IMG/VR virus record: IMGVR_UViG_3300022074_000099
Coordinates: 1-43,840 of that record
From: a virus
DNA length: 43,840 bases
Reading direction: 5' to 3' (one strand)
Part shown: in pieces, positions 1 through 43,840 of the stretch
How positions within the stretch are numbered: the first letter of the stretch is position 1
Layout of the letters: each line of letters opens with the position of its first letter
The notes under the pieces: generated by a model
Seen by the model: only the letters and a program-made list of their open reading frames with translations
Database searches by the model: none
What the model was told of the DNA's origin: nothing
Translations under genes and position numbers: made by a program

Positions 1-2
1 AC

Positions 3-875
3 ACGACAACCGGCACCAACAACACATTTGTCGGTCATAATGCGGGTCTTTCTATTAGCACCGGCTCCAAGAATGTGGTTTTAGGCAGTTATGGCGGCAA
101 CAGCGGTGGCCTAGACATACGCACATCCAGCAACAACATCGTGCTGTCAGATGGCGATGGTACTGTCGCTTTTTACCGAAATGGCGCAAATGGTAATGTT
201 TCACTGGGTAATGGTGCTACAGGCGGTGTTAGGCGCATCACATTTCAATCTGATGAAGTATCACAAACAGGTGGTAGCAGTGCGCTTTACTATAATATAT
301 CTGACAACTCTGGTAGTAACGGCGGTTCAAAGCAATTTCTAATAAGAGGGTTAGACAGTAACGGTGCAGCACAAGTTAATCTATCTACAATATCCCTTGT
401 AGCCAATACTGTTGCTTGTAGCGGTGCGCTTACAAAAGCATCTGGTTCTTTCAGGATTCCTCACCCGCTAGAAGCCAAAGAAGACACGCACGACCTTGTC
501 CACTCCTTTGTGGAAGCACCACAAGCCGATAATATTTACAGAGGCAAAGTAACATTGGTTGCTGGGTCTGCCACTGTGAATATTGACACTGTTGCTGGGA
601 TGACGGACGGGACATTTGCTGCATTGAACAGGGAAGTCCAGTGCTTCACTTCAAATGAAACAGGCTGGACAGCGGTTCGTGGTTCAGTTTCTGGCAACAC
701 TTTGACCATTACGGCGCAAGACAATACTTGCACCGACACTATCTCTTGGCTCGTTATAGGCGAGAGAAAAGATGCCCATATGTATGGGACAGATTGGACT
801 GATGACGACGGAAAAGTCATTGTTGAACCTCTAAAGAAAGCACCGCTTGAAGGTGCATTGCCAGAAGGAGACTAA
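3..875 (+). CDS. tail fibre protein, C-terminal part (start lies before the window)
   Basis: The frame is open from the left edge, so the true start is outside the window and about 290 residues are visible. The first visible part has glycine/asparagine-rich short repeats (TGTNNTFVGHNAG, then TGSKNVVLGSYGGN), typical of trimeric beta-helical fibre shafts. After about residue 130 it changes to a compact domain (from FRIPHPLEAKEDTHDLVHSF to the end) that I recognise as a common C-terminal domain of marine podovirus and cyanophage fibres. Its likely role is host-receptor contact at the tail. It is followed one base later by a small gene with a good ribosome binding site, so it is part of the late operon. 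The fibre assignment rests on repeat style and domain memory. Confidence 0.75.
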   Translation, partial: TTTGTNNTFVGHNAGLSISTGSKNVVLGSYGGNSGGLDIRTSSNNIVLSDGDGTVAFYRNGANGNVSLGNGATGGVRRITFQSDEVSQTGGSSALYYNISDNSGSNGGSKQFLIRGLDSNGAAQVNLSTISLVANTVACSGALTKASGSFRIPHPLEAKEDTHDLVHSFVEAPQADNIYRGKVTLVAGSATVNIDTVAGMTDGTFAALNREVQCFTSNETGWTAVRGSVSGNTLTITAQDNTCTDTISWLVIGERKDAHMYGTDWTDDDGKVIVEPLKKAPLEGALPEGD

Positions 876-876
876 A

Positions 877-1122
877 ATGGACGAAATTACTAGCGAACAA
901 ATCACACAGAACTACTCAGCGATGGGTCACAGCGTTGACCTCATCAATGCCATCATTGCTGGCGATGCAATGGCTGATGACGACGCAGCAGACAGGCAAG
1001 ACTGTGTTGACCGCAACGTCGAGCATCTGGAACTGATGGTCACAAAGGACTACTGGACCGGCGAAGACATGACAGCGGTCAATGCTGCCATCACGGCGGG
1101 TAACGGCTACACCGCATCGTAA
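877..1122 (+). CDS. small hypothetical protein following the tail fibre
   Basis: An 81-residue acidic protein. The ATG at 877 is chosen because GAAGGAG sits 6-10 bases upstream; the longer frame starting at 847 would overlap the fibre gene and has no such signal. No known domain is recognised. It has two Ala/Asp-rich helical stretches (LINAIIAGDAMADDDAADR and MTAVNAAITAGNGYTAS). The stop overlaps the next start (TAATG), indicating translational coupling within the late operon. A similar small gene often follows fibre genes in pelagic phages, but its function is unknown. Confidence 0.7.
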   Translation: MDEITSEQITQNYSAMGHSVDLINAIIAGDAMADDDAADRQDCVDRNVEHLELMVTKDYWTGEDMTAVNAAITAGNGYTAS

Positions 1123-1322
1123 TGAAGCTGGCGATGGAACCCGTACTCAAAACCCAGATGGAACTAGAGGCGCACGAGAAAGAGTGTGCCATCCGGTACG
1201 CCGCTGTGCAGGAAAAGCTAGACAGCTTGGATAAACGCATGTGGCGGCTTGAGGCGATGATTATGGGTAGCACCGTGCTGGTGGTAGCAATGGTGGTATC
1301 AGTATTTATGGGACTTAACTAA
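1122..1322 (+). CDS. short coiled-coil protein with C-terminal membrane anchor (XhlA/spanin-like)
   Basis: A 66-residue protein: residues about 8-42 are a charged heptad-like helix (EAHEKECAIRYAAVQEKLDS, DKRMWRLEAM), followed by one hydrophobic segment at about 46-64 (GSTVLVVAMVVSVFMG). This arrangement resembles hemolysin XhlA-type phage proteins and some inner-membrane spanin subunits. It could assist lysis or be a membrane-associated virion accessory. It lies between fibre and internal virion genes, away from the holin/lysozyme cassette at 34.2-35.2 kb, so a lysis role is uncertain. Start and stop overlap the neighbours by 1 base. Confidence 0.6.
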   Translation: MKLAMEPVLKTQMELEAHEKECAIRYAAVQEKLDSLDKRMWRLEAMIMGSTVLVVAMVVSVFMGLN

Positions 1323-3574
1323 TGGCTGTATTCAAGGCATTCAAACCAGAAGCGATGAACAAAATCGCCAAAGCTATGGGCTACAGTGGCGACATGGGGC
1401 AGTTCCAGAGTTTCATTGAACAAGACCCAATGCGTCAACAGCAGATGCAACGGTACACTAACGCTGCCATGCAGATGGCAAAGGGTGGTGTGGTGAAGAT
1501 GCAGACGGGTGGCATGTTGCCACAGGGAATATCCATCGGCCCCGGTCTTAATTCACCGGGATATTCAACATTTCCCGAAAGTTTTGACAAGCCTAAAAAA
1601 GGCGGGGGCCAATATAGCCCACAAAATGCACCCGGCTATCAAGATTTTTTACAGTCTGATATCTACAAACAAAGGGTCATGGGCGGCGGTGACGGTTTGT
1701 TAGGAGTTGCTGCACCTGCTGTCCTTGACCCGGTACAAGTAGGTGGGCAAACATATAACTTTGCAAATCCTGTAATAGGCGGTGCGTACCGTGAGTACAT
1801 GGCGAGTCGTGGTCCTGCACCAGAGGTGGGGCCAACGCCATCCCTACCGGGTGGACCGGGTACAGGGCCGCTCATACCAGAGCCAAACATACCACCTGCT
1901 GCACAAACAACAGCACCCCCAACAATTAATGAAGCATCTATGCAGCGCATGTATCAGCCCGGTCTGCCTGTTGGCGGTGTAGTGCAAGCTGCGCCTACAG
2001 TCAGTGAGGCAGGTCAGTATGTAACCCCACAGGTTGGAACACTAACAGGCAGCGTAGCTGTGCCGACAGCTATGGCTGGTGTAGCACAGGCTTCTGCTGT
2101 GCAGGAAAAAGCTGCGTCTACAATAGAAGCCGCTCAAGCGGCACCAGCGGTGGGTGCAGCACTTGAAGCTACACAGGCAGCGCAGGGTACTGTAGACCCA
2201 CGTGCGCAGGTCACAGCGGCCCAGCAAACGGCATCCAGTGTAGGCAATCTACAGGCTGCACAGGGTAATGCTATTCTCATTGACAATCCTGTGCAAAGAC
2301 AGATTCAGGACGGTGAACTTATCTCCGGCGCTGCTGCAGATGCGCAGACTGCCGCTAACTTCACAGAACAGATACAAGTCGCAGAAGCAACACCTAGCAC
2401 ACAAGCTACCGTGCAAGGACAGCTTGCTTCACTTACTGCTAATTTTGATGCCGCTAATCCTCCAGCATGGGCTGCAGGTGCTATGCGTAATGCTACAGCA
2501 GCAATGGCTGCGCGTGGTCTTGGTGCATCTAGCCTTGCAGGTCAAGCCATTGTACAAGCCACACTAGAAGCTGCCCTTCCTATTGCTCAAGCTGATGCTG
2601 CTACACGCGCACAGTTTGAATCACAGAACCTTTCTAATCGTCAACAACGTGCTATGCTATCTGCACAACAACGCGCACAGTTTATCGGCCAAGAGTTTGA
2701 CCAAGAGTTTCAAGCCCGTGTCCAGAATGCTGCTAAAATTAGCGATGTAGCTAATATGAACTTTACAGCAGAGCAACAAGTGCAGCTTGAGAATAGCCGC
2801 CTTGCTAACACAATGAACCTAAACAACCTGTCCAACCGTCAGGCTATGGTTATTGCAGAGGCTAGTGCGCTGGCCAACATGGACTTGTCCAACCTCAATA
2901 ACAGGCAGCAAGCTGCTGTACAAAATGCACAGTCTTTCTTGAACATGGATATGACTAACCTGTCTAGCCAACAACAGACAGAGATGTTTAAGGCACAACA
3001 GCGTGTTCAAAGCCTGTTTACTGACCAAGCTGCAAATAATGCTGCACGTCAGTTCAATGCAAGTTCTCAGAATCAGGTTGACCAGTTCTTTGCGGGTCTT
3101 GCCAATCAAACACAACAGTTCAACGCTTCGCAGGTCAATGCACAGGAGCAGTTCAATGCAGGTCAACGTAACACACTTGAGCGTTTCAATGCTGAACTGA
3201 ACAACCAGCGTGACCAGTTCAACGCGCAGAACCAGCTTGTGATTGCGCAGAGCAATGCGCAGTGGCGTCGTGAGATTGCCACCGCAGATACTGCAGCGGT
3301 TAACCGTGCTAACGAACTTAACGCTAATGCAATTCTTGATATTAGCAAGACTGCCTATGACAACCTCTGGAATTACTATGCAGATACTATGGAGTGGGCA
3401 TGGACTTCTGCCGAAAACGAAATGAACCGTATTGCAGATATGGCTATCGCTACTCTTAATGCAGATGAACGTGCTAAAATCGCAGAAGAGCAAAGTAATA
3501 CTGCCGCCGGAACTGCTCTTGGTAGCCTTGTAGGAACACTTGGCAGTGCGTTTATCGGCGCTAAATTTGGGTGA
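1322..3574 (+). CDS. large Ala/Gln/Asn-rich virion protein
   Basis: A 750-residue protein. Residues 1-60 form a helical head, then a Gly/Pro-rich linker with glycine-rich motifs (AKGGVVKMQTGG). The middle is Ala/Gln-rich (residues about 210-330). The C-terminal half is a long helical stretch with imperfect repeats of the type NLSNRQ, QFNASQ and QFNAGQ (about residues 430-640), followed by a small hydrophobic glycine-rich end (GTALGSLVGTLGSAFIGAKF). I know this architecture from uncharacterised structural proteins of cyanophages and pelagiphages. It probably forms part of the tail or an internal ejected complex. Function is inferred from position and composition. Confidence 0.6.
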   Translation: MAVFKAFKPEAMNKIAKAMGYSGDMGQFQSFIEQDPMRQQQMQRYTNAAMQMAKGGVVKMQTGGMLPQGISIGPGLNSPGYSTFPESFDKPKKGGGQYSPQNAPGYQDFLQSDIYKQRVMGGGDGLLGVAAPAVLDPVQVGGQTYNFANPVIGGAYREYMASRGPAPEVGPTPSLPGGPGTGPLIPEPNIPPAAQTTAPPTINEASMQRMYQPGLPVGGVVQAAPTVSEAGQYVTPQVGTLTGSVAVPTAMAGVAQASAVQEKAASTIEAAQAAPAVGAALEATQAAQGTVDPRAQVTAAQQTASSVGNLQAAQGNAILIDNPVQRQIQDGELISGAAADAQTAANFTEQIQVAEATPSTQATVQGQLASLTANFDAANPPAWAAGAMRNATAAMAARGLGASSLAGQAIVQATLEAALPIAQADAATRAQFESQNLSNRQQRAMLSAQQRAQFIGQEFDQEFQARVQNAAKISDVANMNFTAEQQVQLENSRLANTMNLNNLSNRQAMVIAEASALANMDLSNLNNRQQAAVQNAQSFLNMDMTNLSSQQQTEMFKAQQRVQSLFTDQAANNAARQFNASSQNQVDQFFAGLANQTQQFNASQVNAQEQFNAGQRNTLERFNAELNNQRDQFNAQNQLVIAQSNAQWRREIATADTAAVNRANELNANAILDISKTAYDNLWNYYADTMEWAWTSAENEMNRIADMAIATLNADERAKIAEEQSNTAAGTALGSLVGTLGSAFIGAKFG

Positions 3575-3582
3575 TAATAAAC

Positions 3583-3792
3583 ATGTTTAATAATCCAGCC
3601 AGACAACTTTATCTTAATATGGACATTGATAAATTGCAGGAAGAGAAAGAAGTGCCTACCTCTGGTCTTCTTGCTCCCCGTAAAAATATGTCTAATATGA
3701 GTGACGATACGGTAAAGCAGCCAGCCTTTCGTGTCGCGCAACATATGAAAACGCTTCGCAAGCAACGAGAGATGTTGAAAAATGGCGATTGA
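3583..3792 (+). CDS. small hypothetical protein
   Basis: 69 residues from the ATG at 3583; an alternative GTG at 3571 overlaps the previous stop. Basic and acidic residues are mixed, with a helical C-terminus (RVAQHMKTLRKQREMLKNGD). It overlaps the next gene by 11 bases in another frame. No family recognised. Its place between virion genes suggests a minor structural or assembly role. Confidence 0.55.
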   Translation: MFNNPARQLYLNMDIDKLQEEKEVPTSGLLAPRKNMSNMSDDTVKQPAFRVAQHMKTLRKQREMLKNGD

Positions 3793-4279
3793 GCAACCCA
3801 CACCATTGTTTGATGCACCCATATCGGGCATGTCTTTGACGCATGAGTTGGGGGCAAGGCCGTGGCAATCTCCGTCACAGTTTAATACCGTGGACGAAGC
3901 CATAGACTTTTATATGGACCGTATGGCTACCGAAGAATATATGGAACAAGCCGTCGAGGTTATGAAAATGGGTGTTCCCGTAACAACCATTGCTAACTCT
4001 ATGCAGATGGCCAGCGTTATGGAAGGCAAACACAACATTGATGTCGGTATGCTAGTCATTCCACTCATCATGGAAATGTTGATGTTGATTGCAGAAAACG
4101 CAGATATTGAATATGATGATGGCCTGTCTGATGATGTGGATACAGAGCAGACAAGCGACTCACGGTTAGATGAAGTTCGTCGTGAGATGAAAGAACGCAT
4201 TGAAGAAGTAGAAGAGAAAGAACCAGAGACAGAAGAGGCAGACGAAGAGCCTAAAGGTCTGATGGCACGGAGAGCATAA
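3782..4279 (+). CDS. conserved virion-region protein with acidic C-terminus
   Basis: 165 residues. The N-terminus (PISGMSLTHELGARPWQSP) matches a conserved opening I recall from cyanophage and pelagiphage structural-region proteins. A hydrophobic Met/Leu/Ile-rich helix is at about residues 90-110 (DVGMLVIPLIMEMLMLIAEN). The C-terminal 50 residues are strongly acidic with E/K helices. It could be a chaperone-like or membrane-touching component of the ejected virion proteins. The stop overlaps the next ATG by one base. Confidence 0.6.
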   Translation: MAIEQPTPLFDAPISGMSLTHELGARPWQSPSQFNTVDEAIDFYMDRMATEEYMEQAVEVMKMGVPVTTIANSMQMASVMEGKHNIDVGMLVIPLIMEMLMLIAENADIEYDDGLSDDVDTEQTSDSRLDEVRREMKERIEEVEEKEPETEEADEEPKGLMARRA

Positions 4280-5826
4280 TGGGTTTTCTTAGTGGTCTTG
4301 TAGCAGGTGCGGCAACTAGCGTTGATGCGCAGCTTAAAAAAGATATTGAACGTAGTCAAGAACGTGCTGAAGGAATGGCTCAGTATCGTATCACCCGCCG
4401 TCGTGCTGAAATAGAGCGGCAAGAAAAAGAAAAGCGTGACCTAAGAGATACCCTTGGTAATCTGGCTAGTCTTGTCGATGGCGATGTTGATAAGGCCGCG
4501 CAACTTTACAAAGCTGGTGGTGGCAATCTTTCTGGCGCACAGTCTTTGTATCAAGAACTCTTGAAAAACAAACAATCTGGCGTTGATGTTAAGACTGCGA
4601 TTACCTTTGCTGATGAGATTGCAGAGCCGGGTACATACGAAGATTACATTAGTAAGTTTGTTACTCCAATTACCACAATGCCATCTAAAGAGGGCGAAGT
4701 AAAAGCTACTGGTTTGTACGGTGCATTGTTTAATAAAGACTTTGGTAAAGAGGTTGATGCTCAAGTAGAAGAGGCTGCGCCAATCTCTGCGCAACGTGCC
4801 AGTGCTGTTGATGTACAGATGGCTACCATCGACCGGTCTGGCTTCCTTGCAGCTAAAGAAGCTGCTCGTGAAGAGACACGCTTTGTGCGTGAGGGCAAAA
4901 AGTTCACAATGGATATGAAGTCTGCGCAAGCGCGGCTTGATGATGCAGATAGAAACTATGAACTTGCTCTTGAAAAGTTTAATGCAGACCAAGAAAACAA
5001 CGAACTGAAGCTGGCACTAGACTTTGCTAGAGATGCACGTGACGCTAGGCGTTTGGACTTGGCCGTTGCAAAGGCAGAAGATGAAGCAGAAGACCGTCTG
5101 CTAACTCGTGACCTTAGTAAACTTAACATTGAGGAGAAGCGGCTAGAGATTGCAAAACTGCGAGACGCACCGGAGTTTGCTACCTTTGAGGCTATGCTTG
5201 TAAGTGCGGACCAGAAACTTGCAAAAGCTATGTCCCGTCCTCCAGAAATGCAGGATGCAAATGAAATTGAAATACTTGAGCGTCAGCGTGTACACGCCAT
5301 TAAAGGGCTGTCAGCCATTGCACAAGCAAAAGATACGGACACGGGAGCAACTACATCTACGTTCTCTAAACAATCCGTTGATAGCATCATCAATTCTGAA
5401 ATCAAGCGTATGCTAGAGCCTGTCGGTCTTATACAGGACATCGAAGGTCAAATTGAATACGCTATTGAAGGTAATGAAGTGCAGTATTATGACCGCATGT
5501 TTATGGCTTTGGACAACGTAGAGCAAAGAACAGCCGGTATTAATGATACGCAAATGGATAACACCATTGAGGCTCAAAGAAATCAGCTAAAGGCTGACCT
5601 AAACAATTACAAGCGACAGAGATTGTCGGCAAATGATAACCAAGCTGATGTAATTGAAACTCAACCAATAGTCAACCCAGCAACAGGCAATGCTTTTGGC
5701 AGTGTGCTTGAGAGTATCTTGCACAAAGCATATAAAGACCGTGCCTATGAAACGGGGCAGATTATTGAGTACGAAGAGAATGGTGTTAAGAAACACCTCA
5801 TCTGGACAGGAAACGACATCTACTAA
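4279..5826 (+). CDS. internal virion-type coiled-coil protein
   Basis: 515 residues. A glycine-rich N-terminus (MGFLSGLVAGAATSVDAQ) precedes highly charged helical sequence, notably about residues 185-300 (E/A/R/K-rich, coiled-coil-like). The position just before the 1340-residue protein mirrors the T7 order of internal core proteins ahead of the largest ejected protein. No catalytic motif is seen. It is probably a structural or ejected protein; the evidence is position and composition. Confidence 0.55.
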   Translation: MGFLSGLVAGAATSVDAQLKKDIERSQERAEGMAQYRITRRRAEIERQEKEKRDLRDTLGNLASLVDGDVDKAAQLYKAGGGNLSGAQSLYQELLKNKQSGVDVKTAITFADEIAEPGTYEDYISKFVTPITTMPSKEGEVKATGLYGALFNKDFGKEVDAQVEEAAPISAQRASAVDVQMATIDRSGFLAAKEAAREETRFVREGKKFTMDMKSAQARLDDADRNYELALEKFNADQENNELKLALDFARDARDARRLDLAVAKAEDEAEDRLLTRDLSKLNIEEKRLEIAKLRDAPEFATFEAMLVSADQKLAKAMSRPPEMQDANEIEILERQRVHAIKGLSAIAQAKDTDTGATTSTFSKQSVDSIINSEIKRMLEPVGLIQDIEGQIEYAIEGNEVQYYDRMFMALDNVEQRTAGINDTQMDNTIEAQRNQLKADLNNYKRQRLSANDNQADVIETQPIVNPATGNAFGSVLESILHKAYKDRAYETGQIIEYEENGVKKHLIWTGNDIY

Positions 5827-8800
5827 TGGACGCTTTAGAAAGGGCTAAGAAAAGGCTTCTTGATGAGTCTCAGGTTGCTTCTGGTCCTTCTCAAGCACTA
5901 GGACCAGATGCCCCTCCTGACGATGACCGCATGGCACAGGCTCGTGCTAGGCTTGAGCAAGAACCCCCCACAAACGCCCTCCAAACAAGATTAGACGCTG
6001 TTCCTGCAGAAGACACTGTAAGTCTTCCGGCAGATGAAGCAGCTATTACTGATGTTCCTGAAGCCGTTGAAGAGCAGCCTGCTGAACCTTTCAGTCAAGA
6101 AGAACTGTTTTACTACTATAAAGATTCCCAGCCAGATTTGTTTACGGAAGATGGTACAATAGCCGACTTTGATAAGGCAGAAGAACTGGGTATCCTAACT
6201 AAACTTTCTCTGGTGCCAGAAGACAGACCCGAAGAAAGAATAGCTAGACACGTAAGTACGACTTCTACAACTGGACCATATAAATACGTCTATAACGACC
6301 CGCGAGATGCTAGGGACATCGTAGCAAACAATATAGAGTCAGATAGACGTGCTAGTCTGTCAAGGACAGAACTGTCTGCAGAAAAACGTGCAGAAGAAGA
6401 TGCTATTTTAGCAGACCAAGCCGCTGAAGCCGGTTTGAGTGAAGAAGATTATGTAGAGCAAGAACTCATACCAGAGTTTATTAAGAATAACGAAAAAGAT
6501 AGTCCATACCTTACCGGGTTCTTTAAGTTTATGAACGAGTACGGTCTTGGTAGCGAGACTATGACTACTTTGAATGGCCTTGGCACAGGTATAGGGTATA
6601 TAGGAGACAGTTTCCAAGACGGCGTACAGGCTATGGCAGAGGGGTTACAAAATACTAACCCAAAGTTGTACGACACAATGACTACTGCTATTACCGGGGG
6701 CAAACAAGACCCCAAGACGTTTGCAGAAGGTGCGGGTAGAGAAGCCATGAACTTCATCACCTTCACTGAAAGCATTCCTATGCTTGGTATTGTTGGTAAA
6801 GCTGGTGACATAGGGACGGGTGCTGCAAAGGCAAGCACTAAAATACAGCGTCAGTCCATGCAAGCTGCTGACGACCTTCGTTCAGCGATTAAAGAACATG
6901 CAGGGGCAACAGACAAAGCCGCTGAAGTAGCTGCAAGCAAGAAGATTGTGGCTGCTAAAGAGAGGTTGAGTGCCTCTGTAGCCAAAGAAATAGATGAGAC
7001 AGACGCACTAAAAGCAAAAGCCAAAGAGAAGGCAGTAAAGGCTGCTGATAAAGCATGGAACCGGCGTCTAAACATCAGCAAGGCAAAGGGTGCCACAGCA
7101 GAAGAAGCTGCCAAGAGAGCAGACGAAGCAGCACGTGTAGCGGAAGCTAATCAGGATGTTGCCGAAGACCTGATTATTCTGTTTGAAGCAGAGACAGGCA
7201 AAACAATATCTCGCACAGGTGCTGACGGGCGTCTGAAGATTGACTTTGACAAGGCTAGACAGGCTGGCGTAGAGACAGCAGAAGACGTGGCGGAAGCGCA
7301 GCGTGGTACAGTAAGAGAGTTTCTTACGGGAGACGCTAGTGTGCAATTACACGGGCTGTCAGAACTGGCCGGTCAGGGAGAGAAGATTACGCAACCTCTC
7401 CTGAAACCAGAGAAGTTTGATGGCCTCGTAGCCATAGTATCTGATTTGAAGAAGCGCAATCCAGACGCATTCAAAAAGAAGATACATAAGGAAGGACCAC
7501 GTAAAGGCAAAGAATATACCACTATTGACCACCTGTTTGAACTAACAGTTAATGAAGAGTTGCTGAAGAGCGACGAACTCATTGACATGTTGAACAAGTA
7601 TGGGCTGTCTTTTGAAGACTATGTGTTGACTGTCGTAGGTTCTGGTTCTGAAGCAGGTAAGATACTTAACAAGCTATCTCAAATCAAGCGTCTTCGCCCA
7701 GCAAATGAGATGATTGCTATGCAGGAGAAAGCCACTGTCAACGCGCAGGGCGTAATCCGTAAGGGCGTGATGCGGATGGAGAACATTCGCCGGGGTGGCC
7801 TCGTTTCACAGGTAGCCACTGCTGCTCGTAACTTGCAGTCTGGTGGCATTCGTGCGCCGCTTGAGGGGCTTGGTAACGTGATGGATACTGCCCTGTATAA
7901 TGCATCAGAAAAGGGTGGCATTAGGGGTGTAGCGGCTGGCGCTAAATCCATGCTAAGTTTGAACAACTGGCGCGATAGCTTCCGTCATATGAAATACATG
8001 TTTGACCCTAACGTAGTGTCTGATACACGTCAGTACGTGGACTTCATCTTGGATAGACCTGAACTGGCAGGGCAGTTTGACCTGATGTTCAACAACATCA
8101 ACGAGATTCAACGACTAACAGGTAGGGGTGAGGCAACCACGACTCTTGGTAAAGGTGCAGATGCCGTTGCTACAGCCCTTGAGGACGCCGTAGACGTGCT
8201 GAACACACCCAACAGGTGGCAAGAGCATCTCATTCGTAGGGGTGCCTTTCTTGGGGAACTGGAAAGGCTCGTAAAGAGAGAGTACGGTATTGACTTAATC
8301 GCCGCCATTAACGATGGTAAGATACGTGACCTGCTAAATGATGCTGGGACCATGCGTCCGAAAGACGCACGTTCCTTTATGAGTATCGTAGAGGACGCCA
8401 CCCAAAAAGCCCTCGACGTTACATACGCAAAGCAGCCAGACGTGCCTGTGTTCAGGTCAACATCACAGTTCATTGTACGTAATGGTCTGACTGTTGTTCT
8501 CCCATTCCCAAGGTTTATGTTCAATAGCATGGAACTGATGGGCCAGTATATGGGAGGAGCATCAATACCTCTCGCCCGTAAGATGGCTAGTGTCGTGACA
8601 ATGGGCCGGGTAGGTGCAGGTAAGCTAACAGCCAAAGATAGGCAAAGAATCTCTAGGAATATCGTGGGTTCCGGCACCGTACCATTTCTCTTAAAGGATG
8701 ACCCCGAAGAGAAGAAGGAAGATAAGGGTGCTATAGACTATGCAGCAGACTTCCTGTTAGGAATGTCCGTTGTCGGTGCTGCGTATCAGTACAGGACATC

Positions 8801-9848
8801 TGACGAAGCCCCGTCTGACTATAAACTCTTGAAAACGGGCGATGATACCGTCATGGATACTACACCGCAGTATCCCATGCGGCAGTTTATGTATCTTGGA
8901 GAGGCTGTTCGTCGTATAAATAACGGCACCTTCAGTGATTTCTTCAAGGCAAAGGAATTTACAGAGACGTTTCTTGGCACCAATATTCGTGAAGGCGTAG
9001 GTCAAAGTATCATACAAGAAGTAGCTGACTTGGCGTCTGGTGTAGACTTGACTGATGAGGAGCAGGCTGGACGTATTCTTGGAAGAACTCTGGGTAATTA
9101 TCTGTCCACTTGGGCTGTACCATTTGCGCAGATTATTGAGGCAGAGCGGGTAGAGGGTGTGCGTGGACTAGAGTATAAGGACGCCGCAGAAGACCCAACG
9201 CTTGACTTTCAGTCCACTTTCATGCGTGAACTGTCTCGTCCGTTTGCAAGGTTCAAGTCTCCTGATGAAGAGGCTGCTCTTCCCAAGCGTGAGTTCTTGT
9301 TCGCGGAAGACAAGCAAAGGGTGGCACCACTGTTCCGTGTGCTTGGTGGTATCAATCTCGCCACCATTGATGACGAGTACGGCGAGTATATCAGTTCGTT
9401 TGGATATACCGACTATGAAATAGGTAGCCGGTCAAAGGTGCCAAGCATACGTAGGTTTGAGAACAGCGTCGTGCGAGATGCGCTTCCGGGTATTGTAGAA
9501 GGCGCGAAAAGATACGAACAATCTTTACGTAGACAATATCAGGATGCCAGCGATGCTGTAAAGGAAGAGTTCACTGAAGAGAAGTATGTCTCTAGCAGAA
9601 TGCGTATGTTCATCAAGAAGAAAGTGAAGCGTGTTAGAGATAAGATATCGAAGGGTAAGGTTCTCACGGCAGATGCGCCTGTATATGCAGAGGCCATGCT
9701 AAAGTATAGGCGACTGTCCAAAGAAACAAGAACAGCCGCCTCTGTAAAGTTTGTTGAGAAGTATGGCCGTGAACCTGATGGTGTTGATGAGAAGGATATC
9801 AACAGGCTTCTTCTCATAGGAAAAGCATACGATAGAGCAATGCGATAG
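5826..9848 (+). CDS. giant internal/ejected virion protein
   Basis: 1340 residues, the largest gene in the window and the last of this plus-strand block. The N-terminal 200 residues are acidic and proline-containing (likely disordered). Residues about 330-460 are Ala/Lys/Glu-rich helices. The later part is mixed, with a moderately hydrophobic segment around residues 970-990 (YAADFLLGMSVVGAAYQY). It resembles in size and place the T7 gp16-type protein ejected into the host to carry DNA across the envelope. I do not see a transglycosylase motif. It ends at TAG 9848, directly before a strong terminator, so it closes the late operon. Confidence 0.6.
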   Translation: MDALERAKKRLLDESQVASGPSQALGPDAPPDDDRMAQARARLEQEPPTNALQTRLDAVPAEDTVSLPADEAAITDVPEAVEEQPAEPFSQEELFYYYKDSQPDLFTEDGTIADFDKAEELGILTKLSLVPEDRPEERIARHVSTTSTTGPYKYVYNDPRDARDIVANNIESDRRASLSRTELSAEKRAEEDAILADQAAEAGLSEEDYVEQELIPEFIKNNEKDSPYLTGFFKFMNEYGLGSETMTTLNGLGTGIGYIGDSFQDGVQAMAEGLQNTNPKLYDTMTTAITGGKQDPKTFAEGAGREAMNFITFTESIPMLGIVGKAGDIGTGAAKASTKIQRQSMQAADDLRSAIKEHAGATDKAAEVAASKKIVAAKERLSASVAKEIDETDALKAKAKEKAVKAADKAWNRRLNISKAKGATAEEAAKRADEAARVAEANQDVAEDLIILFEAETGKTISRTGADGRLKIDFDKARQAGVETAEDVAEAQRGTVREFLTGDASVQLHGLSELAGQGEKITQPLLKPEKFDGLVAIVSDLKKRNPDAFKKKIHKEGPRKGKEYTTIDHLFELTVNEELLKSDELIDMLNKYGLSFEDYVLTVVGSGSEAGKILNKLSQIKRLRPANEMIAMQEKATVNAQGVIRKGVMRMENIRRGGLVSQVATAARNLQSGGIRAPLEGLGNVMDTALYNASEKGGIRGVAAGAKSMLSLNNWRDSFRHMKYMFDPNVVSDTRQYVDFILDRPELAGQFDLMFNNINEIQRLTGRGEATTTLGKGADAVATALEDAVDVLNTPNRWQEHLIRRGAFLGELERLVKREYGIDLIAAINDGKIRDLLNDAGTMRPKDARSFMSIVEDATQKALDVTYAKQPDVPVFRSTSQFIVRNGLTVVLPFPRFMFNSMELMGQYMGGASIPLARKMASVVTMGRVGAGKLTAKDRQRISRNIVGSGTVPFLLKDDPEEKKEDKGAIDYAADFLLGMSVVGAAYQYRTSDEAPSDYKLLKTGDDTVMDTTPQYPMRQFMYLGEAVRRINNGTFSDFFKAKEFTETFLGTNIREGVGQSIIQEVADLASGVDLTDEEQAGRILGRTLGNYLSTWAVPFAQIIEAERVEGVRGLEYKDAAEDPTLDFQSTFMRELSRPFARFKSPDEEAALPKREFLFAEDKQRVAPLFRVLGGINLATIDDEYGEYISSFGYTDYEIGSRSKVPSIRRFENSVVRDALPGIVEGAKRYEQSLRRQYQDASDAVKEEFTEEKYVSSRMRMFIKKKVKRVRDKISKGKVLTADAPVYAEAMLKYRRLSKETRTAASVKFVEKYGREPDGVDEKDINRLLLIGKAYDRAMR

Positions 9849-9851
9849 AAA

Positions 9852-9876
9852 AGGGGGCTTAATTGCCCCCTCTTTT
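9852..9876. terminator. bidirectional intrinsic terminator
   Basis: Perfect 7-bp stem AGGGGGC / GCCCCCT with loop TTAATT, preceded by an A-run and followed by CTTTT, so a U-tract is available in both directions. It separates the converging plus-strand late genes (ending 9848) from the minus-strand early genes (ending 9875) and overlaps the stop region of the latter. Confidence 0.85.
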
Positions 9877-10126
9877 ACATGTACTCTAATATTCCCACCG
9901 CAAGTATGGCAGCGGAGATAGCATTCAGCACGATGATTGACCTGTCGTGCCACATGAATCCTACCCATGCCCACAATCCCATTCCAATGATACCGAATAT
10001 CATATCCATGAGATGTGAGTAGTCCGCTGCTCGTATCACGATTGCTGCTAGTATAAAGAAGCTGGCAGTCCACTTGACGTACCACGTGACATCCTTATAT
10101 GGCGTTACCTTATTGACTGTCTTCAC
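9875..10126 (-). CDS. small three-helix membrane protein (DUF6552-like)
   Basis: 83 residues, starting with GTG. The opening MKTVNKVTPYKDVTWYVKW is followed by three hydrophobic segments (about 20-35, 40-58 and 62-82). The motif of a tryptophan-rich loop before RSIIVLNAISAAIL matches a small membrane family found in cyanophages and pelagiphages that I believe is DUF6552. Function unknown. It sits one base downstream of a transporter-like gene, so the two may work together in the inner membrane. Confidence 0.6.
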   Translation of the reverse strand: MKTVNKVTPYKDVTWYVKWTASFFILAAIVIRAADYSHLMDMIFGIIGMGLWAWVGFMWHDRSIIVLNAISAAILAVGILEYM

Positions 10127-10127
10127 G

Positions 10128-10601
10128 TCAGAACCTGCCTAGCCATCGTGCTATGTGCGATACAAACGGTAACAAAGTAGCTGCCATAAACAAGTTCACA
10201 CCTGTGTGCGCCATTGCAATACGCAACGTATCTCCTTTAGGCATACCGTCTGACACAAACAAACCTGCCAGCCAGATTGTTCCTGTTGTGCCTATGTTTG
10301 CTCCTAACACTGCGGCAATGGCTGCGGGTAAAGGCAAGGCACCAGAGGCAACCAGTGCAATGATGGCTGTAGTAGACAGGCTGGACGACTGCCACAGCAG
10401 TGTCATTATGATGCCACCTGCAAACATATACAAGGGGTTGCCCAAGAACCATGAAAGATGTTCTATGTTGCCCATAGATTTCATGCCACCAGAGAATGTC
10501 TTTAAGCCTATGTAGAATATAACTAAGCCTACTATGGCTGTTATCACAGGGTTTCCTAAGTCCATCTTACTGACTCTCTTCCATAGTTTCTTTCCCTTCA
10601 T
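10128..10601 (-). CDS. Na+/phosphate cotransporter-like membrane protein, half-size
   Basis: 157 residues from the ATG at 10601 (a GTG at 10604 is also possible; TGATG overlap with the mazG-like stop). The sequence QSSSLSTTAIIALVASGAL followed by GANIGTTGT is the signature of the Na/Pi cotransporter family (PF02690; NptA/YjbB/SLC34 type), where the QSSS motif forms the substrate site. Helices lie at about 14-35, 50-70, 77-100 and 118-150. Family members usually have two inverted copies of this repeat in 300 or more residues; only one copy is here, so it would need to dimerise or assist a host transporter. This is a plausible phosphate-acquisition auxiliary metabolic gene. Transport activity is inference. 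Confidence 0.7.
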   Translation of the reverse strand: MKGKKLWKRVSKMDLGNPVITAIVGLVIFYIGLKTFSGGMKSMGNIEHLSWFLGNPLYMFAGGIIMTLLWQSSSLSTTAIIALVASGALPLPAAIAAVLGANIGTTGTIWLAGLFVSDGMPKGDTLRIAMAHTGVNLFMAATLLPFVSHIARWLGRF

Positions 10602-10984
10602 CACCTGTTATCGCCTGACCCACTGATTTTCCCACGCTTGTGTCTGTCTGCGAGTTTTTCAAGGTTCTTCTCCATGATGTGTCCAAGATTCATCTCTAGT
10701 TCTTCAGCCAGTACAGCACAGTACCACAGCACGTCACCAATCTCGTATCCAATTTCAATACGCTTGGCAAGGTACTCGTTTTTAGTTGCACCATCGCGAA
10801 TGAACTTCTTTACTTTGTTTGCAATCTCACCTGCCTCACCGGTTAGGCCAAGAGTAAGATACTCTGTGGCCCGGTTCTTTGGGAAGATTGCTGTCTCACA
10901 TGCTTTCTCTTGATACAGAGATGCCGTAATGCTACTCAATTGTCTCTCCTTCATCCACTGTTTAGCCTCTAGTTCCAAGTCCAT
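10601..10984 (-). CDS. mazG: MazG-like nucleotide pyrophosphohydrolase
   Basis: 127 residues. The metal-binding pattern of the all-alpha NTP pyrophosphatase fold is visible: GEAGEIANKVKK at about residues 50-61 and EIGDVLWY at about 83-90 (ExxE ... ExxD). MazG-type enzymes hydrolyse (d)NTPs, or ppGpp-like nucleotides in some reports, to monophosphates. In marine phages they are thought to tune the host nucleotide or stringent state. The start at 10984 has GGAG 7 bases upstream. It overlaps the Rmf-like gene by 23 bases and couples into the transporter gene. Confidence 0.8.
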   Translation of the reverse strand: MDLELEAKQWMKERQLSSITASLYQEKACETAIFPKNRATEYLTLGLTGEAGEIANKVKKFIRDGATKNEYLAKRIEIGYEIGDVLWYCAVLAEELEMNLGHIMEKNLEKLADRHKRGKISGSGDNR

Positions 10985-11174
10985 TTAGTTTCTCCAAGTT
11001 CTTAAAGTACGCAGCCTCCCATCCACGTTGCCACTCCCGATAAGGAGTGGTATTTTTCTTCATGGGGTTTGCTACCTGACGATAGCGAGTGCCAAAACGA
11101 GGGCTACGAAACTCTTCTGCTCTGCCAAAAGCTTTGAAGCCAGCAGCAAAGTTATCAGCTAGGCTCTTGTTCAT
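10962..11174 (-). CDS. small Rmf/CrpP-like protein
   Basis: 70 residues, basic. The pattern G-F-K-A-F-G ... NPM ... PYREWQRGWEAAYF (residues about 12-57) matches the ribosome modulation factor / CrpP-like layout of a glycine-rich helix, an NP turn and a W..GW..A helix. Rmf dimerises and silences ribosomes in starved bacteria; phage versions are common but mostly untested. A clear AAGGAG precedes the ATG. The assignment rests on a short motif and could be wrong. Confidence 0.5.
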   Translation of the reverse strand: MNKSLADNFAAGFKAFGRAEEFRSPRFGTRYRQVANPMKKNTTPYREWQRGWEAAYFKNLEKLNGLGTRG

Positions 11175-11589
11175 TTGCTTTCTCCTTGAAGGCTTTGATT
11201 ACATCGGAAGAGAACAGCTTCTGTAGGTTTAGCAGGTACAGGCGAGACGCTTTGTTGTCACCACCCGACACACTCTTCTTGTAATCTAAGTTGTCGATGA
11301 TGCGCTTGAGTGAGTTCGTGTCGAATACCAGTGTGGCAAACACTTCATCACCAATACACAGGTTGTGGAACCAGTAGTCAGACTCCGTAGCTGCGATGCC
11401 GCTGGGCTTGCCGTAGGACTCGTACTCAATGGCAATGTTGCCTGTACGCATCCACATATCACGCTCTGACTTGACTTCAATCTTCTTGTCTTGAAGCATG
11501 TCAGCTACCATCTGCTCACGTACCTTTCCATACGATAGGTCAATGTCGAACTTCTTGCGGTCTTTAGTTGCCGGTTCCATGTTCTGCAT
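11155..11589 (-). CDS. PD-(D/E)XK-like putative nuclease
   Basis: 144 residues. The core FDIDLSYGKVREQ ... KIEVKSERD ... NIAIEYESYGKPSGI has the order expected of a PD-(D/E)XK nuclease: an acidic residue, then E-V-K on a strand, then a further strand and helix. Conserved W/H residues follow (ESDYWFHN). It may act in DNA repair, recombination or host DNA breakdown. AGGAG stands 6 bases before the ATG. The substrate cannot be told from sequence, and the catalytic call is a motif-level inference. Confidence 0.5.
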   Translation of the reverse strand: MQNMEPATKDRKKFDIDLSYGKVREQMVADMLQDKKIEVKSERDMWMRTGNIAIEYESYGKPSGIAATESDYWFHNLCIGDEVFATLVFDTNSLKRIIDNLDYKKSVSGGDNKASRLYLLNLQKLFSSDVIKAFKEKANEQEPS

Positions 11590-11590
11590 C

Positions 11591-11797
11591 TTACTCTCCT
11601 TCAGGCCAGTTATTGAGAATTGCTAGTCGGTCTTCGTGGACAGCCATCTTGTCCATCTCTCCTTGAATGGCTTCCATGATATCAGAATGCTCACCGATAC
11701 CTGCAGGGTTCTTGAAGTATGCCTCAATATTCATCATGTGTAAATGAACATTTGCTTGGGCATGGTTCTTCAAGACATTAATCATCTTTTCCTTCAT
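11591..11797 (-). CDS. conserved small phage protein
   Basis: 68 residues, helical and His/Met-rich (VLKNHAQANVHLHMMNIEAYFKNP, about residues 9-31), with GIGEHSDIMEAIQGEMDKM after it. I recall similar small proteins in pelagic phages, all of unknown function. A strong AAGGAG precedes the ATG. It lies one base from the nuclease-like gene in the same operon. Confidence 0.65.
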   Translation of the reverse strand: MKEKMINVLKNHAQANVHLHMMNIEAYFKNPAGIGEHSDIMEAIQGEMDKMAVHEDRLAILNNWPEGE

Positions 11798-11933
11798 TCT
11801 CTTTCTCCTTTTCTCTCATCTTCATCCACTCTTCGTACTGCGGGTGATGGCGGGGAGGATTATATTGCACCCATCCCTCACCACGTTTCCATGCTAAACT
11901 ACTCTGCTTCTTTTGTCGAGTCTTTTTTTCCAT
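11778..11933 (-). CDS. small basic hypothetical protein
   Basis: 51 residues from the ATG at 11933, very rich in Lys, Glu and Trp (LAWKRGEGWVQYNPPRHHPQ, then YEEWMKMREKEKENEGKDD). It overlaps the next gene by 20 bases. A longer frame to 11966 lacks a good ribosome site. No family recognised. Confidence 0.5.
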   Translation of the reverse strand: MEKKTRQKKQSSLAWKRGEGWVQYNPPRHHPQYEEWMKMREKEKENEGKDD

Positions 11934-12009
11934 GTAGATACCTTGGCGGCTCCTTGAAGTTAACAAATCTGCTGAGTAATCTAGCTAGTATTTCAGCTAT
12001 CTTATCCAT
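11899..12009 (-). CDS. possible 36-residue protein after nrdJ
   Basis: The ATG at 12009 overlaps the nrdJ stop (TAATG). The frame reads MDKIAEILARLLSRFVNF followed by a charged tail and stops at 11899. The first 18 residues form an amphipathic helix. It overlaps the following gene by 35 bases and has no visible Shine-Dalgarno, so coupled re-initiation would be needed. It is listed because it fills the only gap between coupled genes; it could be chance. Confidence 0.35.
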   Translation of the reverse strand: MDKIAEILARLLSRFVNFKEPPRYLHGKKDSTKEAE

Positions 12010-13949
12010 TATGCTGCCGCAATGTCAACTATTTCGCAAACACCTGCCGTACAGGCCAACTCTCGTCCGCCTGATGTAGTGTCTTCCTTCTCGTACTCAC
12101 GAAGCAAGTCCCAATTTACTTTCTTGGGCATCTGTTCCAGCATTGCTCCATACTCTTCAACGGTGCAGTCCTGATACGGTGCTTGCTTATAGGTATGCTC
12201 ACTGAATGGCAGGAAGCTGATGCCTGACACTTCATCGAAGTGGTCATACACCCAAGAGCCTACCTCCATCCACTCGTCTTCTTTCACAGAGATGGTGACG
12301 GACGGCTTGTGTTCACACCAGTGACGCTGGTACATAAGCCACAGTTCAAGCTGTTCAATGGCCGACATATCAAACCGGGTGACTGCACCATGTGGTGACT
12401 TCATTGGGAAGCTGAACACTGTAGTGCTATCTGGCTTCATCACATCCGGCTCTGCAGGGATACCTTCAGAGACAAGGAACTGCGTGATAGGGTCTTTGTT
12501 GTCGCCACGTACCGTGCGAATGTAGTATGGGTTGTGACGAGCATGGATGCCAGAGGCACTGTCTACAAGCTGTGAGACTGTGCCTGACGGCTTCACACAG
12601 GTGATGGCTGCTGACTGTGGGACACCAAGCTGTTCCGCCATAGCGGCGTTAGTAACAATAGCTTGCTCCTTCAGTGCGTTCAGCGTAGCACCAATGTTCA
12701 TGCCAAGGTGGGCTGATTTACCAGACATCATGGCGTTGTCCATAATACCTGTCAGTGATACACCCAGCAGCCGTTCCTCTTCTGTGTTCTTCTTCCACAC
12801 ATTGCGCAGATACTTGAAGTTAGTCAATGTGGATTGGAACGTGCCAAGGATGGTAGCCAAACGAACTTTTTCAGTTAGTGTCTGTTGTGTGTCAGACGAC
12901 CGGACAACAACCTCAGACAGATTACAGAACTGATATGGACGCAAGATGATTTCACTACATGGGTTGCATCCAAAGTCTTGTTCTGCATCGCGGCGTCCGT
13001 TGAGTGACGCTTGCTTCTGCGCTGCCTGACGGTTGAAGATACCACGCTCACCAGACTTGCTCTCGTACAGGGACACCCACTCACGCATGAATGTACCCAT
13101 CTCTGGCTTACCTTTGTAGGCAACGCTGTTGTTCGCAAGCGCACGTTGCCCCTCGTTTTCCCACCATTGACCTGACTTGGCATGACGCATCTGGTCATCG
13201 TTCAGGTTGGACAGGCTGATAAGTGCGCTGCGGCGTACACCGCCGACAACAACCACCTCACCAATCTTGCACATCAGGTCGTGGCATTCGATAGGAAACA
13301 GCCTACGGCCTGACGCTTTCTTGAACATCTCCACAGTAAACTGGAAGAGTTCCTCCAGTGGGGCTGGGCCACTCGCACGACCACCGAAAGTCTTGAGACG
13401 TGCGCCAGCAGGACGAACCTCTGACGTGTCCCATTGTGGTACTTGCCCTGCGTACAGTAGCGAGATGAGTTCCCGCAGGGATTTGGCCCAGCCCGGACGT
13501 GAGTCGCCAACCTTGATGACAGTATCTGTGTCATGCATGTCTTCGTTGACGACAGGCAGCTTCTCTGTGTGGTGACGCTCGACAGAGAAGCCTACACCAG
13601 TGCCGCACATGAGGATATACATTGTCTCGTCAAAGGCACGAGGACTATCCACAGGAACGTAGGAGCAGTTGTAACCACCCACATGGCAACGGTCCAATGC
13701 GGGTCCAGCGGTCATCAATGCTCTCATGCTTGGCATGATGTCTTGGTTAAGCACAGCAACCTCAAGTTCACCGCGCAGGTCATCCGGCATGGTGTAGTTA
13801 TGCTTCTCCTCAAGGTGCTTGCTCATGTAATCAAAGTATCGCTCGACTGTTTCCATCCAAGTCTCACGACGCTGTTCATCTTCCTTCCACCGGGCGTACC
13901 GGGAAAGTGCGATAAAGTTCTGGTAGTCTGTAGGTAGATAATTGTTCAT
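12009..13949 (-). CDS. nrdJ: adenosylcobalamin-dependent (class II) ribonucleotide reductase
   Basis: 646 residues, the size of the monomeric ribonucleoside-triphosphate reductase. Visible landmarks: C95 in YNCSYVPVDS (first active-site cysteine region), MCGTGVGFSVE at about 114-124, NPCSEI at 329-334 (radical-site Cys331 with Glu333), FCNLSEV at 341-347, KPSGTVSQLVDSASG, and a C-terminal redox pair in CTAGVCE. It makes deoxynucleotides from host ribonucleotides without oxygen, using B12. It heads a run of nucleotide and DNA-processing genes. An AACGGAG site precedes the ATG. Dependence on host-supplied cobalamin is expected. Confidence 0.92.
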   Translation of the reverse strand: MNNYLPTDYQNFIALSRYARWKEDEQRRETWMETVERYFDYMSKHLEEKHNYTMPDDLRGELEVAVLNQDIMPSMRALMTAGPALDRCHVGGYNCSYVPVDSPRAFDETMYILMCGTGVGFSVERHHTEKLPVVNEDMHDTDTVIKVGDSRPGWAKSLRELISLLYAGQVPQWDTSEVRPAGARLKTFGGRASGPAPLEELFQFTVEMFKKASGRRLFPIECHDLMCKIGEVVVVGGVRRSALISLSNLNDDQMRHAKSGQWWENEGQRALANNSVAYKGKPEMGTFMREWVSLYESKSGERGIFNRQAAQKQASLNGRRDAEQDFGCNPCSEIILRPYQFCNLSEVVVRSSDTQQTLTEKVRLATILGTFQSTLTNFKYLRNVWKKNTEEERLLGVSLTGIMDNAMMSGKSAHLGMNIGATLNALKEQAIVTNAAMAEQLGVPQSAAITCVKPSGTVSQLVDSASGIHARHNPYYIRTVRGDNKDPITQFLVSEGIPAEPDVMKPDSTTVFSFPMKSPHGAVTRFDMSAIEQLELWLMYQRHWCEHKPSVTISVKEDEWMEVGSWVYDHFDEVSGISFLPFSEHTYKQAPYQDCTVEEYGAMLEQMPKKVNWDLLREYEKEDTTSGGRELACTAGVCEIVDIAAA

Positions 13950-13953
13950 TGCG

Positions 13954-14112
13954 TCACTCCGTTAGCGTCTTAATATGTCGTATGTCGGCACCGTCTACAT
14001 CGTAGAAGTATTCGCGGATACCATCCTCAATCTCCGTGCCGACATCCTCGTCGGCAGGGATTGGGTATTCATCTGGGTCGATATCTATCGTGATGAAGAC
14101 TTTAACTTTCAT
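13954..14112 (-). CDS. small acidic conserved phage protein
   Basis: 52 residues from the ATG at 14112 (MKVKVFITIDIDPDEYPIPA...). A beta-strand is followed by an acidic stretch and a second strand (ADIRHIKTLTE), suggesting a small alpha/beta fold. A longer frame from 14136 lacks a ribosome site. It overlaps the DUF3310 gene by 11 bases. Function unknown. Confidence 0.55.
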   Translation of the reverse strand: MKVKVFITIDIDPDEYPIPADEDVGTEIEDGIREYFYDVDGADIRHIKTLTE

Positions 14113-14401
14113 CGTAGCATCCCTCGACCTCCTCAATCAGCTTGGCTAGATACCACTGCGCTTTCTTGAGGTCTTCTGTACCATTCTTGTAGCGATAACG
14201 CCACAGGTACTTCATAATGTTGCCCTGAAGGTAATGCTCATACCCATCACCAGTAGCAGCGGCAATGGCATCAATACATTCAATGCCTGTCTTGTTATAG
14301 TGCGGGGGACTGTTGACCATATCAACATTCCCATATGCTTCTTTACCAGCCTGCTCTAGTTCAGCAGCTTTCTTCCTCATAAACACTTCGTGTCGCATCA
14401 T
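14102..14401 (-). CDS. DUF3310 (SaV-like) protein
   Basis: 99 residues. The core VNSPPHYNKTGIECIDAI, later GNIMKYLWRYRYKNG and KKAQWYLAKLIEEV, is the diagnostic DUF3310 pattern found in many phage replication regions and often labelled nucleotide kinase without proof. GGGAG precedes the ATG at 14401; a second ATG at 14398 follows. It overlaps the upstream gene's stop. Context suggests nucleotide metabolism. Confidence 0.8.
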   Translation of the reverse strand: MMRHEVFMRKKAAELEQAGKEAYGNVDMVNSPPHYNKTGIECIDAIAAATGDGYEHYLQGNIMKYLWRYRYKNGTEDLKKAQWYLAKLIEEVEGCYDES

Positions 14402-14751
14402 GCACTCCCTTTCGTCTTGCTAGAGAAGTCTAGTCGTATCACGTTACCATCCTCTTGGGTGATAGTGATTTGCTCATCGTCTTCTTCTAACACATCCTCT
14501 GGTTCGTTGTCAACAACTTCCATCACATATGTGTGTACCATGTTGCGTATTGCTTCGTCATGCTCCATGATAGGTACGGTGGAACACATCATCTTACAGA
14601 AGTGCATGAGTTGTCCGTAGCTTTCGTCATTCAGTGTGTTGTCGGGAGAGGAGATAATTGAGATATCAATCTCACCTGTCCACTCTTCGCCTCTTGTAAA
14701 TGGTCTTACACGGATGACGAAATCGTCGCCGTCGATTGAATCATGTGACAT
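14398..14751 (-). CDS. acidic hypothetical protein
   Basis: 117 residues, acidic, with a beta-rich N-terminus (DDFVIRVRPFTRGEEWTGE, IDISIISSP), a helical middle (ESYGQLMHFCKMMCST) and an acidic C-terminal stretch (EPEDVLEEDDEQ). GAGGAG stands 8 bases from the ATG. It is found between endonuclease and DUF3310 genes. No family recognised; a DNA-mimic or assembly role cannot be excluded. Confidence 0.6.
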   Translation of the reverse strand: MSHDSIDGDDFVIRVRPFTRGEEWTGEIDISIISSPDNTLNDESYGQLMHFCKMMCSTVPIMEHDEAIRNMVHTYVMEVVDNEPEDVLEEDDEQITITQEDGNVIRLDFSSKTKGSA

Positions 14752-14753
14752 AG

Positions 14754-15209
14754 TTATCTCCTCTTCACTTTGGTTCCACTAAACTTGATGAACTTGGGGT
14801 GTTTGTTCTTGCCCTTCTCTTTCAGCCAATCCTCTGGTATGATGCGGTCATAGTATCTGAACTGATACTTGATGCACCACTCAGCGTAGGTAGACTTGGC
14901 ACCCTTACGTAGCTTTCGTCTGCTGTTCTCAAACACAAACCGTATATCTAACTTAGGATGCTGCCTCTTGATTGCAAGATGCTTGCGCCTGTCAGCGGCA
15001 GTGAACATGCCCTTCGTCTCAATGATGATGCCGTTGTGCAGCACGAAGTCTGGAGTATAGGTGCGGTAGGCAAGGTCTTCCCATTCAATCTTGTACTGTT
15101 CATACTCATACTTGACTTTCAGTTCGTCAAGATAAAGGGATACCTTGTGTTCCAGACCACTCCTATATCCATACTTCCGTGCTGCACGGAATTGCTTTGC
15201 GTTAGGCAT
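14754..15209 (-). CDS. T7 endonuclease I-like Holliday-junction resolvase
   Basis: 151 residues, the same length class as T7 gp3. The active-site pattern is present at nearly identical positions: E20 (SGLEHK), D54 (TPDF), E64 and K66 (IIETKG); T7 uses E20, D55, E65 and K67. A basic C-terminal part contacts DNA in the family. It resolves branched DNA before packaging and helps degrade host DNA. The start overlaps the exonuclease stop. Confident assignment from motif order and length. Confidence 0.9.
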   Translation of the reverse strand: MPNAKQFRAARKYGYRSGLEHKVSLYLDELKVKYEYEQYKIEWEDLAYRTYTPDFVLHNGIIIETKGMFTAADRRKHLAIKRQHPKLDIRFVFENSRRKLRKGAKSTYAEWCIKYQFRYYDRIIPEDWLKEKGKNKHPKFIKFSGTKVKRR

Positions 15210-16102
15210 TACATAGCCCTGCCTTCAAAGAAGTCCTTGTCTGTCTTATACTCATCTGCAAGAGAGACATACGCCACCGTTTTTGGCTGCTTCGCCTGTG
15301 ACGCCACAGCAGGACGTTCCTGCAGTCCCGGCCAGCAAGAGAACTTGTACCGGCAGAAACCACACTCAGTGCCAAGTATAGTATTACCTGTAGGCTTACC
15401 ACGGAATGTCTCAGGCACTGCCTCAAAGCAACGCTCAAACCTGTTCTCTTCCATAGTATCGGCTGTGTCTTTAATCTTACCAACTTCTGCATCAACGTCA
15501 ATGCCTGTAGCCGGTACATATTTGAAGTCGCCGTTTGCCTTGTTGACTACCCACCATCCACCAGCACGTTTGCCTGATGCTTTGGCGTAACCAGCAAGCT
15601 GTGCTACATACCCGAAAGCATCACCCTGTCTAAGAGTGTCAAAGGATTCAAACTTGTTAGTGTACGACCAATTAGATGCTGACTTAATATCATCAACAGC
15701 ACCGTCAATAACAATATCGTAGGTGCCAGTGATGGATGTATCGTCATCAAGCTGCAGAGTAACCTTTTTATCGTCTTCATACTGTACTCCTGCTTCTTTG
15801 AGAAGACCCTTGAAGACTGCCTCTACGATATCTCCAAGCATCATGTTCATTACGAATGTTGTTGGAAAGGGTAACGCTTTCTCCGGTTCGTTCTTTTCAA
15901 ACCAAAGCTGACAAGTTGGTCTACCCACGTTTGACATACGCAGACCAAACTTATCTCGCTTGTTACCCCCACCAAACTGGCGCGCAAGAGCACCCATGAC
16001 ATCAAGACCTACTTGCTTAATGGTATCCTCACTCATCGTGGACTTACCACTAGCAGCATTCTCCATGTATTGATGCAACGCCAGTTCAGCAGGGTGATTC
16101 AT
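15209..16102 (-). CDS. Cas4/RecB-like exonuclease with probable Fe-S cluster
   Basis: 297 residues. PD-(D/E)XK core: D129 and D133 (TYDIVID), D138-I-K140, and the RecB-type motif Q168xxxY172 (AQLAGYA). Four cysteines in Cas4/AddB arrangement, C64 near the N-terminus and C247, C250, C256 near the C-terminus, would bind a 4Fe-4S cluster. A role in recombination-dependent replication or host DNA degradation fits its place between the SSB-like and endonuclease I genes. GAGG precedes the ATG at 16102. Confidence 0.85.
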   Translation of the reverse strand: MNHPAELALHQYMENAASGKSTMSEDTIKQVGLDVMGALARQFGGGNKRDKFGLRMSNVGRPTCQLWFEKNEPEKALPFPTTFVMNMMLGDIVEAVFKGLLKEAGVQYEDDKKVTLQLDDDTSITGTYDIVIDGAVDDIKSASNWSYTNKFESFDTLRQGDAFGYVAQLAGYAKASGKRAGGWWVVNKANGDFKYVPATGIDVDAEVGKIKDTADTMEENRFERCFEAVPETFRGKPTGNTILGTECGFCRYKFSCWPGLQERPAVASQAKQPKTVAYVSLADEYKTDKDFFEGRAM

Positions 16103-16995
16103 TACGCTACCTCTTCTACTTCGATATCAACGATACCGTCTACAATAGCCTCATCATCTTCGTCGTCGTGCGAGTTAGCTTTCTCTGCCCATGCATTGAT
16201 GATGTACTCGTTGTAGTTGTTAACCCACTGCATGAAGTCACCAAACATGCCCTGTTCCTTATCGGTCAGTTCAAGTGTTTTGGTAACATCCAGAGATACC
16301 ACAGGCAGATAGAACACTGCACCAGTAGGAATCTTACGCTCCTCTGTGTTCGCAGTAATCTGGTGCTGCACGGGCAGTCGCTTCATCTTGGCAAGCTGGG
16401 TAAATGCACCGCCTACATTCTTGAAGGCGTCACGATTATCGACTTCCCAGATAAAGGCGGTCTCGTCTACTTCCACAGGATTGCCAGAAGCATCAGTTGC
16501 TTTGACCAGTTCAACGGTACCAAGCACCACGCGAACACGCTTAATCTGCTTGATTAGTTCCTGCGTCTTCTCAGGCAGGGACTTGAAGTCTTGGATATAG
16601 CCAGCAGGCTTGCCACAGTTGAAGCCGCCGTCATTATCTTTCAGGTCAACATTCAGGTTGTCCGCCATGACAGTCTTCACATAGCGGTTAGGGCTGTCGC
16701 CCATGCCACGGACAAAACGCTTGTACATGAAGCGTTGCAGGTACGGGCGAATCTTCACCGACTCTGCGTAGTAGGTTGGGCCATCTGGTACTTCCAGACG
16801 ATAGGTGCCACCAGCTACCACCTCCATGTTTACGTTCTTGCCGTTCACCTCTGCCTCACCCATGACAGGTGAGTGATTGATGCGTAGACGAGCAAGGGTG
16901 CTGGCTTGCTTACGCTCACCGGCAGTCTCGTTTGCGATGCCCATAGCTTTCGCCATAGCGGCATAGTTGTTAGTGTCAATAGTTGTCAGTTCCAT
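16102..16995 (-). CDS. probable single-stranded DNA-binding protein
   Basis: 297 residues. There is no recognised OB signature by eye, but the protein has a beta-rich body and a strongly acidic C-terminal tail (NSHDDEDDEAIVDGIVDIEV), the hallmark of SSB and T7 gp2.5-type proteins that recruit partners through the tail. It has its own promoter (17031-17059) and a strong AAGGAG, indicating high expression, as expected for an SSB. It lies beside DNA polymerase and exonuclease. The assignment is contextual. Confidence 0.55.
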   Translation of the reverse strand: MELTTIDTNNYAAMAKAMGIANETAGERKQASTLARLRINHSPVMGEAEVNGKNVNMEVVAGGTYRLEVPDGPTYYAESVKIRPYLQRFMYKRFVRGMGDSPNRYVKTVMADNLNVDLKDNDGGFNCGKPAGYIQDFKSLPEKTQELIKQIKRVRVVLGTVELVKATDASGNPVEVDETAFIWEVDNRDAFKNVGGAFTQLAKMKRLPVQHQITANTEERKIPTGAVFYLPVVSLDVTKTLELTDKEQGMFGDFMQWVNNYNEYIINAWAEKANSHDDEDDEAIVDGIVDIEVEEVA

Positions 16996-17030
16996 GTGTT
17001 TATACTCCTTCTTTGAGTTGGAAAGCCCTA

Positions 17031-17059
17031 GTTATATCACGACACATCCTTTGTGTCAA
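17031..17059 (-). promoter_or_regulatory. sigma-70 extended -10 promoter for the SSB-like operon
   Basis: On the minus strand: TTGACA (17059-17054), 17-base spacer, TATAAC (17036-17031), with TG one base before the -10. It lies over the last codons of the DNA polymerase gene and fires toward the gene starting at 16995. The spacer contains a small inverted repeat (GACAC ... GTGTC). Confidence 0.75.
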
Positions 17060-19079
17060 GCCAGTTGGGGCCGATTTTTGCTTCTAATAGAAGCGGAACA
17101 TTGAATACTAACCCCCAACGTATAGTAATCAAGTTTGGTAACTCGTTGTTTGTTTTGTTTATCACCTCAATAACACTCCTTTCCTCATCGGGGTGGACAT
17201 CAATGACAATCGAGTCATGCACAGTGTTTACCACGCAGGACTGCATGTTGTCAAGCAGTTTATCAATGTGCAGCAGAGCCAGAGGCACAATGTCTGCGGT
17301 AGCAAACGACTGCACGGGGTAGTTCTTTATCTGTGTGAAGTGTGACACACGACCATTAGCCTTGCGGATTACATCAGGGAATGCGAACTCGCGTCCTGAT
17401 GGTGTGGTAATCTTGCGAGTGTTCACAGCTTCTTTAGCCAATCGGGAATGCCATACCCCGATACCCTTGTACTTCTCCGTGAAGTGTGTGTAATACTCTG
17501 CTTCCGCTGCCGTTCTCCCAAAGCCTGTTGCGCCATAAAGCGGTGCAAACGTGTGAGCCTTTGCAGTCTGCCTATCCGTAGGCTGACCAGCATCGGTAAT
17601 AACTTGAGCGGTGTATGAGTGTACATCAAACCCAGTAGATACTTCTTCAATGGCAACTCCATCCTGTGAGAGATATGCAGCGGCACGAAACTCAAGCTGT
17701 GCAAAGTCAGCCTCAAGTATCTTACCCCCTGCGAAGCGGGACACGAACACCTTCTTGACGGGGAACGTACCGCCACGTGGCATGTTCTGCATGTTTGGTT
17801 CAGCGCCAGAGAAGCGGCCTGTAGCCGTGCGGTGCTGCAGCAGACGGACATGCAGCTTGCCGTCCTGCTTGGTATACATACGGATGCCATCCACGAAAGA
17901 TGACAGGTATGTCTCGACTGCAGACAAGCGTCGAACTTTTGACAAGAAGTCAGTGGCGTCTGTCATTCCTTTGACGCGCGCTGCTTTCTCCAATGTCTCA
18001 AGGTTCTGCTTGCTGGTGCTGAACCCGTTGGCACTAGCCCACTTGGGACCGGGTGGCTTGAACTTCAGTCCAGCCAACTCTTTACCAGCCACAAGATGAT
18101 AACCAGCCCCGCCGCATGATGTACACTTATTAGTTCGGGAAAATGGTGTTCCATCTTTCTTTACCTTTCGTACTTGACCGGAGCCATTACACTCGCGGCA
18201 CTGTGTTGCCTTCGTTTTGTATAGACGCTCTGTACCCCCAGCCATCAGGCTGCGGAAGTCGGCTTCGTCCATGTATGGGTCAATCGCATTGCCCCAGTAT
18301 GGTTTGTCTACGACCTTGCGGCTGTATACAACCCAAGACAGTTGCTCTGGGCTGTTCAGGTTGATAGGTGTGTCACCCATCAGAACACGAACATGAGCCT
18401 GCAAGTCCTCCTGTAACTGGTCACGCTCCTGCTCAAACTGCAGGCGCACATCTTCCAGCACACTAAGGTCAACCTTGAACCCGCGCTGATAGATACGGGC
18501 AAGGCACACCGCAACCTCATTGGTCAGTTCAACTGTGCCTTTGAGACCGGCATCCTGTTTGCTGTTGAGCCGCCGCATCTGATTGTCAGCAAGCTGCTGC
18601 GTAGCCTCAAGGTCAGCAATCAGGTATTCCGTCAACTCGTTGTACGGGATGTCACGAGTGCTAACACCCTTGGCGAAATACTCCTTGAGAGTATCTTGCT
18701 TCTTTGTGTCGAGGTCGTAACGCTCTGCACATGCCTCAAGCGATAGCGGCTCCTTCTGCCCACGCTGCATGACATACTCTGCCAGCATCGTATCGTACAC
18801 AGGGCCGTCATACTTGAACCCAGACTCCCACAGCCACAGCAAGTCGTGTGCTGCGTTGTGACAGATGAGGATAGTAGCCTCGTCAAGAAGCATCTGCACA
18901 CGCTCGTAGTAATCGTCCTGATTGGGACGGTCAGCGTGGTCAAACGGAAACGTCAGACACTGGCCTTGGTCAGTCAGCATACCCACCATGACCAGCGTAT
19001 TGTCTGGCTCGAATGGGTCGAGGTGCATCTTACCATCACGCTTAGTAACGGTGTTCTCTACGTCAAGTGTTAGCTTCAT
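17037..19079 (-). CDS. family A DNA polymerase with 3'-5' exonuclease and DnaJ-type zinc insertion
   Basis: 680 residues. Proofreading motifs: D6/E8 (LDVENT), NAAHD at 75-79, YLIAD at 152-156. An insertion at about 290-328 has two zinc knuckles, C294-x2-C297-NGSG and C319-x2-C322-GGAG, the central-domain pattern of DnaJ, known in HMO-2011-type phage polymerases. Polymerase motifs: A around D458 (LEADFAQLEF), B R503...K507..F511...Y515-G, C H621-D622-S623. The residue equivalent to E. coli Pol I 762 is Phe (F511). Motif C has Ser where Pol I has Glu. The start overlaps the helicase stop (ATGA). Confidence 0.95.
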   Translation of the reverse strand: MKLTLDVENTVTKRDGKMHLDPFEPDNTLVMVGMLTDQGQCLTFPFDHADRPNQDDYYERVQMLLDEATILICHNAAHDLLWLWESGFKYDGPVYDTMLAEYVMQRGQKEPLSLEACAERYDLDTKKQDTLKEYFAKGVSTRDIPYNELTEYLIADLEATQQLADNQMRRLNSKQDAGLKGTVELTNEVAVCLARIYQRGFKVDLSVLEDVRLQFEQERDQLQEDLQAHVRVLMGDTPINLNSPEQLSWVVYSRKVVDKPYWGNAIDPYMDEADFRSLMAGGTERLYKTKATQCRECNGSGQVRKVKKDGTPFSRTNKCTSCGGAGYHLVAGKELAGLKFKPPGPKWASANGFSTSKQNLETLEKAARVKGMTDATDFLSKVRRLSAVETYLSSFVDGIRMYTKQDGKLHVRLLQHRTATGRFSGAEPNMQNMPRGGTFPVKKVFVSRFAGGKILEADFAQLEFRAAAYLSQDGVAIEEVSTGFDVHSYTAQVITDAGQPTDRQTAKAHTFAPLYGATGFGRTAAEAEYYTHFTEKYKGIGVWHSRLAKEAVNTRKITTPSGREFAFPDVIRKANGRVSHFTQIKNYPVQSFATADIVPLALLHIDKLLDNMQSCVVNTVHDSIVIDVHPDEERSVIEVINKTNNELPNLITIRWGLVFNVPLLLEAKIGPNWLDTKDVS

Positions 19080-20299
19080 CCTTCGTACCTCGCTGTCAGA
19101 TAGTCCAGTTCACAGTTTACCATACCGTGCCAGCCATTCAACTTGTTCTTCACAATGTTGATATGGCGAAGGGGGCTGTCTTCTTCCTGACCCTCAACTG
19201 TTGGCGACTTACCAATCAGTATCATCAGGTCAGCCTCTGCAGCCTTACCGGTACGGCTACCCTCCATCATACTCTGGTTCAACTGTGCGCGGCCTTCTGC
19301 CTCTGCAGATAGCTGAGACATGTAGAACACGGCACAGTCATAGGTCTTGGCAATCTGACGTGCATAGATAGCACACGCCTTGAGTGCCTCGTCCTGTCGA
19401 GCGAAGGAGCCTTGTACACCAAACTTGTCACCCATGTCAAGCACAAGGATGTCAGGCTTGTACGACTTACACACAGACTCCACCCATGCCATGTCACGGC
19501 CACCCGCTTCCTTAATCTTGATGTTGTTCATCACGGGTGCATAGAGTGCCTGTGCCTTGGACATGTTGTCCCGCACCTCACGAGCAGACATGCCTGCTGC
19601 TGCCGTAAGGTAACGTGCGCCGACACGGTGGGTAGGTTCTTCGTTACACAAGATGATACACTTGGCACCTTGGTGAGCAAAGCCACCGGGTGCAGCAATC
19701 AGGCTTGCGTGGAACGAAGTCTTGCCTGTGTTTGGACGTGCGCCAACTTCAATAAGCTGTCCACCCGACACACCCTCAACCTTGCGTGTAACGCTAGGAA
19801 TGTTGAAGGTCCAACGTGCTTCAAGTTCAGCCTTGGCCATCAGCGTTTCGATGGTGATGTCGTCCCACTCAATATTGAGATTGGGAATGAAGTCGTCACC
19901 GTACCGCTCAAGCAGGTTACGCAGAGCCTCAAGGCTGGCTGCATCACCGTTGACCATATCAAAGCCAATGTTGGCTACGTCCTCGCCAACAACCTGCTGG
20001 AACAGCTTAGACAGCACTTCCTGTGCTATGTCGCTGCCCATCGGTTGCTCTCTGCGTATCTGTGAGAAGAGGCTGGCGAATGCTTGCTTCTGCGCAGTAG
20101 TCAGTGTCGGGTTGTCCGACATGAACAAGGCTTCGATTTCATCGGGCGTGACGCTCCGCTCGTACCTGTCCATAGCAGTATCAATCGACTGCTTAATCTT
20201 CCGCACGTCCTTACTGAATAGACGCTGCGGACATTTTGAGCCACGATGGTCATCGTAGAAGGACTTGTCCATCAGGCTCCTAATGATTGATAATTCCAT
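19076..20299 (-). CDS. DnaB/gp4-type replicative helicase (RecA fold)
   Basis: 407 residues. Walker A GARPNTGKT at 186-194. A Walker B-like strand, DILVLDMGDKFG, lies further on, then YMSQLS (sensor-like) and a C-terminal KNKLNGWHG loop, as in DnaB-family helicases. The N-terminal about 160 residues are helical and may be the primase-interaction part. It unwinds the fork ahead of the family A polymerase. GGAG precedes the ATG; the start overlaps the primase gene by 20 bases, so the T7-like primase and helicase activities are on two coupled genes. Confidence 0.85.
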   Translation of the reverse strand: MELSIIRSLMDKSFYDDHRGSKCPQRLFSKDVRKIKQSIDTAMDRYERSVTPDEIEALFMSDNPTLTTAQKQAFASLFSQIRREQPMGSDIAQEVLSKLFQQVVGEDVANIGFDMVNGDAASLEALRNLLERYGDDFIPNLNIEWDDITIETLMAKAELEARWTFNIPSVTRKVEGVSGGQLIEVGARPNTGKTSFHASLIAAPGGFAHQGAKCIILCNEEPTHRVGARYLTAAAGMSAREVRDNMSKAQALYAPVMNNIKIKEAGGRDMAWVESVCKSYKPDILVLDMGDKFGVQGSFARQDEALKACAIYARQIAKTYDCAVFYMSQLSAEAEGRAQLNQSMMEGSRTGKAAEADLMILIGKSPTVEGQEEDSPLRHINIVKNKLNGWHGMVNCELDYLTARYEG

Positions 20300-21047
20300 G
20301 TAGATTCTCCATATCTGTCGGGTTACGATATTTGAGGTCGTCGGTTAGACGGAGAACACGAACATCGTTGACGTGTCCTCGTAGTTCCTTTGCCATGAGC
20401 AAAGTCTTCGGTAGCGCATCGGGGTCTAGCGCAACGATGGCTGTTGAGAACTGCGAGAGATACCTTTTATGCGACTCTTGCAAAGACGTGCCTAGAAGCG
20501 CAACCCCGACAAAGGTGCCGTAACCAACAACGGCTGCACTCAAGCAGTCCTCAACAACTACGGCGACTTTACCACACCCTGATGTGTATGGCAAGCCACT
20601 TTTTCCATAGCGTTTCCATTTGGGCAATCGCTTGGACAGACTGCGGCCTGTCGCATCAACGATACGCCCCTCATGCCTGATGGGAAACACGAGACGGTCC
20701 TCCTTCACATCGTACATCAGGCCAAGTTCCTTGGGGTCAATGCCCCACGTAGCACAGAACCTCTTTAGGAACAGGTTGTCCAAGTTGTCCACAACGTATG
20801 GCGGCAGGTCAAACGTATCCTCCGCGAACTCCTGTACGCCGCCGAAGCCAGCACGAATGTCATCCACACTGATACGGACACGAGTGCCGCCCTTGACGTT
20901 GCACGATGCACGGAAACAATTCCACACGAGGGAACCCATGTTGTTCGTGACAGTAAATGTACGCTCCCCACAGTTGGGGCATTTTGTGCGCACGGTCATG
21001 CCCACGGGTACATCCATATCACTTACAATGTTATATATATTATCCAT
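20280..21047 (-). CDS. DNA primase (zinc ribbon plus TOPRIM)
   Basis: 255 residues. The N-terminal zinc site is C23PNC26 with a second pair in WNCFRASC. The TOPRIM part shows VVVEDCLSAAVVGYG (catalytic Glu strand), GVALLGTSLQ and ALDPDALPKT (DxD). This is the T7 gp4A-type primase layout without the fused helicase. The Shine-Dalgarno is weak. It lies 26 bases downstream of the integrase gene. Confidence 0.85.
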   Translation of the reverse strand: MDNIYNIVSDMDVPVGMTVRTKCPNCGERTFTVTNNMGSLVWNCFRASCNVKGGTRVRISVDDIRAGFGGVQEFAEDTFDLPPYVVDNLDNLFLKRFCATWGIDPKELGLMYDVKEDRLVFPIRHEGRIVDATGRSLSKRLPKWKRYGKSGLPYTSGCGKVAVVVEDCLSAAVVGYGTFVGVALLGTSLQESHKRYLSQFSTAIVALDPDALPKTLLMAKELRGHVNDVRVLRLTDDLKYRNPTDMENLHGIINH

Positions 21048-21073
21048 GTATATATCACTTTCCTTTGCGGCAG

Positions 21074-21952
21074 TTAAGTGCTTTTAACATGGGATTTACG
21101 TGCTGTCAACGCATTATTTGCACTGGCATACGTATTTCTCATGTACGGTTTCACCGACTGCGGGTTACTGTGTCCTGTTACCGACATGATTTGTCCCATA
21201 GGAACACCGGCCTCGACCATCTGTGTCGTGCCTGTCCTCCGTAGGTCCATCAGCCGTAACTCTTCGGGCAATCCTGCTGACCGCATAACCTCCCTGCCAG
21301 CCTTGCTGAACCGCTCTAGGCTGTAGGGGTAATAGGTACCCCTGTAAGGAAACACGCGCGGTGCCACGTAGTCTTGAAAGCCGAAGTCTTCCTTCTGCTG
21401 CACGAGCATTTCGTACAGGTCATCTTCGATTGGCAGGCATACCTCTGCCCTCCGCTTGCTTTGCTCAAGATACAGCTTGCGGCCATCCATGTCTAGGTTT
21501 TCCCACTTGAGTAGGCGCATATCGCCTAGACGCTGGCACCACTCATACGCCATGTGTACAATCAGGCCAATGCTGCGGCTACCCCACAGGCCATACGCCC
21601 TGTCAAGGAATTGACGCACATGCTCCTCTGTCCACACTACCTTACGTTGTGGTGGTGTCTTGCGCTTGATGTTGGCAAACGGATTGACCATTGCATACTC
21701 CATGTCGATGGCGTAGCGATACACTAGCGACGACACGGTACACACATGGTTGGCAAACGAGATGCCGCGCTTGACCCATTCTTCGTAGGCGTGTTTGGCC
21801 TGCCTGCTCGACAGTTTGTCGAACTCGACAGAACCAAACTCACCAACCAACACGTTGAGGAAATATTGATAGTCTTTCTTAGACTTGTCCCTCAACATGT
21901 TGAAATTGTTGGAAGAATAGTATGTCAATACTAAGTCTTCGACTGTCTTCAT
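21074..21952 (-). CDS. int: tyrosine recombinase (integrase)
   Basis: 292 residues. An N-terminal SAM-like core-binding region (about 1-95) precedes the catalytic domain: R141 (CQRLGDMRL), K at about 166 (EQSKRRAE), R238 (MDLRRTGTT), H261 (TGHSNPQSV) and Y270 (VKPYM). The box usually written HxxR reads M235-D-L-R238, so the first His is replaced by Met. Integrases are carried by HMO-2011-type phages even when isolated as lytic. The start overlaps the previous stop (ATGA). No attachment site could be recognised nearby. Confidence 0.85.
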   Translation of the reverse strand: MKTVEDLVLTYYSSNNFNMLRDKSKKDYQYFLNVLVGEFGSVEFDKLSSRQAKHAYEEWVKRGISFANHVCTVSSLVYRYAIDMEYAMVNPFANIKRKTPPQRKVVWTEEHVRQFLDRAYGLWGSRSIGLIVHMAYEWCQRLGDMRLLKWENLDMDGRKLYLEQSKRRAEVCLPIEDDLYEMLVQQKEDFGFQDYVAPRVFPYRGTYYPYSLERFSKAGREVMRSAGLPEELRLMDLRRTGTTQMVEAGVPMGQIMSVTGHSNPQSVKPYMRNTYASANNALTARKSHVKST

Positions 21953-22242
21953 CTCTCAAGTCTCCTACACTCCAGTGATTGATACTCCTCTTCTGTCTCG
22001 ACAAAACTGTAGTTACTAAACTTGCGGTATCTATCTTCGCCATACGAATTGTCATGTCGAAACACACCTTTGCCTAGAGCCATACCCCAGCGAGACATCA
22101 TGTTAAACACATAGTCACAGGGGTAGTGTCCCTTCTCGCACTTGAACTTGTACGTATCCTTGTAGTCCCAGCCGCCGAAACCATCGGGAGCGTACTCCTC
22201 GACAGTCCAGCGGTTGAGATTGGCAAAGTATTCCCTGCTCAT
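21949..22242 (-). CDS. hypothetical protein, aromatic-rich
   Basis: 97 residues from the ATG at 22242 (MSREYFANLNRWTVEEY...), chosen for the ATGA overlap with the DUF932 gene. It is rich in Tyr, Trp and Phe, with Cys-containing KCEKGHYPCDYVFNMMSRWG in the middle. Acidic/Tyr pattern at the C-terminus (FVETEEEYQSLECR). No family recognised. It is translationally coupled on both sides. Confidence 0.55.
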   Translation of the reverse strand: MSREYFANLNRWTVEEYAPDGFGGWDYKDTYKFKCEKGHYPCDYVFNMMSRWGMALGKGVFRHDNSYGEDRYRKFSNYSFVETEEEYQSLECRRLER

Positions 22243-23096
22243 GCTGCCAGCAACTCCTTGAACTCTGTGCTGTTCACCCACTGTGCAGCCTGATTCTCAC
22301 GACGGAACATCGTGATGGCGTTGGTATCCTTGCCAGTGTTACGCAGCCCGAAACCATTACGCTCGTCGGCATAGCTGGCATAGTTCGTGAAGGCGCTGTA
22401 CAATGCCCAAGCATTCTGCCCACGGGTTGCAGCCTCTTGGTTATACAAGGTAAGCATCTTCTCTGCCACCCGGTCTGACTTGAGCAGGGACTCAAGCATA
22501 GCTTTTACGTCACCGACGTACAGTGTCTTGTTTGCGAACCGCTGCAGTCGTTCTGACTGTGCATAGAAAGCCTGTGTCGAACCCTTCAGTTCCTTGATGA
22601 ACTTGTCGATATCAAACCCACTGGTATTCTTCCTGCGGATATCATCATACTCGCCGGTAATCATACCGTTTGTACAGAAGAAGTCGATGGCACCAAAGTA
22701 TACCTGATTGGAACAGCTACCATCCACACCATGCAGGGCAATGATACGCTGTGCAATCGTGGTGCTGTGCAGGTCAGACTCAATACGTGCAGTCACCTCT
22801 GGCAGTGACATGTCAGCCATGACCCAAGCATTATTACGTGCAGTCCTGAAGCGAATGTTCATGCTCTCGCACTCGTCAGCACCAAGGTTCTCCGTGATGG
22901 TATCATGTACACCTACGAAGAAGTCTCCATGATTGGCACATTTGAACCCACTACCGACAATGCCAAGATAGTCTCCGGTGTTACCGTTGATGACATACTT
23001 CTTGTCGGATACTTTCGTTGCCTCATACTCCACAGGGAAGTTGAGGTTCTCTGGCAGCAGTTCCTCTGCTGTAAACATATGTGTATCTAATGGCAT
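22239..23096 (-). CDS. DUF932 (phage/plasmid-like) protein
   Basis: 285 residues. The regions DYLGIVGSGFKCANHGDFF, FRTARNNAWVMADMSLPEV, FFCTNGMITGEYDDIRRKN and a helical C-terminal half with WALYSAFTNYASYADERNG match the DUF932 family, widespread in phages and plasmids and without a settled biochemical role. It is first in its transcript, behind a sigma-70-like promoter (23131-23159) and a strong AAGGAG, suggesting early high expression. Confidence 0.75.
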   Translation of the reverse strand: MPLDTHMFTAEELLPENLNFPVEYEATKVSDKKYVINGNTGDYLGIVGSGFKCANHGDFFVGVHDTITENLGADECESMNIRFRTARNNAWVMADMSLPEVTARIESDLHSTTIAQRIIALHGVDGSCSNQVYFGAIDFFCTNGMITGEYDDIRRKNTSGFDIDKFIKELKGSTQAFYAQSERLQRFANKTLYVGDVKAMLESLLKSDRVAEKMLTLYNQEAATRGQNAWALYSAFTNYASYADERNGFGLRNTGKDTNAITMFRRENQAAQWVNSTEFKELLAA

Positions 23097-23130
23097 AGTT
23101 GTCTCCTTTCATTTGGCAACTGATTGCTAC

Positions 23131-23159
23131 GTTGTATCACAAAGGGTACTCGTAGTCAA
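23131..23159 (-). promoter_or_regulatory. sigma-70-like promoter for the DUF932-integrase-replication operon
   Basis: Minus strand: TTGACT (23159-23154), 17-base spacer, TACAAC (23136-23131), with TG one base ahead of the -10. Same geometry and similar -10 context (GTGATAyAAC) as the promoter at 17031-17059. It is placed 35 bases before the DUF932 start. Confidence 0.6.
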
Positions 23160-23162
23160 GCA

Positions 23163-23582
23163 CTAATCCCAGCGATAGAACATGTGTTCACCTATCTGCA
23201 CGACAGGTGTCTTGCTTTCTGCCCATTCGGGCAGGACGTAGGTTGCATGGTAGTGTGTCGCACCCTCAACGAAGTCGTCAAGGTTGCCTGTGTGTACGCC
23301 CTGTGCAATAGTCAGGGCTTGTTGCCATGCTGTCTGGTCAGGCGTCTTGTCCGACTTGCCATCACAGTACCAGCTAAACTGGCAGCGGTGACGGACAGGG
23401 AAGTCAGGCTTCCATGAGTATGTCGGCCCTTGCATGACCACACCACATACGTCATCGGGGTACCTGTCGTCATACACACGGTTCATTACCACTTGGGCTA
23501 CCGCAACCTGCCCAATGAAGGGCTGGTCACGGGCTTCGTGGTAGATGTTGAGTGCAAGGCATACGAGTGCTTCTGCAAACAT
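23163..23582 (-). CDS. SleB-type cell wall hydrolase
   Basis: 139 residues. LNIYHEARDQP (catalytic Glu16 by analogy) followed by GQVAVAQVVMNRV, then CQFSWYCDGK and a C-terminal GATHYHATYVLPEW ... IGEHMFYRW, is the complete Hydrolase_2 (SleB) pattern. Family enzymes cut peptidoglycan glycan strands. No signal peptide is visible, so access to the wall would need a holin or virion delivery. It is in the early block, far from the GH24 lysozyme and holin (34.2-35.2 kb). TGATG overlap with the upstream gene. Confidence 0.85.
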   Translation of the reverse strand: MFAEALVCLALNIYHEARDQPFIGQVAVAQVVMNRVYDDRYPDDVCGVVMQGPTYSWKPDFPVRHRCQFSWYCDGKSDKTPDQTAWQQALTIAQGVHTGNLDDFVEGATHYHATYVLPEWAESKTPVVQIGEHMFYRWD

Positions 23583-23848
23583 CAGTCGTCAGTCTCCTCG
23601 CTGTGTTCAAACAGTATATAGTCAGCAAACCAGTTGATTTGACCATTCTCGTCACGCTTGGGTACGAACTTCAGGATGCGCGAGAGTTCACACTGTAGCG
23701 TATCCAGATACTTGATGTCTGACATCCATATGTCGTTGCAGTCCGCGATAGTCTGCAGAATATCACGCAGTTTGTTGTGTGAGTTAAGCAAGTCCATGCG
23801 CTGTGCTTGTGTAAGCAAATATGGCTTGCACATATCTAGTTTCTCCAT
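23582..23848 (-). CDS. hypothetical helical protein
   Basis: 88 residues from the ATG at 23848, which has AGGAG at a 7-base spacing (two more ATGs precede it at 23851 and 23854). Helical, Leu-rich (LLTQAQRMDLLNSHNKLRDI), and it ends with FADYILFEHSEETDD. No family recognised. It overlaps the upstream gene's stop region and couples into the SleB gene. Confidence 0.55.
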   Translation of the reverse strand: MEKLDMCKPYLLTQAQRMDLLNSHNKLRDILQTIADCNDIWMSDIKYLDTLQCELSRILKFVPKRDENGQINWFADYILFEHSEETDD

Positions 23849-23850
23849 CA

Positions 23851-24360
23851 TCATTCTCCTTTCATCCAGTAAGGCATCTCTCTGCCGCCTTTGTCCCATC
23901 GGGCAAACGCAGCCTTGTCCACTTTGTAGAAGGCACGGTACGCCTCAATCGGCCATGCCTCTTCGGTCTTGCAGTCGTCGTGTCCGCTGAAGCATTGCGG
24001 GTGCGGCGTTAAGCCACCAGCAAGCGACCACGGCATGAACTGTCGGCAGTTGAGCAATACTTCCCTATGCTTAGATGCACCATGCACTTTGCCATATCTA
24101 TGGGTGTACTCCTTCAACATTGCGTCGTACAACTGCCAAGCAAATGTGTAGTTAGAGCGATTGCGCATAGCCCACAGGGTACACGGATGCTTCTGATGCA
24201 CAGGTTTATACAGCCCATACTTCTCCGCTATCTCAGGCCGATGATGCCACACGCTAGTGCATAGCATCTGCGCTTCCTCCAACGGCATCTTGACAATGTG
24301 CTTGTCGCACAATGACTTAGCGATAGCATCAGGGTGATGCTCAATAAGAAACCTATTCAT
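23851..24360 (-). CDS. conserved phage protein (DKHIVKM family), possibly nucleic-acid enzyme
   Basis: 169 residues from the ATG at 24360. The sequence CDKHIVKMPLEEAQMLCTSV, then HPCTLWAMRNRSNYTFAWQL and YTHRYGKVHGASKH, is a well-conserved phage family I remember as sometimes labelled pyrimidine-dimer glycosylase-like without proof. Invariant His, Lys, Asp, Glu and Arg residues suggest an enzyme. The longer frame to 24489 lacks a ribosome site and overlaps the upstream gene fully. Function not assigned. Confidence 0.6.
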   Translation of the reverse strand: MNRFLIEHHPDAIAKSLCDKHIVKMPLEEAQMLCTSVWHHRPEIAEKYGLYKPVHQKHPCTLWAMRNRSNYTFAWQLYDAMLKEYTHRYGKVHGASKHREVLLNCRQFMPWSLAGGLTPHPQCFSGHDDCKTEEAWPIEAYRAFYKVDKAAFARWDKGGREMPYWMKGE

Positions 24361-24509
24361 CAGCAGTATATCCTTTCCATGATTCCGTTGAAGGCATGGA
24401 ACAAAATCCAGCCAATACATGCAAGACATGCTGCACGTATCACATTGTCCATGAATGGGTCTTTGGCTGGGTCTGTCTCCATCCAGCATGTGAGGATTGT
24501 CTTAATCAT
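24360..24509 (-). CDS. 49-residue membrane protein
   Basis: From the ATG at 24509 the peptide MIKTILTCWMETDPAKDPF is followed by one hydrophobic segment (VIRAACLACIGWILFHAF, about residues 22-39) and a short basic end. The start overlaps the upstream gene by 8 bases and the stop meets the next ATG. Cys-rich single-pass; function unknown. Confidence 0.5.
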   Translation of the reverse strand: MIKTILTCWMETDPAKDPFMDNVIRAACLACIGWILFHAFNGIMERIYC

Positions 24510-24783
24510 GCTCACCTCCATTGCCTCTGCCAAGCCCACCAAAATACTGTGGCTTACGCTTGGCTGTTTCAAACACACCTGCCGTGATGAACACGCCAGC
24601 AATCAGCAGGGCATGAGCAAGCGCACTGATACCAAACACCACGATGCTGCCCATCGACATGCTGAAGATGATACACCACATCCATGCCAGCACCTGCATC
24701 ACCATGTGCCGTGTGTTCATGTCAGGTATGTGGGACAGCGGGTTGTACCGCCAGTCCATGATTAGTTTCCATGTCTTAATCAT
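24502..24783 (-). CDS. small two-helix membrane protein
   Basis: 93 residues from the ATG at 24783. It opens with MIKTWKLIMDWRYNPLSHIP, has two hydrophobic segments at about 30-48 and 50-72 (VMQVLAWMWCIIFSMSMGSI; FGISALAHALLIAGVFITAG), and a polar Gly-rich tail. I recall related proteins in marine phages with the WRYNPLSHIPD motif. Function unknown. It overlaps both neighbours by 8 bases. Confidence 0.6.
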   Translation of the reverse strand: MIKTWKLIMDWRYNPLSHIPDMNTRHMVMQVLAWMWCIIFSMSMGSIVVFGISALAHALLIAGVFITAGVFETAKRKPQYFGGLGRGNGGEHD

Positions 24784-24955
24784 TGCCAAACTCCTTGACC
24801 CATTCCAGTTCAATGCGCTGCTGTGGGTACAATGCAGTCGCCATCTCTAATGCGTGTTCAACCGCATTGTTCCAAACACTCTCTTGTAGGGCAGCGGGGT
24901 GGACAGTTACCTGCCCACTCTCCGCGCCGATTTTGATACCGACTTCCCAATACAT
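24776..24955 (-). CDS. 59-residue hypothetical protein
   Basis: Read by hand: the ATG at 24955 gives MYWEVGIKIGAESGQVTVHP followed by a helical half (ESVWNNAVEHALEMATALYP) and ends at TAA 24776-24778. The start touches the stop of the upstream gene, and the stop overlaps the next gene by 8 bases, as throughout this operon. A beta-hairpin plus helix fold is likely. No family recognised. Confidence 0.6.
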   Translation of the reverse strand: MYWEVGIKIGAESGQVTVHPAALQESVWNNAVEHALEMATALYPQQRIELEWVKEFGND

Positions 24956-25359
24956 TATGCTACCTCCTTCTTTGCTGGGCCACGCTTGCCACGGGCAAGG
25001 TCACGCAGATTGTATGTCTCAACTGTGCCAACATCAACGATGATAGGATGCTTGCTATTCCGACGTGAATATGCACCCAAAGCCTTGTGTATAGCATCAA
25101 GGAAGATGCCAGCAACGTCCTGCCCCATGTACTGTATGTAACCACCTACATCTGCCTTGCCATCACGAGCATGTGGCAGAACCATCTTGTAGAAATTGTA
25201 CCGGCCCATCTTAACTCCGTACACTTTCTCGTACAGTGCTTCGACACGTGCCAGCTTACGCTCCATCTGCGGAGTGGCAATGACCTGTCCGGTCATGCCT
25301 GTTGAACGCTTGAAGTATGTGCCTTTGGCGATGGTGTTCTCAATGGTAAGTGTTGTCAT
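24955..25359 (-). CDS. hypothetical protein
   Basis: 134 residues from the ATG at 25359, with GGAG 9 bases upstream. The first 30 residues are polar and Thr-rich (TIENTIAKGTYFKRSTGMTG), then a basic helical region (QMERKLARVEALYEKVYGVK) and a Gly/Tyr-rich stretch. The C-terminus is basic (LARGKRGPAKKEVA), consistent with nucleic-acid binding. No family recognised. Confidence 0.6.
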   Translation of the reverse strand: MTTLTIENTIAKGTYFKRSTGMTGQVIATPQMERKLARVEALYEKVYGVKMGRYNFYKMVLPHARDGKADVGGYIQYMGQDVAGIFLDAIHKALGAYSRRNSKHPIIVDVGTVETYNLRDLARGKRGPAKKEVA

Positions 25360-25381
25360 GGTAATATCTCCTTTGTGTTGG

Positions 25382-25741
25382 TTAAGCTGCTTTGACGACA
25401 GGCTTGCCGTCATTGTTAGTCCAGACGGTGATGACATGTGCATCAGTCACCGGCTCACCGGTATCCTTGAACACAAAGGTGTCGTTGACGTAGGGGTTGT
25501 ACGTCACGTCGCGTCCATCCTTGAACGCTAGTCCATTGCGGAGGCTCACCTCACCTACCGCAAATGCGTGGACATTCTTCTTGCCTTCACGGCGCACCTT
25601 TGCCTGACCGGCAGGACGCACCACGAACTTGGCATCAGCAAGTGTCAGGGCAGTCACGTGATTGATGACACGCCCTGTCTCGCAGCTTTGCACTGACCAG
25701 CACTTCTTGTGCAGGTTCCAATAAACTCTCACTCTAAGCAT
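25382..25741 (-). CDS. small beta-rich hypothetical protein
   Basis: 119 residues. The opening RVRVYWNLHKKCWSVQSCET and the middle VHAFAVGEVSLRNGLAFKDG read as alternating strands; the C-terminus (AHVITVWTNNDGKPVVKAA) also looks beta. I recall homologues in several phages without a function. AGGAGAT lies 6 bases from the ATG, which overlaps the upstream gene by 8 bases. Confidence 0.65.
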   Translation of the reverse strand: MLRVRVYWNLHKKCWSVQSCETGRVINHVTALTLADAKFVVRPAGQAKVRREGKKNVHAFAVGEVSLRNGLAFKDGRDVTYNPYVNDTFVFKDTGEPVTDAHVITVWTNNDGKPVVKAA

Positions 25742-25907
25742 TGCTCATCTCCTGTGTCATACGCTTTGCTTTACGTGCAGCCTTGCGGCCACGTTTCCAA
25801 TCGTCACGCTTGGGCTTGCCAGCCGTCTTACGCACCGGCAGTTTCTCAAAGACAGAAACATCATTCCAATCGTGGTCGAACTCATTGCTCATCTTTGCGT
25901 TCCGCAT
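25734..25907 (-). CDS. small basic hypothetical protein
   Basis: 57 residues from the ATG at 25907, chosen for AGGAGAAG directly upstream; a second ATG at 25892 is possible. The N-terminus is acidic (NEFDHDWNDVSVFEKLPV) and the C-terminus is strongly basic (KPKRDDWKRGRKAARKAKRM), suggesting RNA or DNA contact. It overlaps the upstream gene by 26 bases. Confidence 0.5.
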   Translation of the reverse strand: MRNAKMSNEFDHDWNDVSVFEKLPVRKTAGKPKRDDWKRGRKAARKAKRMTQEMSNA

Positions 25908-26034
25908 TTGACTTCTCCTGTTGCTTGCGGTTGTAACTGCCCTTGCCCTTCTTGGGCTGGGCGACTTGTGTAGCTGTGCGGCGTCTGTTCTGTGCAACCG
26001 CCTTGGCTACTGGGTTTACAGGTTTGATACGCAT
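25882..26034 (-). CDS. 50-residue basic protein behind a repeat-containing leader
   Basis: The ATG at 26034 has AAGGAG 8 bases upstream and, immediately before that, the 16-base palindromic repeat and a structured element (26048-26129). The peptide is very basic and Gln-rich (AVAQNRRRTATQVAQPKKGK ... NRKQQEKSNAERKDEQ), likely disordered and nucleic-acid binding. Function unknown; the elaborate leader implies regulated translation. Confidence 0.55.
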   Translation of the reverse strand: MRIKPVNPVAKAVAQNRRRTATQVAQPKKGKGSYNRKQQEKSNAERKDEQ

Positions 26035-26047
26035 TGTCAATCTCCTT

Positions 26048-26063
26048 GGTCCGCTGTCGGACC
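26048..26063. repeat. 16-base palindromic repeat, copy 1
   Basis: GGTCCG, loop CTGT, CGGACC: a perfect 6-bp hairpin. On the coding (minus) strand it ends 0-1 base before the AAGGAG of the gene at 26034. One of five copies within 3.4 kb. Confidence 0.9.
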
Positions 26064-26069
26064 TAGCTA

Positions 26070-26129
26070 GTATCTCTAAGTGTAATACACTTTCACTAAA
26101 GTTCAAGTGTTATTACACGTAAGAGATAC
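26070..26129 (-). ncRNA. structured covarying leader element, copy A
   Basis: Read on the plus strand: GTATCTCT (26070-26077) pairs with AGAGATAC (26122-26129); internal loop AA / GTA; GTGTAAT (26080-26086) pairs with ATTACAC (26112-26118); one bulged T; ACACTT (26087-26092) pairs with AAGTGT (26105-26110); 12-base loop TCACTAAAGTTC. Copies B and C keep the loop and internal loop but use different, still complementary, stems. It lies between the stop of one gene (26139) and the leader of the next. RNA versus DNA function is not known. Confidence 0.7.
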
Positions 26130-26138
26130 ATAAGGGTT

Positions 26139-26765
26139 CTAGGCAATGCCGTGCTGCTTTCTCCATGTCACCCATGTCACAGCCTGCAGTTCGTATGCCT
26201 TGAACTTGCGGCCATTGACAGTGCAACGCTTGGCAGCTTGGCGATATGCCTCTTGCAGATTGGCATACTCTTTGACGCCAATGTTGGTTTTGTTGTCGGT
26301 CAGATTGACCCGCTCATTGTATGCAATGTTACGAGCATGTCCGTCGATGGTACAGGTATCTTCGCCCATGATGTTCTCGTAAAAGCACACAATCTTGCGG
26401 CCATTGAGCATCTCCTTCACAATGTGATTGCGCATCGGCATTTTCTGCAGGATGCTCCAAGCCTTCTCCTTCATCTTGCCATACGTGCAGACCGATACGC
26501 TATCCATCGGGCGGCGTTCCCGCCACGCTTGGATGAGGTCAGTGGCGTTGCTCACATTGGTAGACCAGCGATTGTTTGGCGACAGCGCAGCGACAACAGC
26601 CACGGCAATGTGAACGGCAATGCCGTTGTTCTCAGCAATGCGGCGGCACTCCTCGTATGCTTCAGCGTACCATGCAATGCCTGCGGCCACGTCCTGTGGC
26701 TTGGCACGGCGACGGCAAGCAATGATGTTGTGAACAGCGATTTCCATGTTGAACTCTGTAGTCAT
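26139..26765 (-). CDS. conserved phage protein of unknown function
   Basis: 208 residues. The pattern AALSPNNRWSTNV, later TYGKMKEKAWSIL, then IDGHARNIAYN and a C-terminal ELQAVTWVTWRKQHG, is a family I remember from many phages. The AALSP..W...N motif and IDGHA resemble helix-hairpin-helix DNA glycosylase-type layouts, but this is only a suspicion. CTGAGGAG lies 8 bases before the ATG. Confidence 0.6.
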   Translation of the reverse strand: MTTEFNMEIAVHNIIACRRRAKPQDVAAGIAWYAEAYEECRRIAENNGIAVHIAVAVVAALSPNNRWSTNVSNATDLIQAWRERRPMDSVSVCTYGKMKEKAWSILQKMPMRNHIVKEMLNGRKIVCFYENIMGEDTCTIDGHARNIAYNERVNLTDNKTNIGVKEYANLQEAYRQAAKRCTVNGRKFKAYELQAVTWVTWRKQHGIA

Positions 26766-26776
26766 AGCGATACTCC

Positions 26777-26956
26777 TCAGTCGCAGGATGAAAGGCGGGT
26801 GATGTCAGCGCACCACACTTGGCGGTCATGGTCATAGTACACAGGCCGGACAAGGCGAGTGTCGTAGCCTGCCGGATGGTAGGCGTTCCAGTAGTCCTCG
26901 ACCATCAGTTCAAGGATTGCATAATCCTTTGAATACAGTTGCTTAGTGATAGTCAT
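26777..26956 (-). CDS. 59-residue hypothetical protein
   Basis: Read by hand: the ATG at 26956 gives MTITKQLYSKDYAILELMVE, then DYWNAYHPAGYDTRLVRPVY and a C-terminal DRQVWCADITRLSSCD, ending at TGA 26777-26779. It is Tyr/Trp-rich. The start overlaps the upstream gene's stop, and the stop lies 12 bases before the next start, where a GAGGAG signal serves the downstream gene. Confidence 0.6.
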   Translation of the reverse strand: MTITKQLYSKDYAILELMVEDYWNAYHPAGYDTRLVRPVYYDHDRQVWCADITRLSSCD

Positions 26957-27144
26957 ATCGTCACTCCTTGCATCTTCATTTTCAGCTTCAGCTTGTACAC
27001 AAGCAGGTCGGACATGTGTAGCTGTCCGCCTGCACTGTACAGGTTAGGTACACCCTGCCCGAAAAGCTGGCGATACAGCTTGTCAATTTCGTGCAGGACT
27101 TCACGCTTGTCTGGTGAAATCTGGTGATTGCTTCGTGAATACAT
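26953..27144 (-). CDS. 63-residue hypothetical protein
   Basis: From the ATG at 27144 (preceded by GAGAGGAG and overlapping the upstream stop as ATAATG): MYSRSNHQISPDKREVLHEI, then DKLYRQLFGQGVPNLYSAGG and a Lys/Met-rich end. Helical, basic; no family recognised. Confidence 0.55.
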   Translation of the reverse strand: MYSRSNHQISPDKREVLHEIDKLYRQLFGQGVPNLYSAGGQLHMSDLLVYKLKLKMKMQGVTI

Positions 27145-27422
27145 TATACCAAATACTCCTCTCCGGGAAACATTGATTCTTTGAGCCACCTTTCGGCGGT
27201 GGCAGTGTCCGGTGCGCCAGCCTGCATCACCGCTAGGATGGCCGCACTGTGTGCCTCACGCTCTTCGCGGAGTTCCCGCTCCAGCAGATGTTGCACATTC
27301 TGCAGGTTGTCAGAATACTCGTTGAAGCCCCACCAGCTTGGCACTCGCGGACGCACTCCGTGCAAGTCCTTGAACGCATCACTGTAAGCCTGAGCGATGT
27401 CGGAATAGGTTGCTTTACGCAT
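27144..27422 (-). CDS. hypothetical helical protein
   Basis: 92 residues from the ATG at 27422. Helical N-terminus (ATYSDIAQAYSDAFKDLHGV), a Pro/Trp turn (RPRVPSWWGFNEYSD) and a second long charged helix (VQHLLERELREEREAHSAAI), then an Ala-rich C-terminus. No family recognised. It directly abuts the upstream gene's stop. Confidence 0.55.
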   Translation of the reverse strand: MRKATYSDIAQAYSDAFKDLHGVRPRVPSWWGFNEYSDNLQNVQHLLERELREEREAHSAAILAVMQAGAPDTATAERWLKESMFPGEEYLV

Positions 27423-27423
27423 C

Positions 27424-27636
27424 TTATGTCTCCACTCTGCCGTGTTCGTTGATGAGGATAGACTGGACACGGCAACGCCAGCCATAGCCTCGCAGTTCCT
27501 GCGCCTTCTCAGACGCCAGCCGCAGACTTGTGGTCTGCAACGCACAGTCCCACTGGACGGGTGCCAGCGGCATGTGACGCTGACGAAATGTGTCATTTGC
27601 TGGCGGCACGAAAGTCACGAGAAACAGTTCAGTCAT
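27424..27636 (-). CDS. hypothetical protein behind a repeat-containing leader
   Basis: 70 residues from the ATG at 27636 (MTELFLVTFVPPANDTFRQR...). A strand, then RLASEKAQELRGYGWRCRVQ and a terminal strand (SILINEHGRVET) suggest a small alpha/beta fold. Its leader, read 5' to 3', holds element B, the 16-base palindrome and then ACGGAG. This is the same order as before the gene at 26034. No family recognised. Confidence 0.55.
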   Translation of the reverse strand: MTELFLVTFVPPANDTFRQRHMPLAPVQWDCALQTTSLRLASEKAQELRGYGWRCRVQSILINEHGRVET

Positions 27637-27653
27637 AATCAACTCCGTTGCTT

Positions 27654-27669
27654 GGTCCGCTGTCGGACC
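27654..27669. repeat. 16-base palindromic repeat, copy 2
   Basis: Perfect copy of GGTCCG-CTGT-CGGACC. On the minus strand it is followed by AAGCAACGGAG and then the ATG at 27636; copy 3 shares almost the same downstream sequence. Confidence 0.9.
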
Positions 27670-27678
27670 AGTTAAGTA

Positions 27679-27736
27679 ATATCTAAGTGATAACACACTT
27701 TCACTAGAGTTCAAGTGTGCTTATCACGTAAGATAT
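27679..27736 (-). ncRNA. structured covarying leader element, copy B
   Basis: Plus-strand reading: ATATCT (27679-27684) pairs with AGATAT (27731-27736); internal loop AA / GTA; GTGATAA (27687-27693) pairs with TTATCAC (27721-27727); one bulged C; CACACTT (27694-27700) pairs with AAGTGTG (27713-27719); loop TCACTAGAGTTC. It begins right after the TAG of the upstream gene (27738) and lies in the leader of the gene at 27636. Stems differ from copies A and C by compensatory changes. Confidence 0.7.
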
Positions 27737-27737
27737 A

Positions 27738-27932
27738 CTAATCGGAAAGCCATTCATTGATGGTCACAATAATGCCGATGCAAATTGCGCTGGCACCGAT
27801 TACCGCCCAGAAGGAGATTTTATCTCCGGTGTGCAAGTAATCAAGAAACGACCAGAAGCCGACGATAGCCGCCATGTAAAACATGATGACGTTGCGAATT
27901 GCTTTCAGCAATGAAAAAGAAGGATGGTTCAT
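27738..27932 (-). CDS. 64-residue two-helix membrane protein
   Basis: From the ATG at 27932: MNHPSFSLLKAIRNVIMFYM opens a first hydrophobic segment (about 13-32), and KISFWAVIGASAICIGIIVT forms the second (about 38-58), ending NEWLSD. The leader has the 16-base palindrome (27951-27966) and ACGGAG. Three triloop hairpins lie within the gene (27813, 27873, 27898). Holin-like topology is possible, but there is no lysis context. Confidence 0.6.
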   Translation of the reverse strand: MNHPSFSLLKAIRNVIMFYMAAIVGFWSFLDYLHTGDKISFWAVIGASAICIGIIVTINEWLSD

Positions 27933-27950
27933 TTCAAACTCCGTTTGCTT

Positions 27951-27966
27951 GGTCCGCTGTCGGACT
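27951..27966. repeat. 16-base palindromic repeat, copy 3 (last base changed)
   Basis: GGTCCG-CTGT-CGGACT. It overlaps the stop codon of the upstream gene (27965-27967) and lies in the leader of the gene at 27932, followed on the minus strand by AAGCAAACGGAG. Confidence 0.85.
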
Positions 27967-28183
27967 AGTCGGCGTCGGCAATCATCTTGTCGAGCAGCGC
28001 CATTGCTTGCGCATCCTCGTATGCCTGCTGCATGTTGGCCTGTTGGCCGGTGACATAGCACCGAAACTCTGGACGAGTTTCTGGCTCATAGGAGCGGCTG
28101 TAGCCTGCAGTGTCCACACTGCGCCACGATGAGCCTAAAGGCTTGTGCCTTCCCAAATCTACGATTTGACCACGCTTACTCAT
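27965..28183 (-). CDS. 72-residue hypothetical protein
   Basis: From the ATG at 28183 with GGAG 8-11 bases upstream: MSKRGQIVDLGRHKPLGSSW, then a Tyr/Arg-rich middle and a helical acidic C-terminus (YEDAQAMALLDKMIADAD). The start overlaps the upstream membrane gene by 8 bases. Several small hairpins lie within the gene. No family recognised. Confidence 0.55.
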   Translation of the reverse strand: MSKRGQIVDLGRHKPLGSSWRSVDTAGYSRSYEPETRPEFRCYVTGQQANMQQAYEDAQAMALLDKMIADAD

Positions 28184-28349
28184 CTGCAAACTCCATTGCT
28201 ATAGCAATCCAACCACCGGCAAAGCAAGCTCCACAGGTGAACAAAATCATGCCCATAAATGGCGTGCCATTTTGCATAAGGTCGATGAAAGCAAAACAGC
28301 CAACCACCGCTGCTGAAAGCAGCATGAAAAAACAACCGATGATATACAT
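28176..28349 (-). CDS. 57-residue two-helix membrane protein
   Basis: Read by hand: the ATG at 28349 gives MYIIGCFFMLLSAAVVGCFA (first membrane helix), a short loop IDLMQNGTPF, then MGMILFTCGACFAGGWIAIA (second helix) and MEFADE, stop at 28176-28178. Four Cys in the membrane part. GGAGG lies 7-11 bases upstream. Small double-pass proteins like this are common early phage genes; function unknown. Confidence 0.6.
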   Translation of the reverse strand: MYIIGCFFMLLSAAVVGCFAFIDLMQNGTPFMGMILFTCGACFAGGWIAIAMEFADE

Positions 28350-28372
28350 ATCATAACCTCCAGAAAGGGAGA

Positions 28373-28986
28373 CAGCCGTTAGGCTGCCTCTTGATTGAGA
28401 AGTGACTGCTGCTCTTTCAGAGCAAGCAGCAAGTCTTTGAAAGTGATGCCGTTGGCATCAGCCCGAAGCATTGCCTCAAAGGCAATCTCTTCAGCCGACA
28501 TTGGAGCCAACTTGTTGGCAACAACAGTCTCTGACTGTGTTTCACCTTCGGTGCTTGGTCCGCTGTCGGACTTGTTGTCACCTTCGGTGTCACCACCTTC
28601 GGTGTCTGTAGCCTTCGGCTTCTGCAGCTTCGCTACCTCTGAAAGCAAGGCTTTCATAGAAGCAAACTTGCCAAGCAAATCGTTTTCAACGATGAAGTCA
28701 AAGTTCTGAAAGAACTTCAAAGCCTCTTGCCGACGTTGCTTTGCAACGGTATGAAGATTGGCATCTTTCAGCAAAGCTGAATCCATCCGAAGGCCACCAG
28801 ATTCTTGCAGAATCTCAGCCAGCAGTTCACCAAGGGTGAACCAGAAACCGTCTCTGACGGTCAGCGACTTGAACTTCGACTTGTCAGCTTTGACAAGTGA
28901 CTTGTCCCAACGGGACAGCACTAAGCCTTTGGCTTGAACAGTGTTGTTGGCTTCAGCAAGCTGAGTGGCGAAGGACTTCTTGGAAG
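28373..28986. repeat. hairpin-tiled coding region: about 25 consecutive stem-loops
   Basis: Perfect inverted repeats (start-end, stem, loop): 28373-28386 (5, GTTA), 28410-28424 (6, TTC), 28444-28460 (7, GTT), 28470-28486 (7, CAA), 28506-28519 (6, TT), 28524-28538 (6, TCT), 28543-28553 (4, TTC), 28558-28571 (5, CTGT), 28579-28589 (4, TTC), 28594-28604 (4, TTC), 28610-28620 (4, TTC), 28626-28634 (3, TTC), 28640-28656 (7, AAG), 28679-28693 (6, TTC), 28701-28717 (7, GAA), 28734-28748 (6, TTT), 28767-28781 (6, AAA), 28799-28815 (7, TGC), 28825-28841 (7, AAG), 28847-28861 (6, TCT), 28879-28898 (8, GCTT), 28903-28917 (6, AAC), 28923-28935 (5, TTT), 28953-28964 (4, CAAG), 28976-28986 (4, TTG). Nearly all have 3-base loops. 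Confidence 0.9.
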
Positions 28987-28999
28987 GTTGCTGTTGCAT
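28379..28999 (-). CDS. hairpin-encoded protein of unknown function
   Basis: 206 residues. AGGAG lies 6 bases before the ATG at 28999, so it is a real gene. N-terminus basic/polar (MQQQPSKKSFATQLAEANNT), helical middle (FTLGELLAEILQESGGLRMD; ALKFFQNFDFIVENDLLGKF), an acidic Gly/Ser/Thr linker at about 137-160 (ATDTEGGDTEGDNKSDSGPS), and a C-terminal helical pair (LAPMSAEEIAFEAMLRADAN; FKDLLLALKEQQ). No domain recognised. What is exceptional is the DNA: the reading frame is tiled by stem-loops with triloops, one palindromic repeat encodes SDSGPS, and the leader folds into element C, which reaches the Shine-Dalgarno. It is the first gene of the minus-strand block. It could be a replication-initiation, RNA-binding or autoregulated protein, but this is not known. 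Confidence 0.75.
   Translation of the reverse strand: MQQQPSKKSFATQLAEANNTVQAKGLVLSRWDKSLVKADKSKFKSLTVRDGFWFTLGELLAEILQESGGLRMDSALLKDANLHTVAKQRRQEALKFFQNFDFIVENDLLGKFASMKALLSEVAKLQKPKATDTEGGDTEGDNKSDSGPSTEGETQSETVVANKLAPMSAEEIAFEAMLRADANGITFKDLLLALKEQQSLLNQEAA
28557..28572. repeat. 16-base palindromic repeat, copy 4, inside a coding sequence
   Basis: GGTCCG-CTGT-CGGACT within the gene at 28379-28999, where the minus-strand reading encodes part of SDSGPS in the disordered linker. Flanked by the same CTT as copies 1-3. Confidence 0.85.
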
Positions 29000-29008
29000 C
29001 CTTATCTC

Positions 29009-29084
29009 CTATTTGTAGGTTTCTAAGGGATTATCCCCTTTCACTAAAGTTCAAGGGGTAATCCCGTGAAACCGTAACAAATAG
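29009..29084 (-). ncRNA. structured covarying leader element, copy C
   Basis: Plus-strand reading: CTATTTGT (29009-29016) pairs with ACAAATAG (29077-29084); GGTTTC (29018-29023) with GAAACC (29068-29073); internal loop TAA / GT; GGGATTA (29027-29033) with TAATCCC (29059-29065); bulged T; CCCCTT (29035-29040) with AAGGGG (29053-29058); loop TCACTAAAGTTC. Longest of the three copies. The outermost two base pairs include the first two bases of the AGGAG of the downstream gene (29010-29006), so folding could influence ribosome access. Confidence 0.75.
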
Positions 29085-29119
29085 AGAGATAGTTTTGGTG
29101 AGGTCAAAATGCCAAATCA

Positions 29120-29534
29120 AAATCGAAGATTTACCTCTGCGCAGGTCGTTCCGCATGGTTGCAGGAAAAACAAGTTTTTCCGAAACTCAGCGTGAGAACA
29201 TCGTGAGCGGAAGGCCGCAGTGAGGTGTTGCAAAAATGCAACAGCCTTGCTGTTGAGGGGGTGTAGTGTTGCAGCAAAACCACACCGATAGGTGGTGCTA
29301 GTTTGATGCATCGGCACTGCAACTTGTTGCAGAATTGTCACATCGCTGCTTCACGACATGCTGAAAGCATGGCAACTGATGCCATAACAGTTGGTAACAA
29401 CTGGCTGCTGACAGAACTATTTAGCATTTTCAATGCTTTAGGTCCGCTGTCGGACCAAGGCTGTTGGCAGCGGCTCCCTACAGCGCGTCATCTGACCGCA
29501 TTATGCCTGCGCACACGCAGGGTAGGCCGGGGCC
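29120..29534. repeat. non-coding hairpin array upstream of the hairpin-tiled gene
   Basis: No convincing gene lies in 29000-29809. Hairpins: 29120-29132 (5, GAA), 29164-29181 (8, AA), 29186-29196 (4, GCG), 29207-29218 (4, AAGG), 29226-29243 (7, AAAA), 29239-29255 (7, CTT; overlaps the last, so alternatives), 29283-29294 (4, GATA), 29317-29332 (7, TT), 29357-29371 (6, GAA), 29369-29385 (6, ACTGA), 29388-29403 (6, GTAA), 29423-29437 (6, TTC), 29441-29456 (the 16-base repeat), 29460-29471 (4, TTGG), 29506-29521 (6, CACA), 29525-29534 (4, GG). From 29535 to 29640 only one weak repeat (29574-29588) is seen. Confidence 0.85.
29441..29456. repeat. 16-base palindromic repeat, copy 5, non-coding
   Basis: Perfect GGTCCG-CTGT-CGGACC in the divergent intergenic region, flanked by CCAAGG on its right side rather than CCTTGG on its left as in copy 1. 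It is not adjacent to a start codon. Confidence 0.9.
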
Positions 29535-29650
29535 ACCGGGGGGGTGTAGCGTAGTATATACACACAGATACACAGATTAGGAAAATCTAGTGTTAACCAC
29601 AAGTGCAACTGACGCTAAAATAAAAATGAGCATCCGATAAATTATTGTAC

Positions 29651-29679
29651 TTGACAGGTGTTTCACATTCTGGTATAAT
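29651..29679 (+). promoter_or_regulatory. consensus sigma-70 promoter for the rightward late genes
   Basis: TTGACA (29651-29656), exactly 17 bases, TATAAT (29674-29679), plus an extended -10 TG at 29671-29672. A perfect match to the housekeeping consensus, so host RNA polymerase should start near 29686, about 10 bases before a long stem-loop leader. Confidence 0.9.
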
Positions 29680-29694
29680 TATGTATAACTAAAA

Positions 29695-29764
29695 CACTAA
29701 AGGTGTACAGTTAACTGTCTTATTACTCTAAGTACATAAATCACTTAGTTGTACACCTTTAGTG
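29695..29764 (+). promoter_or_regulatory. three-stem leader structure downstream of the rightward promoter
   Basis: A perfect 15-bp stem closes the element: CACTAAAGGTGTACA (29695-29709) with TGTACACCTTTAGTG (29750-29764). Inside are a self-complementary CAGTTAACTG (29708-29717) and a 6-bp hairpin CTAAGT / ACTTAG (29728-29733 / 29743-29748). It forms very near the transcript 5' end; it may stabilise the late mRNA, attenuate transcription (a weak T-rich run follows at 29772-29779) or be an operator. Confidence 0.7.
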
Positions 29765-29809
29765 ACTACTAAGTTTTCTTGTTAAACTCACTTAACTGTA
29801 TCACTAACA

Positions 29810-29914
29810 ATGACCAAGTATCTAATGTATACTCTTGTAGCTATTATATGTGCGTATATTGCGTACATCATGGGTGTAGCACTTGTGCATACGGTTTGTG
29901 ATTGTCTCAAATAA
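29810..29914 (+). CDS. possible 34-residue membrane peptide
   Basis: The ATG at 29810 begins MTKYLMYTLVAIICAYIAYI, one hydrophobic helix, then MGVALVHTVCDCLK and TAA at 29912-29914. No clear Shine-Dalgarno. It is first after the late leader and just before the gene at 29934. Small single-pass peptides occur at this place in related phages, but this one may be chance. Confidence 0.35.
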   Translation: MTKYLMYTLVAIICAYIAYIMGVALVHTVCDCLK

Positions 29915-29933
29915 TGAAAGTTTTTTCTTGACA

Positions 29934-30146
29934 ATGGCGAAGAAATCAGTAAAACTATACACAGACAATGTACTAGAAGCATTCTATGATGCTATCCGTA
30001 CTAACTCACTTGACAAACTTCATATCCCCCACAGTGATGTCTTCTACGTGCGTACTGCCGTTGAAGCACACTATGGGCGTTCATTTACATTGAAACACGT
30101 AGAGGATGCCATGAGGGCTGAAGGCTGGACTGAGGGCAACGAGTAA
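29934..30146 (+). CDS. small hypothetical protein
   Basis: 70 residues from the ATG at 29934 (MAKKSVKLYTDNVLEAFYDA...); the frame extends up to 29883 but without a ribosome site. The fold looks helical with a winged-helix-like length (AVEAHYGRSFTLKHVEDAMR). The stop overlaps the next ATG (TAATG). Function unknown. Confidence 0.55.
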   Translation: MAKKSVKLYTDNVLEAFYDAIRTNSLDKLHIPHSDVFYVRTAVEAHYGRSFTLKHVEDAMRAEGWTEGNE

Positions 30147-30358
30147 TGTTTACAGCAATGGTATTAGCATGTGCAATTGGGGTCACAGACCCTGACTCAT
30201 GTATAGAGGCCACAGATAATAGGGGTCCGTATGAGACCCGTGAAGAATGCTTTGCTCGTGCGCAGGAAATGATTGCGGGGATAGCATACACTATTCCTGT
30301 ACCTCTTAACTTCCATTTCAAGTGCGAAGAGCCAAAGACAAAAGGTATTTCCTTGTGA
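30146..30358 (+). CDS. small Cys-containing hypothetical protein
   Basis: 70 residues. A short hydrophobic start (MFTAMVLACAIGVTDPDSC), then a TREECFARAQEMIAGIA helix and a terminal FKCEEPK. The pattern of three to four cysteines with an N-terminal hydrophobic stretch suggests an exported or periplasmic small protein, as often seen in pelagic phages. It overlaps the next start. Confidence 0.55.
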   Translation: MFTAMVLACAIGVTDPDSCIEATDNRGPYETREECFARAQEMIAGIAYTIPVPLNFHFKCEEPKTKGISL

Positions 30359-30648
30359 GTGTTCCAGAGAGAGTCAAGAACAAGATGAAGGAAGAGGGTC
30401 TGTCCGGTGTGAACAAGCCGAAGAGGACACCTAGCCACCCCAAGAAGTCACATGCAGTGATGGCGTCAGAGGGCGGCAAGTATAAATTTATACGCTTCGG
30501 TCAGCAGGGCGTCAAAGGTGCTGGCAAGAGTCCTAAGACAGCAAAGGACAAAGCACGTAAGAAGTCGTACTATGCACGGCACAATGCACAGGGTAAACCG
30601 ACCACAAAGCTGTCTGCAAAATACTGGTCGCATAAAGTCAAATGGTAA
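30355..30648 (+). CDS. DUF6321-like basic protein
   Basis: 97 residues, using the GTG at 30355 that overlaps the previous TGA; the ATG at 30322 would overlap further. The segment GLSGVNKPKRTPSHPKKSHA, then IRFGQQGVKGAG and the terminal KLSAKYWSHKVKW, is the pattern I associate with DUF6321. Very basic; may bind packaged DNA or RNA. Function unknown. Confidence 0.65.
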   Translation: MSVPERVKNKMKEEGLSGVNKPKRTPSHPKKSHAVMASEGGKYKFIRFGQQGVKGAGKSPKTAKDKARKKSYYARHNAQGKPTTKLSAKYWSHKVKW

Positions 30649-30660
30649 TAGGAGAAACCG

Positions 30661-31779
30661 ATGGCTACTAAATTAATTACCGCATCGTCAAAGAAGCTGA
30701 CAGCGGCGCGTGGTGCTGTTCGTAGACAGGCAAAAGAACTTCGTGACATTAAAGCGGGTAAAAAGAAACTTCCCGGTTCTGCCGCTGACCGTGAAAAGGA
30801 AATGAAACTTCTTGAAGCTAATCTTGAACGGGCCAGAGAAAAAGTTAAGAAGGCAAAGGCAGAAGCAGATGGTGCGCCTGCAGCACCCCGAAAGTCTGAT
30901 ACAGGTCCAACCAAAGAAGGGCTGAAGAAAAAGCGTAGGGAAGTTCGCGACGAGCCGAAAGACCGCAAGGGTCCAAAGGCAAAGAAGAACATCGAAGAAG
31001 AAGGCAAGCTAGATAGGCGTATGCGCGAAAAAGACGAGCGTCGTGCAAAGCGTGGCCTTGCCGATGATGAGCGTGTCGGTATGACTGCACGTCTTGAGGG
31101 CCGTCTTCAAGAAGAAAAGGACTTGCGTAAGTTTGGCAACAAAGGCCGTGACTTTGAAGCAAAGGTTGATTCTGAACAAGCTGGTCGTGGTGCCTATCGT
31201 AAGGGTGCAGATTTCCGTCGTCAGGAAATGGCAAAACAAAAAGCCAACTATGCACGTCAAAAGGCACGTTCCGAAGATTCCTCTCTAACTGGTGCAGAGC
31301 GTCGTGCTGCTTCTGAAGAAATGCGTAAACTTCGTCAACGATTTGGCAATGAAGTAACTAAAGGTGGTGGCGAGAAGCTGATGCGTCGTCCTGCCCCCAA
31401 GAAACGCACACCTATTGGTGACAAGGCTCCGAAAGCACCGAAGCCTATTAGTCTTCGCGCTGCGTTTAATCAGGCTAAAAAAGACGGTCAGGGCAAGTTT
31501 ACCTTTGAGGGTACTTCTTACAACACCGATACATTGGAAAAAAGGTTTGCTGCTAAAGAAGCAGAACTTGGACTTAAAAAGGGTGGCGATGTAAAGAAAA
31601 AGAGAATCCCTGTAGTCACAGTAGGTATCGGCATGATGTCTGCGGACAAGGCTAAAAAGCCACGCACAGGAAGCACGGATTATCGCAATGGTGGCATGGT
31701 TATGGCCAGCATTGACAACTTGACCCCTGCTCAAAAGAACATGGTCAAGAAGATGGCAGCAGCCAATAAAAAGAAGTAA
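30661..31779 (+). CDS. Lys/Arg-rich coiled-coil protein of the late region
   Basis: 372 residues, very rich in Lys, Arg, Glu and Ala over residues 1-220 (SSKKLTAARGAVRRQAKELR and similar), consistent with extended charged helices. The end NGGMVMASIDNLTPAQKNMV resembles a tail motif shared by several late phage proteins. GGAG precedes the ATG. Possibly a virion or DNA-condensing protein. No family recognised. Confidence 0.55.
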   Translation: MATKLITASSKKLTAARGAVRRQAKELRDIKAGKKKLPGSAADREKEMKLLEANLERAREKVKKAKAEADGAPAAPRKSDTGPTKEGLKKKRREVRDEPKDRKGPKAKKNIEEEGKLDRRMREKDERRAKRGLADDERVGMTARLEGRLQEEKDLRKFGNKGRDFEAKVDSEQAGRGAYRKGADFRRQEMAKQKANYARQKARSEDSSLTGAERRAASEEMRKLRQRFGNEVTKGGGEKLMRRPAPKKRTPIGDKAPKAPKPISLRAAFNQAKKDGQGKFTFEGTSYNTDTLEKRFAAKEAELGLKKGGDVKKKRIPVVTVGIGMMSADKAKKPRTGSTDYRNGGMVMASIDNLTPAQKNMVKKMAAANKKK

Positions 31780-32348
31780 TGCACAGAGTAGAGCGGGACA
31801 TCCGCAACTGGTCTCACAACTTCCTTGAAGTACCAAATGTGAAGTTGAACGGACTCCCGCCCTGCCCTTACGCAAAACAGGCGTGGCTGGACAATAAGGT
31901 CACGTTCAGTATCAATACCGGCATTGAAGGTTTGATACGTGCAGTAAGGGTGTTTGACAACCACGACTACGACATCGTAGTGTGGGCAGAAGAAAATGTA
32001 ATCGACATGCATTACCTAGACGGGTTTGTCGATGGAATGAATGAACTGCTGTCGGTGGCTGGCATTGATATGCACCTGATGCAGTTCCATCCAGACTACG
32101 GCGCAGATGAGGCTGGTCTGGATTTCTTGTTGCAAGAAGGGGTCAGTGACCCTGACTTGGAATACTGCATGGTGTTCGTGCAGAAGCTGTCGCTTCTTGA
32201 TGATGCGGCATTGAGTCTGGAGAAGTCAGACTACTACATGAACTTCCCAGAAGATACCTACGAAGCCTTAGTGCTTGACAGACGGAGATTACGAAATGGT
32301 AATGAAGAAAAAGATGCGGGGCGGCGGCATGATGAAGACAGCGGCTAA
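31779..32348 (+). CDS. conserved late-region hypothetical protein
   Basis: 189 residues. The N-terminus (RDIRNWSHNFLEVPNVKLNG, LPPCPYAKQAWLDNKV) is a conserved block I remember in marine phages. The middle is acidic, with HxxD-type residues (WAEENVIDMHYLDGF). It may be a metal-binding enzyme-like protein, but no known motif is certain. The C-terminal 18 residues overlap the following small gene in another frame. Confidence 0.6.
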   Translation: MHRVERDIRNWSHNFLEVPNVKLNGLPPCPYAKQAWLDNKVTFSINTGIEGLIRAVRVFDNHDYDIVVWAEENVIDMHYLDGFVDGMNELLSVAGIDMHLMQFHPDYGADEAGLDFLLQEGVSDPDLEYCMVFVQKLSLLDDAALSLEKSDYYMNFPEDTYEALVLDRRRLRNGNEEKDAGRRHDEDSG

Positions 32349-32430
32349 AAAGAAAATGATGCGTGGCGGTGTTGCCAAGAAGAAGATGATGCGTGGTGGC
32401 ATGGCCGCTAAGAAGCGTGGTAAGAAATGA
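32296..32430 (+). CDS. 44-residue Lys/Met/Gly repeat protein
   Basis: Read by hand: the ATG at 32296 with GGAG 9 bases upstream, stop TGA 32428-32430. It contains a repeated unit around KKKMMRGG (MVMKKKMRGGGMM, AAKKKMMRGGVAK, KKMMRGGMAAKK). Extremely basic, probably binding phage DNA in the capsid. The start overlaps the preceding gene by 53 bases, and the stop overlaps the next ATG. Confidence 0.6.
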   Translation: MVMKKKMRGGGMMKTAAKKKMMRGGVAKKKMMRGGMAAKKRGKK

Positions 32431-32570
32431 TAATTGATTTCAGCAAAGAGAAGAAAGCTGTAATCAAATACATTGGTTGGGGTTTGCTCTACATGGGCAA
32501 GCCCTTTACCGCTATGGGCAACTGGTTCTGGAAACGGCATCGTGATGTACTGGATTGGGGTAACAAGTAA
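32427..32570 (+). CDS. 47-residue hypothetical protein
   Basis: The ATG at 32427 overlaps the preceding TGA (ATGA). MIIDFSKEKKAVIKYIGWGL, then a Tyr/Trp-rich amphipathic stretch (YMGKPFTAMGNWFWKRHRDV) and LDWGNK. Weakly hydrophobic in the middle; perhaps membrane-associated. The stop overlaps the next ATG. Function unknown. Confidence 0.55.
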   Translation: MIIDFSKEKKAVIKYIGWGLLYMGKPFTAMGNWFWKRHRDVLDWGNK

Positions 32571-32932
32571 TGCCTGTAATTAATGGCGGTTCAAAATTTG
32601 TTACACATGCAACGGCATTGGCTAATACTAATGACACTGACGTATATGTTGTGCCGAAGAACTTCTCGTCACATCTAGAACATCTGTTGATTACCAACAG
32701 CGATGCCAGCAATCGTAACTATACGATTAAGTATTACGAGAAAGCTGCCAATACAACTTACACATTATTTACAGCACATGCAGTAACAGGCAAAGGGGCA
32801 GAGTCTGTGTTTACTGTAGACAAGCCGCTGTTCCTTCATGCTGAAGATAAAATTATTGTGGCTGCTGGAACTGCAGACACTCTTACTGTTGTTGTGGCAG
32901 CAGAAGAGTTCTTTGACCCAGCACATTCATAG
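32570..32932 (+). CDS. small beta-rich structural-type protein
   Basis: 120 residues, almost all strand-like (FVTHATALANTNDTDVYVVP, HLEHLLITNSDASNRNYTIK, DKIIVAAGTADTLTVVVAAE). This matches small jelly-roll-like proteins encoded in the late region of marine podoviruses, possibly capsid decoration or tail-tip parts. Structural role is inferred from fold style and position. Confidence 0.55.
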   Translation: MPVINGGSKFVTHATALANTNDTDVYVVPKNFSSHLEHLLITNSDASNRNYTIKYYEKAANTTYTLFTAHAVTGKGAESVFTVDKPLFLHAEDKIIVAAGTADTLTVVVAAEEFFDPAHS

Positions 32933-32942
32933 GAGATAGGAG

Positions 32943-33221
32943 ATGGCACGTGTCTCTAAAAAAGCCCCCGCTAAAAAGAAAACCTCACCGGCTAGAGCGA
33001 AAAAGAAATCGGCTGGAGCGGTTAAACTTTCGACGGGTGGTGCGCCAAAGAGCAAAAGTAGAGTTAACGAAGCTGGCAACTATACTAAGCCCGGAATGAG
33101 AAAGCAGCAGTTTAACCGCATCAAAGCTGGCGGCAAAGGCGGCGCACCCGGACAGTGGTCGGCGCGTAAAGCGCAGATGCTTGCGTCTGCCTACAAGAAA
33201 GCAGGGGGCGGTTACAAGTAA
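32943..33221 (+). CDS. basic phage protein with GQWSARKAQMLA motif
   Basis: 92 residues. A Lys/Ala-rich N-terminal tail resembling histone-like tails is followed by a conserved block, NEAGNYTKPGMRKQQFNRIK, and GGAPGQWSARKAQMLASAYK. I recall this block in many phages as an uncharacterised family. The highly basic tail suggests DNA binding. GGAGAT precedes the ATG. Confidence 0.65.
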   Translation: MARVSKKAPAKKKTSPARAKKKSAGAVKLSTGGAPKSKSRVNEAGNYTKPGMRKQQFNRIKAGGKGGAPGQWSARKAQMLASAYKKAGGGYK

Positions 33222-33223
33222 CC

Positions 33224-33412
33224 ATGATTCACGTTTTTCTCCTGTTCGTCTATGTCGGGATGGGAGAGGACGAGAGGCTGGTCAGCAAAGACATGTACTT
33301 TCGTGATTTGAACGAATGTGTGTGGTACGCACAGAAATTACACAAGCAGGGACAGAAGATAACTGCTTATTGCTTACCCAAACTGGTGAATGAAGATACG
33401 AAGGTGTACTGA
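33224..33412 (+). CDS. small hypothetical protein with N-terminal hydrophobic stretch
   Basis: 62 residues: MIHVFLLFVYVGMGEDERLV, then MYFRDLNECVWYAQKLHKQG and a terminal CLPKLVNEDTKVY. Two Cys separated by a helix and the hydrophobic start suggest an exported small protein. Common in late regions of marine podoviruses; function unknown. The stop overlaps the next ATG. Confidence 0.55.
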   Translation: MIHVFLLFVYVGMGEDERLVSKDMYFRDLNECVWYAQKLHKQGQKITAYCLPKLVNEDTKVY

Positions 33413-33843
33413 TGCTGGCAGAACTAGCGGCTGCAAATGCGGCTTTCCAAGTTATCAAACAAGCCGTATCTAACGGTAAGGACATTGCCGCTGCGGGTAG
33501 CGCAATCGCCAAGTTTGTTGGCGCGAAGCAAGACCTAGAACGCAAGTCACTGAAGAAGGGCGGCGGCTCTGACCTAGAAGAGTTTATGGCCCTTGAGCAG
33601 ATACGTGAACAGGAAGAGCAGCTAAAGCAGATTATGATTTACACAGGTCGCCCCGGTCTGTGGCATGATTGGCAGAGGTTTCAGGCAAAGGCGCGTGTAG
33701 CTAGAAAAGAAGCAGAAGACGAAGCTAGACGCAAACGCAAGCAGTATTTTGAAATAGCCATTATTACATTTTTGCTTATTGTAGGTTTGACCATACTGGC
33801 TTGTTTTGTATTGCTGGCTCTGCACTCACAAGGAAAGATATAA
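33412..33843 (+). CDS. coiled-coil protein with C-terminal membrane anchor (spanin-like candidate)
   Basis: 143 residues. An Ala-rich amphipathic N-terminus (AELAAANAAFQVIKQAVSNG), a charged coiled coil at about 40-110 (EQIREQEEQLKQIMIYTGRP; KARVARKEAEDEARRKRKQY), then a single hydrophobic segment at about 115-136 (AIITFLLIVGLTILACFVLL). The membrane helix is C-terminal, unlike classical i-spanins. It lies about 340 bases before the holin, so it may belong to lysis or DNA ejection. Not assigned. Confidence 0.5.
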   Translation: MLAELAAANAAFQVIKQAVSNGKDIAAAGSAIAKFVGAKQDLERKSLKKGGGSDLEEFMALEQIREQEEQLKQIMIYTGRPGLWHDWQRFQAKARVARKEAEDEARRKRKQYFEIAIITFLLIVGLTILACFVLLALHSQGKI

Positions 33844-34091
33844 TGACACTAAAGAAGTCACAGCAAAGTCTCAAGTCGTGGACAAAGCAAAAGTGGCGTA
33901 CTAAGTCTGGCAAGCCCAGCGCAAAGACTGGTGAAAGGTATTTGCCTGAGAAAGCAATTAAATCCTTGACATCAGCCGAATATAGTGCTACAACTAAGGC
34001 TAAAAGAGAAGGCACACGTAAGGGGAAACAGTTTGTACGCCAGCCTAAATCTATTGCTAAAAAGACTGCAAGATTTCGCAGAGGCGGGTAA
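33843..34091 (+). CDS. DUF5872-like basic protein
   Basis: 82 residues from the ATG at 33843, overlapping the previous stop. LKSWTKQKWRTKSGKPS, GERYLPEKAIKSLTSAEYSA and TRKGKQFVRQPKSIAKKTAR match the pattern I associate with DUF5872. Very basic; function unknown, presumably DNA-associated in the particle or cell. Confidence 0.65.
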   Translation: MTLKKSQQSLKSWTKQKWRTKSGKPSAKTGERYLPEKAIKSLTSAEYSATTKAKREGTRKGKQFVRQPKSIAKKTARFRRGG

Positions 34092-34119
34092 TGACCCACG
34101 AGATGTTCGCTTGGCAGAT

Positions 34120-34212
34120 ATGGAGCCAGATGTTGAGTATCGTGTGTATTTGATTAAGAAGAAATTATGGGAATTACAGAATGCTGACAGCACTGATAGG
34201 GCCAATAGCTAA
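34120..34212 (+). CDS. about 30-residue protein, start uncertain
   Basis: From the ATG at 34120 the peptide is MEPDVEYRVYLIKKKLWELQ followed by NADSTDRANS. The frame is open upstream (NDPRDVRLAD precedes), and a TTG at 34111 could extend it. The helical YRVYLIKKKLWELQ part looks protein-like and is reminiscent of small phage proteins. The stop overlaps the holin gene by 32 bases. Confidence 0.4.
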   Translation: MEPDVEYRVYLIKKKLWELQNADSTDRANS

Positions 34213-34564
34213 TCTAGCTGGTACATGGCTCAGTGGAAAAGTAGAAGAGAAGAAGGCTCAGTCAGCCACCAAAGTAGCAAAGGCACAGGCCGAAGCTATT
34301 GTAATGCAGAAAAAAGCTACAGGTGAGATTGACTGGGATTTGGAGATGGCTAAAGGTAGCCAGTCTTCGTGGAAAGATGAGTGGCTGACTATTTTGTTCA
34401 GCATTCCCCTTATCCTAGCATTTATCCCCGGAATGGAAGAGGTAGTATCTAATGGGTTTGCGCAACTCCAAGCTATGCCAGAATGGTATCAATATTCTTT
34501 GGGGGTTATCGTTGCTGCCTCATTTGGGGTTCGTAGTGCTACTAAGTTCTTTGGAAAGAAGTAG
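34181..34564 (+). CDS. holin of the 3TM / GTA type
   Basis: 127 residues. The N-terminus LIGPIANLAGTWLSGKVEEK is followed by a charged helix (ATKVAKAQAEAIVMQKKATG), then DWDLEMAKGSQSSWKDEW, the family hallmark, and two membrane segments (LTILFSIPLILAFIPG; YSLGVIVAASFGVRSAT). This agrees with the GTA_holin_3TM family. It controls timing of lysis and releases the GH24 lysozyme encoded nearby. Confidence 0.8.
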   Translation: MLTALIGPIANLAGTWLSGKVEEKKAQSATKVAKAQAEAIVMQKKATGEIDWDLEMAKGSQSSWKDEWLTILFSIPLILAFIPGMEEVVSNGFAQLQAMPEWYQYSLGVIVAASFGVRSATKFFGKK

Positions 34565-34566
34565 TC

Positions 34567-34767
34567 GTGGCCGCAGACAAAATTTTGGAATGGAAGATAC
34601 TCCCACGTCTGATGACGATAATGTTCAGCATAATGGCATGGAGATGCGCTGAATGGTTTATGCATCTGGAAAACCCATCAGCGGTACAGGCTGGATTTGT
34701 TTCGGTGGTCATGGGTGCTATGACCGGCGCATTCGCAATCTGGATGGGAAGTGAGGCAAGGAAATGA
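34567..34767 (+). CDS. small membrane protein of the lysis region (DUF7940-like)
   Basis: 66 residues with a GTG start at 34567, two bases after the holin stop. Two hydrophobic segments (LMTIMFSIMAWRCAEWFM; AGFVSVVMGAMTGAFAIWMG). The motif VQAGFVSVVMGAMTGAF is known to me from marine phages next to lysis genes. It may be an antiholin or accessory holin. The stop overlaps the lysozyme start (ATGA). Confidence 0.65.
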   Translation: MAADKILEWKILPRLMTIMFSIMAWRCAEWFMHLENPSAVQAGFVSVVMGAMTGAFAIWMGSEARK

Positions 34768-35249
34768 AATACAGCCGTGAAAACTTTGTAACTAAACTTA
34801 TTGCACACGAAGGTCTGCGCCTTCAGGTGTATCAGGATACGCTTGGTATTGATACTATTGGTATTGGTCGCAACCTAGAGGACCGTGGCATCACTAAGGA
34901 AGAACTTGACTGGATGGACATGCCTAACATGGATGCCGTCTATGAGCATGGTATTCGTGAAGCTGACGCTATGTACCTCGCACAGAATGACGTACAGATT
35001 GTCGAAGAAGAACTCCTCCGTGCGCATCCTTGCGTAGAGGATTTGGACGCTGTACGTCAACTTGTACTTGTGGATATGGCATTTAATATGGGTGTACCCC
35101 GTCTTTGTAAGTTCAAGAAAATGTGGAATGCTATTCACGAAAATAAATTTGACATAGCATCAAAAGAAATGCTTGACAGCAGGTGGGCAAATCAGGTAAA
35201 ATCACGTGCAGTGAAGTTGGCTAATGCAATGCATAATGGTGAGTTTTAA
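34764..35249 (+). CDS. endolysin, T4-lysozyme-like (GH24)
   Basis: 161 residues, like T4 lysozyme. The catalytic triad spacing is exact: E16 (AHEGLRL), D25 (YQDTLG), T31 (IDTIGIG), that is Glu-8-Asp-5-Thr. The C-terminal lobe has LVLVDMAFNMGVPRLCKFKK and SRWANQVKSRAVKL, as expected. It degrades peptidoglycan after holin-mediated release; no signal peptide is visible. Confidence 0.93.
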   Translation: MKYSRENFVTKLIAHEGLRLQVYQDTLGIDTIGIGRNLEDRGITKEELDWMDMPNMDAVYEHGIREADAMYLAQNDVQIVEEELLRAHPCVEDLDAVRQLVLVDMAFNMGVPRLCKFKKMWNAIHENKFDIASKEMLDSRWANQVKSRAVKLANAMHNGEF

Positions 35250-35626
35250 TGGCAAGACAACTAACAGACAAGCAGCAAAAGTTTCTTGCTGTTCTTTTTG
35301 ATGAAGCAGGTGGCGATATGGTTATGGCTAAAAAGATGGCTGGCTATGCCGACACGAGTTCTACTGGGGAGATTGTCAAAGGCTTGAAGGAAGAAATTCT
35401 TGAGGCTACACAGATGTACATGGCACGTAATGCACCGAAGGCTGCAATGGCTATGACCGGCGCATTGTACGACCCAACTGAACTTGGTATCCGTGATAAG
35501 ATGTCCGCTGCCAAAGAATTACTTGACCGCGTAGGTTTGGTCAAGACTGAAAAAATGCAGGTAGAAGCAAGCGGTGGGGTTATGCTTATGCCCCCTAAAG
35601 CCCCGGTGGAGGAAGACGATGGCTAA
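35249..35626 (+). CDS. probable terminase small subunit or DNA-packaging helix protein
   Basis: 125 residues. The start LTDKQQKFLAVLFDEAGGDM, then AKKMAGYADTSSTGEIV, resembles the helix-turn-helix KxAxxAGYxxxSS signature of small terminase families. The rest is helical (KDKMSAAKELLDRVGLVKTE-like) with a Pro/Glu-rich end. It should recognise the packaging site. It lies 0.8 kb ahead of the large subunit; the gene at 36149 is the alternative. Confidence 0.65.
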   Translation: MARQLTDKQQKFLAVLFDEAGGDMVMAKKMAGYADTSSTGEIVKGLKEEILEATQMYMARNAPKAAMAMTGALYDPTELGIRDKMSAAKELLDRVGLVKTEKMQVEASGGVMLMPPKAPVEEDDG

Positions 35627-36152
35627 ACTTTCAAAGGCTCTAAGAGTAATTAAAGAGGTTAAAAAAATTAAAAAGCCTCAAAAGCCAACTAAAGAACAAC
35701 AAAGACGAGCAGGACAAAAGGCGCTTGATGCAGCGAAACGACGCAAAGAGGCGATGCGTGGCGTTGTAGAAGACTTCAAAAAAGAACGCGCAAAAAAGAA
35801 ACCTCAAGCTGCTGCTGCTGGCGGTGGCAGGGGCCGTCCTCCCATTGATAAAAAGAAAGCACTTGAAAATAAAAAACTGATTGATAAAAAGAAAAAACTA
35901 GAGAAGCAACCAGCAACTATTAAAGAGGCTAATGAAAAGGCACGGCATCACCATGCTGCAACAGTAAAAGCCCTTACACGTCAACAAGCAGTTATACGTA
36001 GAGAAGCACAGGCAGCTAAAATGAGTGTTAAAGCGTATAAAGAAAAGTTTCCTAATCGCGCTTCTGTTAAAAAACTCAAAGAACTTCAAAAGCAAAATGA
36101 AACCGTCCGAAATAAAACTTTTAACAAGGGCGGCGCGGTAAAAAAGAAATGA
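35619..36152 (+). CDS. Lys-rich hypothetical protein
   Basis: 177 residues from the ATG at 35619 (MAKLSKALRVIKEVKKIKKP...), overlapping the previous gene by 8 bases. About a quarter Lys, with A/G/R-rich patches (AAAAGGGRGRPPIDKKKA) including a GRGRPP AT-hook-like motif, and a long basic helix. Ends with FNKGGAVKKK, a tail shared with other late proteins here. Probably nucleic-acid binding; function unknown. Confidence 0.5.
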   Translation: MAKLSKALRVIKEVKKIKKPQKPTKEQQRRAGQKALDAAKRRKEAMRGVVEDFKKERAKKKPQAAAAGGGRGRPPIDKKKALENKKLIDKKKKLEKQPATIKEANEKARHHHAATVKALTRQQAVIRREAQAAKMSVKAYKEKFPNRASVKKLKELQKQNETVRNKTFNKGGAVKKK

Positions 36153-36556
36153 CCCGTAGTATAGGCAAGTGGAAACTTCCGCAGCCTACAGATATCAAAG
36201 AAGAAAACGAATGGGTGCCTATTCCTCGCATAGCAAGGACGGTACCCTTCGGCTACAAAAAGAGTGAAGAAGACCCTGACATTCTTGACCCTATTCCAGT
36301 AGAACTAGACTTGCTAGAAAAGGCACGTAAGTACGTTAATCAATATTCATACCGTGAGGTAGCTAATTGGTTGACGGCAAATAGTGGCAGATATATCTCG
36401 CATGTAGGATTGAGGAAACGGTTAGCGAATGAGCGACAGCGTAAGAACACAGCTAAAAGCCTCCGCAAGTGGGCAGAATATGCGGAAACGGCAATCATCA
36501 AAGCGAAAGAAATCGAAGAAGCCAGAACCGGCGCAAGAACAGCATCAGCAGATTGA
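36149..36556 (+). CDS. HTH-type protein of the terminase region
   Basis: 135 residues. LEKARKYVNQYSYREVANWL followed by TANSGRYISHVGLRKRL is a helix-turn-helix-like pattern, preceded by EDPDILDPIPVELDLLEK. I recall such proteins immediately before large terminase genes in pelagic podoviruses. It may be the true small terminase or a DNA-binding cofactor. The last 128 bases overlap the large terminase frame. Confidence 0.6.
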   Translation: MTRSIGKWKLPQPTDIKEENEWVPIPRIARTVPFGYKKSEEDPDILDPIPVELDLLEKARKYVNQYSYREVANWLTANSGRYISHVGLRKRLANERQRKNTAKSLRKWAEYAETAIIKAKEIEEARTGARTASAD

Positions 36557-37988
36557 AGAAGTTTCATATGAAACATCAACAATTGAGGAACACGCTAATG
36601 TATTGTTCAAGCCCAATCCGGGGCCGCAGACAGAGTTCTTAGCTGCTAGTGAACGGGAAGTTCTTTATGGCGGTAGTGCTGGTGGTGGTAAGTCTTACGC
36701 TATGTTGGCAGACCCTCTACGCTATATGGGTCATTCACAATTTAGTGGACTACTTCTTCGCCACACAACTGAGGAACTGAGAGAACTTATATTTAAGTCT
36801 CAGGAGTTGTACCCAAAAATCTGGCCCGGTATCAAGTGGTCAGAACGGAAGATGCAGTGGACTGCGCCATCTGGCGCGAGATTGTGGATGTCATACCTCG
36901 ACAGAGATGATGATGTCTTGCGTTATCAGGGTCTGGCGTTTAGCTGGATAGGCTTTGACGAACTGACACAATGGGCCACACCGTATGCATGGAACTACAT
37001 GCGAAGTCGTCTACGGTCCACTGCACCTGACTTGCCTATCTTTATGAGGGCTACAACCAACCCCGGCGGCAGGGGTCATCAATGGGTCAAAAAAATGTTT
37101 ATTGACCCTGCACCCTACAATAGGTCATTCGATGCGACAGACACAGAAACAGGAGAAGTTCTTCGATATCCCTATGGCCATAGCAAGGCAGGAAAACCTC
37201 TATTTAAGAGACGCTTTATCCCGGCAAGACTTTCTGATAACCCATACCTTGCGCAAGCAGGAGACTATGAGGCCATGCTCCTCTCGCTCCCTAAACAGCA
37301 GCGTAGGCAGCTTCTTGAAGGCGATTGGGACATCAAAGAAGGTGCAGCGTTTACTGAGTTTGATAGGCGTGTGCATGTTGTGGAGCCTTACCGTATCCCT
37401 AGCAACTGGGTCAAGTTTCGTGCATGTGACTATGGTTACGGTAGTTTTACTGGTGTTCTTTGGTTTGCTGTTGCGCCTGATGAACAACTGGTCATCTATA
37501 GAGAACTATACGTCAGTAAAGTCTTGGCCGCAGACTTGGCTGATATGATTTTAGATTTGGAAGCTGAAGATGGGAACATTAAGTATGGTGTTTTGGATAG
37601 CAGTCTTTGGCACAGGCGTGGCGATACTGGCCCTTCTCTTGCGGAGCAAATGATTGCAAGGGGATGTCGGTGGCGTCCATCAGACCGTAGTAAGGGTAGC
37701 CGGATAGCTGGCAAGAATGAAATACACCGCCGTCTTCAGGTGGATGAATTTACAGAGGAACCAAGACTTGTATTCTTTGATAGCTGTACAAATGTCATCA
37801 GTCAGTTACCGGCCATCCCTCTGGACAAGAAAAATCCAGAAGACGTTGACACGAAATCTGAAGACCACCTTTACGACGCGCTACGGTATGGGATTATGTC
37901 CAGACCCCGGTTCTCTATTTTCGACTATGACCCGCATGGCAGACCATCGTCAGGTATGCAAGTAGCTGACTCCACATTTGGATATTAA
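36429..37988 (+). CDS. terL: terminase large subunit
   Basis: 519 residues. Walker A GGSAGGGKS at 81-89; Walker B FSWIGFDELT with D177/E178; coupling region MRATTNPGGRGHQW. The nuclease part shows ACDYGYGSFTGVLW, GVLDSS and a terminal Asp in DHLYDALRYG. It translocates DNA into the prohead and cuts the concatemer. The first 43 residues are basic and overlap the upstream gene; an internal ATG at 36480 is possible but has a weaker ribosome signal. Confidence 0.92.
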   Translation: MSDSVRTQLKASASGQNMRKRQSSKRKKSKKPEPAQEQHQQIEEVSYETSTIEEHANVLFKPNPGPQTEFLAASEREVLYGGSAGGGKSYAMLADPLRYMGHSQFSGLLLRHTTEELRELIFKSQELYPKIWPGIKWSERKMQWTAPSGARLWMSYLDRDDDVLRYQGLAFSWIGFDELTQWATPYAWNYMRSRLRSTAPDLPIFMRATTNPGGRGHQWVKKMFIDPAPYNRSFDATDTETGEVLRYPYGHSKAGKPLFKRRFIPARLSDNPYLAQAGDYEAMLLSLPKQQRRQLLEGDWDIKEGAAFTEFDRRVHVVEPYRIPSNWVKFRACDYGYGSFTGVLWFAVAPDEQLVIYRELYVSKVLAADLADMILDLEAEDGNIKYGVLDSSLWHRRGDTGPSLAEQMIARGCRWRPSDRSKGSRIAGKNEIHRRLQVDEFTEEPRLVFFDSCTNVISQLPAIPLDKKNPEDVDTKSEDHLYDALRYGIMSRPRFSIFDYDPHGRPSSGMQVADSTFGY

Positions 37989-37997
37989 GGAAACATT

Positions 37998-40130
37998 ATG
38001 GCAGACGATGAAATGATGATTGAAGACGATGCTATCGCCCTTGAGGATACGGATGATACCATAGTCGAGGATGCAGAGGTATCAAACATTATTCCATTTA
38101 TCATGGAACGGTATCAACGTGCGGAAGATTATCGCTATCAAGATGAAGAGCGGTGGCTTCGTGCGTATCGAAACTATCGTGGTCTGTACGGTCCTGATGT
38201 ACAGTTTACAGAGGCAGAAAAGTCTCGTGTCTTTATCAAGGTAACAAAGACTAAGACGCTGGCAGCATACGGTCAGATTGTTGATGTTTTGTTTGCCGCA
38301 AATAAATTTCCTCTTTCTGTTGACCCGACTGAACTACCAGAGGGTGTGGTTGAGGATGTACACTTTGACCCGAAAGAACCAGAACAACTTCGTGGCGAAA
38401 CTATGTTGTCTAGTCCCTATGGATTTGCTGGTGACGGCAACGACCTTCCGCCGGGTGCCACAGCAAAAACCCTTATGGAACAACTTGGTCCGCTTAGTAA
38501 AAAGCTAGAGCCGGTTGAAGACAAACTTAAAGAGGGTCCGGGTAATACGCCTACTGCTATTGAGTTTAGCCCCGCTAAAATTGCAGCTAAGAAGATGGAA
38601 AAGAAAATCCATGACCAGCTTGAAGAGTCGGGTGCAAGCAAAAGTCTTCGTAGTAGCGCATTTGAAATGGCCCTGTTTGGCACGGGTATTATGAAGGGTC
38701 CGTTTGCTACGGATAAAGAGTATCCTAATTGGAATGATACTGGAGAATACGACCCGCTGTTTAAAACAGTGCCGCAGGTCAATCACGTATCTGTATGGAA
38801 CTTCTATCCTGACCCAGATGCCAACAATATGGACGAGGCGCAGTTTATTATTGAGCGGCACAAAATGTCACGCTCTCAGATTCGTAATCTAAAGAAACGC
38901 CCATATTTCCGTAGCCAAGTTATTGACGAAGCTATTTCGTTGGGTGAGAACTACGACAAAAAGTATTGGGAAGACGACCTGTCTGACTATGCACCAGAGC
39001 ATGGCATTGACCGCTTTGAGGTGCTTGAGTATTGGGGCATGGTCGATATCGAAATGCTGGAAGAACAAAATGTTGAGATTCCGGCTGAACTTAAAGACTT
39101 TGATGAACTGCAGGCAAACGTGTGGATTTGTAACAACAAACTTATCCGCATGGTGCTTAATCCGTTTAAGCCCTCTAAGATTCCATATGCTGCTTCGCCG
39201 TATGAACTGAACCCTTACAGCTTCTTTGGTGTAGGCATTGCAGAGAACATGGACGATACGCAGACGCTGATGAACGGTTTTATGCGTATGGCTGTGGACA
39301 ACGCTGTGCTGTCTGGCAATCTGATTGTAGAAGTAGACGAGACTAATCTGGTGCCGGGACAAGACCTGTCACTATATCCGGGCAAGGTATTTCGCCGTCA
39401 GGGCGGCGCACCGGGACAGGCTATCTTTGGCACAAAGTTTCCGAATGTGTCGTCTGAGAACATGATGCTGTTTGATAAAGCGCGTGTACTGGCAGACGAA
39501 AGTACAGGCTTTCCGTCCTTTGCGCACGGACAGACCGGCGTGTCCGGTGTGGGCCGTACCGCCAGCGGCATTTCAATGCTGATGGGGGCAGCGCAAGGCT
39601 CTATCAAAACTGTTATCAAGAACGTGGACGACTATCTGCTTCGTCCGCTTGGTGAAGGTTTCTTCCGGTTCAATATGCAGTTTGATTTTGACCCATCTAT
39701 TAAAGGCGACCTAGAAGTAAAAGCGCGTGGCACTGAAAGCCTGATGGCTAACGAAGTGCGCAGCCAACGCTTGATGCAATTCCTGCAAGTAGCAAGCAAT
39801 CCTGCTCTTGCTCCTTTTGCAAAGTTCCAGTATGTAATCCGTGAGATTGCAAAGTCTATGGACCTTGACCCCGACAAAGTAACCAACAACATGAACGAAG
39901 CCGCCCTGCAGGCAGAACTTATGAAACAGTTCCAAGCCCCTGCAGAGGGTCAGCCAGCACCGGCAGGTGCTAATCCTGCGGACCCAACAGGTGCAGGCGG
40001 CGCAAACATAGGTGTAGGCATGGTGCCGCAACCGGGTGAACAAGGATTTAGTGGAAATGAACAACCAGCAAATACTCAGCAAACTCAAGCCGTGGGTCAA
40101 CAACAACCGCCAGTGGCAAGCGTTCAGTGA
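37998..40130 (+). CDS. portal protein
   Basis: 710 residues, following the terminase by 9 bases and preceding the scaffold region, as in podoviruses. Acidic N-terminus, then RYQRAEDYRYQDEERWLRAY. The long alpha/beta middle includes VWNFYPDPDANNMDEAQFII and MDDTQTLMNGFMRMAVDNAV, typical of podovirus head-tail connectors. The C-terminal 80 residues are Pro/Gly/Gln-rich and disordered. GGAAAC precedes the ATG. It forms the dodecameric DNA gate. Confidence 0.88.
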   Translation: MADDEMMIEDDAIALEDTDDTIVEDAEVSNIIPFIMERYQRAEDYRYQDEERWLRAYRNYRGLYGPDVQFTEAEKSRVFIKVTKTKTLAAYGQIVDVLFAANKFPLSVDPTELPEGVVEDVHFDPKEPEQLRGETMLSSPYGFAGDGNDLPPGATAKTLMEQLGPLSKKLEPVEDKLKEGPGNTPTAIEFSPAKIAAKKMEKKIHDQLEESGASKSLRSSAFEMALFGTGIMKGPFATDKEYPNWNDTGEYDPLFKTVPQVNHVSVWNFYPDPDANNMDEAQFIIERHKMSRSQIRNLKKRPYFRSQVIDEAISLGENYDKKYWEDDLSDYAPEHGIDRFEVLEYWGMVDIEMLEEQNVEIPAELKDFDELQANVWICNNKLIRMVLNPFKPSKIPYAASPYELNPYSFFGVGIAENMDDTQTLMNGFMRMAVDNAVLSGNLIVEVDETNLVPGQDLSLYPGKVFRRQGGAPGQAIFGTKFPNVSSENMMLFDKARVLADESTGFPSFAHGQTGVSGVGRTASGISMLMGAAQGSIKTVIKNVDDYLLRPLGEGFFRFNMQFDFDPSIKGDLEVKARGTESLMANEVRSQRLMQFLQVASNPALAPFAKFQYVIREIAKSMDLDPDKVTNNMNEAALQAELMKQFQAPAEGQPAPAGANPADPTGAGGANIGVGMVPQPGEQGFSGNEQPANTQQTQAVGQQQPPVASVQ

Positions 40131-40269
40131 TTACGTTGATGCTGTGATTGAGATGCAGCAAAAAGCGTTAGAGCAAGCTGATGATAATGTAATGATGTAT
40201 AGGTCGCAGGGTGCGATTGCAACATTACGCAAACTTAAAACATTGAGGGATGAAGTCAATGGCTCTTGA
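40057..40269 (+). CDS. small helical protein between portal and large structural gene
   Basis: 70 residues from the ATG at 40057 (MNNQQILSKLKPWVNNNRQW...), overlapping the portal end by 74 bases in another frame. QAFSDYVDAVIEMQQKALEQ and IATLRKLKTLRDEVNGS are conserved in a phage family I remember from the same position. Probably a head-assembly accessory. Overlaps the next gene by 11 bases. Confidence 0.6.
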   Translation: MNNQQILSKLKPWVNNNRQWQAFSDYVDAVIEMQQKALEQADDNVMMYRSQGAIATLRKLKTLRDEVNGS

Positions 40270-42556
40270 AAAACAAATGGACCTCTTTCAAGAAGGGGGA
40301 ATGATGGACGAAGGCGGCACCACAGACCCTGTGTCTGGTAATGATGTGCCTACAGGTTCTTTGAAAAAAGAAGTCCGCGACGATATTCCTGCCCAACTTA
40401 GTGAGGGTGAATTTGTTATGCCAGCAGATGTGGTTAGATTTCATGGGCTAGATAAAATGATGGCACTTCGTGATGAAGCTAAATCGGGACTGCAACGTAT
40501 GGAAGACATGGGACAAATGGGTAATTCAGAAGAAGCCACCATTCCTGATGGCATTCCGTTTAACATGGATGACCTTGAACTAGAAGACGAACCTATGGAA
40601 ATGCAGGTTGGTGGTTTTGTTCAGCCTTCGTTTACACCGGGCGGTATGCAACAATCTCAGTTTACTCAGTACCAGCCGCAGTTTACACCCTATCAAATGC
40701 CCGATTATACGCAGCCTACTATGCCTGTTTATACTCCGCCTCAACAAGCTGCTACACCTATGGCTCCTACAGCGGTGCCGCAGTTTAGTTCTTTTGTAAC
40801 TCCAACTTACGTAACATATGTAAATGATGCGGGTAATACTATACAAATTCCTGTAGGCCCAGACGGCAAACCTCTTATTCCTGTACCTGCAGGGTTTAAA
40901 AAACAGACCGATACACCTACAGTGCCTGATGCAACGCCAGACCCAGTACAACAGCAACCTGTTACTACGCAACAAAAAGAAGACGACCCCTCTGACGGCA
41001 GAGAGTTTGGCGGTGGTCCTGCTGGTTTGACTATGAATCAATCTAAAATTGCTGTATTGACTCAATTAGACGATGCGCTTGGTGTAAATAAAACTGGTTT
41101 TGGTCAAACTATATCAGGAATTAAAGATAAGTATAAAGCACCGCAGGGTCTTTCTTCTCTTAGTGTTATTGGTGGTATTGGTAGAGCATTTAAAGAAGGC
41201 AGTGAAATTCGCACTGCGCTAAAAGATTATGATTATGATAATCTTGCTAAACAATCAGGTCTTACAAGAGAAAAACTAGATGGTGTTGTTCAAGAACTTA
41301 CTGGAGAAGTATACAGTGGCTATCGTAATCCTGAAACTGGAGAAGTGTCTGGGCAAAAAGACCTCCGCTCTGCTTTACAAAGAGCAAAAGATTTTGTTAG
41401 CGGTGTAGGTAAAGAAGAAGAATTTGGTGATGAGTTTGGTAACATTGCTGATGATGGTACTATGCCGACAACCACAGGTGTAGAGACTGCGCAAGTAACA
41501 GGAGATGCTGCAGGTAAAACTGTTCGTCAAACCGCTGAAGAGTTTAGAGCAGATGAGGCACGTAGAGCAGGACTAGCGGGAATGCCTACCGCAGACCAAC
41601 TAGCAGGCAGTGATGTTATTGATGAGCGTATAATCCAAACTGCTAATGCTTTGCTTGCTAGAGATACTACACTAAGCGCCGATGATGCCATGAGAATGGC
41701 TGTCATAGGTGAAACACAGGGTATTGATGCTGTTCGGGAATACGCAACATCAATACAAGATGATGGCATTACTGATGCGGCCTTTGCTGGCTCTACATTA
41801 GGCACGGCAGACGAAGCTGTACCCGGTGGAGTTGCAGCGGCCATTAGACGTAGCCAACAAACGAAACCTACAGATGTTTCTACAAAGGCTCCCGTATATA
41901 CAGAACCTGACCCCTCGAGCGACGTTCTTCCGGGCGAACCGGGTTCTGATACTGCTGCGCCTGCTTTGAATAGAGAAGAGGTAGATAGGCAAACACAAAA
42001 TTATAGAAACCGTGGTTATAGCCCATCTAAAGCAGCAGTAGCAGCGCGGAATAAAGTCACTGCAGATAATGCTGCAAAACAACAGCGGCGTGACCGGGGC
42101 GAAACAGAAGAAAACATTGCCAAGACTTCTGCTGTTACAGATAGCAATGGCAATCCTGTAAGAAGCGGTTCTGATAACTCTATTGTAACTAGCGGCCCAC
42201 AAAGTGAAGCCCCAGAGCCTAGCAAGTCTATTGTTTGTACAGAAATGTATCGTCAAACACAACTAGACGATTGGGCAAAGGCTATGAAAATTTGGGATGT
42301 GTACCAAAGAAAATACTTGACACCCCACCATGAAATAGGGTATCATTGGTTATTCAAACCATATGTAAAAAGAATGCAAAATAGTAATGTCCTTACACAA
42401 TTTGGTGCTTTTCTAGCACGTAAAAGAACACTACATTTAAAATACGTTCTAACTAAAGGTATTGCTAAAGATGATATTGTAGGAAATGTGTGGTGTAAAA
42501 TTATACATCCGATTGTGTATGTTGCTGGAAGGACAAAAGAATGGCTGAAACTGTAG
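40259..42556 (+). CDS. large late structural/assembly protein
   Basis: 765 residues from the ATG at 40259 (MALEKQMDLFQEGGMMDEGG...). The N-terminal block SGNDVPTGSLKKEVRDDIPA and QLSEGEFVMPADVVRFHGLD is widespread in pelagic podoviruses. Residues about 120-210 are Gln/Pro/Tyr-rich, then Ala/Asp-rich helices. The C-terminal domain (KSIVCTEMYRQTQLDDWAKA ... YLTPHHEIGYHWLFKPYVK) is a recurrent phage module, in other genomes linked to Hint-like proteins. Function unknown; the position suggests head assembly or an injected protein. Confidence 0.6.
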   Translation: MALEKQMDLFQEGGMMDEGGTTDPVSGNDVPTGSLKKEVRDDIPAQLSEGEFVMPADVVRFHGLDKMMALRDEAKSGLQRMEDMGQMGNSEEATIPDGIPFNMDDLELEDEPMEMQVGGFVQPSFTPGGMQQSQFTQYQPQFTPYQMPDYTQPTMPVYTPPQQAATPMAPTAVPQFSSFVTPTYVTYVNDAGNTIQIPVGPDGKPLIPVPAGFKKQTDTPTVPDATPDPVQQQPVTTQQKEDDPSDGREFGGGPAGLTMNQSKIAVLTQLDDALGVNKTGFGQTISGIKDKYKAPQGLSSLSVIGGIGRAFKEGSEIRTALKDYDYDNLAKQSGLTREKLDGVVQELTGEVYSGYRNPETGEVSGQKDLRSALQRAKDFVSGVGKEEEFGDEFGNIADDGTMPTTTGVETAQVTGDAAGKTVRQTAEEFRADEARRAGLAGMPTADQLAGSDVIDERIIQTANALLARDTTLSADDAMRMAVIGETQGIDAVREYATSIQDDGITDAAFAGSTLGTADEAVPGGVAAAIRRSQQTKPTDVSTKAPVYTEPDPSSDVLPGEPGSDTAAPALNREEVDRQTQNYRNRGYSPSKAAVAARNKVTADNAAKQQRRDRGETEENIAKTSAVTDSNGNPVRSGSDNSIVTSGPQSEAPEPSKSIVCTEMYRQTQLDDWAKAMKIWDVYQRKYLTPHHEIGYHWLFKPYVKRMQNSNVLTQFGAFLARKRTLHLKYVLTKGIAKDDIVGNVWCKIIHPIVYVAGRTKEWLKL

Positions 42557-42753
42557 ATGAATTAAAGCAAGATATTATTGATAGGTTTACTACTTTATCT
42601 GATGACGATAAAGATACACTTACAAGTATGATAGGAACACAAGAGTTTCGTGTACTTGGAAAAATTCTTGGTCCTGAACTGTCGGGCATAGCTAATTTTA
42701 CAGCTATGAAACCTGCAGTTAAACCCAAGAAACGTGGACTAGCTACACGATAA
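42541..42753 (+). CDS. small hypothetical protein
   Basis: 70 residues: ETVDELKQDIIDRFTTLSDD opens a helical half, then IGTQEFRVLGKILGPELSGI and a basic end. It overlaps the preceding gene by 16 bases, with GGAAGGAC 8 bases before its ATG. No family recognised. The 81 bases after it (42754-42834) hold no gene I can support. Confidence 0.55.
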   Translation: MAETVDELKQDIIDRFTTLSDDDKDTLTSMIGTQEFRVLGKILGPELSGIANFTAMKPAVKPKKRGLATR

Positions 42754-42834
42754 ACGGCTAGATATGTTGGCTACTCATCCCCCATCTCCCCGACAGGTGT
42801 ATGGCTACGGTGGCCCCAACAACGGAGAAGTAAA

Positions 42835-43707
42835 ATGGCAGAAGCCGAAATCATGGCTGAAGAAATGCAGTCACCAAAAAAAGTTGCGTTTGCAAATCGT
42901 AAATATACTAACGAAGAAAAACGCAAAATGGAAGAAGAAGAACTTGAACAAATGCTCAAAGAGCAACGTGGTGAAGTAGAAGAGGCCACAGAAGAAGTCG
43001 AGGCAGAGCCTAGTAGCGGAGAAGAAAAAACATTTAAAAAGCGTTACTCTGACTTGCGTAGGCATCAACAGAAACAAGCAGAAGAATTTAAAACAGAACT
43101 TGAAGAACTAAAACGTCAACTAGCAGACGCCACAAAAAAAGAAATGAAGCTGCCAAAGTCTGATGAAGATATTGAACAGTGGGCGGCAGATTATCCTGAT
43201 GTAGCAGCCATTATTGAAACTATAGCTATAAAAAAAGCAAGTGAACAATCTAGCGCACTTGAAGAAAGAATGAAGGCTATTGATGAACTGCAATTATCTG
43301 CAACAAAAGAAAAAGCAGAAGCAGAACTGATGCGGCTGCATCCAGACTTTGATACTATTCGTGATAGCGACAGTTTTCACGAGTGGGCAGAAGAACAACC
43401 TAAGTGGGTGCAGGATGCGCTGTATGAAAACGACAACGACGCACGTTCTGCTGCTAGGGCTATTGACCTCTACAAAGCTGATATGGGTATTGGCAAAAAG
43501 AAACCCAAGTCAGACAAGGACGCAGCCAAATCTGTCTCTACAAAGAATAGTCGCAGTAAGCCGCAAGAAAACGAAGCCTCCTCATACTTGAAAGAGTCGG
43601 AAGTACAGAAGATGTCACCGCAAGAGTACGAGGCACAGTCCGACGAAATTATGGAAGCTATCCGTTCTGGAAAGTTTATCTATGATATTTCTGGTTCAGC
43701 CAGATAA
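42835..43707 (+). CDS. capsid scaffolding protein
   Basis: 290 residues, acidic and almost entirely helical: Glu/Lys coiled coil at about 24-110 (EEKRKMEEEELEQMLKEQRG; KTFKKRYSDLRRHQQKQAEE), a middle with LHPDFDTIRDSDSFHEWAEE, and a basic linker before the C-terminal helix EYEAQSDEIMEAIRSGKF. This is the standard podovirus scaffold layout. It lies after the portal and directly ahead of a promoter expected to serve the capsid gene. GGAG precedes the ATG. Confidence 0.85.
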   Translation: MAEAEIMAEEMQSPKKVAFANRKYTNEEKRKMEEEELEQMLKEQRGEVEEATEEVEAEPSSGEEKTFKKRYSDLRRHQQKQAEEFKTELEELKRQLADATKKEMKLPKSDEDIEQWAADYPDVAAIIETIAIKKASEQSSALEERMKAIDELQLSATKEKAEAELMRLHPDFDTIRDSDSFHEWAEEQPKWVQDALYENDNDARSAARAIDLYKADMGIGKKKPKSDKDAAKSVSTKNSRSKPQENEASSYLKESEVQKMSPQEYEAQSDEIMEAIRSGKFIYDISGSAR

Positions 43708-43715
43708 AAAAAGTG

Positions 43716-43743
43716 TTGACAAGTAGTTATTTTTTAGTATAAC
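43716..43743 (+). promoter_or_regulatory. sigma-70 promoter, presumably for the major capsid gene
   Basis: TTGACA (43716-43721), 16-base spacer, TATAAC (43738-43743). It lies 9 bases after the scaffold stop; the capsid gene itself would start beyond or at the window edge. The region downstream shares the string CAAAGGTGTA-like with the leader of the 29651 promoter (AAAGGTGTA). Confidence 0.75.
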
Positions 43744-43758
43744 TATAGTCATCAAAGG

Positions 43759-43785
43759 TGTAAGCAGGTTCGCTACTTGCTTACA
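43759..43785 (+). promoter_or_regulatory. leader hairpin after the right-edge promoter
   Basis: TGTAAGCA (43759-43766) pairs perfectly with TGCTTACA (43778-43785) around an 11-base loop, with a flanking G-U pair. It starts about 10 bases after the expected transcription start, as in the 29695 leader, so both late transcripts appear to begin with a 5' stem-loop. Confidence 0.65.
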
Positions 43786-43840
43786 TCTAATCCGCAAACA
43801 CTTCAGTCTTATGGATTACCTGACGAGCATGGCCCGTTGA

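Follow-up and report, generated by a model that had tools for sequence, protein, structure and literature searches.

Can one stretch of phage DNA encode a protein and, in the same bases, a string of small hairpins, and, if so, is the second message selected, how far does it reach, and what might read it? These questions are raised by a gene on an IMG/VR virus contig of 43,840 bases, the whole of which was analysed and is referred to here as the window. The contig belongs to an HMO-2011-like marine podovirus: its portal and terminase region is 78% identical in DNA sequence to Puniceispirillum phage HMO-2011, and its DNA polymerase is 77% identical in protein sequence to that of HMO-2011. The abstract of PMC9038755 describes phages of this type as dominant in the ocean and widespread there. 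The group encodes a DNA polymerase, a helicase, a terminase and a ribonucleotide reductase and therefore has a DNA genome; the genomes that carry the hairpin array measure 44-55 kb.

The gene is a homologue of HMO-2011 gp74 (54% identity by tblastn), assigned to the gp74 family by homology over its conserved N-terminal domain (G25, L28, G51-F52, L56-G57, R89-R90-x-E92 and F96). In HMO-2011, CRP-345 and CRP-1, gp74 is the first gene of the rightward early operon and adjoins a divergent intergenic region; the window gene holds the same position. The homologues (gp74 of HMO-2011, gp01 of CRP-1 and CRP-345) are annotated as hypothetical proteins only. Another early gene of the window (23851-24489, minus) has a weak match, barely above the cut-off, to the Pfam family Pyr_excise (pyrimidine dimer DNA glycosylase). 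The first-pass annotation, which had placed the gene at 28373-28986, was right about the gene and about ten bases off in its coordinates. The open reading frame and its hairpins are as follows.

28379..28999, minus: hairpin-tiled gene, homologue of HMO-2011 gp74; 621 nt, 206 aa, ATG start, AGGAG upstream
28410..28424, minus: hairpin TGCTCT-gaa-AGAGCA
28444..28460, minus: hairpin TGATGCC-aac-GGCATCA
28470..28486, minus: hairpin ATTGCCT-ttg-AGGCAAT
28506..28519, minus: hairpin GCCAA-caag-TTGGC
28524..28538, minus: hairpin ACAGTC-aga-GACTGT
28558..28571, minus: hairpin GTCCG-acag-CGGAC; recurs in the leader and downstream
28640..28656, minus: hairpin TGAAAGC-ctt-GCTTTCA
28679..28693, minus: hairpin ATCGTT-gaa-AACGAT; HMO-2011 and others have GTTATC-gaa-GATAAC nearby instead
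28701..28717, minus: hairpin AAGTTCT-ttc-AGAACTT; AAGTTTG-tta-CAAACTT in relative L011 (paired changes)
28734..28748, minus: hairpin CGTTGC-aaa-GCAACG
28767..28781, minus: hairpin TTCAGC-ttt-GCTGAA
28799..28815, minus: hairpin AGATTCT-gca-AGAATCT
28825..28841, minus: hairpin GTTCACC-ctt-GGTGAAC; GTTTACC..GGTAAAC or TTCTCC..GGAGAA in relatives (paired changes)
28847..28861, minus: hairpin ACCGTC-aga-GACGGT
28879..28898, minus: hairpin ACTTGTCA-aagc-TGACAAGT, 8 bp; overlaps an alternative 6-bp hairpin at 28892-28906
28903..28917, minus: hairpin TGTCCC-gtt-GGGACA; TTATCCC-aat-GGGATAA in HMO-2011 (paired changes)
28923..28935, minus: hairpin AAGCC-aaa-GGCTT

Perfect stems of at least 6 bp with a 3-base loop number 14 in the gene, as against 37 in the entire 43.8-kb window. 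Codon-shuffled versions of the gene, which keep both the protein and the codon use, contain on average 1.22 such stems and at most 7, and none of 2000 reaches 14. This control had been named beforehand as one that could refute the design, and the shuffles come nowhere near the observed count; the excess beyond chance thus stands, despite an initial chance expectation of 0.15 that was too low when set against the shuffles. Placement without overlap leaves exactly 13 hairpins of 6-7 bp with 3-base loops, the number originally reported. With perfect stems of at least 5 bp and loops of 3-6 bases, 17 non-overlapping hairpins account for 34.5% of the gene bases, and the approximately 25 inverted repeats also reported are reached only if 4-bp stems are counted. 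The stems within the gene all differ in sequence, apart from the recurring GTCCG-ACAG-CGGAC. This hairpin, as (G)GTCCG-ACAG-CGGAC(C), is found in the window at 27951-27966, 28558-28571 and 29441-29456 and in L002 at 5458, 6102, 6758 and 7490; several genomes repeat it inside the array and in its surroundings, unlike the other stems, which all differ.

The same design runs through the gene family. Relatives were gathered from IMG/VR stepwise (three close ones, ten with an alignment, the CRP-1/CRP-345 branch and then intermediates), and the resulting sample comprises 102 distinct gp74 genes, down to about 20% protein identity. Profile comparison shows the homology of the CRP-1/CRP-345 branch: aligned with hhalign, clades A and B match with 97% probability and E 4e-11. 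All 102 members are hairpin-rich, and 99 of them exceed every codon shuffle, the three remaining genes being reached by 5 of 300 shuffles (L075) or by 1 of 200 each (L127 and L148). Homologues with the same protein and no hairpins, the other refuting observation proposed at the outset, do not occur in the family: no member lacks hairpins. The extreme member is L126 (IMGVR_UViG_3300030104_000540, 3001-3624), with 21 hairpins, whose stems reach 10 bp and take up 48% of the gene. A search of 84,980 bacterial and archaeal genomes found no relatives of gp74.

Aligned genes indicate what is being conserved. In some places the position of a hairpin is kept while its letters are swapped in pairs, as in the change from TGTCCC/GGGACA to TTATCCC/GGGATAA, or from GTTCACC/GGTGAAC to GTTTACC/GGTAAAC or TTCTCC/GGAGAA across relatives; elsewhere a new hairpin substitutes for an old one a few bases away (ATCGTT..AACGAT versus GTTATC..GATAAC). 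Among gene pairs that are at least 90% identical, double changes in stem pairs remain Watson-Crick in 22 cases versus 2 in which they do not. At four-fold sites, divergence is 0.030 in stems versus 0.115 in spacers for genes of 90-95% identity, and 0.022 versus 0.068 for those above 95%. Two comparisons of the first 390 nt, the conserved N-terminal part of gp74, among the nearest relatives only, give 0.037 in stems versus 0.116 in spacers (p 5e-5) and 0.179 versus 0.342 (p 2e-9). The rate of change at four-fold synonymous sites is thus 2-4 times lower in stems than in spacers, which is the work of selection and not of composition. These sequence patterns speak for pairing being under purifying selection and against mutation as the sole source of the hairpins. 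The early description of a coding gene with a hairpin design not due to chance is borne out by the codon shuffles, the paired changes and the slowed synonymous change in stems, and the array is, in our opinion, almost certainly real and selected.

The hairpins share a recognizable anatomy. Both in the genes and in the leader, enrichment is 3- to 9-fold for stems of 6-7 bp and a bare 1.1- to 1.5-fold for 5-bp stems, and stems of at least 9 bp are almost absent; loops of 3 and 4 nt are enriched and loops of 6 are not. Only uninterrupted stems are enriched in the gp74 family, and hairpins follow one another at intervals of about 30 nt, their centre-to-centre spacing peaking at 24-35 nt. Stem size varies between clades, reaching 10 bp in L126 and standing at 5 bp in the L146 group. 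A strict window of 6-7 bp thus applies to the majority of clades and fails as a universal rule; because this limit varies, a loop of 3-4 is the more general feature. Closing pairs run from a 5'-pyrimidine to a purine-3' and are mostly C-G (0.49 versus 0.32). Triloops read on the sense strand favour GNA over TNC by 50:10 in genes, where codon shuffles give approximately 2:1, and by 26:11 in the non-coding leader. This loop preference, drawn from related sequences that are not independent, points to the sense strand as the strand that folds.

The design was at first thought to be confined to one gene. The gene's own hairpins hold up; the confinement does not, for the leader is also covered, as are the next genes with fading density. 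Each genome has a single peak of hairpin density, located at 27.5-29.5 kb in the window and extending from 53.5 kb to beyond the record start in HMO-2011, and the array occupies one region of 2-3 kb. In the family average, density climbs steeply at about 450 nt upstream of the gene, reaches its maximum within it and then tails off across about 2.5 kb of early-operon genes downstream, which are not the same in all phages; on the divergent side of the array it stays at background. The flanking features in the window are these.

29000..29460, minus: untranslated leader, hairpin-rich, array onset; perfect units at 29239-29255, 29357-29371, 29423-29437 and 29441-29456
27800..28378, minus: downstream early operon, falling hairpin density; units at 27813-27827, 27898-27912, 28154-28168 and 28309-28323
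29570..29622, minus: conserved block CAGTTGC..TGTGGTTAACA..ATTT.CCTAATCTGTGT just outside the array, a candidate promoter/operator or origin element

The onset of the array lies just inside this conserved block. Slow translation alone, one of the meanings initially suggested, does not fit, since the leader, which is not translated, is strongly enriched in hairpins as well.

Several other elements are found around the array. CAGTTGC boxes stand on one strand at its onset, at 53512, 53545, 53752 and 53777 in HMO-2011 (NC_021864), that is, four in 270 bp, and at 29372 and 29605 (minus) in the window; clustered in this way, they are possibly an operator or iterons. At 29651-29679 (plus), a perfect promoter sequence TTGACA-17-TATAAT, matching at 12 of 12 positions and with TG before the second hexamer, points away from the array, towards the opposite arm, and is conserved in close relatives. 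The leader holds two overlapping, mutually exclusive hairpins in an attenuator-like arrangement (window 29233-29255, minus; L001:365-394), the alternatives in L001 being CAACATC-TTT-GATGTTG and TGTTGCA-TTTT-TGCAACA, with the same layout in the window. A large imperfect hairpin, GGGATTACCCCTTGAACTTTAGTGAAAGGGGATAATCCC, lies just upstream of the gp74 ribosome site (window 29027-29066, minus) and is conserved in most close relatives. Across the family, within the 700 nt downstream of gp74, a GGA resembling a Shine-Dalgarno sequence often forms the triloop of a hairpin that precedes a downstream gene (14 distinct hairpins).

Phages with and without gp74 were compared by the number of exact units (stem of 6-7 bp, loop of 3-4) in their densest kilobase. 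Carriers of gp74 score 18 (the window), 14 (HMO-2011), 11 (CRP-1) and 7 (CRP-345); phages without it in the DNA examined score 3 (CRP-207), 2 (CRP-2), 3 (CRP-3) and 4 (HTVC033P), and the comparison phages T7 and HTVC010P score 3 and 6. Typical phage DNA contains 0.3-1 exact units per kb. Neither a gp74 homologue nor the array is present in the whole genome of CRP-207 or at the genome ends of CRP-2, CRP-3 and HTVC033P. In this sample, a small one with only four relatives that lack gp74, two of them closely related, gene and array go together.

The protein itself offers few clues. An AlphaFold2 model built with 39 family members (mean pLDDT 78, pTM 0.57) consists entirely of helices, with a disordered linker at 131-163. 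Searches of gp74 against Pfam, PHROG and PDB sequences gave nothing credible, and fold searches with the model gave no trustworthy PDB match and no recognizable nucleic-acid-binding fold. The sole strong match among viral models, S4S2E1 (205 aa, 50% identical), is probably the HMO-2011 protein itself.

Whether the hairpins act in RNA or in DNA was approached through pairing rules and folding energies. G-U pairs are not favoured: their frequency among outer pairs is 0.175 versus 0.162 expected, and interrupted stems comprise 12 G-U versus 13 A-C loci. An apparent excess of A-C over G-U (50 versus 23) was set aside, as a single alignment column supplies most of it, with 30 instances, and it is gone when loci are counted. 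Interrupted stems are enriched 0.54-fold (G-U), 0.81-fold (A-C) and 1.02-fold (other) in the gp74 family, versus 2.2- to 3.4-fold in single-stranded RNA phages. The latter likewise lack a G-U preference in this test; for this reason, the wobble test is not used as proof of DNA. At a pairing span of 30, folding z-scores are -5.0 with RNA parameters, -5.7 with RNA parameters without G-U and -5.6 with DNA parameters on both strands, so RNA parameters do no better than DNA and the strands are similar; these scores are only suggestive, since the MS2 control separates RNA from DNA only at a span of 100 and not at the span of 30 used for the gp74 set. The direction of the array, its onset at the early operon and its sense-strand loops favour the transcript. 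Strict Watson-Crick pairing, together with the analogy to the extruded hairpins of phage N4, keeps DNA in play.

Our preferred, still tentative, reading is that the hairpin array of the nascent early RNA is a platform for gp74. The early (sense) strand would fold into a string of small hairpins when single-stranded, most likely as the nascent early transcript; hairpins that form quickly would deny R-loop formation, Rho loading and nucleases any long stretch free of structure, and would act as a platform for gp74, the protein made from the same transcript. With the same reserve, the array may be regarded as a new kind of cis-element, consisting of dozens of uniform, sequence-independent mini-hairpins that are recognized by shape by a protein encoded inside the array, so that gene and platform are one and co-evolve. 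A somewhat less probable, yet serious, alternative places the array in DNA, beside a replication origin near the early promoters, where hairpins in single-stranded or supercoiled phage DNA (on the displaced strand of an R-loop or D-loop, or as extruded mini-cruciforms) would be loading or organizing sites for gp74, a helicase or a primase. The stems do not tolerate G-U, folding scores with DNA parameters, or with RNA parameters from which G-U is removed, are no worse than those of RNA with G-U allowed, pyrimidine-purine closing pairs are enriched, and the unit size is that of N4 DNA promoter hairpins, which are extruded in vivo (PMC4496689); the CAGTTGC boxes repeated where the array begins, of which HMO-2011 has four within 270 bp, and a minimum of cumulative GC skew inside the gene, in both HMO-2011 and the window, would also suit an origin. 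However, gene orientation switches at that very minimum, and the minimum of CRP-207, which has no array, falls at the same border; moreover, the orientation and decay of the array follow the transcription unit.

General shielding of an early mRNA made in abundance, be it from RNase E, from Rho or from host RNA sensors, and independent of gp74, would explain why hairpin density tracks the distance from the promoter region and spans unrelated downstream genes, and would agree with the sense-strand loop preference. We consider it unlikely, however, given that relatives without gp74 and with the same early-operon layout have no array and that only uninterrupted stems are enriched, unlike in the RNA of single-stranded RNA phages. 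Template switching between arms near an origin (quasi-palindrome correction), leaving hairpins as a mutational by-product without selection, could produce perfect uninterrupted stems and clustered paired changes; but arm-to-arm copying alone would not slow synonymous change in stems, nor does it sit well with the narrow loop size, and we regard it as quite improbable. That the hairpins arose by chance, through codon bias or as copies of a mobile palindrome has next to no likelihood: GTCCG-ACAG-CGGAC does recur around the region, yet the codon shuffles refute such an origin and the other stems in one gene are all different. The meanings proposed in the first-pass annotation beyond slow translation, namely an mRNA folded for nuclease resistance, hairpins in single-stranded DNA and a decoy for host structure-binding proteins, are not separated by the tests run; a decoy of this kind, or nuclease resistance, is possible.

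Of known systems, the early promoters of phage N4 come closest in form. The hairpins recognized by the N4 virion RNA polymerase have 3-base loops on stems no longer than 7 bp and extrude in vivo (PMC4496689). In both systems, the early region of a double-stranded DNA podovirus carries short hairpins whose loops have 3 bases, and C-G closing pairs and GNA loops are enriched in the gp74 array too. However, the N4 promoters are few, share conserved bases and need a C(GNA)G loop, whereas the gp74 array comprises dozens of differing hairpins that tile genes, most of them without C(GNA)G; on the sense strand, this loop is found in 9 of 304 hairpins with stems of at least 6 bp, and N4-like promoters are rejected as the identity of the array on this count. 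In the large window proteins examined, which have no Pfam or PHROG match, no RNA polymerase was recognized. Intrinsic terminators are also rejected, terminator-like sites numbering 7 in 3.7 kb versus 3.7 expected and the gene hairpins not being among them, except for one at the gene end. Arrays of CRISPR, REP or attC repeats do not correspond either, as the stems differ in sequence and only short direct repeats are present, in the linker. An Rfam search returned chance matches only.

Single-stranded RNA phages such as MS2 and Qbeta resemble the gp74 phages in that selection for pairing shapes coding sequence. Their structure is genome-wide, however, and their interrupted stems are enriched as much as perfect ones, whereas the gp74 array consists of uniform, uninterrupted mini-hairpins confined to one 2-3 kb region of a DNA genome. 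Integron attC sites, single-stranded DNA promoters and primosome assembly sites share with it a possible use of hairpins in single-stranded DNA. Each of these is one site, or a few sites, of defined architecture; the gp74 array, in contrast, is long and varied in sequence. Its closest counterparts are its own homologues: gp74 of HMO-2011 and gp01 of CRP-1 and CRP-345 are homologous first early genes with the same array, which is absent from their annotations. The HMO-2011-type genome paper, searched by terms, gives no mention of it, and a literature search of incomplete coverage found no description of a phage or cellular system with such a design.

The nearest known kinds of element each fail to match the array in features that define them. 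The same bases encode a protein and a selected string of hairpins, a double message to which statistics and evolution across about 100 genomes testify, and this points to an undescribed nucleic-acid function layered over the protein code. Whatever reads the hairpins, in RNA or in DNA, be it gp74 or a host factor, would be a new handle on phage takeover or replication. The array also provides a clean test case for selection on the shape of a nucleic acid with little dependence on its sequence.

Follow-up and report, generated by a model that had tools for sequence, protein, structure and literature searches.

A dense mini-hairpin array at the start of the leftward early operon in a subset of HMO-2011-type phages

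A stretch of phage DNA packed with small perfect hairpins, at a point where transcription diverges, raises the question of whether it is a replication origin, as an earlier note proposed, or part of something larger. The window, which is the whole stretch of DNA analysed, is a linear IMG/VR record of 43.8 kb. Judged by its sequence, it is from an HMO-2011-type marine phage: its portal shares 87% identity with the protein of Puniceispirillum phage HMO-2011 and 81% with those of Roseobacter phages CRP-1 and CRP-345, and a similar closeness holds for the terminase large subunit. Phages of this type have been described as dominant in the ocean and widely spread there (PMC9038755). The leftward genes include a Toprim-type primase, a DnaB-like helicase, a family-A DNA polymerase, a T7-like endonuclease, and a B12-dependent ribonucleotide reductase, and the rightward genes include the terminase and the portal. 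The reported block, 29120-29534, does lie at the divergence point between the leftward early and the rightward genes, with a perfect sigma-70 promoter beside it. No convincing consensus for a leftward promoter was found, and a tRNA/tmRNA scan of the window gave nothing. The main features are as follows.

27500..29534, minus strand (early-sense strand): the whole mini-hairpin array, with 35 stems of at least 6 bp (null 3.2, maximum 10 in 1000 shuffles)
28379..28999, minus strand: first early gene, 206 aa, belonging to no database family, with 15 stems of at least 6 bp within the coding sequence; the array tracks this gene family
29120..29534, minus strand: the reported slice, non-coding, upstream of the first early gene
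About 29524..29610, no strand assigned: conserved non-coding core ACACAGATTAGG...GTGTTAACCACA at the right edge of the array, a candidate origin and/or early control region
29651..29679, plus strand: perfect sigma-70 promoter TTGACA-17-TATAAT (12/12, 17-nt spacer), which serves the rightward genes
29934..30146, plus strand: first rightward gene, 70 aa, the anchor for retrieving the same locus in relatives; hairpin density is at background from here on

Extent and form of the array

Hairpins were counted as perfect inverted repeats with loops of 3-8 nt and stems of at least 5 or at least 6 bp, and the null was a dinucleotide shuffle of 1000 runs. The slice 29120-29534 contains 13 hairpins with stems of at least 5 bp (shuffle mean 2.6, maximum 9 in 1000) and 10 with stems of at least 6 bp (mean 0.74, maximum 4 in 1000). 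The dense hairpins are real, while the figure of sixteen given for them previously depends on the cut-off.

Hairpins of the slice, minus strand: 29120-29132, 29164-29181, 29173-29187, 29226-29243, 29239-29255, 29279-29296, 29317-29332, 29357-29371, 29369-29385, 29388-29403, 29423-29437, 29441-29456, 29506-29521

The extent of about 400 bp and the non-coding location described before have to be revised, as the slice is part of an array spanning 27500-29534 that is densest in the first early gene. Within that gene 15 stems of at least 6 bp are found against 1.4 expected from the shuffle, and the density falls from 20.8/kb in the gene to 11.6/kb in the leader and 6.8/kb downstream. The right edge is sharp, with 0 hairpins against 0.9 expected at 29535-29933 and 1 against 2.1 at 29934-31960, and the rest of the window is mostly near the shuffle expectation. 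Since the array runs on through the coding gene to about 27500, the hairpin-rich region is not specifically non-coding.

The stems are 5-7 bp long and the loops 3-4 nt. The frequency at which a stem continues by one more pair is 0.52 up to 6 bp, 0.30 past 6 bp, 0.165 past 7 bp, and 0.106 past 8 bp, where chance gives 0.255; the values past 7 bp lie below the chance level, so stems of 8 bp or more are avoided. Triloops, not tetraloops, predominate. Many loops on the early-sense strand are GNA, with a pyrimidine-purine closing pair in 82%, and GAA, GGA, and GCA closed by C-G are preferred; the base composition of the early genes contributes to this strand bias and is only partly controlled. Among DNA mini-hairpins, those with a GNA loop and such a closing pair are the most stable. 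Gaps of 4-20 nt between hairpins are common. Regular spacing or phasing was rejected, as the raw peaks were largely flattened once near-duplicate pairs were removed.

Two pairs of hairpins in the slice overlap (29226-29243 with 29239-29255, and 29357-29371 with 29369-29385), as had been described. Their interpretation as switches, in which one hairpin excludes the other, is not borne out by the closest relative (L017), in which the first pair has one broken hairpin and, in the second, a shifted hairpin without overlap stands in for the overlapping partner. Overlapping hairpins also occur in the coding part, and the overlaps look like a by-product of density.

Conservation of the hairpins and exactness of their stems

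When the first early genes of five phages (53-90% protein identity) are aligned by codon, hairpins fall at the same places with matched changes on the two arms, for example TTCACC-CTT-GGTGAA / TTTACC-CTT-GGTAAA / TTCTCC-CTT-GGAGAA, and some hairpins are rebuilt a few bases away in the orthologues. Among positions changed on both arms in many loci, 430 are Watson-Crick and 207 are not. At 93-96% local identity, 13 matched double changes are seen against 36 single ones, in counts that pool related loci and both comparison directions and whose events are not independent. The ratio of double to single changes as a function of divergence was tried as a test of mutation versus selection and abandoned, the close pairs being too few to decide.

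Retrieval via the first rightward gene gave 80 loci, of which 49 are non-redundant; 21 of these are rich (at least 5 stems/kb), 19 poor (fewer than 3/kb), and nine intermediate. A hot spot at the equivalent position is present in HMO-2011, CRP-1, and CRP-345 as well as in many uncultured relatives, and no hot spot is found in the first 50 kb of CRP-207, CRP-3, HTVC033P, or phiM6. Across loci the density is highest 0.5-1.5 kb upstream of the anchor gene, declines over several kilobases, and is at background at the anchor. The array covers the start of the leftward early operon in a subset of HMO-2011-type phages, and the reported block is its non-coding head. Its size window, its density in coding sequence, and the recurrence of hairpins at the same sites argue that the hairpins are selected and are not a bare mutational footprint.

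Tolerance of mismatches bears on whether the pairing matters as DNA or as RNA. Stems with one G-U wobble number 58, where 38 are expected without selection, 595 under selection for RNA stability, and 230 under a DNA-stability model. In a larger set there are 104 one-wobble stems against 68 unselected and 81 A-C stems against 68; the wobble excess is mild and mostly at the outer stem position (43 against 17). Single-step losses to G-T and to A-C are nearly equal, with a ratio of about 1.1 in the alignments. The enrichment of exact stems is about 13-24-fold across most RNA stabilities from −9 to −3 kcal/mol, as predicted with nearest-neighbour parameters against a local-shuffle null, and is lower for weaker stems. 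Because G-T (G-U) wobbles are barely tolerated, the stems suggest that what counts is exact complementarity in DNA, though a residual hint of RNA remains. A model of cruciform stability alone was discarded, since it predicted more mismatched stems than are seen.

Exact loop inversions with unchanged stems are found between orthologues, such as TCAAT-GGT-ATTGA vs TCAAT-ACC-ATTGA. Among fully changed triloops, 5 of 19 are exact inversions (expected 1 in 27, p = 5e-4), a p-value that is indicative only because the count was made by hand and two of the six listed examples have altered stems. Loop inversion with an unchanged stem is a described signature of template switching (PMC8604942), which has been proposed to create and maintain stems (PMC8794818). 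These inversions suggest that template switching helps to keep the hairpin arms matched.

The first early gene and the GTCC palindrome

The hairpins in the first early gene exceed what its codons would give, with 15 stems (loops of 3-5 nt) against a mean of 1.6 and a maximum of 6 in 500 synonymous-codon shuffles (z = 11); the orthologues give z = 7.6 to 10.6. Other genes of the window are mostly near the synonymous null, the exceptions being the small early gene at 27965-28189 (z = 5.4) and the tyrosine-integrase gene at 21074-21952. The latter holds 4 perfect hairpins against 0.4 in synonymous shuffles (z = 6.1) and is the strongest outlier outside the early region.

The first early protein gave insignificant matches only in PHROGs and Pfam. 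Its predicted structure (mean pLDDT 78) is all-helical, contains a disordered linker, and has a C-terminus that is also helical; it has no informative structural match in Foldseek against the PDB (best E 1.8), in a second look with VIA-align (best Z 3.4), or in BFVD. The one confident BFVD match, S4S2E1, is 51% identical and was taken as the HMO-2011 orthologue.

The gene family is present in 17 of the 21 rich loci, 1 of the 19 poor ones, and none of the nine intermediate ones; one of the 17 (L020) was assigned with only E = 1.6e-4 and fails the stricter cut used afterwards. The hairpin density is higher in family loci even with the first early gene left out. The family loci also share a site of the form GTCC-N6-GGAC. 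The consensus of 339 such sites is GTCCRAYRTYGGAC, self-complementary through the centre. The window has five of these palindromes, where 0.1 is expected, and a hairpin with a Shine-Dalgarno sequence in its loop lies beside the third.

29442..29455, minus strand: GTCCGACAGCGGAC, site 1, in the leader
28558..28571, minus strand: GTCCGACAGCGGAC, site 2, in the first early gene, encoding KSDSGP in the predicted disordered linker
27952..27965, minus strand: GTCCGACAGCGGAC, site 3, just upstream of the Shine-Dalgarno hairpin and ATG
27935..27947, minus strand: hairpin CAAAC-GGA-GTTTG with the Shine-Dalgarno GGAG in the loop, directly before the ATG
27655..27668, minus strand: GTCCGACAGCGGAC, site 4, just upstream of the ribosome-binding site of the next early gene
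26049..26062, minus strand: GTCCGACAGCGGAC, site 5, followed by AAGGAG...ATG

A GTCC site is present in 17 of 17 family loci and in 0 of 32 others (Fisher 2.8e-12), with GTCCAGCACAGGAC in L021, the sole other regex match, not counted because it does not fit the form of the site. It is also present in all 79 loci retrieved by the protein alone, some contigs of which overlap the first set. As the loci are related by descent, these counts are not independent, and the association of gene and array could partly be clade history.

The core of the site occurs in both orientations. Copies agree in core class at 0.90 within a genome and at 0.48 across genomes, as expected if the sites were read by a co-evolving factor or homogenised within the genome. 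The pattern resembles the repressor and stoperators of cluster A mycobacteriophages, in which several dispersed, genome-specific sites lie near gene starts (PMC9283540), with the link to a protein being inferred here. The stoperator described in that work has an asymmetric sequence to which a monomer binds (PMC9283540), whereas the GTCC site is a 14-bp palindrome confined to the early region, and the protein families are unrelated as far as tested.

Hairpin density among family members extends from rich down to near background (L019, L183-L185, and L203), so the early protein does not need a dense array. L019 has the early gene and five identical GTCCGACATCGGAC sites with almost no array outside the gene, showing that site and gene can exist without it. 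Two loci with divergent family members, L134 and L200, have five or six identical GTCC sites each with a GATGTC core, and hairpin densities of 13.4/kb over part of L134 and 10.9/kb in L200. In the related loci L126 and L128-L133 the GTCC sites lie in near-identical repeated leader units, AACGGTCCAATGTTGGACACTTT..AAGGAACTT, which would fit duplication of a leader cassette ahead of several small genes.

Possible roles of the array

Our tentative preference is for an array of DNA mini-hairpins that is under selection and linked to the first early protein, and we keep this reading short of an even chance because the association of array and gene may partly reflect shared ancestry. Its computed basis is the density, the compensatory conservation in position, the size window, the near-absence of wobbles, the bias of the loops towards one strand, and joint inheritance with the gene and GTCCRAYRTYGGAC. 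The functional unit would be DNA: the early-sense strand, once single-stranded, would collapse into a string of tight mini-hairpins. The single-stranded state might be the displaced strand of an R-loop or D-loop by the origin-like core, or might arise transiently under supercoiling. The first early protein, helical and with no known relatives, may act on the region and bind the GTCC palindromes specifically, and template switching between the arms, one being copied from the other, may supply the matched double changes and keep the stems exact. We would guess that the early or origin region is in the end kept open, primed, or protected as infection begins.

A stronger form, in which the early protein and a kilobase-scale, sequence-independent array of DNA mini-hairpins are one co-evolving system, is doubtful. 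The early-sense strand would then be written through the coding sequence as exact 5-7 bp hairpins, kept by template switching, and the chain would be read, as infection begins, in the form of folded single-stranded DNA.

A close precedent in DNA is phage N4, whose virion RNA polymerase uses three hairpin promoters with conserved flanks, each a single-strand hairpin extruded from the duplex. Like the array, these promoters have DNA stems of 5-7 bp and 3-nt loops and lie in the early region; unlike them, dozens of unrelated stems tile genes here. The N4 enzyme is a giant virion polymerase, and no candidate for one was found: the largest coding sequence of the complete HMO-2011 genome is 3387 bp, and the largest open reading frame of the window (1340 aa) has no PHROG match. 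The GAA, GGA, and GCA loops closed by C-G also recall d(GNA) mini-hairpins, which are extraordinarily stable and known from single elements and aptamers; we know of no genome arrays of them. Among papers that can be searched without a subscription, no published counterpart of the pattern was found, nor any paper that mentions HMO-2011 together with hairpins; the two main papers on HMO-2011-type phages do not mention hairpins.

If the array is a DNA-level device, the coding sequence of a double-stranded DNA virus would be shaped by a second code, that of exact hairpin complementarity, with a strength otherwise usual only in structural RNAs. It would be a natural case of compensatory evolution with wobble intermediates nearly absent, in which the maintenance of stems by selection, template switching, or both can be tested directly. 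The early genes of these phages are almost all unannotated, and the analysis singles out one gene and one 14-bp site among them.

A role in the RNA is possible though rather improbable. The early mRNA would be a chain of small hairpins that control translation by holding Shine-Dalgarno sequences in loops, shield the transcript from Rho or RNases, or carry sites for an antiterminator-like first protein. The hairpins all fall within a single transcription unit and stop where it starts, and the co-inherited factor is the first gene of that operon. A 5-bp hairpin holds the Shine-Dalgarno sequence in its loop at 31 of 241 distinct sites in family loci and at 1 of 263 in other loci, and GTCC sites cluster before ribosome-binding sites, 179 of 339 having a Shine-Dalgarno-like word within 30 nt; both observations suggest a role in translation. 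The wobble core GACGTT is commoner than the A-C form among GTCC sites. Outer stem pairs show the mild wobble excess that an RNA-level role would produce. The shortage of wobbles relative to the RNA-stability expectation argues against ordinary RNA function, as do the near-equality of the G-T and A-C single-step states, the preference for triloops over tetraloops, and a GTCC consensus that, unlike an RNA loop, is symmetric through its centre; no Rfam match at gathering score was found in the window. The loop hairpins and the positions of the GTCC sites keep an RNA or mixed reading alive.

A close precedent in RNA is lambda N with its nut sites (boxB). In both systems the presumed factor is the product of the first early gene, the leader and the gaps between early genes contain short hairpin sites, and cores differ between genomes and agree within one. 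Unlike nut, the GTCC sites are symmetric through the centre, and the dense array has no counterpart in lambda. A sequence comparison of the first early protein with solved structures gave three unrelated weak hits at E <= 5 and no match to N structures at that cut-off; its RRxEA motif may resemble the arginine-rich motifs of N.

It is unlikely that the array is a mutational footprint, in which template switching between imperfect inverted repeats in an often single-stranded zone lets perfect hairpins accumulate without function. In favour of this reading, exact complementarity depends little on stability, loops are inverted, and double changes appear at low divergence. Against it, copying should lengthen stems, whereas those of 8 bp or more are rarer than chance extension gives; hairpins are packed more densely in the coding gene than in the leader, which is non-coding, and they recur at the same sites in relatives of 53-90% protein identity. 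Quasipalindrome template switching likewise homogenises arms and inverts loops at short inverted repeats, also in coding sequence (PMC8794818, PMC8604942). The events described, in yeast genes and RNA genes, are scattered (PMC8604942, PMC8794818), whereas here the process would act throughout a conserved 2-kb array.

That the hairpins themselves serve a replication origin, as priming or helicase-loading sites on the lagging-strand template by an initiator-bound core, is at least as hard to credit. The block as an origin is possible, as the adjoining core is conserved across nearly all retrieved loci, rich and poor alike, and contains DnaA-box-like words, TTAACCACA and A(A/T)ATACACA (8/9 and 7/9, judged by eye). 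We also take TTAACCAC in the core to resemble part of a CtrA half-site. A promoter lies at the divergence, and the loops favour one strand, probably that displaced by a leftward fork. The cumulative GC skew proposed as a check has its minimum at 28-29 kb, which is not independent evidence for an origin because skew here tracks the orientation of the genes. In poor loci the core persists although the array is missing, the array extends over kilobases and is densest in the gene rather than in the core, and no clustered iterons were found. The origin reading is therefore unproven, with the array lacking in phages that have the core and the switch overlaps not conserved in the closest relative. 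Chance, base composition, or an assembly or amplification artefact of metagenomic contigs can hardly be the cause: shuffle expectations are slightly raised in the region, but 0 of 1000 shuffles reach the observed counts, the hairpins are conserved by compensation, and the hot spot in the isolates HMO-2011, CRP-1, and CRP-345 refutes an artefact.

On the other side of the core, a 29-bp inverted repeat (29695-29764, 83% complementary) starts a few bases downstream of the perfect rightward promoter, so a long hairpin would open the rightward transcript. Other loci have two shorter hairpins near the equivalent position.
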